A stretch of 45,059 nt of DNA from assembly GCA_030627265.1 (NCBI GenBank), contig DAOUSK010000004.1:1-45059 (forward strand), written 5' to 3'. Positions 1-45,059 of the stretch are shown here, piece by piece (position 1 is the stretch's first letter; every line of letters starts with the position of its first letter). This DNA is from Methylococcaceae bacterium. GTDB taxonomy: Bacteria; Pseudomonadota; Gammaproteobacteria; Methylococcales; Methylomonadaceae. Under the pieces are notes generated by a model. That model did no database searches and was not told the origin of the DNA. It saw only the letters and a program-made list of their open reading frames with translations. The position numbers and the translations under genes were made by a program.

Positions 1-148
1 CACGCTCAATAATCTTTGTGATTAGGCCGTCAGTTAATGAATCTAGCGTGCTAGCAGAAGGACTTAATTGCTTGTTTTCGTACACAGCAACAATAAGGCA
101 CTCAGTGGCAAGTGAATCTAGTGGGGTGTTTGCTAATAAATAATCCAT
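1..148 (-). CDS. pepA: Leucyl aminopeptidase N-terminus, partial (runs off left edge)
   Basis: Reverse-strand translation from ATG at 148: MDYLLANTPLDSLATECLIVAVYENKQLSPSASTLDSLTDGLITKIIER, resembling the PepA N-terminal domain. Not in the ORF track because it is truncated. Confidence 0.75.
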   Translation of the reverse strand, partial: MDYLLANTPLDSLATECLIVAVYENKQLSPSASTLDSLTDGLITKIIER

Positions 149-207
149 TACGCTCGTCAAATGTAAAAATAAAAGTCGTTAATTATATCGCATATTTAAC
201 ATTTATG

Positions 208-312
208 TAGGATGGGTAGAGCGTAGCACCTGTTTTTTAGGTGTGTAGTGAAACCCATCAACCCCATGTAAAGTAATGGGTTCCGCAAAAAGATGCTCTA
301 CACATCCTACGC
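208..312. repeat. Palindromic intergenic repeat, family A (long form)
   Basis: Terminal inverted repeats GTAGGATGGGTAGAGC...GCTCTACACATCCTAC. Its right part, reverse-complemented, closely matches 4230..4286. Confidence 0.8.
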
Positions 313-500
313 TAAACATTAATGAAAATGATAAAATAATCCTGCATTAGGAATTAAGGCGCGAGAGTTTAAATCTATTAGGATTGGCACAAATGGTGTT
401 AAACATTTTGGCACGATGGCAAAGTCAAAATAATAGTAGAAAAAAAAGCGACTAATAGGTGTATTCTTAAGCTAAGTATGGACAGAAAGAGGACGGTTGA

Positions 501-1619
501 TTGAAACCTTGTACGGTAGAATTTTTAGCGGATAAAAACTTAATTATTGTTGCGGGTGATTGGGTGATGGGTAATGTCACCCCAAATTTTATGAGTGTAC
601 GACATTCATTGGCTGCACCCTTATCGGGTGAATTGAATATACAAGCGGATGCTTTAAAAAGTTGGGATAGCCGCTTTGTATTATTTGTTTATGAGTTACA
701 AACGTATTGCCAAGAAAAGGGCATTACCTTTAATTTAAGCGGCCTACCTGCATCGGCCCAAGGTTTGCTAAAACAAGTCTCAGCTTTTCCTGTGCGTGAA
801 AGTGGTAATAAACAGATTCCGCCAAAAAGCTTTGCTGCCAGTATTGGTGTAAAAACACAGGCACTTGTACATCAGAGCACCGATGTATTTAATTTTGTCG
901 GTGAAGTTTGTCTGAGCTTATCAAGGTTCGTACGTGGAAAAGCGAGTTTTCGTCAACAAGATTTATGGCTAATGATTCAAGATTGCGGGCCTAATGCATT
1001 AGGGATAGTGACGTTAATTAGTGTTTTAGTCGGCTTAATTCTCGCTTTTGTGGGGGCTATGCAGTTAAAAATATTTGGCGCGCAAATTTATGTCGCTAAC
1101 CTAGTTGGCTTAGGGATGGTAAGGGAAATGGGTGCGATGATGACGGCTATTATTATGGCAGGCAGAACCGGTGCTTCTTATGCATCACAACTAGGATCGA
1201 TGCAGGTCAATGAAGAAATTGATGCTTTAAAAACTTTAGGTATTTCGCCGATTGATTTTTTGGTACTGCCGCGCTTGATTGCTTTAGTACTGATGTTGCC
1301 GTTATTGTGTATTTATGCCGATTTTTTAGGAATATTGGGTGGATTATTAGTCAGTGTTACCTTATTGGATATTTCTGTCATGGAATATGTGGTGCAAACT
1401 AAATCTGCTTTACAGTTAGGCGATTTTGCAACGGGGCTGATTAAAAGTAGTGTATTTGGGGTCTTAGTCGCCATTTCAGGATGTATGAGCGGCATGAGAA
1501 GTGGACGTAGTTCATCTTCCGTGGGTGATGCGGCGACTTCCGCCGTGGTGGCTGGGATTGTTAGCATTGTCATTGCCGATGCATCACTAACGGTTATCTA
1601 CCAAATAATAGGTTTGTAA
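501..1619 (+). CDS. MlaE-family ABC permease with N-terminal STAS-like extension
   Basis: MlaE/YrbE-type permease core (GAMQLKIFGAQIYVANLVGLGMVREMGAMMTAIIMAGRTGASYASQLGSMQVNEEIDALKTLGI); about 110 aa STAS-like N-terminus; TTG start. Confidence 0.88.
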   Translation: MKPCTVEFLADKNLIIVAGDWVMGNVTPNFMSVRHSLAAPLSGELNIQADALKSWDSRFVLFVYELQTYCQEKGITFNLSGLPASAQGLLKQVSAFPVRESGNKQIPPKSFAASIGVKTQALVHQSTDVFNFVGEVCLSLSRFVRGKASFRQQDLWLMIQDCGPNALGIVTLISVLVGLILAFVGAMQLKIFGAQIYVANLVGLGMVREMGAMMTAIIMAGRTGASYASQLGSMQVNEEIDALKTLGISPIDFLVLPRLIALVLMLPLLCIYADFLGILGGLLVSVTLLDISVMEYVVQTKSALQLGDFATGLIKSSVFGVLVAISGCMSGMRSGRSSSSVGDAATSAVVAGIVSIVIADASLTVIYQIIGL

Positions 1620-1622
1620 GCT

Positions 1623-2396
1623 ATGAAACCGGTACAAATAGAAGTAAAAAACTTAACCATGGCTTATGATGATTTTATTATTCAGGAAAATTTGAATTTT
1701 AAAATCCATCAGGGGGATATTTTTATTGTGATGGGGGGCAATGGCTGTGGAAAAAGCACCTTATTACGCCATTTATTAGGTTTAAAAAGTCCCATGGCAG
1801 GTGAGGTTTGGTATCAAACAACTAATTTATGGCAAATGAATGAGCATGATCGGCATAAAATTATGCGCCGTAATGGTGTGATGTATCAGAGTGGCGCGTT
1901 ATGGAGTTCGCTCACCTTAGCTGAAAATATAGCCTTACCCCTGCAAGAGTATACAGATTTAAGTCACGACGAAATTAAAGGCTTAGCTTATTTAAAATTG
2001 GCTTTAGTCGGCCTGGTAGGTTTTGAAGAATATTACCCGGCTGAAATTAGTGGGGGGATGCAAAAAAGAGCAGGGCTTGCGCGTGCTTTAGCGTTGGATC
2101 CGGATATTCTGTTTTTTGATGAGCCATCAGCGGGCTTAGACCCCGTGAGTGCTAAATTACTAGATGATTTAATTTTAAGTATACAAGCAAGTTTAGGCAC
2201 AACTATTGTGGTGGTGACGCATGATTTACCCAGCCTTTTTGCTATCGGAACTGACGCAATATTTTTAGATTCTAGCAGTAGAACTTTAATTGCTCAGGGT
2301 GCGCCCAAAGACTTACTAAAAGAATGCAATAACCCAGTGGTACAACAATTTTTAAACCGTGGTGAAAGCCCCATAAATGGAATAATTAACGCATGA
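1623..2396 (+). CDS. ABC transporter ATP-binding protein, MlaF-like
   Basis: Walker A GGNGCGKST, signature ISGGMQKRAGLARAL, Walker B ILFFDEPSAGLDP; operonic with the permease. Confidence 0.9.
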   Translation: MKPVQIEVKNLTMAYDDFIIQENLNFKIHQGDIFIVMGGNGCGKSTLLRHLLGLKSPMAGEVWYQTTNLWQMNEHDRHKIMRRNGVMYQSGALWSSLTLAENIALPLQEYTDLSHDEIKGLAYLKLALVGLVGFEEYYPAEISGGMQKRAGLARALALDPDILFFDEPSAGLDPVSAKLLDDLILSIQASLGTTIVVVTHDLPSLFAIGTDAIFLDSSSRTLIAQGAPKDLLKECNNPVVQQFLNRGESPINGIINA

Positions 2397-3292
2397 GTAA
2401 ACAAGCAAATCCCAGCGTCATTGGTGCTTTTGTTATTGGTGCTTTACTGATAACGGTTGTGGGGTTAACGGCATTTAGTAGTGGCCAATGGCTGGCGAAA
2501 AAATCTCAATTTGTGATTTATTTTAATGAATCAGTCAATGGATTATCAGTTGGTGCATTAGTTAAAATGCAAGGGGTTCCCATTGGTAAGGTGATTGATA
2601 TTCAAGTGCAATTAGAACCTAATAGCCAACGTATATTAACCCCTGTTTTTATCGAAATAGATCATGAAAAGTGCTCACAATTTATGGCTATTGGAGACAT
2701 TGAAAGCCAACAAGCGCTGATGACAAGATTAATGAAAGAGGGCTTGCGCATGCAACTGCAATATACCAGTTTAGTCACAGGGCAGCTGTATGTGGAGACT
2801 TTGTTGCGCCCAGAATCACCAATTAAATTAACCGATTTAAATGATGATTTTATTGAACTCTCCGCAGTCACGTCGAGTAGCCAAGAAGTGCAAAAAAATG
2901 TGACAGAAGCGATTAGAGGCATTCAAAATATCCCTTTTGAAACTTTATCTGCAGAAGTTATTTTAACCCTAAAAAACATTAACCAACTGATAGGCTCTGA
3001 AGATATGAGGCAGTCTGTACGCTCTTTGGCACGAGCCTTGAAGTCAGCAGAAAGTATTCTAGCTAAGGTTGATAAAAAAGCAGAAAAAATAACCACAGAG
3101 TTACACGGTACTTTGCACTATAGCCATCGAGCGATGAAAAAAATCGATGCAGCAGCAGAGCCTATTTTAGAAGAGTTACCAAAAAACTTAAATGCCACAC
3201 TTGATGAAATTAGTCGTTCGGCACAATCATTACGTTTATTGGCTGATTATTTAGAACAGCACCCAGAAGCACTTATTAGAGGAAAAAGGTAA
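2393..3292 (+). CDS. MCE (MlaD-like) domain protein
   Basis: N-terminal TM followed by an MCE motif (FNESVNGLSVGALVKMQGVPIGKVIDIQV); overlaps the upstream ATPase gene. Confidence 0.9.
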   Translation: MSKQANPSVIGAFVIGALLITVVGLTAFSSGQWLAKKSQFVIYFNESVNGLSVGALVKMQGVPIGKVIDIQVQLEPNSQRILTPVFIEIDHEKCSQFMAIGDIESQQALMTRLMKEGLRMQLQYTSLVTGQLYVETLLRPESPIKLTDLNDDFIELSAVTSSSQEVQKNVTEAIRGIQNIPFETLSAEVILTLKNINQLIGSEDMRQSVRSLARALKSAESILAKVDKKAEKITTELHGTLHYSHRAMKKIDAAAEPILEELPKNLNATLDEISRSAQSLRLLADYLEQHPEALIRGKR

Positions 3293-3296
3293 ATTT

Positions 3297-3893
3297 ATGA
3301 AAAAAATAGCTTTATATCTTATGTTTTGCTTGTTGCTTGCTTGTGGTAGTAGCCCTAAAGTGGATAACTATATACTTCATATTGAGCCCACAAATGATAT
3401 AAAAGTATTTAATGACAGCTCGCCTAAAGTTTTTTTAAAGCCACTTGTTTTCCCTGAATACCTTAATCGCCCGCAAATCGTTGTGCGCAAAAATCAAGGT
3501 CAGCTAGAAATACAAGAATTCAAGCGCTGGGCAGAGCCTTTAAAATCTTCATTTTTACGGGTCTTTAAAGAAGTAATGCAGCAGCAAGGCATTAAGTTGA
3601 ATAGCCATAAACAATTCAGGCAACAGCGCTTTGACTACCAGCTTAGTTTAGAAGTAATAAGCTTTGAAGTGAATAGGGCGCAAAAAGTGGATTTAAAGGT
3701 GAACTGGGTGTTACTAAATAGTGAAAATAATACAGTGATTGCTAATGGTATAGACGCTGTATCGGTAGCCATTATTGGTGAAGATTTTAGTTCTAAAATC
3801 AGCGCACAAGCTCAGGTAGTTGAATGCTTAGGAGAGCTGTTAGCGAAACAAATACACAATAACCATGAGCAGCTTAAAGAGGGTATGGAATAA
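3297..3893 (+). CDS. ABC-type transport auxiliary lipoprotein (DUF330/PqiC-like)
   Basis: Lipobox LLLACGSS; position after an MCE gene; DUF330-like features (YILHIEP..., RWAEPLKSSFLRV). Confidence 0.75.
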   Translation: MKKIALYLMFCLLLACGSSPKVDNYILHIEPTNDIKVFNDSSPKVFLKPLVFPEYLNRPQIVVRKNQGQLEIQEFKRWAEPLKSSFLRVFKEVMQQQGIKLNSHKQFRQQRFDYQLSLEVISFEVNRAQKVDLKVNWVLLNSENNTVIANGIDAVSVAIIGEDFSSKISAQAQVVECLGELLAKQIHNNHEQLKEGME

Positions 3894-3900
3894 AAAAGCA

Positions 3901-3979
3901 AGTAGCCCATATGCAGCCTGCGTAATACGGGACATTCGATGCGCTGTTTATCCCGTATTCCGTGCCTCCATGCGAGCTA
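3901..3979. repeat. Palindromic intergenic repeat, family D
   Basis: Imperfect inverted repeat AGTAGCCCATATGCAGCCTGCGTAATACGGGA / TCCCGTATTCCGTGCCTCCATGCGAGCTACG. Confidence 0.7.
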
Positions 3980-4084
3980 CGTTTTTTCTTGTTTTCAAGC
4001 TTTGAGGTTGTGAAGTACTGTGTTTTAGCAGTGGGTTCGCAGGTCTTTAGGGACTGTAAAAGTATTCAAGGATATGCATATGAC

Positions 4085-4169
4085 GTAGGTTGGGCTGAGC
4101 TTGCGAAGCCCAATAATCAACAGCTTACCCTATATCCTGTGTTGGGCTTCATACTTTAGCCCAACCTAC
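4085..4169. repeat. Palindromic intergenic repeat, family B
   Basis: Outer arms GTAGGTTGGGCTGAGC / TTTAGCCCAACCTAC; inner arms GAAGCCCAA / TTGGGCTTC. Confidence 0.8.
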
Positions 4170-4229
4170 ACACTGAATTCGAAGCTTTAGTACAAAAACA
4201 GTAAATTGTAAATTGGTATTAGACATCGC

Positions 4230-4286
4230 GTAGGATGGGTTTCGCTACACACCTAAAAATCAGGCGCTGCATTCTACCTATCCTAC
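4230..4286. repeat. Palindromic intergenic repeat, family A (short form)
   Basis: GTAGGATGGGTTTCGCTACACACCTAAAAATCAGGCGCTGCATTCTACCTATCCTAC; closely matches the reverse complement of the left part of 208..312. Confidence 0.8.
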
Positions 4287-4312
4287 AGGAATGTTAACTT
4301 AATTTTTATTGC

Positions 4313-5095
4313 TTAAGAAGAGGCAATTCCTGCAATATTGTAACCGCCATCAACATAAGTAATTTCACCGGTGATGCCCGATGCTAAATCAGAGCAAAGA
4401 AAAGCAGAGACATTTCCGACTTCAAGAGTCGTTACATTCTTCTTCAGTGGCGCTGTATCAGCGGCTTTGCTTAGCATTGATTTGAAGTTATTAATACCCG
4501 CAGAAGCGAGTGTTTTAATAGGGCCAGCAGAAACAGCATTAACACGAGTCCCTTCTGCACCAAGAGCAACAGCCATATAACGTACGTTAGCTTCAAGGCT
4601 TGCTTTAGCAACACCCATTACATTGTAATTAGGAATGGCGCGTTCAGCCCCTAAGTAACTTAGGGTTAATAGCGAACCATTACGACCTTTCATCATTTCA
4701 CGGCCAGCTTTAGCAAGTGCTGTAAAACTGTATGAGCTAATATCATGTGCAATTCTGAAATTTTCACGCGTTGTCGCATCAACAAAATCACCATCCAGCG
4801 CATCTCTTGGAGCAAAAGCAACCGAGTGTACGATGCAGTCTAATCCATCCCACTGTTTACCTAGCTCAGTAAATACATTGTCTATTTGCTCATCGCTACT
4901 TACATCACATTCAATGGTGATATTAGAGTTACATTCGGCAGCCATTTTTTCAACACGGCCTTGTAATTTTTCATTTTGAAAAGTAAAAGCAATTTCGGCA
5001 CCTTCACGGTGCATTGCTTGAGCAATTCCCCAAGCAATCGAGCGGTTGCTTGCTAAGCCAACGATAAGAACACGTTTACCTTGCATAAATCCCAT
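4313..5095 (-). CDS. fabI: Enoyl-[acyl-carrier-protein] reductase [NADH]
   Basis: FabI-type [88 protein letters not shown]. Confidence 0.95.
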
Positions 5096-5216
5096 TTTAT
5101 TCTCCTAATTAGGTGGTTATAAATCGACGTTTGACATAATCAGTATGTATGAGCTGATTAGCTAAGTCTAGTTAGAAACAAGCGATTAAGAATGCTCATT
5201 CCTTGGTTTTTGTTAA

Positions 5217-6005
5217 TTAAATATCAATTTTTGCAACCGCTTCTGTGCGTTCAAGACTGGCTAAAAAATTATCGAGTGAAATTTGTTCTTCTGTACTGGC
5301 CGTTGCTTTAAAAGAGCCGCCAATGGTCACTAAAGTATTTTTACTATAAGGTCTTTGGTGACGAATGGTGAAATCAAAATGAATCTTGGTATGGTCGTCT
5401 AAAGTCAGAGTACAATTTTTTAATACTTCGCCTACGCGGGTGCGAGCCGTTGTATTATTAATAATAACCGCTAAACCGCGGCGTGAAATATTTTCTATTG
5501 TGCCGCCAACGGTTGCATGTGTTCGCTCTGAAACTCCCTGAAACGTAAGGTGGTAGTTTGATGTATCAATGCGAATAAATTCTCGGCGCTGCGGGTAATA
5601 AATACGTGCAGGAAAGGGGGCTTGAAAATAAGGAGAGTGCTGTACTTTATGCGCGCTAATGTCTTTTAATAAAATAGAGATATGAATATCATTAAAATGA
5701 GCGGTCAGCTTCAATTGTTTATGTTGCTTTAATGCTTGATTACCTTCACTGCTATCGAGAGGCTTGAGGGTTACTAATTTTGTACCCTCAATCACTTCAA
5801 TAATCTGGGTATTATAAAACTCATCCGGAATAAGGGGCGGAATGGTACACAAAACAGGAGTGTTAGTGATGGCATTAAGTACCGTTAGAATTTTTTCTGG
5901 ATCAGTAACAAATTTCGGGTTGCTGTTCATATCAGGCATAGCGGGGCCTGAGACAGATTTTTTGGCGACTCGTTTTGAAATTATGTTTTTAAGTTTAGCA
6001 ATCAT
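5217..6005 (-). CDS. PilZ-domain protein (YcgR-like, putative c-di-GMP receptor)
   Basis: YPQRREFIRIDTS...(R)xxxR-type motif and ENISRRGLAVII (DxSxxG-like) typical of PilZ; N-terminal YcgR-like region. Confidence 0.75.
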   Translation of the reverse strand: MIAKLKNIISKRVAKKSVSGPAMPDMNSNPKFVTDPEKILTVLNAITNTPVLCTIPPLIPDEFYNTQIIEVIEGTKLVTLKPLDSSEGNQALKQHKQLKLTAHFNDIHISILLKDISAHKVQHSPYFQAPFPARIYYPQRREFIRIDTSNYHLTFQGVSERTHATVGGTIENISRRGLAVIINNTTARTRVGEVLKNCTLTLDDHTKIHFDFTIRHQRPYSKNTLVTIGGSFKATASTEEQISLDNFLASLERTEAVAKIDI

Positions 6006-6014
6006 AAGAAAAAA

Positions 6015-6389
6015 TTATTCCAGCTCTTTTTCTTCTTCCAATGTAGGCACATCTGCATAATGCGGTGTTTCAGATAAATTCAAATTACGACGAGCGGCAA
6101 CGGCAAAACGAACGCCAATGGGAGACATGACTTTTCGGCCGATATTATCTAAGCTCATTGCTGTCATAGAAGCTGCTTTTTGAAAGCGAGAAAATTTCCG
6201 CATCAGCATAGAGAGAATAAACAGCGCATCTTGTTCGGATATTTCGCCTGAAGTAATCAGATACTGAGCTACATTAGTGATTTCAATGTAGCCTTTAATT
6301 CTTTTTTTATGACTTAAAAACCCTATTGAGGGCATATTCTCACGGAGATGTTCATATGCTAACGTTATTTTATCGGTGTTTTCTTGCAT
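6015..6389 (-). CDS. Conserved hypothetical protein, 124 aa, next to the PilZ gene
   Basis: Intact ORF just upstream of the PilZ gene on the same strand; no family recognised. Confidence 0.55.
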   Translation of the reverse strand: MQENTDKITLAYEHLRENMPSIGFLSHKKRIKGYIEITNVAQYLITSGEISEQDALFILSMLMRKFSRFQKAASMTAMSLDNIGRKVMSPIGVRFAVAARRNLNLSETPHYADVPTLEEEKELE

Positions 6390-6455
6390 AATAGGATTAA
6401 ATAAAGAGGTAAATCGGTTATTTTAGCAGGATATATTGAGGAGCTATATACTATT

Positions 6456-7388
6456 ATGGAAGTTAGGGTAGCTAAGATGAATCAGCAACTTATTGAATTA
6501 GAAAGAACGCTAGGAAAATCAACTTTAGAGCTGATTAAAGAGCCTTTTATTTTAGACCGAGGCATTGAGTTATATTTAAAACGAGATGATTTATTACACC
6601 CGATTATTTCAGGAAATAAATGGCGCAAATTAAAGTATATTTTAGATGATACTTTATCCTGCGGAACACATACCATCATTTCTATGGGGGGCGCTTACTC
6701 CAATCATTTACATGCTTTAGCTTATGCAGGGAAAATGCTAGGTATTAAAACAGTCGGCATGATTAGGGGAGAGCCGCCGCCGCATTTTAATGAGACTTTA
6801 AAGGATTTGCAAAAGTGGGACATGCAGTTAATTTTTGTCTCACGCAGTGAATATAGGCAATTACGTGAATATAAACAGTATGACGCTTTACCTCAGCTTA
6901 AATCAGGTGAATACTGGTTGCCAGAAGGTGGGGCAATGGAATTAGCCTTGCAAGGTGTGGCAGAGCTAGTTGAAGAAATTAATATTGAGTATGATTACTT
7001 ATGCGTTCCCTGTGGCACCGCAACCACTTTAGCGGGGCTTATTTGTGCCGCGCCGCAAGACAAGAAAATTTTAGGGTTTTCTGCTCTAAAAGGAGCCGGT
7101 TTTTTAATTGAGGATATCAATCATTTAATAAAACATTCAGCTTGTCATAATAATGAATGGTTTGTTCATTTACACTACCATTTTGGTGGTTTTGCTAAAA
7201 GAAACGCTGAGTTACTCAAGTTTATCGGACAGTTTGAAAATAAACACTTAATTCCGTTAGAGCCTATTTATACAGGTAAAATGCTATATGGGATTTATGA
7301 TTTAATTCGACAAGATTATTTTAAAGCAGGGCAACAAATTATTGCAGTACATACGGGTGGCTTACAAGGCAACCGAAATACAAATTAA
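6456..7388 (+). CDS. 1-aminocyclopropane-1-carboxylate deaminase / D-cysteine desulfhydrase-like PLP protein
   Basis: IELYLKRDDLLHPIISGNKWRKLKYIL, SMGGAYSNHLHALAYAGK, VPCGTATTLAGL; ATG at 6477 may be the true start. Confidence 0.85.
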   Translation: MEVRVAKMNQQLIELERTLGKSTLELIKEPFILDRGIELYLKRDDLLHPIISGNKWRKLKYILDDTLSCGTHTIISMGGAYSNHLHALAYAGKMLGIKTVGMIRGEPPPHFNETLKDLQKWDMQLIFVSRSEYRQLREYKQYDALPQLKSGEYWLPEGGAMELALQGVAELVEEINIEYDYLCVPCGTATTLAGLICAAPQDKKILGFSALKGAGFLIEDINHLIKHSACHNNEWFVHLHYHFGGFAKRNAELLKFIGQFENKHLIPLEPIYTGKMLYGIYDLIRQDYFKAGQQIIAVHTGGLQGNRNTN

Positions 7389-7406
7389 CGATTAAGGAAT
7401 TAGCAG

Positions 7407-9506
7407 ATGACGATAGAAGAAAATATAGAAGAAGAAATAGATTTTAGTGATGCGTCACTGCATTTTAACCGAGAGTTAAGTCTTTTAGAGTTTAATGATC
7501 GTGTTTTGGCACAAGCGCGAGACGAAAGAATTCCCCTGCTAGAAAGACTAAATTATGTCTGTATTTCTAGCTCAAATTTAGATGAATTCTATGAGGTTCG
7601 AGCCGCAAGTTTAATTCAATTAGCTGAATTAAACCCTTTAATACGAGGCAGTGACGACTTAAATTCACAAGAACAATTAAACATTATTGCTCCCCGTGCG
7701 CATGATTTGGTGAAAGAGCAGTATCGTGTTCTTTATGAAATGATAATTCCACAGTTAGCGGACGAAGGTATTTGTTTTATTCGCAGAGCAGATTGGACGG
7801 AAAAGCAACGACAATGGCTAAAAACTTACTTTAGTGAAGAATTATTGCCGATATTAACCCCCGTTGGTTTGGATTCAGCACATCCTTTTCCACGAATTCT
7901 CAATAAAAGTTTAAATTTTATTGTTTCCCTTTCGGGAAAAGATGCGTTTGGCCGAAATAGCGGGCGCGCTATCTTACAAGCCCCAAGGGCTTTAGCAAGA
8001 ATAGTACGACTTCCTAATGATATTTCAGATAATGAAGCGGACTATAGCTTTGTTTTTCTCTCTTCAATTATTCACGCTTTTAGTGATGAACTTTTTAATG
8101 GTATGACGGTTAAACATTGTCACCAATTTAGAGTAACCAGAAATAGTGATTTATATGTTGATGATGATGCGGTTGATGATTTATTCAACGCGGTTCAGGG
8201 GGAATTGGCAATGCGCCATTATGGCGATGAAGTGCGTTTAGAAATAGATAAAAATTGCCCCGAAGAAACGATCAATTTTTTAGCGGCTCGATTTGGCTTA
8301 AATGAAAACCAAGTTTTCCCTGTATCTGGGATAGTTAACATTAGTCGCATGCAGGAGATTGTCGGTGTTATTGATCGTCCCGATTTAAAATTTAAACCTT
8401 ACAAGCAATCTATTCCTCAAGTATTAGGGCGCAATAAAAACTATTTTGATGCCATTAAAAAACAAGACATTTTATTGCATCATCCCTTTGAATCTTTTTT
8501 ACCCGTGGTTGAATTTATTAAGCAAGCTGCGCTTGATCCAGATGTCGTCGCTATCAAACAAACTTTATATAGAACAAGCGCAGACTCCCCGGTTGTTAAT
8601 GCTTTATTAAAAGCAGCGCAAGCGGGTAAGGAAGTGACGGTTGTTATTGAATTAAGAGCAAGATTTGATGAGCGGGCAAATATCAATTTAGCGGTTAAAT
8701 TACAAGATGCGGCGATTAATGTCGTTTATGGTGTGGTGGGCTACAAAACGCATGCAAAAATGTGCTTAATTATTCGTAAAGAAGGTAAGCGATTTAGAGA
8801 TTATGTGCATTTAGGGACAGGAAATTATCATCCTAATACAGCGAAGTTTTATACAGATTACGGCTTGTTTTCATCGAGTGTTGAATTAGGCGCTGATGTT
8901 AGAAAAGTATTTATACAGCTAACTAGCTTGGGGAAAGTAACAAAACTAAATAAGTTATTACAGTCTCCTTTTACCTTACATAAAGGCATTATTTCTAAAA
9001 TTGAACGGGAAATTAATTTTGCTAAAAAAGGTCAGCCTGCAAAAATAATTTTTAAAGTGAACTCTGTCGTTGAAGAAGAGATTATTCAAGCTTTATATCG
9101 TGCTTCTTGCGCAGGCGTGGAAATTAAATTAATTGTTCGGGGTGTTTGCTCATTAAAACCGGGCATAAAAGGCGTCTCTGAGAATATCGAAGTACGCTCA
9201 ATTATTGGTCGATTTTTAGAGCATACACGCGTTTATATGTTTGCTAATGGCGGACATGCTGAGGTCTATGCAGCGAGTGCAGATATCATGGGACGTAATA
9301 TGTTCAGGCGGGTAGAAGCTTGTTTTCCTATTGAGCAAAAAGCCTTGAAAGAGAGAGTTTTAAAAGATTTAGACGCTTATTTGCAAGATAATAGCCAATC
9401 TTGGATTATGCAAAGTGATGGTAGTTATATTCAAAGTACACATGAGGAAGGCGAGGGATTTTGTGTGCAAGTAGCGTTAATGGATGAGTTCTCTAAGAAA
9501 CATTAG
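7407..9506 (+). CDS. ppk1: Polyphosphate kinase 1
   Basis: RELSLLEFNDRVLAQARDERIPLLERLNYVCISSSNLDEFYEVR; YRTSADSPVVNALLKAAQAGKEVTVVIELRARFDERANI; HLGTGNYHPNTAKFYTDYGLF. Confidence 0.97.
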   Translation: MTIEENIEEEIDFSDASLHFNRELSLLEFNDRVLAQARDERIPLLERLNYVCISSSNLDEFYEVRAASLIQLAELNPLIRGSDDLNSQEQLNIIAPRAHDLVKEQYRVLYEMIIPQLADEGICFIRRADWTEKQRQWLKTYFSEELLPILTPVGLDSAHPFPRILNKSLNFIVSLSGKDAFGRNSGRAILQAPRALARIVRLPNDISDNEADYSFVFLSSIIHAFSDELFNGMTVKHCHQFRVTRNSDLYVDDDAVDDLFNAVQGELAMRHYGDEVRLEIDKNCPEETINFLAARFGLNENQVFPVSGIVNISRMQEIVGVIDRPDLKFKPYKQSIPQVLGRNKNYFDAIKKQDILLHHPFESFLPVVEFIKQAALDPDVVAIKQTLYRTSADSPVVNALLKAAQAGKEVTVVIELRARFDERANINLAVKLQDAAINVVYGVVGYKTHAKMCLIIRKEGKRFRDYVHLGTGNYHPNTAKFYTDYGLFSSSVELGADVRKVFIQLTSLGKVTKLNKLLQSPFTLHKGIISKIEREINFAKKGQPAKIIFKVNSVVEEEIIQALYRASCAGVEIKLIVRGVCSLKPGIKGVSENIEVRSIIGRFLEHTRVYMFANGGHAEVYAASADIMGRNMFRRVEACFPIEQKALKERVLKDLDAYLQDNSQSWIMQSDGSYIQSTHEEGEGFCVQVALMDEFSKKH

Positions 9507-9556
9507 TTGTTCCCAGTCCCAATAATTTCATTCTTAGACGCATATTTTTAAAAAAC

Positions 9557-9666
9557 TCGTCATTCCTGTATGCTCCTAGCAGGAATCTATCGTGGGCAGC
9601 TGAACTCTCGGTTAAGCTTGTGCCCACGCTTGACTGGGGAGATTTCGGGAATGATGGGGAGGGCAC
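9557..9666. repeat. Composite palindromic intergenic repeat
   Basis: CGTCATTCCTG...AGCAGGAATCT with opposing AGATTTCGGGAATGATG, flanking an inner hairpin GTGGGCA...TGCCCAC (9592..9629). Confidence 0.6.
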
Positions 9667-9693
9667 CTTTTTGCGAAACTCATCATTCTATTT

Positions 9694-9710
9694 GGCATAA
9701 GTATTGCTCT
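9694..9710 (+). promoter_or_regulatory. Sigma-54 (RpoN) promoter
   Basis: TTGGCATAAGTATTGCT: GG and GC dinucleotides exactly 12 bp apart, matching TGGCAY-N5-TTGCW; 44 bp upstream of the ATG at 9754. Confidence 0.7.
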
Positions 9711-9753
9711 TATTTTATTGGTGTTTAATGTGGCAATAAAATAAGGATTTGAG

Positions 9754-10392
9754 ATGATAGCTTCAACACAATTTTCAGCTGAATCAACCCAGTTATTGCA
9801 AGCGAGAGGTTTGAGTAAAAGCCAAATAACAGACTTTTCTTTGTTATTAGATAAAGCGCATAAGCAACAAGGCCAAAATGTTAGCGCTAAGCAAGTCTTA
9901 AATGATATGTCGGGAAGCGAATTGAAGCTATTGCAAAAAGCGAGCTCATTAGCTGATTCCATTCACGTTGCATCCTTGAGTAAAGAAGGTGCGGTCAACT
10001 TATTAGCTCAACCAGATAATACAGGTCTGGTAGATATTAATAACGATGGCATTGTTGAAGTAGGAGCAGGAAGACACATGATCTTTCCTCCTGTTAATGC
10101 GCCTGCTCATGTTAAAGAAGCGTGGGATAAATCGACTGAGGGTTTAAGTTTTCAAGATAAAATGGTGCTTGAATTAAACTTACATACGTCAATTTATGGA
10201 TTTGAAATAAATGGTGTGCCGACTAAACCAGCACCTTCACCAGAACAACAGTGGAGTGCGAATAACCTGGTTGAATGGTTTGCAACACTCAGATCAGGCT
10301 TAGAACGTTCGGTTAAAGAAGAAGGCTGGACTCACTTTAATTTAGCTCAGAAAGGTTTTTATGATAAATTCGAGGCATTGTTGGGTGCTTGA
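9754..10392 (+). CDS. Hypothetical protein, 212 aa, putative RpoN regulon
   Basis: Intact ORF with RBS-like AATAAGGA; contains an EF-hand/dockerin-like DINNDGIVE motif; no family recognised. Confidence 0.7.
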   Translation: MIASTQFSAESTQLLQARGLSKSQITDFSLLLDKAHKQQGQNVSAKQVLNDMSGSELKLLQKASSLADSIHVASLSKEGAVNLLAQPDNTGLVDINNDGIVEVGAGRHMIFPPVNAPAHVKEAWDKSTEGLSFQDKMVLELNLHTSIYGFEINGVPTKPAPSPEQQWSANNLVEWFATLRSGLERSVKEEGWTHFNLAQKGFYDKFEALLGA

Positions 10393-10823
10393 ATAAATTG
10401 GCTCTTTTGAATTTCAAGTGAGCAGTCTATAGCCAGTCTGTTTTCTACAGACTTAGCTATTTGGTATAAAGTACAGGGTTCAAGCAAAAAGATATATATT
10501 AAATGCTTGTAATAAATGATAGATACTCGCGGAAAAAAGCAGTATCAATCGAGTCTGCCCCCCCATTGATTCCACGCTATCGTTACTTTTAGCTATGTAC
10601 TCATTAAGTGTTGGTGATAATCTATGTTATTGTTTTTAATAAGTCCTAGCGATAGGTGAGTAACCGTAACCATTCAGCTGTACGCCTTACCAACAGCTAA
10701 TGCATACGTTGTCTTATTTTTCGTACCGTTGGACATCAAACCCCTTGTACTCAAGCTTCCTTCGGTATCGACTAGGATATAGCTTATATAGCGATTTCTA
10801 TTTAATAAAGCAAGAAGGATATT

Positions 10824-11160
10824 ATGACAAGTCTATTGAATAAACATTTGGCATCACCTTCCTGAATACGAAGTAATCGATTTACTTGATGCTCGACCAG
10901 ATATTGGATTAGATAGCTTTGAAGTAGACAATCGCCGCGATATATATGGCGATAACACCTTGAGCATAAAAAAGCACAAGGGGCCTTTATTACGATTTTT
11001 GCTACAATTTCATCAAGCATTAGTTTATATACTACTGGTGGCTATTGGCTTAAATGATTGGGTTCATATTATTGCTGTAGGACTTACCATTCATATTGTG
11101 ATTGATTTAGATAAAACAATTCGTTTGTATTTAGAGCGACGAACCGAAAAAACAAGATAG
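10824..11160 (+). pseudogene. Remnant of a cation-transporting P-type ATPase N-terminus
   Basis: Frame of 10849..11160 reads WHHLPEYEVIDLLDARPDIGLDSFEVDNRRDIYGDNTLSIKKHKGPLLRFLLQFHQALVYILLVAIGLNDWVH..., Cation_ATPase_N plus first TM. ATG at 10824 is in a different frame; no phosphorylation (DKTGT) or catalytic domains follow. Confidence 0.75.
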
Positions 11161-11166
11161 TTCATA

Positions 11167-11199
11167 CAGACATGGTGATTATGATAAACACCATGTCTG
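11167..11199. terminator. Stem-loop after the P-type ATPase remnant
   Basis: CAGACATGGTG-ATTATGATAAA-CACCATGTCTG; no clear T-tract. Confidence 0.5.
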
Positions 11200-11486
11200 C
11201 ATGGGTCGATAGCAGGCAGTGCTCATCTTGCTACTCTCCCCCGCAGTTGAACATAAGACCCGTTATGTGCCCCCAAAAACCACCACTAAACCTCTGATAA
11301 ATTATTATTAGGGGCGGTATTTGGGGATAAATAAGACCTAAACAAAATTAAGCACAGCTACTTATTACAGTTAGATGACAGTTACGCACATTTTCTGTGG
11401 ATAACATTGTGAGTTGTTTTTGAGTAACTACTTGAACCCTTTGTTAGTAAAGGCTGTGGATTAGATCGTACAAATTTTGTACAGTG

Positions 11487-11575
11487 CGTAAGTTGGGCTG
11501 AGGCACGAAGCACAACAATTTACATGACAAGCAAAAAGGAAGGCTTTTATTTGAGTCGCTTATGCAGCCCAACAC
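11487..11575. repeat. Degenerate family B palindromic repeat
   Basis: GCGTAAGTTGGGCTGAGGCACGAAGCACAA...CTTATGCAGCCCAACACG, similar to 4085..4169. Confidence 0.5.
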
Positions 11576-11676
11576 GTTGATATGGTAGGGTTTGTTGGGA
11601 TTTTAGCGCAAGGGGGGGGAGGGGCTTGTGGTTGGGTGTTAAGGGCAGGCACAAGGCGCTGCCCCTACGTTTGCGA

Positions 11677-12228
11677 TTAAGCTTCCTCTTCTTGTTTACG
11701 TTTTGCTTTATTCGCTTGAACATTAACAAAAATAATTGTTCCTAAGCCCATAATAGCGGGAACAACTATTTTCCACAGACTGATAGAAGTGTCTTCTTCT
11801 CTGCCCACTGCAAATGTTAAGTGGGTATCAAGTTCTTCGCCATTATGCTCAATGGTAATATGCGCAAGGTAATCACCTGCACCAAATTCAGTAAAATCAA
11901 CGGCGGCATTAATGGTACCTGTTTTAACTTTTTTGGCTGCTTGATGAAAAATGCGGCGACCATCTGATTCGCGAGTAATTTCTAACTCAAGACTGGTTTG
12001 GCGTAGTTTTTGTCCTTCATAGTCAAACACTAGCTGGGTTAATCCAAGGTTTGGAATAGCCGTACAATAACTGACTCCTTGAGTAAAGCTAGGCGTATAG
12101 GCAGAAAAGTGAATAACCTCAGAACCGACAGTAATGCGGCAATTATCTGGCTCGTTTGATGCGCCTTTATGGGCGAAAGCTTGAACTGAAAATAGGCTAA
12201 GAGCTAAGAAGAGAGTGGATAGTTTCAT
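11677..12228 (-). CDS. Secreted, membrane-anchored protein of unknown function; predicted mature N-terminal His
   Basis: Signal peptide MKLSTLFLALSLFSVQAFA|HKGASNEPDNC; C-terminal TM (SLWKIVVPAIMGLGTIIFVNV) and basic/acidic tail; two Cys in the periplasmic domain. Confidence 0.75.
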   Translation of the reverse strand: MKLSTLFLALSLFSVQAFAHKGASNEPDNCRITVGSEVIHFSAYTPSFTQGVSYCTAIPNLGLTQLVFDYEGQKLRQTSLELEITRESDGRRIFHQAAKKVKTGTINAAVDFTEFGAGDYLAHITIEHNGEELDTHLTFAVGREEDTSISLWKIVVPAIMGLGTIIFVNVQANKAKRKQEEEA

Positions 12229-12264
12229 GATAATTACCTTAGGTTTAATGATTTATTATTATTT

Positions 12265-12927
12265 TTATAAAGCAGATCGTATGCTGCTTAAAGCCTGTGG
12301 GTCTAGAGCAGCCGTTCGCTGGTGCTGATTGCATAAAGCACCTCTAAAACCAAGATAGTCTGCTTGTAATGGTTTTAAGGTGGCAATATCTTGCAAGCGT
12401 AGAGAACCTGCTAAACCACATAGTAACTTATATTTTTTACTCTGTTCTACAAAATATTCAATTTTTTTAAGCGGCATGACTTGTGTTAACGAGCCATTTT
12501 GTTTATCCATGGTATCTAACATAACGCCAGTGAAATTTGCTTTAGCAAAGTCTTTTAGGCGGTCTAAGTCAGGATTTTGGTCGGCAAATAAAACCGCAAT
12601 TAATTTAATCTCTGTTTGAGCGAGTTGTTGAATAACGGGCAGCCAATCACCGTCAGGAAAAAATCCGATTTTAACGTAATCAACACCCGTTGCGGCCATT
12701 TTTTCAACAGCATTAAAGATGGTGTCAGCTTGCATAGGCAAATCACCAACGGTTGCACTGATGGCTTTGCTTAATTGAGAGCTATTGACAATCGTGCTTA
12801 CGAGGGTTGTTTCTAATGCACCTAGTGCGCCTAATGAGGGCTGTTTTAGGTCAATAATATCAACATTAGCTTGTTCGGCCATGATGGCTTCTGCTAAGCA
12901 ATTAACACTGGCTAACATTTTATTCAT
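12265..12927 (-). CDS. mfnB: (5-formylfuran-3-yl)methyl phosphate synthase (DUF556/MfnB family)
   Basis: MLASVNCLAEAIMAEQANVDIIDLKQPSLGALGAL, GVDYVKIGFFPDGDW, LCGLAGSLRLQDIATLKPLQADYLGFRGALC. Start trimmed from 12981 to ATG at 12927, which overlaps the upstream stop. Confidence 0.88.
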   Translation of the reverse strand: MNKMLASVNCLAEAIMAEQANVDIIDLKQPSLGALGALETTLVSTIVNSSQLSKAISATVGDLPMQADTIFNAVEKMAATGVDYVKIGFFPDGDWLPVIQQLAQTEIKLIAVLFADQNPDLDRLKDFAKANFTGVMLDTMDKQNGSLTQVMPLKKIEYFVEQSKKYKLLCGLAGSLRLQDIATLKPLQADYLGFRGALCNQHQRTAALDPQALSSIRSAL

Positions 12928-13490
12928 GAATGTTTTGCCTCGCGTTGTTTTTCTTGAATAGCGGTAGTGACCCATTGCCATGCTTCTTTTTCTCTCGGCC
13001 CTGCTGTTTTTTCAAAGCCAATCGATAGGTAATTCAGTTCGGATTGAATTTTTTCAATGGGTAGATGATTAACGCGGCTTAATAAAATAGCGGCTTCTAA
13101 AACTGAAAATTGCGCACGATTAAAACCTTGAAAAGGGCGGTGCTGGACTTGATGAATGCTTTTGCAGAATAATTTAGGGCGAACCGCATCTTCTTCTATG
13201 CGAATAATTTCTACCTCACAATGTGCGAGAGCTGATGTTAAAAAAACGCCGTTTATTTTTTCAGCAGCGGATAAAGGCCAGTCTCTACTGCCTGTTAAGC
13301 AACCTGCAAAAATACGCACATCATCACAATAATTAATCACGGCTGTGCGGGTGCTTAATAAATTATCTAATGTGGTTGAGGGACGAAAGGGCAGAATGAT
13401 AAATTCATCATTTTGCACATGAATTCCCATAGGGGCGAGATGTGCTTTGCCTTCTGCATTTTGGGTGGTGACGATAGTTTCTTGAATCAT
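12924..13490 (-). CDS. DUF447-like protein of H4MPT-linked C1 clusters
   Basis: IQETIVTTQNAEGKAHLAPMGIHVQNDEFIILPFRPSTTLDNL...FAGCLTGSRDWPLSAAE; coupled to mfnB. Confidence 0.8.
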   Translation of the reverse strand: MIQETIVTTQNAEGKAHLAPMGIHVQNDEFIILPFRPSTTLDNLLSTRTAVINYCDDVRIFAGCLTGSRDWPLSAAEKINGVFLTSALAHCEVEIIRIEEDAVRPKLFCKSIHQVQHRPFQGFNRAQFSVLEAAILLSRVNHLPIEKIQSELNYLSIGFEKTAGPREKEAWQWVTTAIQEKQREAKHS

Positions 13491-14875
13491 TATTTTTTTA
13501 GCGTTGTGCCCGCAGGCTTAAAACTGTGTAAATCAACGTCTTGATTTTTAATTTTTGCTGCACAACCCCAATTAAGGGCTTGGTCTTGATTAAAACGTTT
13601 ACCTAATTGCCATGCTGTTTCTGCTCGGGCAAGTTCTACCCCTAAATAAAAAGCATGACTCGCATCATCTTCAACGTGCAATTTGGGGTATAAATCAAAA
13701 GGGTCAATCGCCGAATGTAAACCATCTCTATTATAAATATGCACGCCTTCCGTACTAATTTGTATGCGGAAGCTAGGGTCTTTTACTTCCGCTGCAAAGT
13801 CTTTGATTTCCGATAATTGGTAAGGGAAGGGGGAAGGCTCGTGTAATGCCATTAAATCAGAGCTGATATGTTTGGGTAAGGTATCATTTTCTTGCGCAGC
13901 ATACATAATGCGGCGTGCAACATCGGCTTCTTTAATGGCGCGTGAAGCATGATGGCTGACTTCCGTTGCCAAAATGTGGTTGATATTTAGTTCGGAGCAC
14001 ATGCCTAACAATATAGCATTCATACCGGCTGTATCTGCATGAGTGAGTTCAGTAATATTACCCACACCGAGCATCATTTCAATATCAGGAAATTTATTGC
14101 GTACTGTATGGTAGCGTACGACAGAGTCGGTAAAGCCGAAGTGAATCGGGTCTAAAATTGGATCGATAATAAAGGGTTTGTTTTTAGCTTGTAAAGTTTT
14201 TATAACACGCTCTAAACAAGAAATATCGGTATGATTTTCAGGGATAATAATGGGGATTGCATCGACTTCATCGGCAACCCATAAAGTTGATTCATGTAAG
14301 CTCAACATATAATCCGCACCGGCCTTTGCTCCGCGCAATAAATCGTCGGTTTCTAAGGAATCAATGCTGACTAAAAAGCCCTCTTTTTTCAGCCCTTGGA
14401 TAATCGCTTCCATATTGTCAAAAGGCGTATCGGGTAAGCAGCCGATATCAATGATATTAGCGCCATTTTCTTGGTAGTAGTAGGCACGCTGTATGACTTC
14501 ATCAACCGTTAAATTGGGCGCGTCAACAATTTCAGCAAAGATTTTGACATTGTAATGGCTTAAATCAATATGTAATGCTTTTTTGCCAAAAAACAACGGC
14601 AAATCTTTTAATTCTTCAGGGCCGCGTTCAACAGGAAGTTTTAATTTTTCAGAAAGCAGCTCTAAGTCACCTCGACAGCGACCCGGAAGAACAATGCGAT
14701 CAGCATTAAAGGTGTCTTTTAAGCGCCGCGCAATCATATCTGCGGTCATTAAAGCAGCCACTTTTACACCGATTTGATGAACGGTATAGGTAAATTCAGG
14801 CTGCATTTTTTCTAAAATAGCACGCAGTTGTTTTTCGGCTAATTTACCTGTTAAAAATAGTATATGCTCACTCAT
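13490..14875 (-). CDS. Dihydropteroate synthase-like protein (DUF6513-like, H4MPT-linked)
   Basis: GANIIDIGCLPDTPFDNMEAI..., SIDSLETDDLLRGAKAGADYMLSL, PFIIDPILDPIHFGFTDS; long N- and C-terminal extensions relative to FolP. Confidence 0.82.
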   Translation of the reverse strand: MSEHILFLTGKLAEKQLRAILEKMQPEFTYTVHQIGVKVAALMTADMIARRLKDTFNADRIVLPGRCRGDLELLSEKLKLPVERGPEELKDLPLFFGKKALHIDLSHYNVKIFAEIVDAPNLTVDEVIQRAYYYQENGANIIDIGCLPDTPFDNMEAIIQGLKKEGFLVSIDSLETDDLLRGAKAGADYMLSLHESTLWVADEVDAIPIIIPENHTDISCLERVIKTLQAKNKPFIIDPILDPIHFGFTDSVVRYHTVRNKFPDIEMMLGVGNITELTHADTAGMNAILLGMCSELNINHILATEVSHHASRAIKEADVARRIMYAAQENDTLPKHISSDLMALHEPSPFPYQLSEIKDFAAEVKDPSFRIQISTEGVHIYNRDGLHSAIDPFDLYPKLHVEDDASHAFYLGVELARAETAWQLGKRFNQDQALNWGCAAKIKNQDVDLHSFKPAGTTLKK

Positions 14876-15468
14876 GATAACTGCTGCAGACGGTGCTGAA
14901 GTGCGACGCTGAGTTCTGATACACTTTCTACAACGGTGGTATATTCAAAATCACGCAGTTTATCGGTTGCTTCTAAATCTATTTTTCGTGGGTAAACCAT
15001 CACTTTTCCACCAGGTGCAGTTGTTTCCATTTCAGGTGCTATATCACAAGGGTAGACAATATTAGGAATGCGACACTTTCCTGCTTGAGAGAATAGGTTA
15101 GTGACTAAAGAATCGGCAATCCCTAAAACACATTTTGCGACGGTATTAGAGGTTGTCGGTGCGAGCACTAAGCTGTGGTAATAGTCTTTATAAAAGAGGC
15201 CCACGGGCGGCGCAGAAGCGGCTTTATCGCGGTAAACGCGGACTTTGTCGCGTAAATCATTGATATTAATGCCATACATTTTTAAGACTTCTTCGCCTGC
15301 TTGGCTAAGATACAAATCGACATTATCGAGTGTGAGCATTAGCTCAATGCATTCTTCAATATAATGACCTGAACCAGTAACAGCCCATGCAATACGTGCT
15401 TGTTCCATGAATTTACTTTTTAATAATGAGGGAAATACGCAATTTTTAGTACTTCTTAAATATATCAT
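14872..15468 (-). CDS. Flavoprotein, AfpA / dihydromethanopterin reductase (DmrB)-like
   Basis: RIAWAVTGSGHYIEECIELM, VLAPTTSNTVAKCVLGIADSLVTNLFSQAGK, YPCDIAPEMETTAPGGKVMVYPRKIDL. Internal ATG (MEQARIAW) is the likelier start. Confidence 0.82.
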   Translation of the reverse strand: MIYLRSTKNCVFPSLLKSKFMEQARIAWAVTGSGHYIEECIELMLTLDNVDLYLSQAGEEVLKMYGININDLRDKVRVYRDKAASAPPVGLFYKDYYHSLVLAPTTSNTVAKCVLGIADSLVTNLFSQAGKCRIPNIVYPCDIAPEMETTAPGGKVMVYPRKIDLEATDKLRDFEYTTVVESVSELSVALQHRLQQLS

Positions 15469-15504
15469 TATTATATACGCTGGCTTATCATAGCGGCGTA
15501 TTTC

Positions 15505-16368
15505 TTGATAATAACGGAGACTCGTGTGAGTTTATTTGAGCACTTAACCCAGCCATTGATTATGGGTATTTTAAATGTAACGCCGGATAGTTTTTCAGAT
15601 GGGGGGCAATTTTCCGCCGTTGCCGCGGCAGTTGAGCAAACGGGAAAAATGCTGCATGAAGGCGCTAATATTATTGACATTGGCGGGGAATCGACTCGTC
15701 CTGGCTCAGAGTCTGTACCAGCTGAAGAGCAGATTAATCGGGTTGTGCCGATTATAAAAGCGATACGGCAAGAGTTATCAGAAACAGTTGAAATTAGTAT
15801 TGATACGACCTTGGCTAGCGTTGCGGAGTCGGCTATTAAGGCGGGGGCGACTATGATTAATGACATTTCTGGTGGACAGCAAGATAGTGAAATTTTAAAC
15901 GTTGCCGCTCAATATAATGTGCCAATTATCTTAATGCATAGTCAGGGAAAGCCTAAGACTATGCAGGATGCACCGAGTTATCGCTCGGTTGTTGAGGAAG
16001 TGTTAGCTTATCTACAGGAGAGTACACATGCCGCTTTGTTGGCAGGCGTAGCAAAACATAATATTGCGATTGACCCAGGCATTGGCTTTGGTAAGCGTAA
16101 ACAAGATAATTTAGATTTATTAGCAAATTTAGATCAATTTGTCGCAACGGGCTTTCCTGTTTTATTAGGCACCAGTCGCAAGCGATTTATGGGTAGTATT
16201 TGTGCTTTAAGCGAACCTAAAGAATTGGTGACGGCAACAGCGACAACAACGGCTTTAGGGGTTATGCAGGGGGTGCAAATGTTTCGTGTGCATGATGTTA
16301 AAGAAAATAAACAAGCGGCTGATGTGGCGTGGGCAATCAAACAATCAAAGAAAGTTCAAGTGATGTAA
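15505..16368 (+). CDS. folP: Dihydropteroate synthase
   Basis: LIMGILNVTPDSFSDGGQF, GANIIDIGGESTRPGSE, MHSQGKPKTMQ, IDPGIGFGKRKQDNLDLL; start may be the GTG at 15526 (VSLFEHLTQP). Confidence 0.95.
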   Translation: MIITETRVSLFEHLTQPLIMGILNVTPDSFSDGGQFSAVAAAVEQTGKMLHEGANIIDIGGESTRPGSESVPAEEQINRVVPIIKAIRQELSETVEISIDTTLASVAESAIKAGATMINDISGGQQDSEILNVAAQYNVPIILMHSQGKPKTMQDAPSYRSVVEEVLAYLQESTHAALLAGVAKHNIAIDPGIGFGKRKQDNLDLLANLDQFVATGFPVLLGTSRKRFMGSICALSEPKELVTATATTTALGVMQGVQMFRVHDVKENKQAADVAWAIKQSKKVQVM

Positions 16369-16376
16369 GGTTTTTA

Positions 16377-16393
16377 TGGCATAAATAATGCTT
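16377..16393 (+). promoter_or_regulatory. Sigma-54 promoter for the flgG operon
   Basis: TGGCATAAATAATGCTT: GG at 16378 and GC at 16390, 12 bp spacing; in the 58-bp folP-flgG gap. Confidence 0.65.
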
Positions 16394-16426
16394 CCTATTT
16401 TTGTAAGTTGAAAATAGGAGCTAGAA

Positions 16427-17215
16427 ATGACAGAAAGAGCATTATGGGTGGCAAAAACAGGTTTAGATGCCCAGCAAAAAAGAATGGCGGTAATTGCCAA
16501 TAACTTAGCCAACGTTAATACCACAGGCTTTAAAAAATCACGTCCTATTTTTGAAGATTTGCTCTATCAAAATTATCGCCAAGTCGGGGCCAATTCATCA
16601 CAAGACACAGAATTGCCAACGGGTTTACAGCTTGGTGCTGGTGTTAGAGTTGTAGCAACAGAAAAAATGCACTCGCAAGGCAATATTATTCAAACTGAAA
16701 ACCCACTTGATGTTGCGGTTAATGGGCGTGGTTTTTTACAAGTTCTTATGCCCGATGGGGAAATTAACTATACGCGAGATGGTTCTTTTAAAATAAGTTC
16801 CACAGGTGAAATGGTGACTTCTAATGGTATGCCGTTAGAACCAAGTATCACTATTCCTGACGATGCTCTGAGTATTACCATTGGACAAGATGGGACGGTT
16901 TCGGTTTCACAGTCTGGGGATGCAGCGACAACGCAGGTGGGCCAAATTCAAACGGTCAGTTTTATTAATCCAGCGGGTTTAGAACCAATAGGTGAAAACT
17001 TGTTTAGAGAGTCTGTTGCCAGCGCTGCGCCGATTATTGGCACGCCGGGTGAAAACGAGTTGGGTACTTTAGAGCAAGGCGCTTTGGAGACATCGAATGT
17101 TAATGTCGTTGAAGAGCTGGTTAATATGATTGAAACTCAGCGCGCTTATGAAATTAACTCTAAAGCCATTTCGACAACAGATCAGATGTTGTCATTTGTT
17201 ACTCAGCAACTTTAA
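16427..17215 (+). CDS. flgG: Flagellar distal rod protein FlgG
   Basis: [49 protein letters not shown]-terminal [25 protein letters not shown]. Confidence 0.97.
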
Positions 17216-17224
17216 ATTAAAGTT

Positions 17225-17914
17225 ATGAAACAGTCACTTGTCATGTTGAGTCTATTAAGTTTAGTGTTAACGGGGTGTGAAACATTGCCTGATCGTGACC
17301 CTGAATTTGCTTCTGTTCGTCCTGAAATTTTACAGCGGCCGATAAGAAAAACGGGATCTATTTATCAATCTAATTTTGATTTGCGGCTATTTGAAGATCA
17401 AGTTGCACGCCGTGTCGGTGATATTGTGATGGTTATCTTTGATGAGGAAATGGACGCTAAAAAAGACGCGGATAGTTCGGTGAGTAAAAGCTCAGATATC
17501 TCAGTGACTATTCCAAAAATATATGGAGTAGACCCCGCGGTTGTTATGGCTGCTTTTGGTAAGAATGGCATGTCGTTAGATTCAGAAATTAAAGCGGATA
17601 GAAATATACAAGGCAAAGGAGATGCGAACCAAAGCAATAGTTTGACAGGGAGCATTTCGGTCACAGTTGTTGAAGTTTTTTCTAATGGTAACTTAAGGGT
17701 GCGTGGTGAAAAGCGAGTGTCTTTAAATCAAGGCAGTGAGTATATCCGTGTATCAGGCATTATTCGTATGACAGATATTACCGCAACCAATCAAGTAAAT
17801 TCTAGCCAATTAGCGGATGCGACAATTATGTATACAGGAGATGGCGCTATTGCAGATGCGAGTCGAATGGGTTGGGGCTCACGTTTATTTATGCACTGGA
17901 CATTTCCTTTTTAA
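17225..17914 (+). CDS. flgH: Flagellar L-ring protein FlgH
   Basis: Lipobox VLTGC; GSIYQSNFDLRLFEDQVARRVGDIV; VRGEKRVSLNQGSEYIRVSGIIR. Confidence 0.96.
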   Translation: MKQSLVMLSLLSLVLTGCETLPDRDPEFASVRPEILQRPIRKTGSIYQSNFDLRLFEDQVARRVGDIVMVIFDEEMDAKKDADSSVSKSSDISVTIPKIYGVDPAVVMAAFGKNGMSLDSEIKADRNIQGKGDANQSNSLTGSISVTVVEVFSNGNLRVRGEKRVSLNQGSEYIRVSGIIRMTDITATNQVNSSQLADATIMYTGDGAIADASRMGWGSRLFMHWTFPF

Positions 17915-17927
17915 TTTAGGGTAAAAA

Positions 17928-19025
17928 ATGAAGTTAACTAGAAAGTATCTAATTTTAAGCCTGCTAATTTTTAATTTTCCTTTGGTATATGCTGAAAGAA
18001 TTAAAGATTTAGCGGGCATAGATGGCGTAAGAGACAATCAATTAGTGGGTTATGGGATTGTCGTTGGTTTACATAATACGGGCGATAAAACTAAATTTAC
18101 CGGACAATCTGTGCGCGCCATGATGTCAAAATTAGGGGTTAATTTACCACCGGGTAAAGACCCTAAAGCAAAAAATGTTGCGGCTGTTGCGATTAGCGCG
18201 ACCTTATCTGCTTTTGCTAAACCAGGGCAAATGATTGATGTCACTGTATCGGCGATTGGCGATGCAAAAAGTTTGCGTGGTGGAACGTTGTTAATGTCAC
18301 CTTTAAAAGGGGCGGATGGGAAAATTTATGCTGTTTCTCAAGGTAATTTAGTTGTTGGTGGTTTATCGGCAGCAGGAAGAGATGGTTCTAGCTTAACGGT
18401 TAATAATCCAACCGTTGGTAGAATTGCCAATGGTGCAACGGTAGAGCGTAGTGTGCCGACCCCTTTTGCAGATGGTAATTCTATTGTTTTTAATTTACAT
18501 AATTCTGATTTCACCACGGCAAGTCGTGTTGTTAAAGCAATCAATGGGCTGTTAGGTAAAGGGACTGCAATTGCTTCAGATGCGCGATCTATTAGGGTGA
18601 GTGCGCCACTCAATGTTGGGCAGCGCGTGATGTTTGCTTCAATGCTGGAAAATATTGAGGTAAGCCCAGATGATGCACCGGCAAGAGTGATTATTAATTC
18701 ACGTACAGGAACGGTAGTCATTAATAACAAAGTGCGCGTGCAACCAGTGGCTGTATCACACGGAAGCTTAATAGTAACGGTAGAAGAAAACCCACAAATC
18801 AGCCAGCCAAATGCACTGGCTAATGGTGTAACCGCAGTACAAGCGCAAACTAATATTACCGTGGAAGAGGAAGAGCAGCGCATGTTTGTCTTTAACCCAG
18901 GTGTTTCATTGAATGAAATAGTGCAAGCAGTTAATGATGTGGGTGCTTCGCCGAGTGATTTGGTGGCTATTTTAGAAGCCTTAAAGTCTGCTGGGGCTTT
19001 AAGAGCAGAACTTATTATTATTTAA
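17928..19025 (+). CDS. flgI: Flagellar P-ring protein FlgI
   Basis: [57 protein letters not shown]. Confidence 0.97.
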
Positions 19026-19035
19026 GGCGATTATT

Positions 19036-19953
19036 ATGTTAACCAGTGCTAATACCAGTGTCGCGCCTAGTGATGTTTATACAGATTTTAGTGGCTTAGC
19101 TAAGCTAAAAAATGAAGCAAGAGAGCAATCGCCTGAAAGTATTAAAGAAGTTGCTCAGCAATTTGAATCTATTTTTATAGGAATGGTATTAAAAAGCATG
19201 CGTGCCGCTAAGCTAACGGAAGGCGGGCTGATGGATAATGACCAAAGTAAAATGTTTCAAGAGATGTATGACCAGCAGCTTTCCGTTGAGTTAGCAGGAA
19301 AGCCAGGGATAGGTTTAGCGGATGTGATTGCCAAGCAATTAAGTCCTCAAGAAAATGTAGTAGCAGATGTCTTATCCTTAGCTGATTACCGAGCGCGGCC
19401 TGTTAGAAGTCCGTTCATCGGTAAAAAATTGCCGCAATTAGAAAACATTAACTCTAAAGAAGAGTTTGTTGGACAATTGCAAGGATTCGCCAAAAAAGCA
19501 GCTAAAGAACTAGGCATTGATGCTCAAGTTTTATTGGCTCAAGCCGCTTTAGAAACTGGGTGGGGGCAACATGTTATGAAAACGGCAGACGGGCAAAATA
19601 GCTTTAATTTATTCAATATAAAAGCCCATTCCAAGTGGGATGGAAAAAAAGCCGTGATTAATACTTTGGAGTTTCATAACGGTGTGCCAAGGCAAGAGAA
19701 AGCGAGTTTCAGGGCTTATGACGGCTACGATGAAAGTTTTCAAGATTATGTGCAATTTATTAAACAAAGCCCGCGTTATCAAAAAGCATTACAGCAAGGC
19801 ACAAATGCGGAACGATATATGCATGAATTACAAACAGCAGGTTATGCAACAGATCCTGCTTATACAGATAAAGTGATGCGTGTTTATCACAATAAGGAAT
19901 TAGCCGAAATGAATACCTCGACTATTTCTTTAATGAATAAAAGGAGTCAGTGA
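19036..19953 (+). CDS. flgJ: Flagellar rod-cap / peptidoglycan hydrolase FlgJ (two-domain)
   Basis: Rod domain EVAQQFESIFIGMVLKSMRAA; glucosaminidase domain AQAALETGWGQHVM...FNLFNIKA. Confidence 0.95.
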   Translation: MLTSANTSVAPSDVYTDFSGLAKLKNEAREQSPESIKEVAQQFESIFIGMVLKSMRAAKLTEGGLMDNDQSKMFQEMYDQQLSVELAGKPGIGLADVIAKQLSPQENVVADVLSLADYRARPVRSPFIGKKLPQLENINSKEEFVGQLQGFAKKAAKELGIDAQVLLAQAALETGWGQHVMKTADGQNSFNLFNIKAHSKWDGKKAVINTLEFHNGVPRQEKASFRAYDGYDESFQDYVQFIKQSPRYQKALQQGTNAERYMHELQTAGYATDPAYTDKVMRVYHNKELAEMNTSTISLMNKRSQ

Positions 19954-21842
19954 TGGCTGGGTTATTAAGTACGGCAGTATCGGGGTTAAGAGTATTTCAA
20001 CAATCAATTGAAGTCACTAGCCATAATATAGCGAATGTAGGTACAGAAGGATTTAGTCGGCAGCGTGTTGAATCGGGAACAAACCCCGCTGAATTTACCG
20101 GTGCGGGGTATGTTGGAACAGGAGTTCATGCGAGTAATATTACTCGTAGTTATGATCAGTTTATTAGTACCCAATTGCGTTCTAGTACGACAACCTTGGG
20201 TGAAGCAACTAATTTTAGAGACTATGCATCACAAGTTGATAATTTATTGGCTGATCCAAGTACGGGTTTAGATCCTGCGATTCAAGGTTTTTTTGATTCC
20301 GTGCATGACGTAGCAAGTGATCCTTCATCCTTAGTTGCTAGAGATGTTATGTTGTTAGAAGCAAATGGTTTAACAGCGCGATTTTCTGTTATGAACCAAC
20401 GATTCGATGAACTAAGGGAGCAGGTTAACTCCAATGTTCGAAGCATGGTTGATGTGGTTAATTCAATTACCGCATCGATTGCTGACTTGAATGTCAGGAT
20501 CAGTGAATCTTCAGCAAAGGCAAGTGGTGGTCAATTACCGAATGATTTACTTGATGAGCGTGATGTTATTCTCAATGATTTGGCAGAATTAATGGATATC
20601 TCTGTTATACCGCAAGATTCAGGGATGGTTGCTGTTATTGTCAAAAATGGCTTACCATTGGTTTCGGATGCTTTTGCATCAAAACTAGCGGTACAAAGGA
20701 GTGAATTTGACGGTTCTCGTTTAGATATTACTTTACAGACTTTCAGTGGGCCAGCACAAGTTATTACCAATCAAATTACCAGTGGAAAAATTGCTGGCAC
20801 CTTGCGTTTTCGAGATGAAATTTTAGATCCTGCACAGCAGCAATTAGGTTCTGTCGCAGCCGGTATTGCAATGGAATTTAATGCACTGCATAAAGTAAGT
20901 GTCGATGCGTCAGGCGTTCCGATTGAAAGTAATTATGATGAAAATGGAAATTTAGGCGGAACAGGGGGCTATGATATAAACGGAAACCCCATTGGTGGTG
21001 GCTATGATATAGATGGCAATGCTGGAGATGCCTTTTTTACCTTTAAAGGCGATGAAATTTCTACGATAGCATCAACTTTTAATGCAGGGAATGCAACGGT
21101 TACCGCTAAATATAGTGATATAAATTTACAGCCAGCAATGATTGATGATGGAACAGCAGTTCCCCCAGCCGCGCCTATTTTAATTCCTAACCCTGCCAGT
21201 TCAAGTAGCGCTGATATTGATATGAGTGACTATATGCTGAATTATGATGGTACTGATTATTCATTGCAGCGAATTGATGATGGGACTTCTTTTGCGTTAG
21301 ATCGGGTGGGAGGTACATTAACTCCAGCTTATCCGGAGATCGATAAATTACCCGGTATCACCTTAGAAATTTCTGGTGTGCCAGATGGAAAGGGTCAATT
21401 TCTCATTAGACCCACCTATAATGCTGCCAGTAGAATTGAAGTTAATATTACCGAAGGTAGAAAAATTGCCGCGGCTAAAAACTTTAATTCTGATACGGGG
21501 GATATTATTAATGGTGCAATGCCAGGAGATAATAGTAATGCACTGAAGTTATCGCGCTTAGCCACCAATACGGATATGTTTGAAGGGACTTTAAGCTATC
21601 AAGATGTTTATGGGGGCTTAGTGTCTAATGTGGGTGGGAAGACGCATATTGCAAAAATCAGTGCGGCAGCGCAAGATACCTTGTGGACAGCAGCAAATGG
21701 AGCGAGAGAAAGCTTAGGTGGGGTGAACTTAGATGAAGAAGCAGCAAATTTAATTAGGTTTCAGCAGTCTTACCAAGCGGCTGCGCAAGCAATTTCGACA
21801 GCAAGTAGTATGTTTGATACCTTGATGGGCGCAGTTAGATAA
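19950..21842 (+). CDS. flgK: Flagellar hook-associated protein 1, FlgK
   Basis: GLLSTAVSGLRVFQQSIEVTSHNIANVGTEGFSRQRV; C-terminal GVNLDEEAANLIRFQQSYQAAAQAISTASSMFDTLMGAV. Confidence 0.96.
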   Translation: MMAGLLSTAVSGLRVFQQSIEVTSHNIANVGTEGFSRQRVESGTNPAEFTGAGYVGTGVHASNITRSYDQFISTQLRSSTTTLGEATNFRDYASQVDNLLADPSTGLDPAIQGFFDSVHDVASDPSSLVARDVMLLEANGLTARFSVMNQRFDELREQVNSNVRSMVDVVNSITASIADLNVRISESSAKASGGQLPNDLLDERDVILNDLAELMDISVIPQDSGMVAVIVKNGLPLVSDAFASKLAVQRSEFDGSRLDITLQTFSGPAQVITNQITSGKIAGTLRFRDEILDPAQQQLGSVAAGIAMEFNALHKVSVDASGVPIESNYDENGNLGGTGGYDINGNPIGGGYDIDGNAGDAFFTFKGDEISTIASTFNAGNATVTAKYSDINLQPAMIDDGTAVPPAAPILIPNPASSSSADIDMSDYMLNYDGTDYSLQRIDDGTSFALDRVGGTLTPAYPEIDKLPGITLEISGVPDGKGQFLIRPTYNAASRIEVNITEGRKIAAAKNFNSDTGDIINGAMPGDNSNALKLSRLATNTDMFEGTLSYQDVYGGLVSNVGGKTHIAKISAAAQDTLWTAANGARESLGGVNLDEEAANLIRFQQSYQAAAQAISTASSMFDTLMGAVR

Positions 21843-21845
21843 ATT

Positions 21846-21870
21846 ATTGCCCCGGAATAAAGGGGGCAAT
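21846..21870. terminator. Terminator hairpin between convergent flgK and the small secreted ORF
   Basis: ATTGCCCC-GGAATAAAG-GGGGCAAT. Confidence 0.65.
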
Positions 21871-21887
21871 AAAGTAAATAATAAGCT

Positions 21888-22118
21888 TTATGGGTAAATA
21901 ACTTTTGGCGTAAACGTTGCCGCAGGATATTTAGGGTCGAATTTTGCTTTTTCACCAACAAAAGCAACTGCGCTTTTTGCTGCTTCTTTATCGAGGTAAA
22001 TAACTTTAGGTTGAAAGTTAGCGGCAGGGTATTTTTTATCATCACTGTTAGCAGAGCTAATGCTAGGAAGTAGCGCGATAGCGGCAGTAAAGGTACTGAT
22101 AATAAGTGCTGTTTTCAT
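21888..22118 (-). CDS. Small secreted protein (76 aa) with duplicated KYPAA[NT]F[QT]PKVIY motif
   Basis: Signal peptide MKTALIISTFTAAIALLPSISSANS; repeats KYPAANFQPKVIY and KYPAATFTPKVIY. Confidence 0.7.
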   Translation of the reverse strand: MKTALIISTFTAAIALLPSISSANSDDKKYPAANFQPKVIYLDKEAAKSAVAFVGEKAKFDPKYPAATFTPKVIYP

Positions 22119-22187
22119 ATAACCTCAATCTTTATTGTAGTGATGAGAATACCCTAAATGGGTAAATTTTCATGTTAAAAGCAGAGC

Positions 22188-22925
22188 CTATAATAACGTA
22201 TGTATTTCAGGATAATCAATAAATAATTGTTGTTTAAATTGCTCAATTTTTAATTCATTATCTCGTTCTGCTCTAGGAATAGTAACGGCTATTTCTTTCA
22301 GTACCGTCATAGGCTTGCTATCCAAAAAAATAAGCCGATCAGCTAAAGTAATTGCCTCACGTAAATCATGGGTAACAAACAGGACTTTATGTGGTCTTTT
22401 AGCCCATAGATCAATCAATAGCCGCCTTACTTTTCGTGCGGTAGGCGAGTCTAAAGAAACAAACGGTTCATCCATTAATAATAAGTCTGGGTTGCTTGCA
22501 AAAGCACGAGCAATAGCAACGCGGCGATTCATGCCTAAAGAGAGCTGCGCAGGATAGTGATTTTTTTCATGCGATAAGTCCATGCTCTCTAAAAAAAAAT
22601 CAAGGCTGTCAGGCTGACATGATGTTGCTAAGCTGATATTTTCTGCAACCGTTCGCCAAGGTAATAAACGAGGGGTTTGGAAGATATAGCCAATTTTAGG
22701 CAGTGTGATGCCTAAAGTAACATTGCCCGTAAAGTCTAAATCTAATCCCGCTAAAATATTCAACAAACTGGTTTTTCCACATCCTGAATGGCCGACCAAA
22801 CAAACGAATTCATTGCCTTTTAAAGATAAAGATAGGTTTTTAATGACCTGCTTAGTGGTGTTATCAGCGCTGTTTAAATAGGATTTATCCTGTATTTGAA
22901 CATTAATATCATTCATTAACGCCAC
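22188..22925 (-). CDS. ABC transporter ATPase, SsuB/TauB/NrtD-like
   Basis: Walker A GHSGCGKTS, LSLGMNRRVAIARAFASNPDLLLMDEPFVSLDS, VTHDLREAITLADRL. Confidence 0.88.
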   Translation of the reverse strand: MALMNDINVQIQDKSYLNSADNTTKQVIKNLSLSLKGNEFVCLVGHSGCGKTSLLNILAGLDLDFTGNVTLGITLPKIGYIFQTPRLLPWRTVAENISLATSCQPDSLDFFLESMDLSHEKNHYPAQLSLGMNRRVAIARAFASNPDLLLMDEPFVSLDSPTARKVRRLLIDLWAKRPHKVLFVTHDLREAITLADRLIFLDSKPMTVLKEIAVTIPRAERDNELKIEQFKQQLFIDYPEIHTLL

Positions 22926-23662
22926 CTAACGGCATGTTTGTCTAAGGGTTTTAAAATTAACCATTCAATGGCTTGGATGACAACAATAAAAGCAATGGTA
23001 TAAGCGAGAATGCTAGCGACATCAAATAATTGGAAAAATAAGTGTAATTGGTAGCCCATTCCATCACTGCGGCCTAGCATTTCAACCACTAAGATAATTT
23101 TCCATATCAAAGCTAAACCAGAGCGTGTTGCCGCCATGATAAAAGGGTGTAATTGCGGCAAAATAACATGCAGTAAGGTTTTTAACTTAGTAAAACGGTA
23201 GCATTTTGCCATGGCGAATAAATCTTTATCTAGCGCTTTAGTCCCTTCTCGTAAGGTGACAATGACGTTGGGTAATTTATTGATAACAACGGCAAGGATA
23301 GCCGCTGTTTCGGTTAAGCCAAACCAGACATAACAAAGAATAATAGTCACTAATGCAGGAATGTTTAAAAAGATGAGTAGCCAGGTATCAAAGAAATGAT
23401 CGAGCGATTTATTAAGCCCTAAGCTTATACCTATGGCACAACCCAGCAACATAGCGATGCTAAAGCTGAAAGCTAAACGGCCCATTGTTGCTGATAGATG
23501 ATGTAATAATTGCCCAGACTTTATTTCATCTAATAAAATATCCAGAACGACAATAGGTGGGGGCAATGTCGATGTATTTAATACGCTGGCTAAACCTTGC
23601 CAGAGTAAAATAAACAGACAAAGAGAGAGGGCGGCCTGTAAAGAGGGGTGTTGTAAGCGCAT
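22916..23662 (-). CDS. ABC transporter permease, SsuC/TauC-like
   Basis: Multi-TM protein with permease features (RLAFSFSIAMLLGCAIGISLGLNKSLD, LPNVIVTLREGTKALDKDLFAMAKCYRFTKLKTLLHVILPQLHPFIMAATRSGLALIWKIILVVEML); overlaps the ATPase gene. Confidence 0.88.
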   Translation of the reverse strand: MRLQHPSLQAALSLCLFILLWQGLASVLNTSTLPPPIVVLDILLDEIKSGQLLHHLSATMGRLAFSFSIAMLLGCAIGISLGLNKSLDHFFDTWLLIFLNIPALVTIILCYVWFGLTETAAILAVVINKLPNVIVTLREGTKALDKDLFAMAKCYRFTKLKTLLHVILPQLHPFIMAATRSGLALIWKIILVVEMLGRSDGMGYQLHLFFQLFDVASILAYTIAFIVVIQAIEWLILKPLDKHAVRWR

Positions 23663-23663
23663 T

Positions 23664-24347
23664 TTAGTTTTTAGACACTTGATTATTAATAAGGGCGTGC
23701 TCTAAAGCGTTCAGGCGCTCTTCTGTGCCTATATCCATCCAAAAGCCATCATGTAGTGCACCGGTTATTTGTTGATTTGTCATCGCTGCTTTTAATAAGG
23801 GGGCGAGAGCAGATTTCCCCGGCTTTAAATTAGCAAATAATTCAGGGCGGTAAAGTCCAATACCACTAAAAGTAAATTTGATGTCATCAAAGCTATTGAG
23901 ATGATGATTTGTGCTGATTGCAAAGTCGCCAGCAGGGTTGTGCCTTGGATTTTTAATTAAAACCAAATGCGCTAATTTTACTTGTTGATGGGTTAAAGTC
24001 TGCAAAGGAAAATCACAAGCAATATCAGCATTGATCACTAAAAAAGGCTCAGAGCCTAATAAAGGCAGTGCTTTTTTAATGCCTCCAGCCGTTTCTAAGC
24101 CTGATTCGCCTTCATGGGAGTATTGAATATTAGCTTGATAGCGCGATCCATTGCCTAAATAAGCTTCAATTTGTTCACCTAAATAAGCTAAATTGATGAC
24201 GATATCAACAATGCCTGCTTTAACTAATGCTTCAATGGTATATTCAATTAAGGCTTTGTTATTAGCTTTTAATAAAGGTTTAGGTGTGCTGTCAGTTAAA
24301 GGGCGTAAGCGTTCGCCGCGACCCGCAGCTAAAATCATCGCTTTCAT
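23664..24347 (-). CDS. murU: N-acetylmuramate-1-phosphate uridylyltransferase (MurU-like nucleotidyltransferase)
   Basis: MKAMILAAGRGERLRPLTDSTPKPLLKANNKALIEYTIEAL; coupled to the AmgK-like kinase gene. Confidence 0.85.
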   Translation of the reverse strand: MKAMILAAGRGERLRPLTDSTPKPLLKANNKALIEYTIEALVKAGIVDIVINLAYLGEQIEAYLGNGSRYQANIQYSHEGESGLETAGGIKKALPLLGSEPFLVINADIACDFPLQTLTHQQVKLAHLVLIKNPRHNPAGDFAISTNHHLNSFDDIKFTFSGIGLYRPELFANLKPGKSALAPLLKAAMTNQQITGALHDGFWMDIGTEERLNALEHALINNQVSKN

Positions 24348-25354
24348 AAATGAGATTGGCTAGCAGGTAGTGCGGTCTTGGTTAAAAAATCATGAAATTC
24401 TGCTAATTCAGGATAATTTTTACTCACATTAATTACATAATTCAGGGTACGAGGAATATCTGCTAAATAAGCATTTTTACCATCGCGGATATTCAGGCGC
24501 GAGAAAATTCCAATGGCTTTTAAGTGTCGTTGAATGCCCATTAAATCAAAATCACGCTTGAAATCAGCATAAGAGCATTGAATTAAATTAACGGCCTGTA
24601 ATTGCAAAAAATACTCATTTAGTAATTGGTCTATTTTAACTTCAGGCCAAGCGATGTAACAATCCCTTAATAGCGATACAGCATCATAAGTAATAGGGCC
24701 AATGACCGCATCTTGAAAATCAATAATGCCTAGGTTTCTATCGCTAATATGCATTAGATTGCGTGAGTGATAGTCTCTATGTACGCAAACTTGTTTTTGC
24801 TGACTTGCGCTATCAATTAAAAATTGCTCAGCCTTATTTAAGAGTTTAAGTTGCTTACTTGTTAGTTGTATCTGGCACTGTTGCTGTAAAAACCAATCAG
24901 AAAATAAAGCTAGTTCTGTTTTTAATAGTTCTGGGCTGTAGTGCGGCAAAAAGCAGTCTTTAGGTGAAATGTTTTTTTGTAAATTAACCAAAGCTTTTAA
25001 AGCGCTGCGATATAAAACATCCACGGATGATTCATTGAGGCGGTCAAGTAAATTGACCGGGCCAAAATCTTCTAATAATAAAAATCCTCGCTGAATATCT
25101 TTAGCAATAATATCGGGCACGTTGGCTTCAGCTAGTCTAAATAATTCAGCAACATTAATAAATGGCTGAGTATCTTCTTTTTCAGGCGGGGCATCCATGA
25201 CAATAAAATAACGATTATTATGAGAAATCCTAAAGTAACGCCTAAAACTTGCGTCGCTGGATGCGGGCTCAAACTGGCTAATGTCTAAACCGAGGTCGTT
25301 TCGTAACCAGTTAATGATTTGTTGAGATCTGTCATCGCTAAGTATCATCGTCAT
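24344..25354 (-). CDS. amgK: Aminoglycoside phosphotransferase-family anomeric sugar kinase (AmgK-like)
   Basis: EPASSDASFRRYFRI, VCVHRDYHSRNLMHISDRNLGIIDFQDAVIGPITYDAVSLLRDCY; divergent from lptD, the arrangement known in other Gammaproteobacteria. Confidence 0.85.
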   Translation of the reverse strand: MTMILSDDRSQQIINWLRNDLGLDISQFEPASSDASFRRYFRISHNNRYFIVMDAPPEKEDTQPFINVAELFRLAEANVPDIIAKDIQRGFLLLEDFGPVNLLDRLNESSVDVLYRSALKALVNLQKNISPKDCFLPHYSPELLKTELALFSDWFLQQQCQIQLTSKQLKLLNKAEQFLIDSASQQKQVCVHRDYHSRNLMHISDRNLGIIDFQDAVIGPITYDAVSLLRDCYIAWPEVKIDQLLNEYFLQLQAVNLIQCSYADFKRDFDLMGIQRHLKAIGIFSRLNIRDGKNAYLADIPRTLNYVINVSKNYPELAEFHDFLTKTALPASQSHL

Positions 25355-25445
25355 TCTTTTATAAAGCGCCTGAAAAATTAAGGTAAAATGTTCGGTTCAA
25401 TCATTTTATTCTATTTCACTTCTTTTCTATAGGTCTTTAGTAACG

Positions 25446-27863
25446 ATGTTACCCGGTTTAGTTTTTGTGCTGATTAGCACCTCTTTTGTCGTGCTCAATA
25501 CGGCGGAAGCTAAAGCTGAAGACTGGCAATGCGAAAAAACACGACCCACAGGTGAATTAAAGTGTGCCTCATCAGAAAGAAATATTACTAAAAACAACCA
25601 GTCTACAATAAAAATAGAGAGTTCGAGCGGCTTGTTTGCTGATTCTTATAGTAAAGCAGAAGAAAAGGTTTTTCGGCAGTTGCAATTAGAATTTGATGAA
25701 AACCCGTGGGGAATGTGTGCCTCAGTGAATCACTCTGGCCCTCAATTTCAGCGAAATAAAGTAACCAGTACTGAAACGGCAACAGAAGTGTATGCGGATG
25801 TTTTAGAAGCTTTTGATCAAGATGTTATTAATTTTTCCGGCGATGTGGATTTTTTGAGTGAAGGGCGCAGCGCGCTCTCCAATCGAGTGGATTACAATAA
25901 AAGATCAGAGAATGTCGCTTTATTTGGTGATGTGATTTATAAAGACTCAGGTATGGCGCTTTATAGCAGCTCTACAAAAATGGAGCTGAATAACAATAAG
26001 TCCTTATTAAGGAATGCTTTATTTGTTTTGTCGCCAGGAGCAAAACGAGGAAAAGCGGATGTTATTTACCGTGAAACACCTGCTTTAAGTCGGCTTGAAA
26101 ACCCAAGTTACACTTTTTGCCCCCCAGGAAATCAAGACTGGGTTTTGCATGCGTCTAAAATGAAAATTAATGATGAAACAGGGCGCGCAGCAGTACGAAA
26201 TGGTTGGCTAGAAGTTAAAAATGTGCCTGTGATGTATATTCCGTATGGCTCATTCCCAACAGATGATAGACGGAAAACAGGCTTATTGATGCCAGCAGTT
26301 GGCTTTTCAGGCCGAAATGGTTTTGATTTCACACAACCTTTTTATTGGAATATGGCGCCAAATTATGATTTAACGGTTTTTCCTCGTTATATGGGGAATC
26401 GTGGTTTTATGTTCGGTGCAGATTTTCGTTATTTAGGAGAGTCTTACCAAGGGGAATTTCAATTTGAAGTTTTACCTGAAGACAAGCAGGCTAAAAGTGA
26501 TGGAACAGCGCCGGCTACACGCTGGGGAGTGAGGTTTCAGCATTCAGCTAAGCCAATTAAGCATTTAAATTTATCTTTAGATGCAAAGTATGTGTCGGAT
26601 AAATCTTATTTTTCAGATTTAGAGGGTAATTTGGATACCACGAGTCGACGTCGTTATTTGGCGAGTAATGCGGATGCAAAGTACAATTTAGGCTGGATGA
26701 ATTTAGGTATTCATGTCGATAACTATCAAAATATAGATCCATCGCGTGATGATACAAGTCTGCCCTATAGGCGATTGCCACAAATAACATTTAATATGCA
26801 TCGCTCCATGGATGAGTTTCCCATGGATTTAGAGTGGAAGAGTGAGTATGTTTATTTTCAACGACATATTTCGGATGGTAAAACAGAAGCTCAGCGTTTA
26901 AATATAAAGCCCGCTATCAGTTTTCCGGTTTCTTCTCAATCAGGTTTTGTTATTCCTAAAATCGCCTTACAACATACACAGTATTGGCTAGATGAAAATA
27001 ATACCAATCGTACTTTAAGTAAAACCTTACCCATTGTTTCCGTGGATTCAGGCTTATTTTTTGAGCGTGATTTTGGCAAGTTAAGACACACGGTAGAACC
27101 TCGTTTATACTATTTATATGTACCGTATGTTGATCAAAGCGATTTACCTAACTTTGACACCTCTTTAGCAGACTTTAATACCGGACAGTTATTCAGGGAT
27201 AACACCTTTACCGGTGCTGATAAAACTCAAAATACCAATCAGATAACCACGGCTTTAACAACACGAATCGTTGATGAAGGTCGAGATCTGTTAAAATTGA
27301 CAGTCGGTGAAATATTTTATTTTGCTGATAGAAAAGTGGGCTTAACCGCTAATGAGCATAATGATGAGCTGCTATCTAATCTTATTACAGAAGTGAGTAG
27401 TGACTTAAGTGATGAATTAAGGTTAACCAGTAGTATTCAGTATAGCCATAAAGAAGCCGCAATAGATCGTGGTGCAGCTAATCTTAGTTATCATGGCCAT
27501 GAAAATCACCTGATTAATATAGGTTACCGATACCGATTAGAAAGAAGTGGACAAAAAGCGCAAGAGCAAATTAGTGCCTCTATTATGTGGCCTATTTATG
27601 ATAGCTGGAGTGCCATTGGCGCTTATCGACATTCATTGAGAGACCGTATGCCATTAGAGTATTTTTTTGGTGTAGAAAAAGACAGTTGCTGCTGGCGTAT
27701 TCGTGTTCTTGCCAAGCAGGATATTCGCAATACAACAGTAGAGACAAAGAAAGACATGTCAATTGTCTTTCAATTTGAATTAAAAGGATTTACTAGCCTA
27801 GGAACTAAGTTAGATGAATTTTTGTTTGAAAACATTGCTGGTTATAGTAAATCTAATGATTAA
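25446..27863 (+). CDS. lptD: LPS-assembly protein LptD
   Basis: CPPGNQDWVLHASKMKINDETGRAAVRNGWLEVKNVPVMYIPYGSFPTDDRRKTGLLMPAVGFSGRNGFDFTQPFYWNMAPNYDLTVFPRYM; followed by surA. Confidence 0.95.
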   Translation: MLPGLVFVLISTSFVVLNTAEAKAEDWQCEKTRPTGELKCASSERNITKNNQSTIKIESSSGLFADSYSKAEEKVFRQLQLEFDENPWGMCASVNHSGPQFQRNKVTSTETATEVYADVLEAFDQDVINFSGDVDFLSEGRSALSNRVDYNKRSENVALFGDVIYKDSGMALYSSSTKMELNNNKSLLRNALFVLSPGAKRGKADVIYRETPALSRLENPSYTFCPPGNQDWVLHASKMKINDETGRAAVRNGWLEVKNVPVMYIPYGSFPTDDRRKTGLLMPAVGFSGRNGFDFTQPFYWNMAPNYDLTVFPRYMGNRGFMFGADFRYLGESYQGEFQFEVLPEDKQAKSDGTAPATRWGVRFQHSAKPIKHLNLSLDAKYVSDKSYFSDLEGNLDTTSRRRYLASNADAKYNLGWMNLGIHVDNYQNIDPSRDDTSLPYRRLPQITFNMHRSMDEFPMDLEWKSEYVYFQRHISDGKTEAQRLNIKPAISFPVSSQSGFVIPKIALQHTQYWLDENNTNRTLSKTLPIVSVDSGLFFERDFGKLRHTVEPRLYYLYVPYVDQSDLPNFDTSLADFNTGQLFRDNTFTGADKTQNTNQITTALTTRIVDEGRDLLKLTVGEIFYFADRKVGLTANEHNDELLSNLITEVSSDLSDELRLTSSIQYSHKEAAIDRGAANLSYHGHENHLINIGYRYRLERSGQKAQEQISASIMWPIYDSWSAIGAYRHSLRDRMPLEYFFGVEKDSCCWRIRVLAKQDIRNTTVETKKDMSIVFQFELKGFTSLGTKLDEFLFENIAGYSKSND

Positions 27864-27869
27864 TAAAAA

Positions 27870-29165
27870 ATGAAACAATTTATAAAAAAAATAGCTCACA
27901 TAGCGTTACTTATTGCTGCTTTTAATGTTGCGGCAGCTGATTATTTAGATGGTATCGCTGCTATTGTTGAAGAGGATGTTATTTTAGATAGTGAACTAGC
28001 TAGTGAGGTGCAAACCATTGTTGCCCGCTTACAAAGGCAGAAAATTCAGCTACCAGAAAAAGAAATTTTATATAAACAAGTCTTAGAAAGACTGATTATT
28101 GATAAATTACAAACACAACTTGCACAACGTGCAGGCATGCAACTTAGTGATGAATATGTCAATATTTCTATTGAAAAGATAGCAAGAAGTAACCGAATGA
28201 GCATGGAAACCTTTAAAGCTTCATTGGCAGCAGAAGGCATGAGTTTTGCTGATTTCCAAAAAAATGTGCGTAAAGAAATTACCATTAATCAGCTGCGCAG
28301 CCGTGAAATTGGTGCGCGGATTAAAGTGTCAGACCAAGCGGTTAAGCATTATTTAGAAACGACAATGAGCGAGTCTGATAGAAGTGTGCAGTATTTAGTG
28401 GGACATATATTATTAAGCTTACCTGAAGGTGCTGATGCAACAAGTATTCAGGAGAAAACTGCCGAAGCAAATAGTATTGTTGAGCAATTAAGAGGCGGGA
28501 CGGACTTCAAACAGCTATCCGTTGCTAAGTCAGAATCTGATACCGCGTTAAAAGGCGGAGATTTAGGCTGGAGAACACTTAGGCAACTGCCTAGCTTATT
28601 TGTTGATGCGGTTAAAGGTATGAGAAAAGGAGAGGTTGCGGCACCGATTCGTAGTCCAAGTGGTTTTCATATTCTGCAATTATTAGATAGCACAGGTAAT
28701 GAATTACATATTATTAGCGAGACACATGTGCGACATATTCTCATTAAAACTAATGAATTAATTAATGATGATGAAGCTAAAAAACGCTTACAAATAATTC
28801 TTGCTCGTATTGCAGATGGTGATGATTTTGCCGTTTTAGCTAAAGCAAATTCTAAAGACACAGGTTCTGCAATAAAAGGGGGAGATTTAAGCTGGGTCGT
28901 ACCTGGTTTACTTGTTCCTGCTTTTGAAAAATCGATGGATGGTTTAGCTATCAATGAGATTAGTCAGCCAGTACAAACACAGTTTGGCTGGCATATTATT
29001 CAAGTGTTAGGGCGCCGCTCTAAAGATAATACTGAGAAGTTCAAATTTGAACAAGCGCGTGATGAGCTTCGCCAACGTAAAATTGAAGAAGAAACCGAGC
29101 TTTGGTTAAGGCGCTTAAGAGATGAAGCTTATGTGGATATACGTTTAGGGATGTTGGATGAATAA
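27870..29165 (+). CDS. surA: Periplasmic chaperone / peptidylprolyl isomerase SurA
   Basis: DGIAAIVEEDVILDSELASEV; two parvulin domains (VGHILLSLPE...GGDLGW; VRHILIKTNE...GGDLSW). Confidence 0.95.
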   Translation: MKQFIKKIAHIALLIAAFNVAAADYLDGIAAIVEEDVILDSELASEVQTIVARLQRQKIQLPEKEILYKQVLERLIIDKLQTQLAQRAGMQLSDEYVNISIEKIARSNRMSMETFKASLAAEGMSFADFQKNVRKEITINQLRSREIGARIKVSDQAVKHYLETTMSESDRSVQYLVGHILLSLPEGADATSIQEKTAEANSIVEQLRGGTDFKQLSVAKSESDTALKGGDLGWRTLRQLPSLFVDAVKGMRKGEVAAPIRSPSGFHILQLLDSTGNELHIISETHVRHILIKTNELINDDEAKKRLQIILARIADGDDFAVLAKANSKDTGSAIKGGDLSWVVPGLLVPAFEKSMDGLAINEISQPVQTQFGWHIIQVLGRRSKDNTEKFKFEQARDELRQRKIEEETELWLRRLRDEAYVDIRLGMLDE

Positions 29166-29745
29166 GCGCTCGATCAGTTTAGTGCTAGAGCAACAAGTTG
29201 AACTGGAAAAACAACTGAAGTGCATTATCGCGAAAGAAGACTTAACGGCGAATAAAGCCTTATTAGAGGTGAGTGCACGCCACTTAAAATTAGACTACTT
29301 AGATTTAGCGGCTGCTTTACTTTGTCTTAACCAGCCCAAAAAACAGATGCTGACGGATGTAGAAACAAACAAGCTCGTTCAAGAAAAGCAAAGATCCTAT
29401 GAATTGATACATGCACAAATGGTGCGTTACCGTATTGAAATCGGCCGAGTACATAAACTCACTGTGCCATTAATTAAAGAAATATTAGTTGATATTTCAG
29501 GTGTAGAGCACCGAAAAATTGGCTATATTGATATGTTTGAGCACTATACCGTGCTTAGTTTACCTGCGGGTATGCCAGTTGATATATTGCAATCATTAAA
29601 AGAAGTCACCGTTCAGGATAAAGAGTTTGATATTAAACGACTCAATGGTTCAGGTAAAAAATACCGCCATGAGAAATCAACCAGGCGCGGTACACGGCGA
29701 CATTTCCTTTCGTCTAGCAAAAAAGAAGCACATCAAGGGAAGTAA
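29158..29745 (+). CDS. Stand-alone DeaD/CsdA C-terminal-like protein with DbpA-type RNA-binding domain, no helicase core
   Basis: RYRIEIGRVHKLTVPLIKEILVDISGVEHRKIGYIDMFEHYTVLSLPAGMPVDILQSLKEVTVQDKEFDIKRLNG resembles the DbpA RBD; basic tail. ATGAATAA overlap with the surA stop; no DEAD-box motifs. Confidence 0.75.
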   Translation: MNKRSISLVLEQQVELEKQLKCIIAKEDLTANKALLEVSARHLKLDYLDLAAALLCLNQPKKQMLTDVETNKLVQEKQRSYELIHAQMVRYRIEIGRVHKLTVPLIKEILVDISGVEHRKIGYIDMFEHYTVLSLPAGMPVDILQSLKEVTVQDKEFDIKRLNGSGKKYRHEKSTRRGTRRHFLSSSKKEAHQGK

Positions 29746-29793
29746 ATCGCTTAGGCAACTCGCAACAATTAGATAATTAACCCAATAAAAAGT

Positions 29794-30945
29794 ATGAATG
29801 ATATCCAGTTTATAGATACAGCAGATGAGTTACATCGCTTATGCCAAGAAATGAAACAAGAACCTTGGTTAGCAATGGATACAGAATTTTTACGGGAAAA
29901 AACTTATTACCCGAAATTTTGCCTATTACAAATTGCGACACTCGATTGGGTTGCTTGTATCGATCCGATCGCATTAGAAGGGCAGATGGATGAGTTATTT
30001 AGCATTATTAATGATCCTACCATTATAAAAATTTTACACTCGTGTCGCCAAGATGTGGAAATTTTCTACCAGCTCTCAGGGAAATTACCTCGCCCCCTTT
30101 TTGACACCCAATTGGTCGCGCCATTATTGGGCTACCAAGAAAATCCAGGCTATGCGATGTTAGTTTCTGGTTTTCTTAATATCAATTTAAGCAAAACCCA
30201 TACACGCACTGACTGGAGCCAACGCCCACTTTCTCCTGAACAAATTCAATATGCGGCTGATGATGTTATTTATTTAGCAAAGATTTATTGCATGATGCAA
30301 GAGCAGCTTAAAACGCTAGGGCGTGAAAATTGGCTGAATGATGATTTCGAGCAATTATTAAACCCTGATTTGTATGACATCCCTGCAGAAAAGGCATGGT
30401 TGAAAATTCGCGGTAAAAATAAACTAACGGGTAAGCAACTTGCCATCGTACAAGTTTTAGCCGAGTGGCGCGAAGAAGCCGCGAAAAGAAGTGATAGACC
30501 TAAAAACTGGATTGTTCGTGATGAGCATATTATGGACATGGCAAAATTACAGCCAACGGACATTCAAGCCTTATCTCAAATACGCGGTGTTACCGATGGC
30601 TTTGTTAAGCGTAGTGGAAAAAAGGTTTGTGAGTTAATAAAAATGGCGCAAGATTTACCCGCGCTACAGGTGAAATCTAAATCTAAATCAGGTAAAAAGA
30701 GCCAAAAACAAGAAGCTGTATTAGACATATTAAGTGGCGTGGTTCGTTTACGTGCTGGTGATAATTCATTAAATCCGGTTATTTTAGCTACCCGAAAAGA
30801 TTTAGAGGCTTTGATAGAAGGCAATGAAGAATGCGTTTTATTAAGTGGTTGGCGTTACAGTATGGTTGGTGAAGAACTACAAAGAATATTACAAGGAAAA
30901 ACCACCTTAAGCGTGGACAATAACGATGTTTTTTTTCATGAGTAG
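29794..30945 (+). CDS. rnd: Ribonuclease D
   Basis: PWLAMDTEFLREKTYYPKFCLLQIAT, LHSCRQDVEIFYQLSGKLPRPLFDTQ, TDWSQRPLSPEQIQYAADDVIYL; HRDC-type C-terminus. Confidence 0.95.
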   Translation: MNDIQFIDTADELHRLCQEMKQEPWLAMDTEFLREKTYYPKFCLLQIATLDWVACIDPIALEGQMDELFSIINDPTIIKILHSCRQDVEIFYQLSGKLPRPLFDTQLVAPLLGYQENPGYAMLVSGFLNINLSKTHTRTDWSQRPLSPEQIQYAADDVIYLAKIYCMMQEQLKTLGRENWLNDDFEQLLNPDLYDIPAEKAWLKIRGKNKLTGKQLAIVQVLAEWREEAAKRSDRPKNWIVRDEHIMDMAKLQPTDIQALSQIRGVTDGFVKRSGKKVCELIKMAQDLPALQVKSKSKSGKKSQKQEAVLDILSGVVRLRAGDNSLNPVILATRKDLEALIEGNEECVLLSGWRYSMVGEELQRILQGKTTLSVDNNDVFFHE

Positions 30946-30950
30946 TTGAT

Positions 30951-30990
30951 GTTACGCGCTTAGGTGTAGTGCGCTCTACGCATCCTACGC
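30951..30990. repeat. Half-copy of family A palindromic repeat
   Basis: TAGGTGTAGTGCGCTCTACGCATCCTACGC resembles the right arm of 208..312. Confidence 0.5.
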
Positions 30991-31158
30991 AAAACTTGGC
31001 ATCAATATGAAAATAATCATGTTCGGGGTTTAAGTGTTTATATATTGGGATTGGTATTACTTAATAGAAATCAATTCAAGAAGAAAGAAAAATCTGATTT
31101 AAGCCTAAGCTGAATCAGTACAAAAATATATACAGTGTGCTAACCAGTAGGTAAATCA

Positions 31159-31828
31159 ATGAATAATGATATTAAAAAAAAATCACGAGAAGAAATTGCT
31201 ATTGCATATAAATCAGAGCCTTGGTGGTATGACCTGAGGGGTTTTTTTATTTTAACGTTTGCTTATCGCAGTACACTTTGGGAGCAAGTCCGTTTCTTTG
31301 GTGACAATATTAAAGAAAATCACCTAGAAGTTGCTATTGGATCTGGATCTTTATTTGATATTATTCTTAAATGGCGTAAATGGAAAAAAATGCCCCAAAC
31401 AAATATTATAGGTATTGATTACGCTGAAGCAATGTTACAAGGAGCAAAAAAACGATTTTCAAAACGTAAGAATATCGAGCTAAAGCTCGCTGATGTGGCT
31501 GAATTACCATTATCCAGATAACTCCTTTGATTCGATAAATATAGCTAATGCTGTTCACTGCTTTCCAGATGTTGATTCTGCGTTTGTTGAGGTTATGCGT
31601 GTTTTAAAGCCTGAAGGAATAATGGCTGCCAATGTACTACTTTACCCACAGAACCTTGGGGTATTAGAAAAATTAGCGACAAAAATAAATCATTGGGGCA
31701 TCAAAAAAGGAATATTGGTTTCTCCTTATCAGCCGGAAGATATTCGAAGTCGCTTGCAAGCCGTAGGAGCAACAATATTGAGTGAGAAAATCTCTGGCAA
31801 TACTTACAATATTTTTGCTAAAAAGTGA
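31159..31828 (+). pseudogene. Class I SAM-dependent methyltransferase, frameshifted
   Basis: 31159..31521 carries the SAM-binding half (EVAIGSGSLFDIIL, GIDYAEAMLQGAKKRF); 31493..31828 continues in another frame (PDNSFDSINIANAVHCFPDVDSAFVEVMRVLKPEGI). Removing one T near 31511-31513 restores ...ELPLPDNSFDS... Confidence 0.8.
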
Positions 31829-32193
31829 TAATAATAATTAATCAACATAGATAAATAGTTCGATCTTTAACCGACCTATTTCTTCATAGAGAGGTTGAAG
31901 TCAGCGCCTTCTTGTCAATAGTTTTAGCGCGTCCGAATTCAAATAACTCTACTGCTCTACCAGCTAAACACTTTTCTCAGGTGTAATCCGCCCCGGTGAT
32001 ATTTTATGTGTGGAAAGGAGCTCTATGGGTGTTTTATCGCATTTATATGCATCTAAGGCAACCTTCGCCTAAACCGCGCACTGTATGTTTTCGTTTTGTG
32101 CTCTTTAAGTATTGCTCTAAATATTGGGGCACTATATATTTTAACGAAATGACACAGATTTTTGAATACTACCGAGTTTAGCCTTATGGGGGT

Positions 32194-32238
32194 GCTAGGA
32201 AAGCGAGAGCATAGTGAGCTATGCGACGTTTTCCTAGC
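32194..32238. repeat. Long imperfect hairpin
   Basis: GCTAGGAAAGCGAGAGCATAG / CTATGCGACGTTTTCCTAGC. Confidence 0.55.
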
Positions 32239-32346
32239 GGTTGTGAAGTCAAAAGGGAAGTCAGACTCGGGTATATTGAATTCTCGCTCTTTAGCGAGTG
32301 GTTGAATGTTTTATTTACTACAATTTTGACATACTAGAGTTGGTCC

Positions 32347-33243
32347 TTATTGTTTAACCTGCTCTAAATTAGTGTCAAGTAATTCAACATCAACTTTTGT
32401 CCCTAATGCATTAAAGAAACCAACTGCTTTAATCATACCAATACCTTTAGCAACCCAATATGTAATTTTTATAGGATCAGTTAGTTCATTAGTCTCCAAA
32501 TTTTTACTTGTTGTTGTCAGTTCAACAAGGACAATATTAGTATAAGTTTTCTTGTTAACAGTTGCAGTAGCTTCATGTCCTACTATTTTCCAGCTATTAG
32601 TTATTTCTTGATCTGGATCTCCAGAAGGGGTTCCTGAACCTAGGGTTGTTATAGAACTAGCTATTGTTGAATCAGTATGGGAAGCAAGACCGATTTCATC
32701 TAAATCTTCTCTATCTAAATACCATAGGGTAGGAATAGAATATTGAATATCAGATGTAGACTTAATACTTGCATTTTCTGATGTAAATGATACATCGAAC
32801 GATATATTAGATTCGCCAATAGTTGTCGCTGTATCAGCAACCGAATGAAAATTATCTTGATCTAACAACTTAATCTCACCTGTAACAGGTATTTCTTTAA
32901 ATTCTCCTGAAAAAGAACCTTCAGCAGATGTAATTCTAGTTTTTCCACCTATATCAATGGTTATTGACATAGGATTGAAACTCATTGTTATAGGAATACT
33001 TTCCCCAGGAATAGGTAGTGAAGTGGAAAATCCTTGTCCCCCATTAACACTGTATTCCCAATATAGTGCAGATGGTTGATTGTTGCTGTCAACTGCTTTT
33101 ATGGGAGAAAAAGATGCAGAGGTTACTGTTGAATAGCTAGGAACACTACCACCATCATCGCCACCACCATCATCATCACTACCACCGCAACCAATTAAGA
33201 GAAGTGGTAAAGCCACTAATAAACTACTAATAATTTTCTTCAT
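32347..33243 (-). CDS. Putative lipoprotein, 298 aa, unknown function
   Basis: Lipobox LLLIGCGGS followed by a flexible DDDGGGDDGG linker; intact ORF. Confidence 0.7.
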   Translation of the reverse strand: MKKIISSLLVALPLLLIGCGGSDDDGGGDDGGSVPSYSTVTSASFSPIKAVDSNNQPSALYWEYSVNGGQGFSTSLPIPGESIPITMSFNPMSITIDIGGKTRITSAEGSFSGEFKEIPVTGEIKLLDQDNFHSVADTATTIGESNISFDVSFTSENASIKSTSDIQYSIPTLWYLDREDLDEIGLASHTDSTIASSITTLGSGTPSGDPDQEITNSWKIVGHEATATVNKKTYTNIVLVELTTTSKNLETNELTDPIKITYWVAKGIGMIKAVGFFNALGTKVDVELLDTNLEQVKQ

Positions 33244-33429
33244 TTATCTTCCTTTAAAAAGCTAGGCTTTACATTGAAGCTAGCACACAATATGGCCCCA
33301 TAGTATAACACTAGTGACCATAAAGCTACTATGTGTATTGGGTTGAACCTATAGTGACGCATGAATACCCAAGCCCAACTCAACTGTATTAACTGCTATT
33401 TTGTTCTATATTATTGAATAATAAAGGAA

Positions 33430-33879
33430 AGATTGGATTAATGATCATGAGGAACCAATGTTTTTAGCATTGGCTAGGTCAGGCAATGCATTAAGATCCC
33501 TATTGGCAAATGATCAATTGGATAAAGATCTGGAAGGTCTTACCCAATGGATAGAAAAGCATTTAAAGTTGCGTGCTATTATGCGAGCAGAGAGGCGGGC
33601 GTGGTCACTGAGATATTTTTACAGGGTGGTGATTTTAAACACAAGGGTGATTGGCTGTCGGTTGCAAATGAATCATTTTATTTGCATATTAATTGGTCAA
33701 AAGTCACCACAGCTTATTTTTTTAGCCGTGATAATACCAGTTATGGTATTCATTTTATTGATCATTTAGGCCGCTTGGTATTCAGGTTATTATTGACCAA
33801 ACAAGAAGGTGATTTTAATGCGGAAGCATTAGCCAATTTTCAGCAAAATTGGACTCAGTTAGGAGAGCAGCATGACTGA
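33430..33879 (+). pseudogene. Frameshifted gene, possibly HemS/ChuX-family haem-utilisation related
   Basis: WINDHEEPMFLALARSGNALRSLLANDQLDKDLEGLTQW (frame of 33458) continues in another frame as DRKAFKVACYYASREAGVVTEIFLQGGDFKHKGDWLSVANESFYLHINWSKVTTAYFFSRD (33547..33879). Confidence 0.5.
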
Positions 33880-34135
33880 GGTCATTAAACCTAAAATGAT
33901 GGATTATCATCGTCATTTATTAATTTGTATTGGTGAGCGCTGTTCTCCTAATGGAGAAGGGCAAGCGCTTTATGATACTTTGAGTGCTAAGTTTAAAGCA
34001 GTTGGGTTAAATGCCGGGGATTTTGCGCGTAAAGCGTAGTCGTACAACGTGTTTTGGTACTTGCAAATCAGGGCATGAGAGTAGGGTACGCATTGCGTAC
34101 CTTTCTGATCGGCTACACATTTAAGAATGGGGAGC
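33872..34135 (+). pseudogene. Frameshifted (2Fe-2S) thioredoxin-like ferredoxin remnant
   Basis: MTEVIKPKMMDYHRHLLICIGERCSPNGEGQALYDTLSAKFKAVGLNAGDFARKA* (33872..34039). The alternate frame then reads RVKRSRTTCFGTCKSG, supplying the second Cys pair. Confidence 0.65.
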
Positions 34136-34170
34136 CTGAAAATAGTGATTCAGGATGAAATTATTTTTTA

Positions 34171-34225
34171 CCATGAAGGACATGAAGGGTTATTTTTCCC
34201 TTTATGAGCTTCAAGCTCTTCATGG
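34171..34225. repeat. Imperfect palindrome / bidirectional terminator candidate
   Basis: CCATGAAGGACATGAAGGG-TTATTTTT-CCCTTTATGAGCTTCAAGCTCTTCATGG. Confidence 0.6.
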
Positions 34226-34262
34226 TGAGAAGCTGTCCTGTGTTAACTGTATAGCCGTTTTT

Positions 34263-35569
<1,307 letters not shown>

Positions 35570-35570
<1 letters not shown>

Positions 35571-36265
35571 TACATTTGTTTCTCAGAAAAGCGATAGCCA
35601 AAGCCACGCACGGTTTGTAACCAACTTTCTCGTTGGTAGCTGGCTAGTATTTTTCTCAATCGACGTATATGAACATCCACGGTACGCTCTTCTATGTAGG
35701 TGCTGCGCCCCCATACACGATCTAATAATTGGGTGCGGGTATAAACTTTATTGGGGTGCGTGAGGAAAAATTTGAGCAAGCGAAATTCCGTGGGGCTTAT
35801 ATCGATTTCTTTGCCACTGATATTGACGCTGTGTTGCTCGGTATTTAAGTTAATGTCCTGAAATTGTATTTGTGTCAAATCGTGAATTTTACCGCTGCGT
35901 CGCAACACTGCTTTTATTCGAGAGACCAGTTCCTTTGGGGAGAATGGTTTAGTGACATAATCATCAGCACCTAAATCTAAGCCTCTAACTTTATCGTTTT
36001 CTTCACCTTTTGCAGTGAGTAAAATAATCGGTAAATCTTTATAGGTTTCATCTAATTTTAATTGTCGCGTCCACTCGTCACCGGTTATTTTGGGCAGCAT
36101 CCAATCGAGTAAAATAAGGTCCGGGAAGGTGTCAGCTAAAATATCTTTTGCTTGGGCAACGCTTGCAGCTTCTAAAACCTTAAAGTTATGCTGCTGTAAA
36201 ACAATGGTTAACATGCTGCGAATTGCTTCTTCGTCTTCAACAACTAGGAGAGTGAATTGACTCAT
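35570..36265 (-). CDS. phoB: Phosphate regulon response regulator PhoB
   Basis: Receiver plus OmpR-type DNA-binding domain: DLILLDWMLPKITGDEWTRQL, PTEFRLLKFFLTHPNKVYTRTQLLDRVWGRSTYIEERTVDVHIRRLR. Confidence 0.93.
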
Positions 36266-36294
36266 AATATTATCTGATATAAGGAAGTAGGGTG

Positions 36295-36924
36295 TTAGCT
36301 TGCATTATCAAGCGCTTCTAAATGTTTCCAACGGTTGACTATTTTACAAAAAATTTCCGCAGTTTGTTTCGCATCATATAGTGCCGAGTGCGCTTGTTCG
36401 TTATCCCATGGCATATTAGCCGCTTTACCAATTTTAGCTAAGACCGTTTGTTTGTACATCAGTCCGCCTAAGGTGGCAGTATCAAAAGAACTAAAAGGGT
36501 GAAAGGGGCTGCGTTTTGCCTTAGTGCGTTCAATGGCAGCATTAAGGAAGTTAATATCAAAAGTAGGGTTATGACCGACTAAAATAGCACGATTACAATT
36601 ATTGCGTTTTAAGGCAAGTTTGATGGGTTTAAATAGTTTAGCTAACGCATCTTTTTCAGTGACTGACAGCCGGAATGGGTGATAAGGATCAATGCCAGTA
36701 AATTTTAAGGCTGATGGGTCGAGTACTGAGCCCTCAAAAGGAATAATATTGGCACTATAGCTTTCAGTGGTCACTAAGTTTTCTTGCTCATCATATTCAA
36801 CAATAACAGCTGCAATTTCAAGCAGTGGATTCTTCTTTGCATCAAACCCCGCTGTTTCAATATCAACGATAACGGGCAGGTAGCCTCTAAAGCGGTCGTT
36901 AATAGGGTGTGGTATGTTTTCCAT
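36295..36924 (-). CDS. rnt: Ribonuclease T
   Basis: RFRGYLPVIVDIETAGFDAKKNPLLEIAAV, HNPTFDINFLNAAIER, SSFDTATLGGLMY. Confidence 0.92.
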   Translation of the reverse strand: MENIPHPINDRFRGYLPVIVDIETAGFDAKKNPLLEIAAVIVEYDEQENLVTTESYSANIIPFEGSVLDPSALKFTGIDPYHPFRLSVTEKDALAKLFKPIKLALKRNNCNRAILVGHNPTFDINFLNAAIERTKAKRSPFHPFSSFDTATLGGLMYKQTVLAKIGKAANMPWDNEQAHSALYDAKQTAEIFCKIVNRWKHLEALDNAS

Positions 36925-36997
36925 GGTGAGTAAGTAGCGAGAGTGACTAAAAGTATGCTATGTTACGCTAAGTTTTTATAAGGACAAACTTTATTAG

Positions 36998-37786
36998 GTG
37001 AGGAACGGGGTGAAAGCGGTTGTTAAAGTCAGAAGGTATCAGCTAACTGGGCTACTGGTAGGTCTATTTTTGTTGCAGGGATGTACTCATGTTGCAAAAC
37101 CTGCGGAAGGTGATCCTTGGGAGGGGATGAATCGAGATGTAATGGGGTTTAATGATGTAATGGATGAATCTATTATGCAGCCCGTTGCAAAAGGCTATCA
37201 ATATATTATGCCTAAATTTCTCGATGCTGGAATTACCAATGCTTTTTATAACTTGAATGATGTGGGCGTTACTGTGAATGATTTTTTACAGTGGAAGCCT
37301 GAGCAGGGTATAAAAAATACCTGGCGTTTTGTTATTAATAGTACATTTGGTTTGGCTGGCTTTATTGATGTTGGTGAAGTTATTGGCTTGCCAAGGCAAG
37401 ATGAAGATGTGAATCAAACTTTAGCGGTTTGGGGTGTGCCTAGAGGGCCTTTTATTATGCTACCGCTTTATGGGCCTAGTTATATTAGAGGTGTTGTAGG
37501 GCGTGCTGGTGATATGGCTTTGCACCCTTTAACTTATGTCGCTGCTTTTTTAGGTGTTGGTGTTGGTTGGACGGTGACAGGCTTGAATACTTTGGATGTT
37601 ATTGATGCGAGAGCTGATTTATTAGGTTTGGAAAAAGTTGTTGATGAGGCCGCGATTGATCGGTATTCATTTATTAAATCAGGGTATACACAGCAGCAAG
37701 ATTATTTAATTAATGATGGCCGATATGAAATGATTGAACTGGATGATGAGTTAGAGGACGAGAGCCTCTATGAAGGCTTGGAGTAG
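36998..37786 (+). CDS. mlaA: MlaA/VacJ family lipoprotein
   Basis: Lipobox LLQGC; DPWEGMNRDVMGFNDVMDESIMQPVAKGYQ, FINSTFG-type region, LPRQDEDVNQTLAVWGVPRGPFIMLPLYGPS. GTG start, alternatively GTG at 37010. Confidence 0.93.
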   Translation: MRNGVKAVVKVRRYQLTGLLVGLFLLQGCTHVAKPAEGDPWEGMNRDVMGFNDVMDESIMQPVAKGYQYIMPKFLDAGITNAFYNLNDVGVTVNDFLQWKPEQGIKNTWRFVINSTFGLAGFIDVGEVIGLPRQDEDVNQTLAVWGVPRGPFIMLPLYGPSYIRGVVGRAGDMALHPLTYVAAFLGVGVGWTVTGLNTLDVIDARADLLGLEKVVDEAAIDRYSFIKSGYTQQQDYLINDGRYEMIELDDELEDESLYEGLE

Positions 37787-37840
37787 TAAGCTTGGTGGGA
37801 CTGTATTGCTTGAACTAGCGATACAGCCCCAATAGAAATA

Positions 37841-38875
37841 TTATCCCTTTAATTTCCAGTGCAAAGTTTCCCCTGCTTTTAGCGGTGTTAGTTGCTGTTC
37901 AGCAACGGCATAATGCTCAGGGACTTGCCAGTCTGTTTTTTCTAAAACAATCTTTTTACTGTTTCTAGGTAATTGGTAAAAATCAGCCCCATAAAAACTC
38001 GCAAACCCTTCTAATTTATCTAATGCACCCGCTTGATCAAAGGCTTCAGCATATAACTCAATCGCCGCATAAGCAGAATAACAGCCGGCGCAACCACAGC
38101 TATTTTCTTTTAGGTGGCTTAAATGTGGCGCGCTATCTGTCCCCAAAAAAAACTTAGGATTACCACTTGTTGCGGCCTTCACTAAAGCAAGGCGATGGGT
38201 TTCGCGCTTTAAAATGGGTAAGCAATAATAGTGGGGTTTAATGCCGCCGACTAAAATAGCATTGCGGTTATAAAGTAAATGTTGTGGTGTGATGGTTGCC
38301 GCAATTTTATCAGAGGCTGCTTCGACAAAATCGACCGCATCTTTTGTTGTGACATGCTCTAAAACAATGCGCAAATTAGGAAAGTTTTTTTGCAATAAGC
38401 ACAGTTTAGTTTCTATAAATATGCGTTCACGATCAAAAATATCTATTTCAGGTTCTGTTACTTCACCATGAATTAATAGCGGTACATCATATTTTTCCAT
38501 GGCAGCAATGGTTGGAAATAACGCTTGTAAATCAGTCACTCCTTGGTCTGAATTAGTTGTTGCGCCAGCAGGGTAAAGCTTGAAAGCATGCACAAAACTT
38601 GATTCGGCTGCTTTTTTTACGTCGTCAGGGCTGGTTTTATTGGTTAGGTATAGCACCATTAAAGCGGTGAAGTCGTATTGTTTATCGACTGCTTGCTGAA
38701 TTTCTTGTTGATAGCTTGCTGCTTGCTCTACATTGGTCACAGGTGGCTGTAGATTAGGCATGATAATGGCGCGGGCACATTGTCGCGCGGTATGATTAAT
38801 GACAGTTTTAAGCATATCACCCGTGCGGACATGTAAATGCCAATCATCGGGTTGTGTTAGCGTTAGTGTTTGCAT
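37841..38875 (-). CDS. pyrC: Dihydroorotase
   Basis: QPDDWHLHVRTGDMLKTVI, AFKLYPAGATTNSDQGV, LIHGEV, LGTDSAPHLSHLKE. Confidence 0.96.
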   Translation of the reverse strand: MQTLTLTQPDDWHLHVRTGDMLKTVINHTARQCARAIIMPNLQPPVTNVEQAASYQQEIQQAVDKQYDFTALMVLYLTNKTSPDDVKKAAESSFVHAFKLYPAGATTNSDQGVTDLQALFPTIAAMEKYDVPLLIHGEVTEPEIDIFDRERIFIETKLCLLQKNFPNLRIVLEHVTTKDAVDFVEAASDKIAATITPQHLLYNRNAILVGGIKPHYYCLPILKRETHRLALVKAATSGNPKFFLGTDSAPHLSHLKENSCGCAGCYSAYAAIELYAEAFDQAGALDKLEGFASFYGADFYQLPRNSKKIVLEKTDWQVPEHYAVAEQQLTPLKAGETLHWKLKG

Positions 38876-39004
38876 TTTTTTACCTTTAAGTGATTGCTCT
38901 TGCTTGTATGTTGTCGCGCTTATTATTAAAATGGTCGGTTATCTTTATTAAATAAGAACGAGGAATTTATTAATTCTCGTTATTTTCCTCTTTTGGAGTA
39001 TTAA

Positions 39005-39235
39005 ATGCCAATTTATGAATACCAATGTCAAGCGTGTGGGCATGAACATGAAGCTTTGCAAAAGTTAAGTGCAGAGCCTTTAGTCACATGTCCTGCTTGT
39101 AGTAAGCCGGAATTACAGAAAAAAATTTCAGCGGCTGGTTTTCGTTTAAAAGGGAGTGGCTGGTATGAAACGGATTTTAAATCAGGAAATAAAAAAAATA
39201 TAGCGGGTGAGGCAAAATCATCACCGGCTAAATGA
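39005..39235 (+). CDS. FmdB-family zinc ribbon protein
   Basis: MPIYEYQCQACGHEHEALQKLSAEPLVTCPACSKPELQKKISAAGFRLKGSGWYETDFK; upstream of aspS. Confidence 0.92.
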   Translation: MPIYEYQCQACGHEHEALQKLSAEPLVTCPACSKPELQKKISAAGFRLKGSGWYETDFKSGNKKNIAGEAKSSPAK

Positions 39236-39370
39236 TGATGTGGTGGCTTTTGCGGTAGTCTTAAGCTTTATTCATCATTAAGTAGCAACAAGCGTTGCTG
39301 TTTTATCACAAAATAACAATTAGGGTGAAACTCACCTTAATGCAATTAACATTACAAAAGAGATACTAAT

Positions 39371-41161
39371 ATGCGTACCCATAAGTGCGGAGAATTAAAT
39401 AAAAAACAACTAGGTGAAACCGTTGCATTGTGCGGTTGGGTACATAAAAGGCGTGATCACGGTGGGGTTATTTTCATCGATTTAAGAGACCGCGCAGGCC
39501 TGGTTCAAGTGGTTGTTAATCCCGATCTAGCAGAAACCTTTGCGATTGCAGAGGGTGTGCGAAGTGAGTATGTTTTACGCGTTGAAGGTGTGGTAAGAGA
39601 TCGTTTAGAAGGAACGGTTAACCCTAATATGGCAACGGGTGAGATTGAGATTTTAGTGAGTCATATTGAAGTCTTAAATGAGTCTGAAACACCGCCATTT
39701 CCAATTGAAAGCGATATAGAAGTTAACGAAGAAATGCGCCTGCGTTACCGTTATATTGATCTACGTAAAAAAGATATGCTGGCAAAAATGACGGTTCGCC
39801 GTGATGTTGCTCGTAACCTGCGTAACTTTTTAGATGATCAAGACTTTTTTGAGATGGAAACACCTATCTTAACGAAAGCAACACCAGAAGGCGCGCGCGA
39901 TTACATTGTGCCGAGCCGTACGCATGCCAATTCATTTTTTGCATTACCACAATCACCACAACTGTATAAACAGTTGTTAATGATGGCGGGAATGGATAAA
40001 TATTATCAAATAGTGCGTTGTTTTCGTGATGAAGATTTACGCGCCGATAGACAGCCTGAATTTACACAGTTAGATATAGAAACTTCATTTATGGATGAAG
40101 ATGAAATTATGCAAGTCATGGAAGACATGATGCGTAATTTATTCAAAAAAGTGATTGATGTGGATTTAGGGGATAGCTTTCCTAGAATGACACATGCTGA
40201 AGCGATGTCTCGTTTTGGTTCAGACAAGCCTGATATGCGAATTCCTTTAGAATTAGTGGATATCGCTGATGAAATGAAAGCCGTTGATTTTAAAGTTTTC
40301 TCAGGCCCTGCAAATGATCCTAAAGGCCGTGTTGCTGCATTACGCATCCCTAATGGCTCGAAATTAAGCCGTAAAGATATTGATGTTTACACTAAATACG
40401 TGAGTATTTATGGTGCACGTGGCTTAGCTTACATCAAAGTGAATGATCGTGATGCTGGCATAGAAGGCTTGCAGTCACCGATTGTAAAATTTGCCCCTGC
40501 TGAAGTTTGGGAAGCTGTATTACAAAAAACAGGTGCACAAACGGGGGATTTAATTTTCTTTGGTGCTGATAAAACAACGGTTGTTAATGAAGCTTTAGGC
40601 GCTTTACGTGTGAAAGTAGGTTTAGATTTAAACTTATTGGAAGGCGATTGGAAGCCGTTATGGGTTATTGATTTCCCTATGTTTGAGTGGGATGAAAAAG
40701 GTAGTCGTTGGAATGCTATTCATCACCCGTTTACAGCGCCAAGCTGTAGTAAAGAAGAATTGCAAGCGAATCCAGGTGAAGCGCTATCACGTGCTTATGA
40801 TTTAGTTTTAAATGGAACAGAGGTCGGTGGCGGTTCTATTCGTATTAATAAAACGGATATGCAAGCAATCGTGCTTAATATTTTAGGTATTGGTGAGCAA
40901 GAAGCGAATGATAAATTTGGCTTTTTATTAGAAGCTTTAAAATACGGTTGTCCTCCGCATGGTGGTATGGCTTACGGCTTAGATAGATTAGTCATGCTAA
41001 TGACAGGATCTAGCTCAATTCGTGAAGTGATTGCCTTCCCTAAAACACAATCAGCGGCTTGTCCTTTAGTGGATGCGCCTGCACCAGTAAGTGAAGCTCA
41101 GTTAAAAGAGCTACATATTAAATTAAATAAAGTTGTTAAAGAAGAGAAGGAAGCTTCTTAA
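39371..41161 (+). CDS. aspS: Aspartyl-tRNA synthetase
   Basis: [49 protein letters not shown]; class II motif 3 [30 protein letters not shown]. Confidence 0.98.
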
Positions 41162-41179
41162 GCGAAGTTTCTCATTATT

Positions 41180-41208
41180 AAGTTAAGGTATTTGTCTTGC
41201 CTTAACTT
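41180..41208. terminator. Terminator hairpin downstream of aspS
   Basis: AAGTTAAGG-TATTTGTCTTG-CCTTAACTT. Confidence 0.6.
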
Positions 41209-41231
41209 TCTTGTAACTTTTCATTACTCAT

Positions 41232-41287
41232 GGGGCGCAGGTCTTTAGCCTGCCTTTGTATTAATGCAGGATAAAGACCTGCGCCCC
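41232..41287. repeat. Palindromic intergenic repeat, family C
   Basis: GGGGCGCAGGTCTTTAGCCTGC-CTTTGTATTAAT-GCAGGATAAAGACCTGCGCCCC. A related partial string GCAGGTCTTTAG occurs at 4038-4049. Confidence 0.8.
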
Positions 41288-41343
41288 GGTTGCTTGTTGG
41301 TAATGAAAAATTACATTATTTGTATTATCTAAATTAAACCAAT

Positions 41344-42435
41344 ATGACCACAGCATTTCCCATTCAAAATTATGCGCTACTTTCTGATGAAGAGTGTGGT
41401 GTAAAAATTAAACAAGCAAAAGCCACGCTAGGTGAGCGCTGTATTGTCTTAGGGCATCATTATCAAAGAGATGAAGTGTTTCAATATGCCGATATTTCAG
41501 GCGATTCATTAAAGCTCTCTAAAGAAGCATCGGAATCTAATGCGGAATATATTGTTTTTTGTGGTGTGCATTTTATGGCTGAAGTGGCCGATATTTTGTC
41601 ACGAGATGAGCAAATTGCAATATTGCCAGATTTAGCGGCAGGTTGCTCGATGGCTGATATGGCTAATAAAGTTAATGTGCAACGCTGTTGGGATGAATTG
41701 GCATCGGTTATTGATGTCGAAAATGAAGTCACACCAGTTACTTATATTAACTCTGCTGCGGATTTAAAAGCTTTTTGTGGGCAGCATGAAGGTATTGTAT
41801 GTACTTCGTCAAACGCGCAAAAAATTCTTGAATGGAGTTTTGCCAAGCGAGAAAAAATTCTCTTTTTCCCTGACCAACATTTAGGTAGAAATACCGCCTT
41901 TCAAATGGGTATTCCATTAGACGAGATGGTCGTGTGGAATTTTAATAAACCAATGGGTGGCTTAACGGCAGAAGAAATTCGTAACGCTAAAATGATTTTA
42001 TGGGGCGGCTATTGTTCCGTGCATCAATTTTTTCAGCCTGAGCAAATTGATGATTTTTTAGTGCGCTATCCAGAAACTAAAGTGATCGCACATCCAGAAG
42101 CTTGTTTTGAGGTTTGCCAAAAAGCAGATTACATAGGCTCTACTGAGATGATTTTAAAAACTGTGCGCGAGGCTGAGCCTAATACGCGCTGGTTAGTAGC
42201 AACGGAGTTAAATTTAGTCAATCGTTTGCATGAAGAATGTAAACATCAAGGTAAGAACGTGCATTTTATGTCACCTTCTTTAAGCATGTGTTCCACAATG
42301 TTTCGTACTGATCCTCAGCATGTTGCTTGGGTATTAGAAAATTTGGCGGCAGGAAATGTCGTTAATCAGATTAAAGTTGCCGCTGAAGAAGCTGTTTTAG
42401 CAAAAAAAGCGCTGAATAGTATGTTGTCTTTATAG
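41344..42435 (+). CDS. nadA: Quinolinate synthase
   Basis: VLGHHYQRDEVFQYADISGDSLKLSKEA, FCGVHFMAEVADIL, DLAAGCSMADM, WGGYCSVHQFF. Confidence 0.96.
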   Translation: MTTAFPIQNYALLSDEECGVKIKQAKATLGERCIVLGHHYQRDEVFQYADISGDSLKLSKEASESNAEYIVFCGVHFMAEVADILSRDEQIAILPDLAAGCSMADMANKVNVQRCWDELASVIDVENEVTPVTYINSAADLKAFCGQHEGIVCTSSNAQKILEWSFAKREKILFFPDQHLGRNTAFQMGIPLDEMVVWNFNKPMGGLTAEEIRNAKMILWGGYCSVHQFFQPEQIDDFLVRYPETKVIAHPEACFEVCQKADYIGSTEMILKTVREAEPNTRWLVATELNLVNRLHEECKHQGKNVHFMSPSLSMCSTMFRTDPQHVAWVLENLAAGNVVNQIKVAAEEAVLAKKALNSMLSL

Positions 42436-42476
42436 GCTGTTTTGTAACTGCTTGAAATTATTTGTTTATTTTTCTT

Positions 42477-42493
42477 TGGATTGAATTGTGCTT
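42477..42493 (+). promoter_or_regulatory. Weak sigma-54 promoter candidate for flgL
   Basis: TGGATTGAATTGTGCTT: GG and GC with 12-bp spacing but TGGAT instead of TGGCA. Confidence 0.3.
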
Positions 42494-42617
42494 GCTTTAG
42501 TGTAGAAAAACTAAAGAATCACTGTCTAGCGACGCTAACTATTTTAGTTACTATTAATAAAATATTTTTTTACTATTTTGAAAAATAGAGCGCGCTAGAA
42601 ATCTAAAGGAGAGACAG

Positions 42618-44255
42618 ATGAGAATATCAACTGCATGGGGGCAGCATACTACCTTAAGTGCAATGCTGAATCAACAGGCTCGCTTGAGTACGACACAGCA
42701 ACAGCTTGCTTCCGGTATTAAAAACTTAACGCCTTCAGATGATCCTGTATCAGCTAAAAAAGTCCTCGACCTTAATCAAGGTATTGAGAGAACCGAGCAA
42801 TATATACGCAATGTATCCGTTGCAGAATCAAGAAATACCCTAGAAGAAACGGTATTAGATAGTGCGCAAGAGTTGTATTATCGCGCGCAAGAAATCACTA
42901 TTGCAGCAAAAAATGCACCTTTATCCAACGCGGATTTACAGTCATTTAAGCAGGATGTCGATATGATTATTGATAATCTTGCCAGCCTTGCAAATACACG
43001 AGGGCCAAATGGCGAGTATATTTTTTCCGGTGATTTATCTAAAACAGAACCTGTGGTTTATAACCCGATAACAAAATCTTATGATTATGAAGGTGGAATT
43101 AATCAAAGAAAGATTGCGATAGATGTCACTAATCAAGTCGCAGATGGAGAGCTGGCAAGTAATGTTTTTTTTGGTGTTGATTCAGTCAGTGATGCGGTTA
43201 TTGAAACAGATGATGGCAAAAGAAGTATTTTTGATACTTTAAAGGCGTTATCAAATGCATTATCAGGCAAATATGAAGTACCGAAAGCGACTTTAACAGG
43301 TGATGCCTTTCTTAAATATGGCGCTGTCTATTCAGCGGATGCTACCTTTAATTTAGAGGTAGATAACTCCCCACCTGCTGCTAATGCGACAGATACAATT
43401 ACGATAGCGGCGGGTAACTATGACAATATAAAAGATTTGGTAGCGGCTGTTAATAAGGGTATTGGTCTCTCTGCTTTAGATGGAAAAGTAGAAGCGCATG
43501 TGGAAGGGAACTATATACAATTTGACTCCTTAACTGAAGGTGCTGACTCTTTTATTAAAATTTCTGATAATACGGATGGTGTTTTAACTAATTTTGGCTT
43601 TACGGACGGGCAGTTGGAGCAGAGTATTAATATTGGTGCAAGTATGACCAGTAAAAACCCTTTGGCAATAAGTTATGCTGCTAGCCCAGAAACATTCCAA
43701 TTGATTGGCTCAAATGGCGAACTCGCTGAAATTACTTTGGACCAAGATTATGCTGATGCGAAAACGGTGGTTGATGCCATTAATACCCAAATTGCAGCAG
43801 CAGGGCCAGCAGGGCCAGCAGGGTATGACGGAATAATGGGAGCAAGTCTTGGTGATAATGGTGTTCTAGAGCTGCATTCAATTAGCTCTGGTGGTTCGTC
43901 ATCTATTCAAATTGAATCGACTCATGGAAGATTTTTACGTGATACAGGATTTGACGAGTCGCAAACTGCAAGAATTTTTGATTCTGAAAGTAGTGATGTG
44001 CTTGAGGACTTAGGTGCTGCATTAGATAAACTTATTAATGCTAAATCGGGTGTCGGTGGCAGGGTTAAAATTTTAAACAACCAAACAACTCAGCATGAAG
44101 ATTTTATTTTGAATATGCAAACAGTTTTATCAGATATTCAAGATTTAGATTATGCAGAAGCCATTAGCCGTTTTGAGACGGAGTTGCTTTCTTTACAGGC
44201 TGCTCAGAAGTCTTTTGCGAAAGTTCAGGGCTTGTCCTTATTTAATTATTTATAA
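42618..44255 (+). CDS. flgL: Flagellar hook-associated protein 3, FlgL
   Basis: MRISTAWGQHTTLSAMLNQQARLSTTQQQLASGIKNLTPSDDPVSAKKVLDLNQGIERTEQY; flagellin-like C-terminus. Confidence 0.94.
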   Translation: MRISTAWGQHTTLSAMLNQQARLSTTQQQLASGIKNLTPSDDPVSAKKVLDLNQGIERTEQYIRNVSVAESRNTLEETVLDSAQELYYRAQEITIAAKNAPLSNADLQSFKQDVDMIIDNLASLANTRGPNGEYIFSGDLSKTEPVVYNPITKSYDYEGGINQRKIAIDVTNQVADGELASNVFFGVDSVSDAVIETDDGKRSIFDTLKALSNALSGKYEVPKATLTGDAFLKYGAVYSADATFNLEVDNSPPAANATDTITIAAGNYDNIKDLVAAVNKGIGLSALDGKVEAHVEGNYIQFDSLTEGADSFIKISDNTDGVLTNFGFTDGQLEQSINIGASMTSKNPLAISYAASPETFQLIGSNGELAEITLDQDYADAKTVVDAINTQIAAAGPAGPAGYDGIMGASLGDNGVLELHSISSGGSSSIQIESTHGRFLRDTGFDESQTARIFDSESSDVLEDLGAALDKLINAKSGVGGRVKILNNQTTQHEDFILNMQTVLSDIQDLDYAEAISRFETELLSLQAAQKSFAKVQGLSLFNYL

Positions 44256-44277
44256 GGCTAAGAACGCAATATTTAAG

Positions 44278-44319
44278 CCCTTATTCATTCGTTTTTTCGA
44301 TTCTGTTAATGAATAAGGG
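44278..44319. terminator. Bidirectional terminator hairpin between flgL and the MxaJ/XoxJ-like gene
   Basis: CCCTTATTCATT-N18-AATGAATAAGGG. Confidence 0.7.
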
Positions 44320-44327
44320 TTAATTAA

Positions 44328-45059
44328 TTAGTCCTTGTCTTTTTTGCTTTGTACGGGAATATCTAATAAAGGCACGTGATAGCTTTTTAAAATAGACTTT
44401 ATTTTATCTTTATTAGTTTTTATCAGTTCATTGAGCTGTGCTTTTCTTTTGTTGTCCCCATAACGAACTCCCATTGCCATAGAGTAATCAAACTTCATAT
44501 TTAAAGATGATTTCATAGGGAGTATTTTGTAATCTTTGGGAGACTGAGAAATAATGTGTCCAGCCATAGGCCCCCACAGAATAACCATATCTATATTACC
44601 CGCTTGCAACTCTTTAGCGATCATCATGGTGGTGTTATTTTCATTATCACCGGTCATTGTCTGATAAGGCACGCCTTGATCTAAAAGACCACTGTACTGT
44701 AACCAAGCTGTTCCCGGTCCGCGATCAAACATCGCGATTTTTAACTTAGCTTGTTTGCTTAAAGGTAAAGATCTGAGTTGCTCAGGAATTGTAATCTCAT
44801 CCCAGCCACGACCTTTGGCAATTAATAGTACATAGCTTGAGTGATAATAAGCATCTGTTGTTGCTGTAAAATCAAAGCCAGCAGGTACACCCATGATAAC
44901 GTCGCATTTATATAAATCACTGTTATCTAGCTTAGCCTTTAAGCTATTGCGTACAAAGCCAATACGTTGTGGAAACCAAAAATACTCGACTTCTTGGTTA
45001 AGCTGTCCAGCAAAAAGATTGGCAATTTTGTTTTCATAGCCATCTTGTTGTTTAGAAGA
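44328..45059 (-). CDS. Quinoprotein dehydrogenase-associated substrate-binding protein (MxaJ/XoxJ-like), 5' end beyond right edge
   Basis: Frame is open to the window edge: SSKQQDGYENKIANLFAGQLNQEVEYFWFPQRIGFVRNSLKAKLDNSDLYKCDVIMGVPAGFDFTATTDAYYHSSYVLL, resembling the TIGR03871 family. Confidence 0.82.
   Translation of the reverse strand, partial: SSKQQDGYENKIANLFAGQLNQEVEYFWFPQRIGFVRNSLKAKLDNSDLYKCDVIMGVPAGFDFTATTDAYYHSSYVLLIAKGRGWDEITIPEQLRSLPLSKQAKLKIAMFDRGPGTAWLQYSGLLDQGVPYQTMTGDNENNTTMMIAKELQAGNIDMVILWGPMAGHIISQSPKDYKILPMKSSLNMKFDYSMAMGVRYGDNKRKAQLNELIKTNKDKIKSILKSYHVPLLDIPVQSKKDKD

Follow-up and report, generated by a model that had tools for sequence, protein, structure and literature searches.

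A free-standing protein resembling the C-terminal extension of DeaD/CsdA helicases is encoded directly behind surA in the Methylomonadaceae

The closest described counterparts of the protein reported here are the C-terminal regions of the helicases DeaD/CsdA, Hera, YxiN, and DbpA. In Hera, a dimerization domain forms a stable dimer, the core of the RNA-binding domain (RBD) binds single-stranded RNA, and a basic tail binds the duplex stem (PMC3695512). The C-terminal domain of YxiN binds RNA by itself, according to a study (Kossen 2002) as it is cited in PMC6178137, and CsdA is reported not to bind hairpin 92 of the 23S rRNA (PMC8190605). The protein described in this study (hereafter X) has the dimerization domain, RBD, and basic tail in the order seen in DeaD/CsdA and also found together in Hera, and its RBD is RRM-like as in Hera, YxiN, and DbpA. 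However, the latter RBDs are parts of helicases whereas X stands alone, and the RNA-contacting residues of helix 1 differ in X. Compared to DeaD/CsdA, X has neither the RecA core nor the ATPase, forms a separate clade, and has lost the GAIAN motif of helix 1. A product of Treponema pallidum, TPANIC_1029, is annotated as ‘DbpA RNA binding domain’, apparently apart from the DEAD/DEAH helicase in the same table (PMC8525777), although this organism belongs to a different phylum and the likeness to X is one of annotation alone. The parts of X are already known, and proteins annotated by a DbpA-type RBD apart from a helicase exist elsewhere. A targeted literature search for a standalone DbpA-type domain found none, and no literature on the methanotroph gene was found in a search covering few subscription journals.

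The gene for X is located in a 45,059-nucleotide stretch of a Methylomonadaceae genome (contig DAOUSK010000004.1, assembly GCA_030627265.1), referred to as the window (Table 1). The original prediction had described X, based on the sequence of the window, as a DeaD/CsdA tail consisting of a post-core helical region, a DbpA-type RBD, and a basic tail, with no helicase core and with a start overlapping the surA stop codon. The overlap is borne out by ATGAATAA at positions 29158–29165, where the ATG of X and the stop codon of surA share 8 nt, and no terminator-like site is listed in the gap between X and rnd. All three predicted parts were recovered, and the helical region corresponds to the dimerization domain of DeaD (PF25399). 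The window copy of this domain scores slightly below the Pfam cut-off; among the 19 family members scanned, PF25399 and PF03880 were both matched at E ≤ 0.01 in every one, with a best E-value of 8e-9 for PF25399, and the AAAL motif of the dimerization domain is invariant in alignment A1.

Table 1. Positions of X, its predicted domains, and the neighboring genes in the window.
Feature	Position	Strand	Basis or remark
lptD	25446..27863	+	PF04453, 314 bits; upstream of surA
surA	27870..29165	+	SurA_N and rotamase domains (Pfam/NCBIfam); upstream neighbor of X
X, free-standing DeaD C-terminal-extension protein	29158..29745	+	Intact ORF, 195 aa; hhalign; dN/dS
DeaD_dimer (dimerization) domain, residues 16–64	29203..29349	+	PF25399, 21.1 bits (cut-off 23)
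DbpA-type RNA-binding domain (RBD, RRM-like), residues 90–160	29425..29637	+	PF03880, 49.6 bits (cut-off 25.6)
RBD helix-1 segment EILVD, residues 108–112	29479..29493	+	Replaces the DeaD-invariant GAIAN
Basic C-terminal tail, residues 163–195	29644..29742	+	pI 11.5, net charge +9
rnd (RNase D)	29794..30945	+	TIGR01388, 363.7 bits; starts 48 bp past X

The Pfam scan of X detected the RBD and the dimerization domain only. The two RecA-like domains of a DEAD-box helicase, with DEAD and other SF2 motifs, are missing: besides the Pfam result, a DeaD RecA-core profile had no match in the six frames of positions 24000–31200. ATP-dependent unwinding is not expected of X because the ATPase domain is absent. 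Members of the X family have a median pI of 9.56, and most carry a K/R-rich tail. The copies read from genus g16 (loci L049 and L152–L156) have lost the dimerization domain while keeping the RBD and tail, and profile matches in the remaining g16 genomes agree with this loss; dimer formation is thus not required everywhere.

In a profile-profile comparison (hhalign), residues 12–166 of X aligned with DeaD positions 402–573 with a probability of 99.9 and an E-value of 6e-33, and the identity to the C-terminal extension of full-length DeaD was 23% across 154 columns. Among solved structures, the CsdA RRM (5b88) is nearest to X, and the RBD of X matched it with E-values of 4e-6 by phmmer and 3.6e-13 by profile search. 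The structure prediction for X was weak (mean pLDDT 53.7) because its alignment consisted of three close sequences only. The RBD part of this low-confidence model nevertheless has the order of elements of an RRM (beta-alpha-beta-beta-alpha-beta), and Foldseek returned the CsdA RRM 5b88 as the top PDB match, followed by DbpA. The E-values of these matches exceeded 0.001, so the structural support is weak and the case is carried by the sequence. The proposed DbpA-type fold was not contradicted, with the RBD part of the model being closest to the CsdA RRM.

Orthologues with the same short architecture are present well beyond the source genome, in 125 of the 127 Methylomonadaceae genomes, including single-contig assemblies. 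The nearest named relatives are Methyloprofundus MAGs and a methanotrophic gill symbiont of Bathymodiolus, on which basis the family was assigned as Methylomonadaceae. The two genomes without X (G025 and G208) belong to genus g9, and a remnant was sought downstream of their surA genes and not found; the third g9 member, G195, has X. The absence of both gene and remnant from these two genomes indicates that X is not essential in all members. Outside the family, there was no short X-like gene among the matches listed for the other families of the order or for the class sample (365 genomes outside the order), a search in which a weak short copy could be missed, and none in the complete match list of the phylum sample (299 genomes, class members included). 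The matches listed outside the family consisted of long helicase frames and, where assemblies were fragmented, a small number of shorter frames, and genomes with two matches had both in one helicase, except for a weak 75-aa partial match in G508.

Three candidates for a standalone RBD outside the family were rejected. A 196-aa frame in G245 (L183, 1759–2349), which retains HRIGRTGRAG, derives from the 3' end of a disrupted dbpA-like helicase gene, and a fragment of this kind could mimic a standalone RBD in domain counts. The short PF03880 frames in G262 (82 aa) and G269 (244 aa) are both located near contig starts. Searches of the plasmid and phage collections yielded helicases only and no standalone copy of X, and horizontal spread by this route was also rejected.

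In a tree of 21 X sequences and 40 DeaD C-terminal regions, all X sequences fell into a single clade (support 100/100), and a long branch separates them from all DeaD sequences, those encoded by X-bearing genomes included. This topology fits one origin followed by vertical descent. The dN/dS values of X in close pairs (0.08–0.11) are near those of surA and rnd. The deaD gene of the source genome is found on a separate contig as a 346-aa frame cut by the contig end, and is intact in sister genomes. The idea that a local deaD was recently truncated or frameshifted was rejected, as surA fills the upstream DNA, no remnant of the core is present, and deaD lies on another contig. The earlier view that X is not a simple local truncation holds, and the helicase-less DeaD tail is free-standing, conserved, and under purifying selection. 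Judged from these comparisons, X is old and has been kept by selection. It appears to have arisen once from DeaD/CsdA, no later than the root of the family, probably when the 3' end of a deaD gene was copied to the place behind surA.

Column counts in 76 X and 39 DeaD sequences revealed a consistent change in helix 1 of the RBD. The DeaD motif GAIAN is nearly invariant, with G, A, and N each present in 39/39 sequences, whereas a GAIAN/GTIAK-type pattern is absent in 76/76 X sequences, which mostly have xVLVE instead. Position 108 of X is mostly K, D, Q, or N, position 109 is V, I, or L, position 111 is V or I, and position 112 is E or D in 64 of the 76. In YxiN, residues G423, T424, and K427 of the GTIAK motif lie against RNA, as do their counterparts in Hera (PMC3695512), and helix 1 of X was mapped to YxiN using a YxiN alignment together with that study. 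Losing the small residues and having an acid where YxiN has K427 could weaken or abolish RNA binding at this site. X has also gained conserved charged residues (K107, E112, E113, and R161), and R90 and R161 are near-invariant in X and missing from DeaD. The I-G-x-I loop, which binds guanine via main-chain atoms, is partly retained (I121 in 76/76, G122 in 38/76). On the aligned columns, the RBD of X is retained and its contact surface is new. Because the helix-1 contact residues are changed consistently, in every copy, the RNA preference of X should differ from that of DeaD, and a DeaD-like RNA specificity is not to be assumed.

Our tentative preference, held at a little below even confidence, is that X may bind RNA independently of ATP, usually as a dimer, and with a specificity unlike that of DeaD. 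X would be made together with SurA, as the 8-nt overlap in the source genus suggests, would dimerize through its helical domain, and would hold structured RNA without ATP through the RBD and basic tail, acting as an RNA-binding protein or chaperone. The chaperone role raised in the original prediction is a possibility. RNA binding by X, if it occurs, would place the protein among the core RNA-binding proteins of gammaproteobacterial methanotrophs, and the changed helix-1 motif makes its RNA recognition directly testable. X represents a natural experiment in splitting a helicase, in which the substrate-recognition half has been kept alone throughout the history of the family while the full helicase was also kept.

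The main rival to this RNA-binding-protein reading is that X is a helicase-less partner of DeaD, forming a mixed dimer via the common dimerization domain and thereby retargeting or damping DeaD. CsdA and Hera act as dimers and dimerization aids unwinding (PMC7721647; PMC3695512), the dimerization domain occurs in all of the family members scanned, and a full-length DeaD was found in addition to X in nearly all of these members. However, with DeaD being widespread across the class, the co-occurrence carries little weight. The divergence of X from DeaD in the tree is large, and the retention of the RBD and tail in g16 after the loss of the dimerization domain speaks against pairing as the core function; we consider a DeaD partnership unlikely, albeit a serious contender. 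A more specific form, in which X is a motorless DeaD subunit whose altered RNA surface would redirect or gate the helicase within X-DeaD mixed dimers, coupled to SurA expression, appears rather improbable. Should X pair with DeaD, a DEAD-box enzyme would have a natural regulator that itself lacks the motor.

The helix-1 changes also bear on a second alternative, in which the RBD has turned into a protein-binding module, e.g., for ribosome assembly or the degradosome, with RNA contacted through the tail only. The disappearance of the DeaD-invariant RNA-contact residues from every X and the gain of the four conserved charged residues would suit such a change of partner. Since the I-G-x-I loop is partly kept and most members have a basic tail, we regard this as a distinctly doubtful explanation.

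Among 60 X loci from more than 30 genera, surA is directly upstream in 60/60, while rnd comes next after X in 26, occurs within the fetched stretch in 42, and is absent from it in 18. Of the proposed surA-X-rnd synteny, the part involving surA is thus conserved and the part involving rnd is not: the link of X to surA is strong and that to RNase D is weak. Among the other families of the order whose loci were read, most have pdxA and then rsmA after surA (gene names from reading the translations), and pdxA is retained in the X-bearing family at a different location. At the root of this family, surA thus lost pdxA-rsmA as its neighbors and gained X, in either order.

The original prediction had proposed that X is a dedicated adaptor or RNA chaperone working with RNase D, as rnd closely follows X in the window (Table 1). 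The variable position of rnd (not next to X in 34/60 loci) against a constant surA, together with the chance that local gene order is mere inheritance, leaves this proposal highly unlikely, and a partnership with RNase D was rejected as the principal association of X. A comparably slim prospect is that X regulates the lptD-surA(-rnd) messenger locally by binding its own transcript; the invariant position after surA and the overlap in the source genus would accord with it, but this position could equally be inherited. The reading of X as a decaying fragment or assembly artefact, to which its short length and its loss in two g9 genomes might point, can be dismissed almost entirely given a dN/dS of approximately 0.1, its occurrence in 125/127 genomes including single-contig ones, and its single old clade.

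Several further genes were observed around X. In several genera, X and rnd are often separated by a convergent gene of approximately 210 aa (L041, L048, L053, L135, L148, and L152). In genera g13 and g33, a same-strand gene of approximately 149–163 aa begins 15–49 bp past X and is possibly co-transcribed with it (L046, L132, L134, L137, L136, and L171). Past rnd in the window, two overlapping ORFs of 120 and 111 aa (31159–31828, forward strand) resemble one frameshift-split SAM-dependent methyltransferase, and the sister locus L034 has opposite-strand cobalamin-type genes in place of these methyltransferase-like ORFs.
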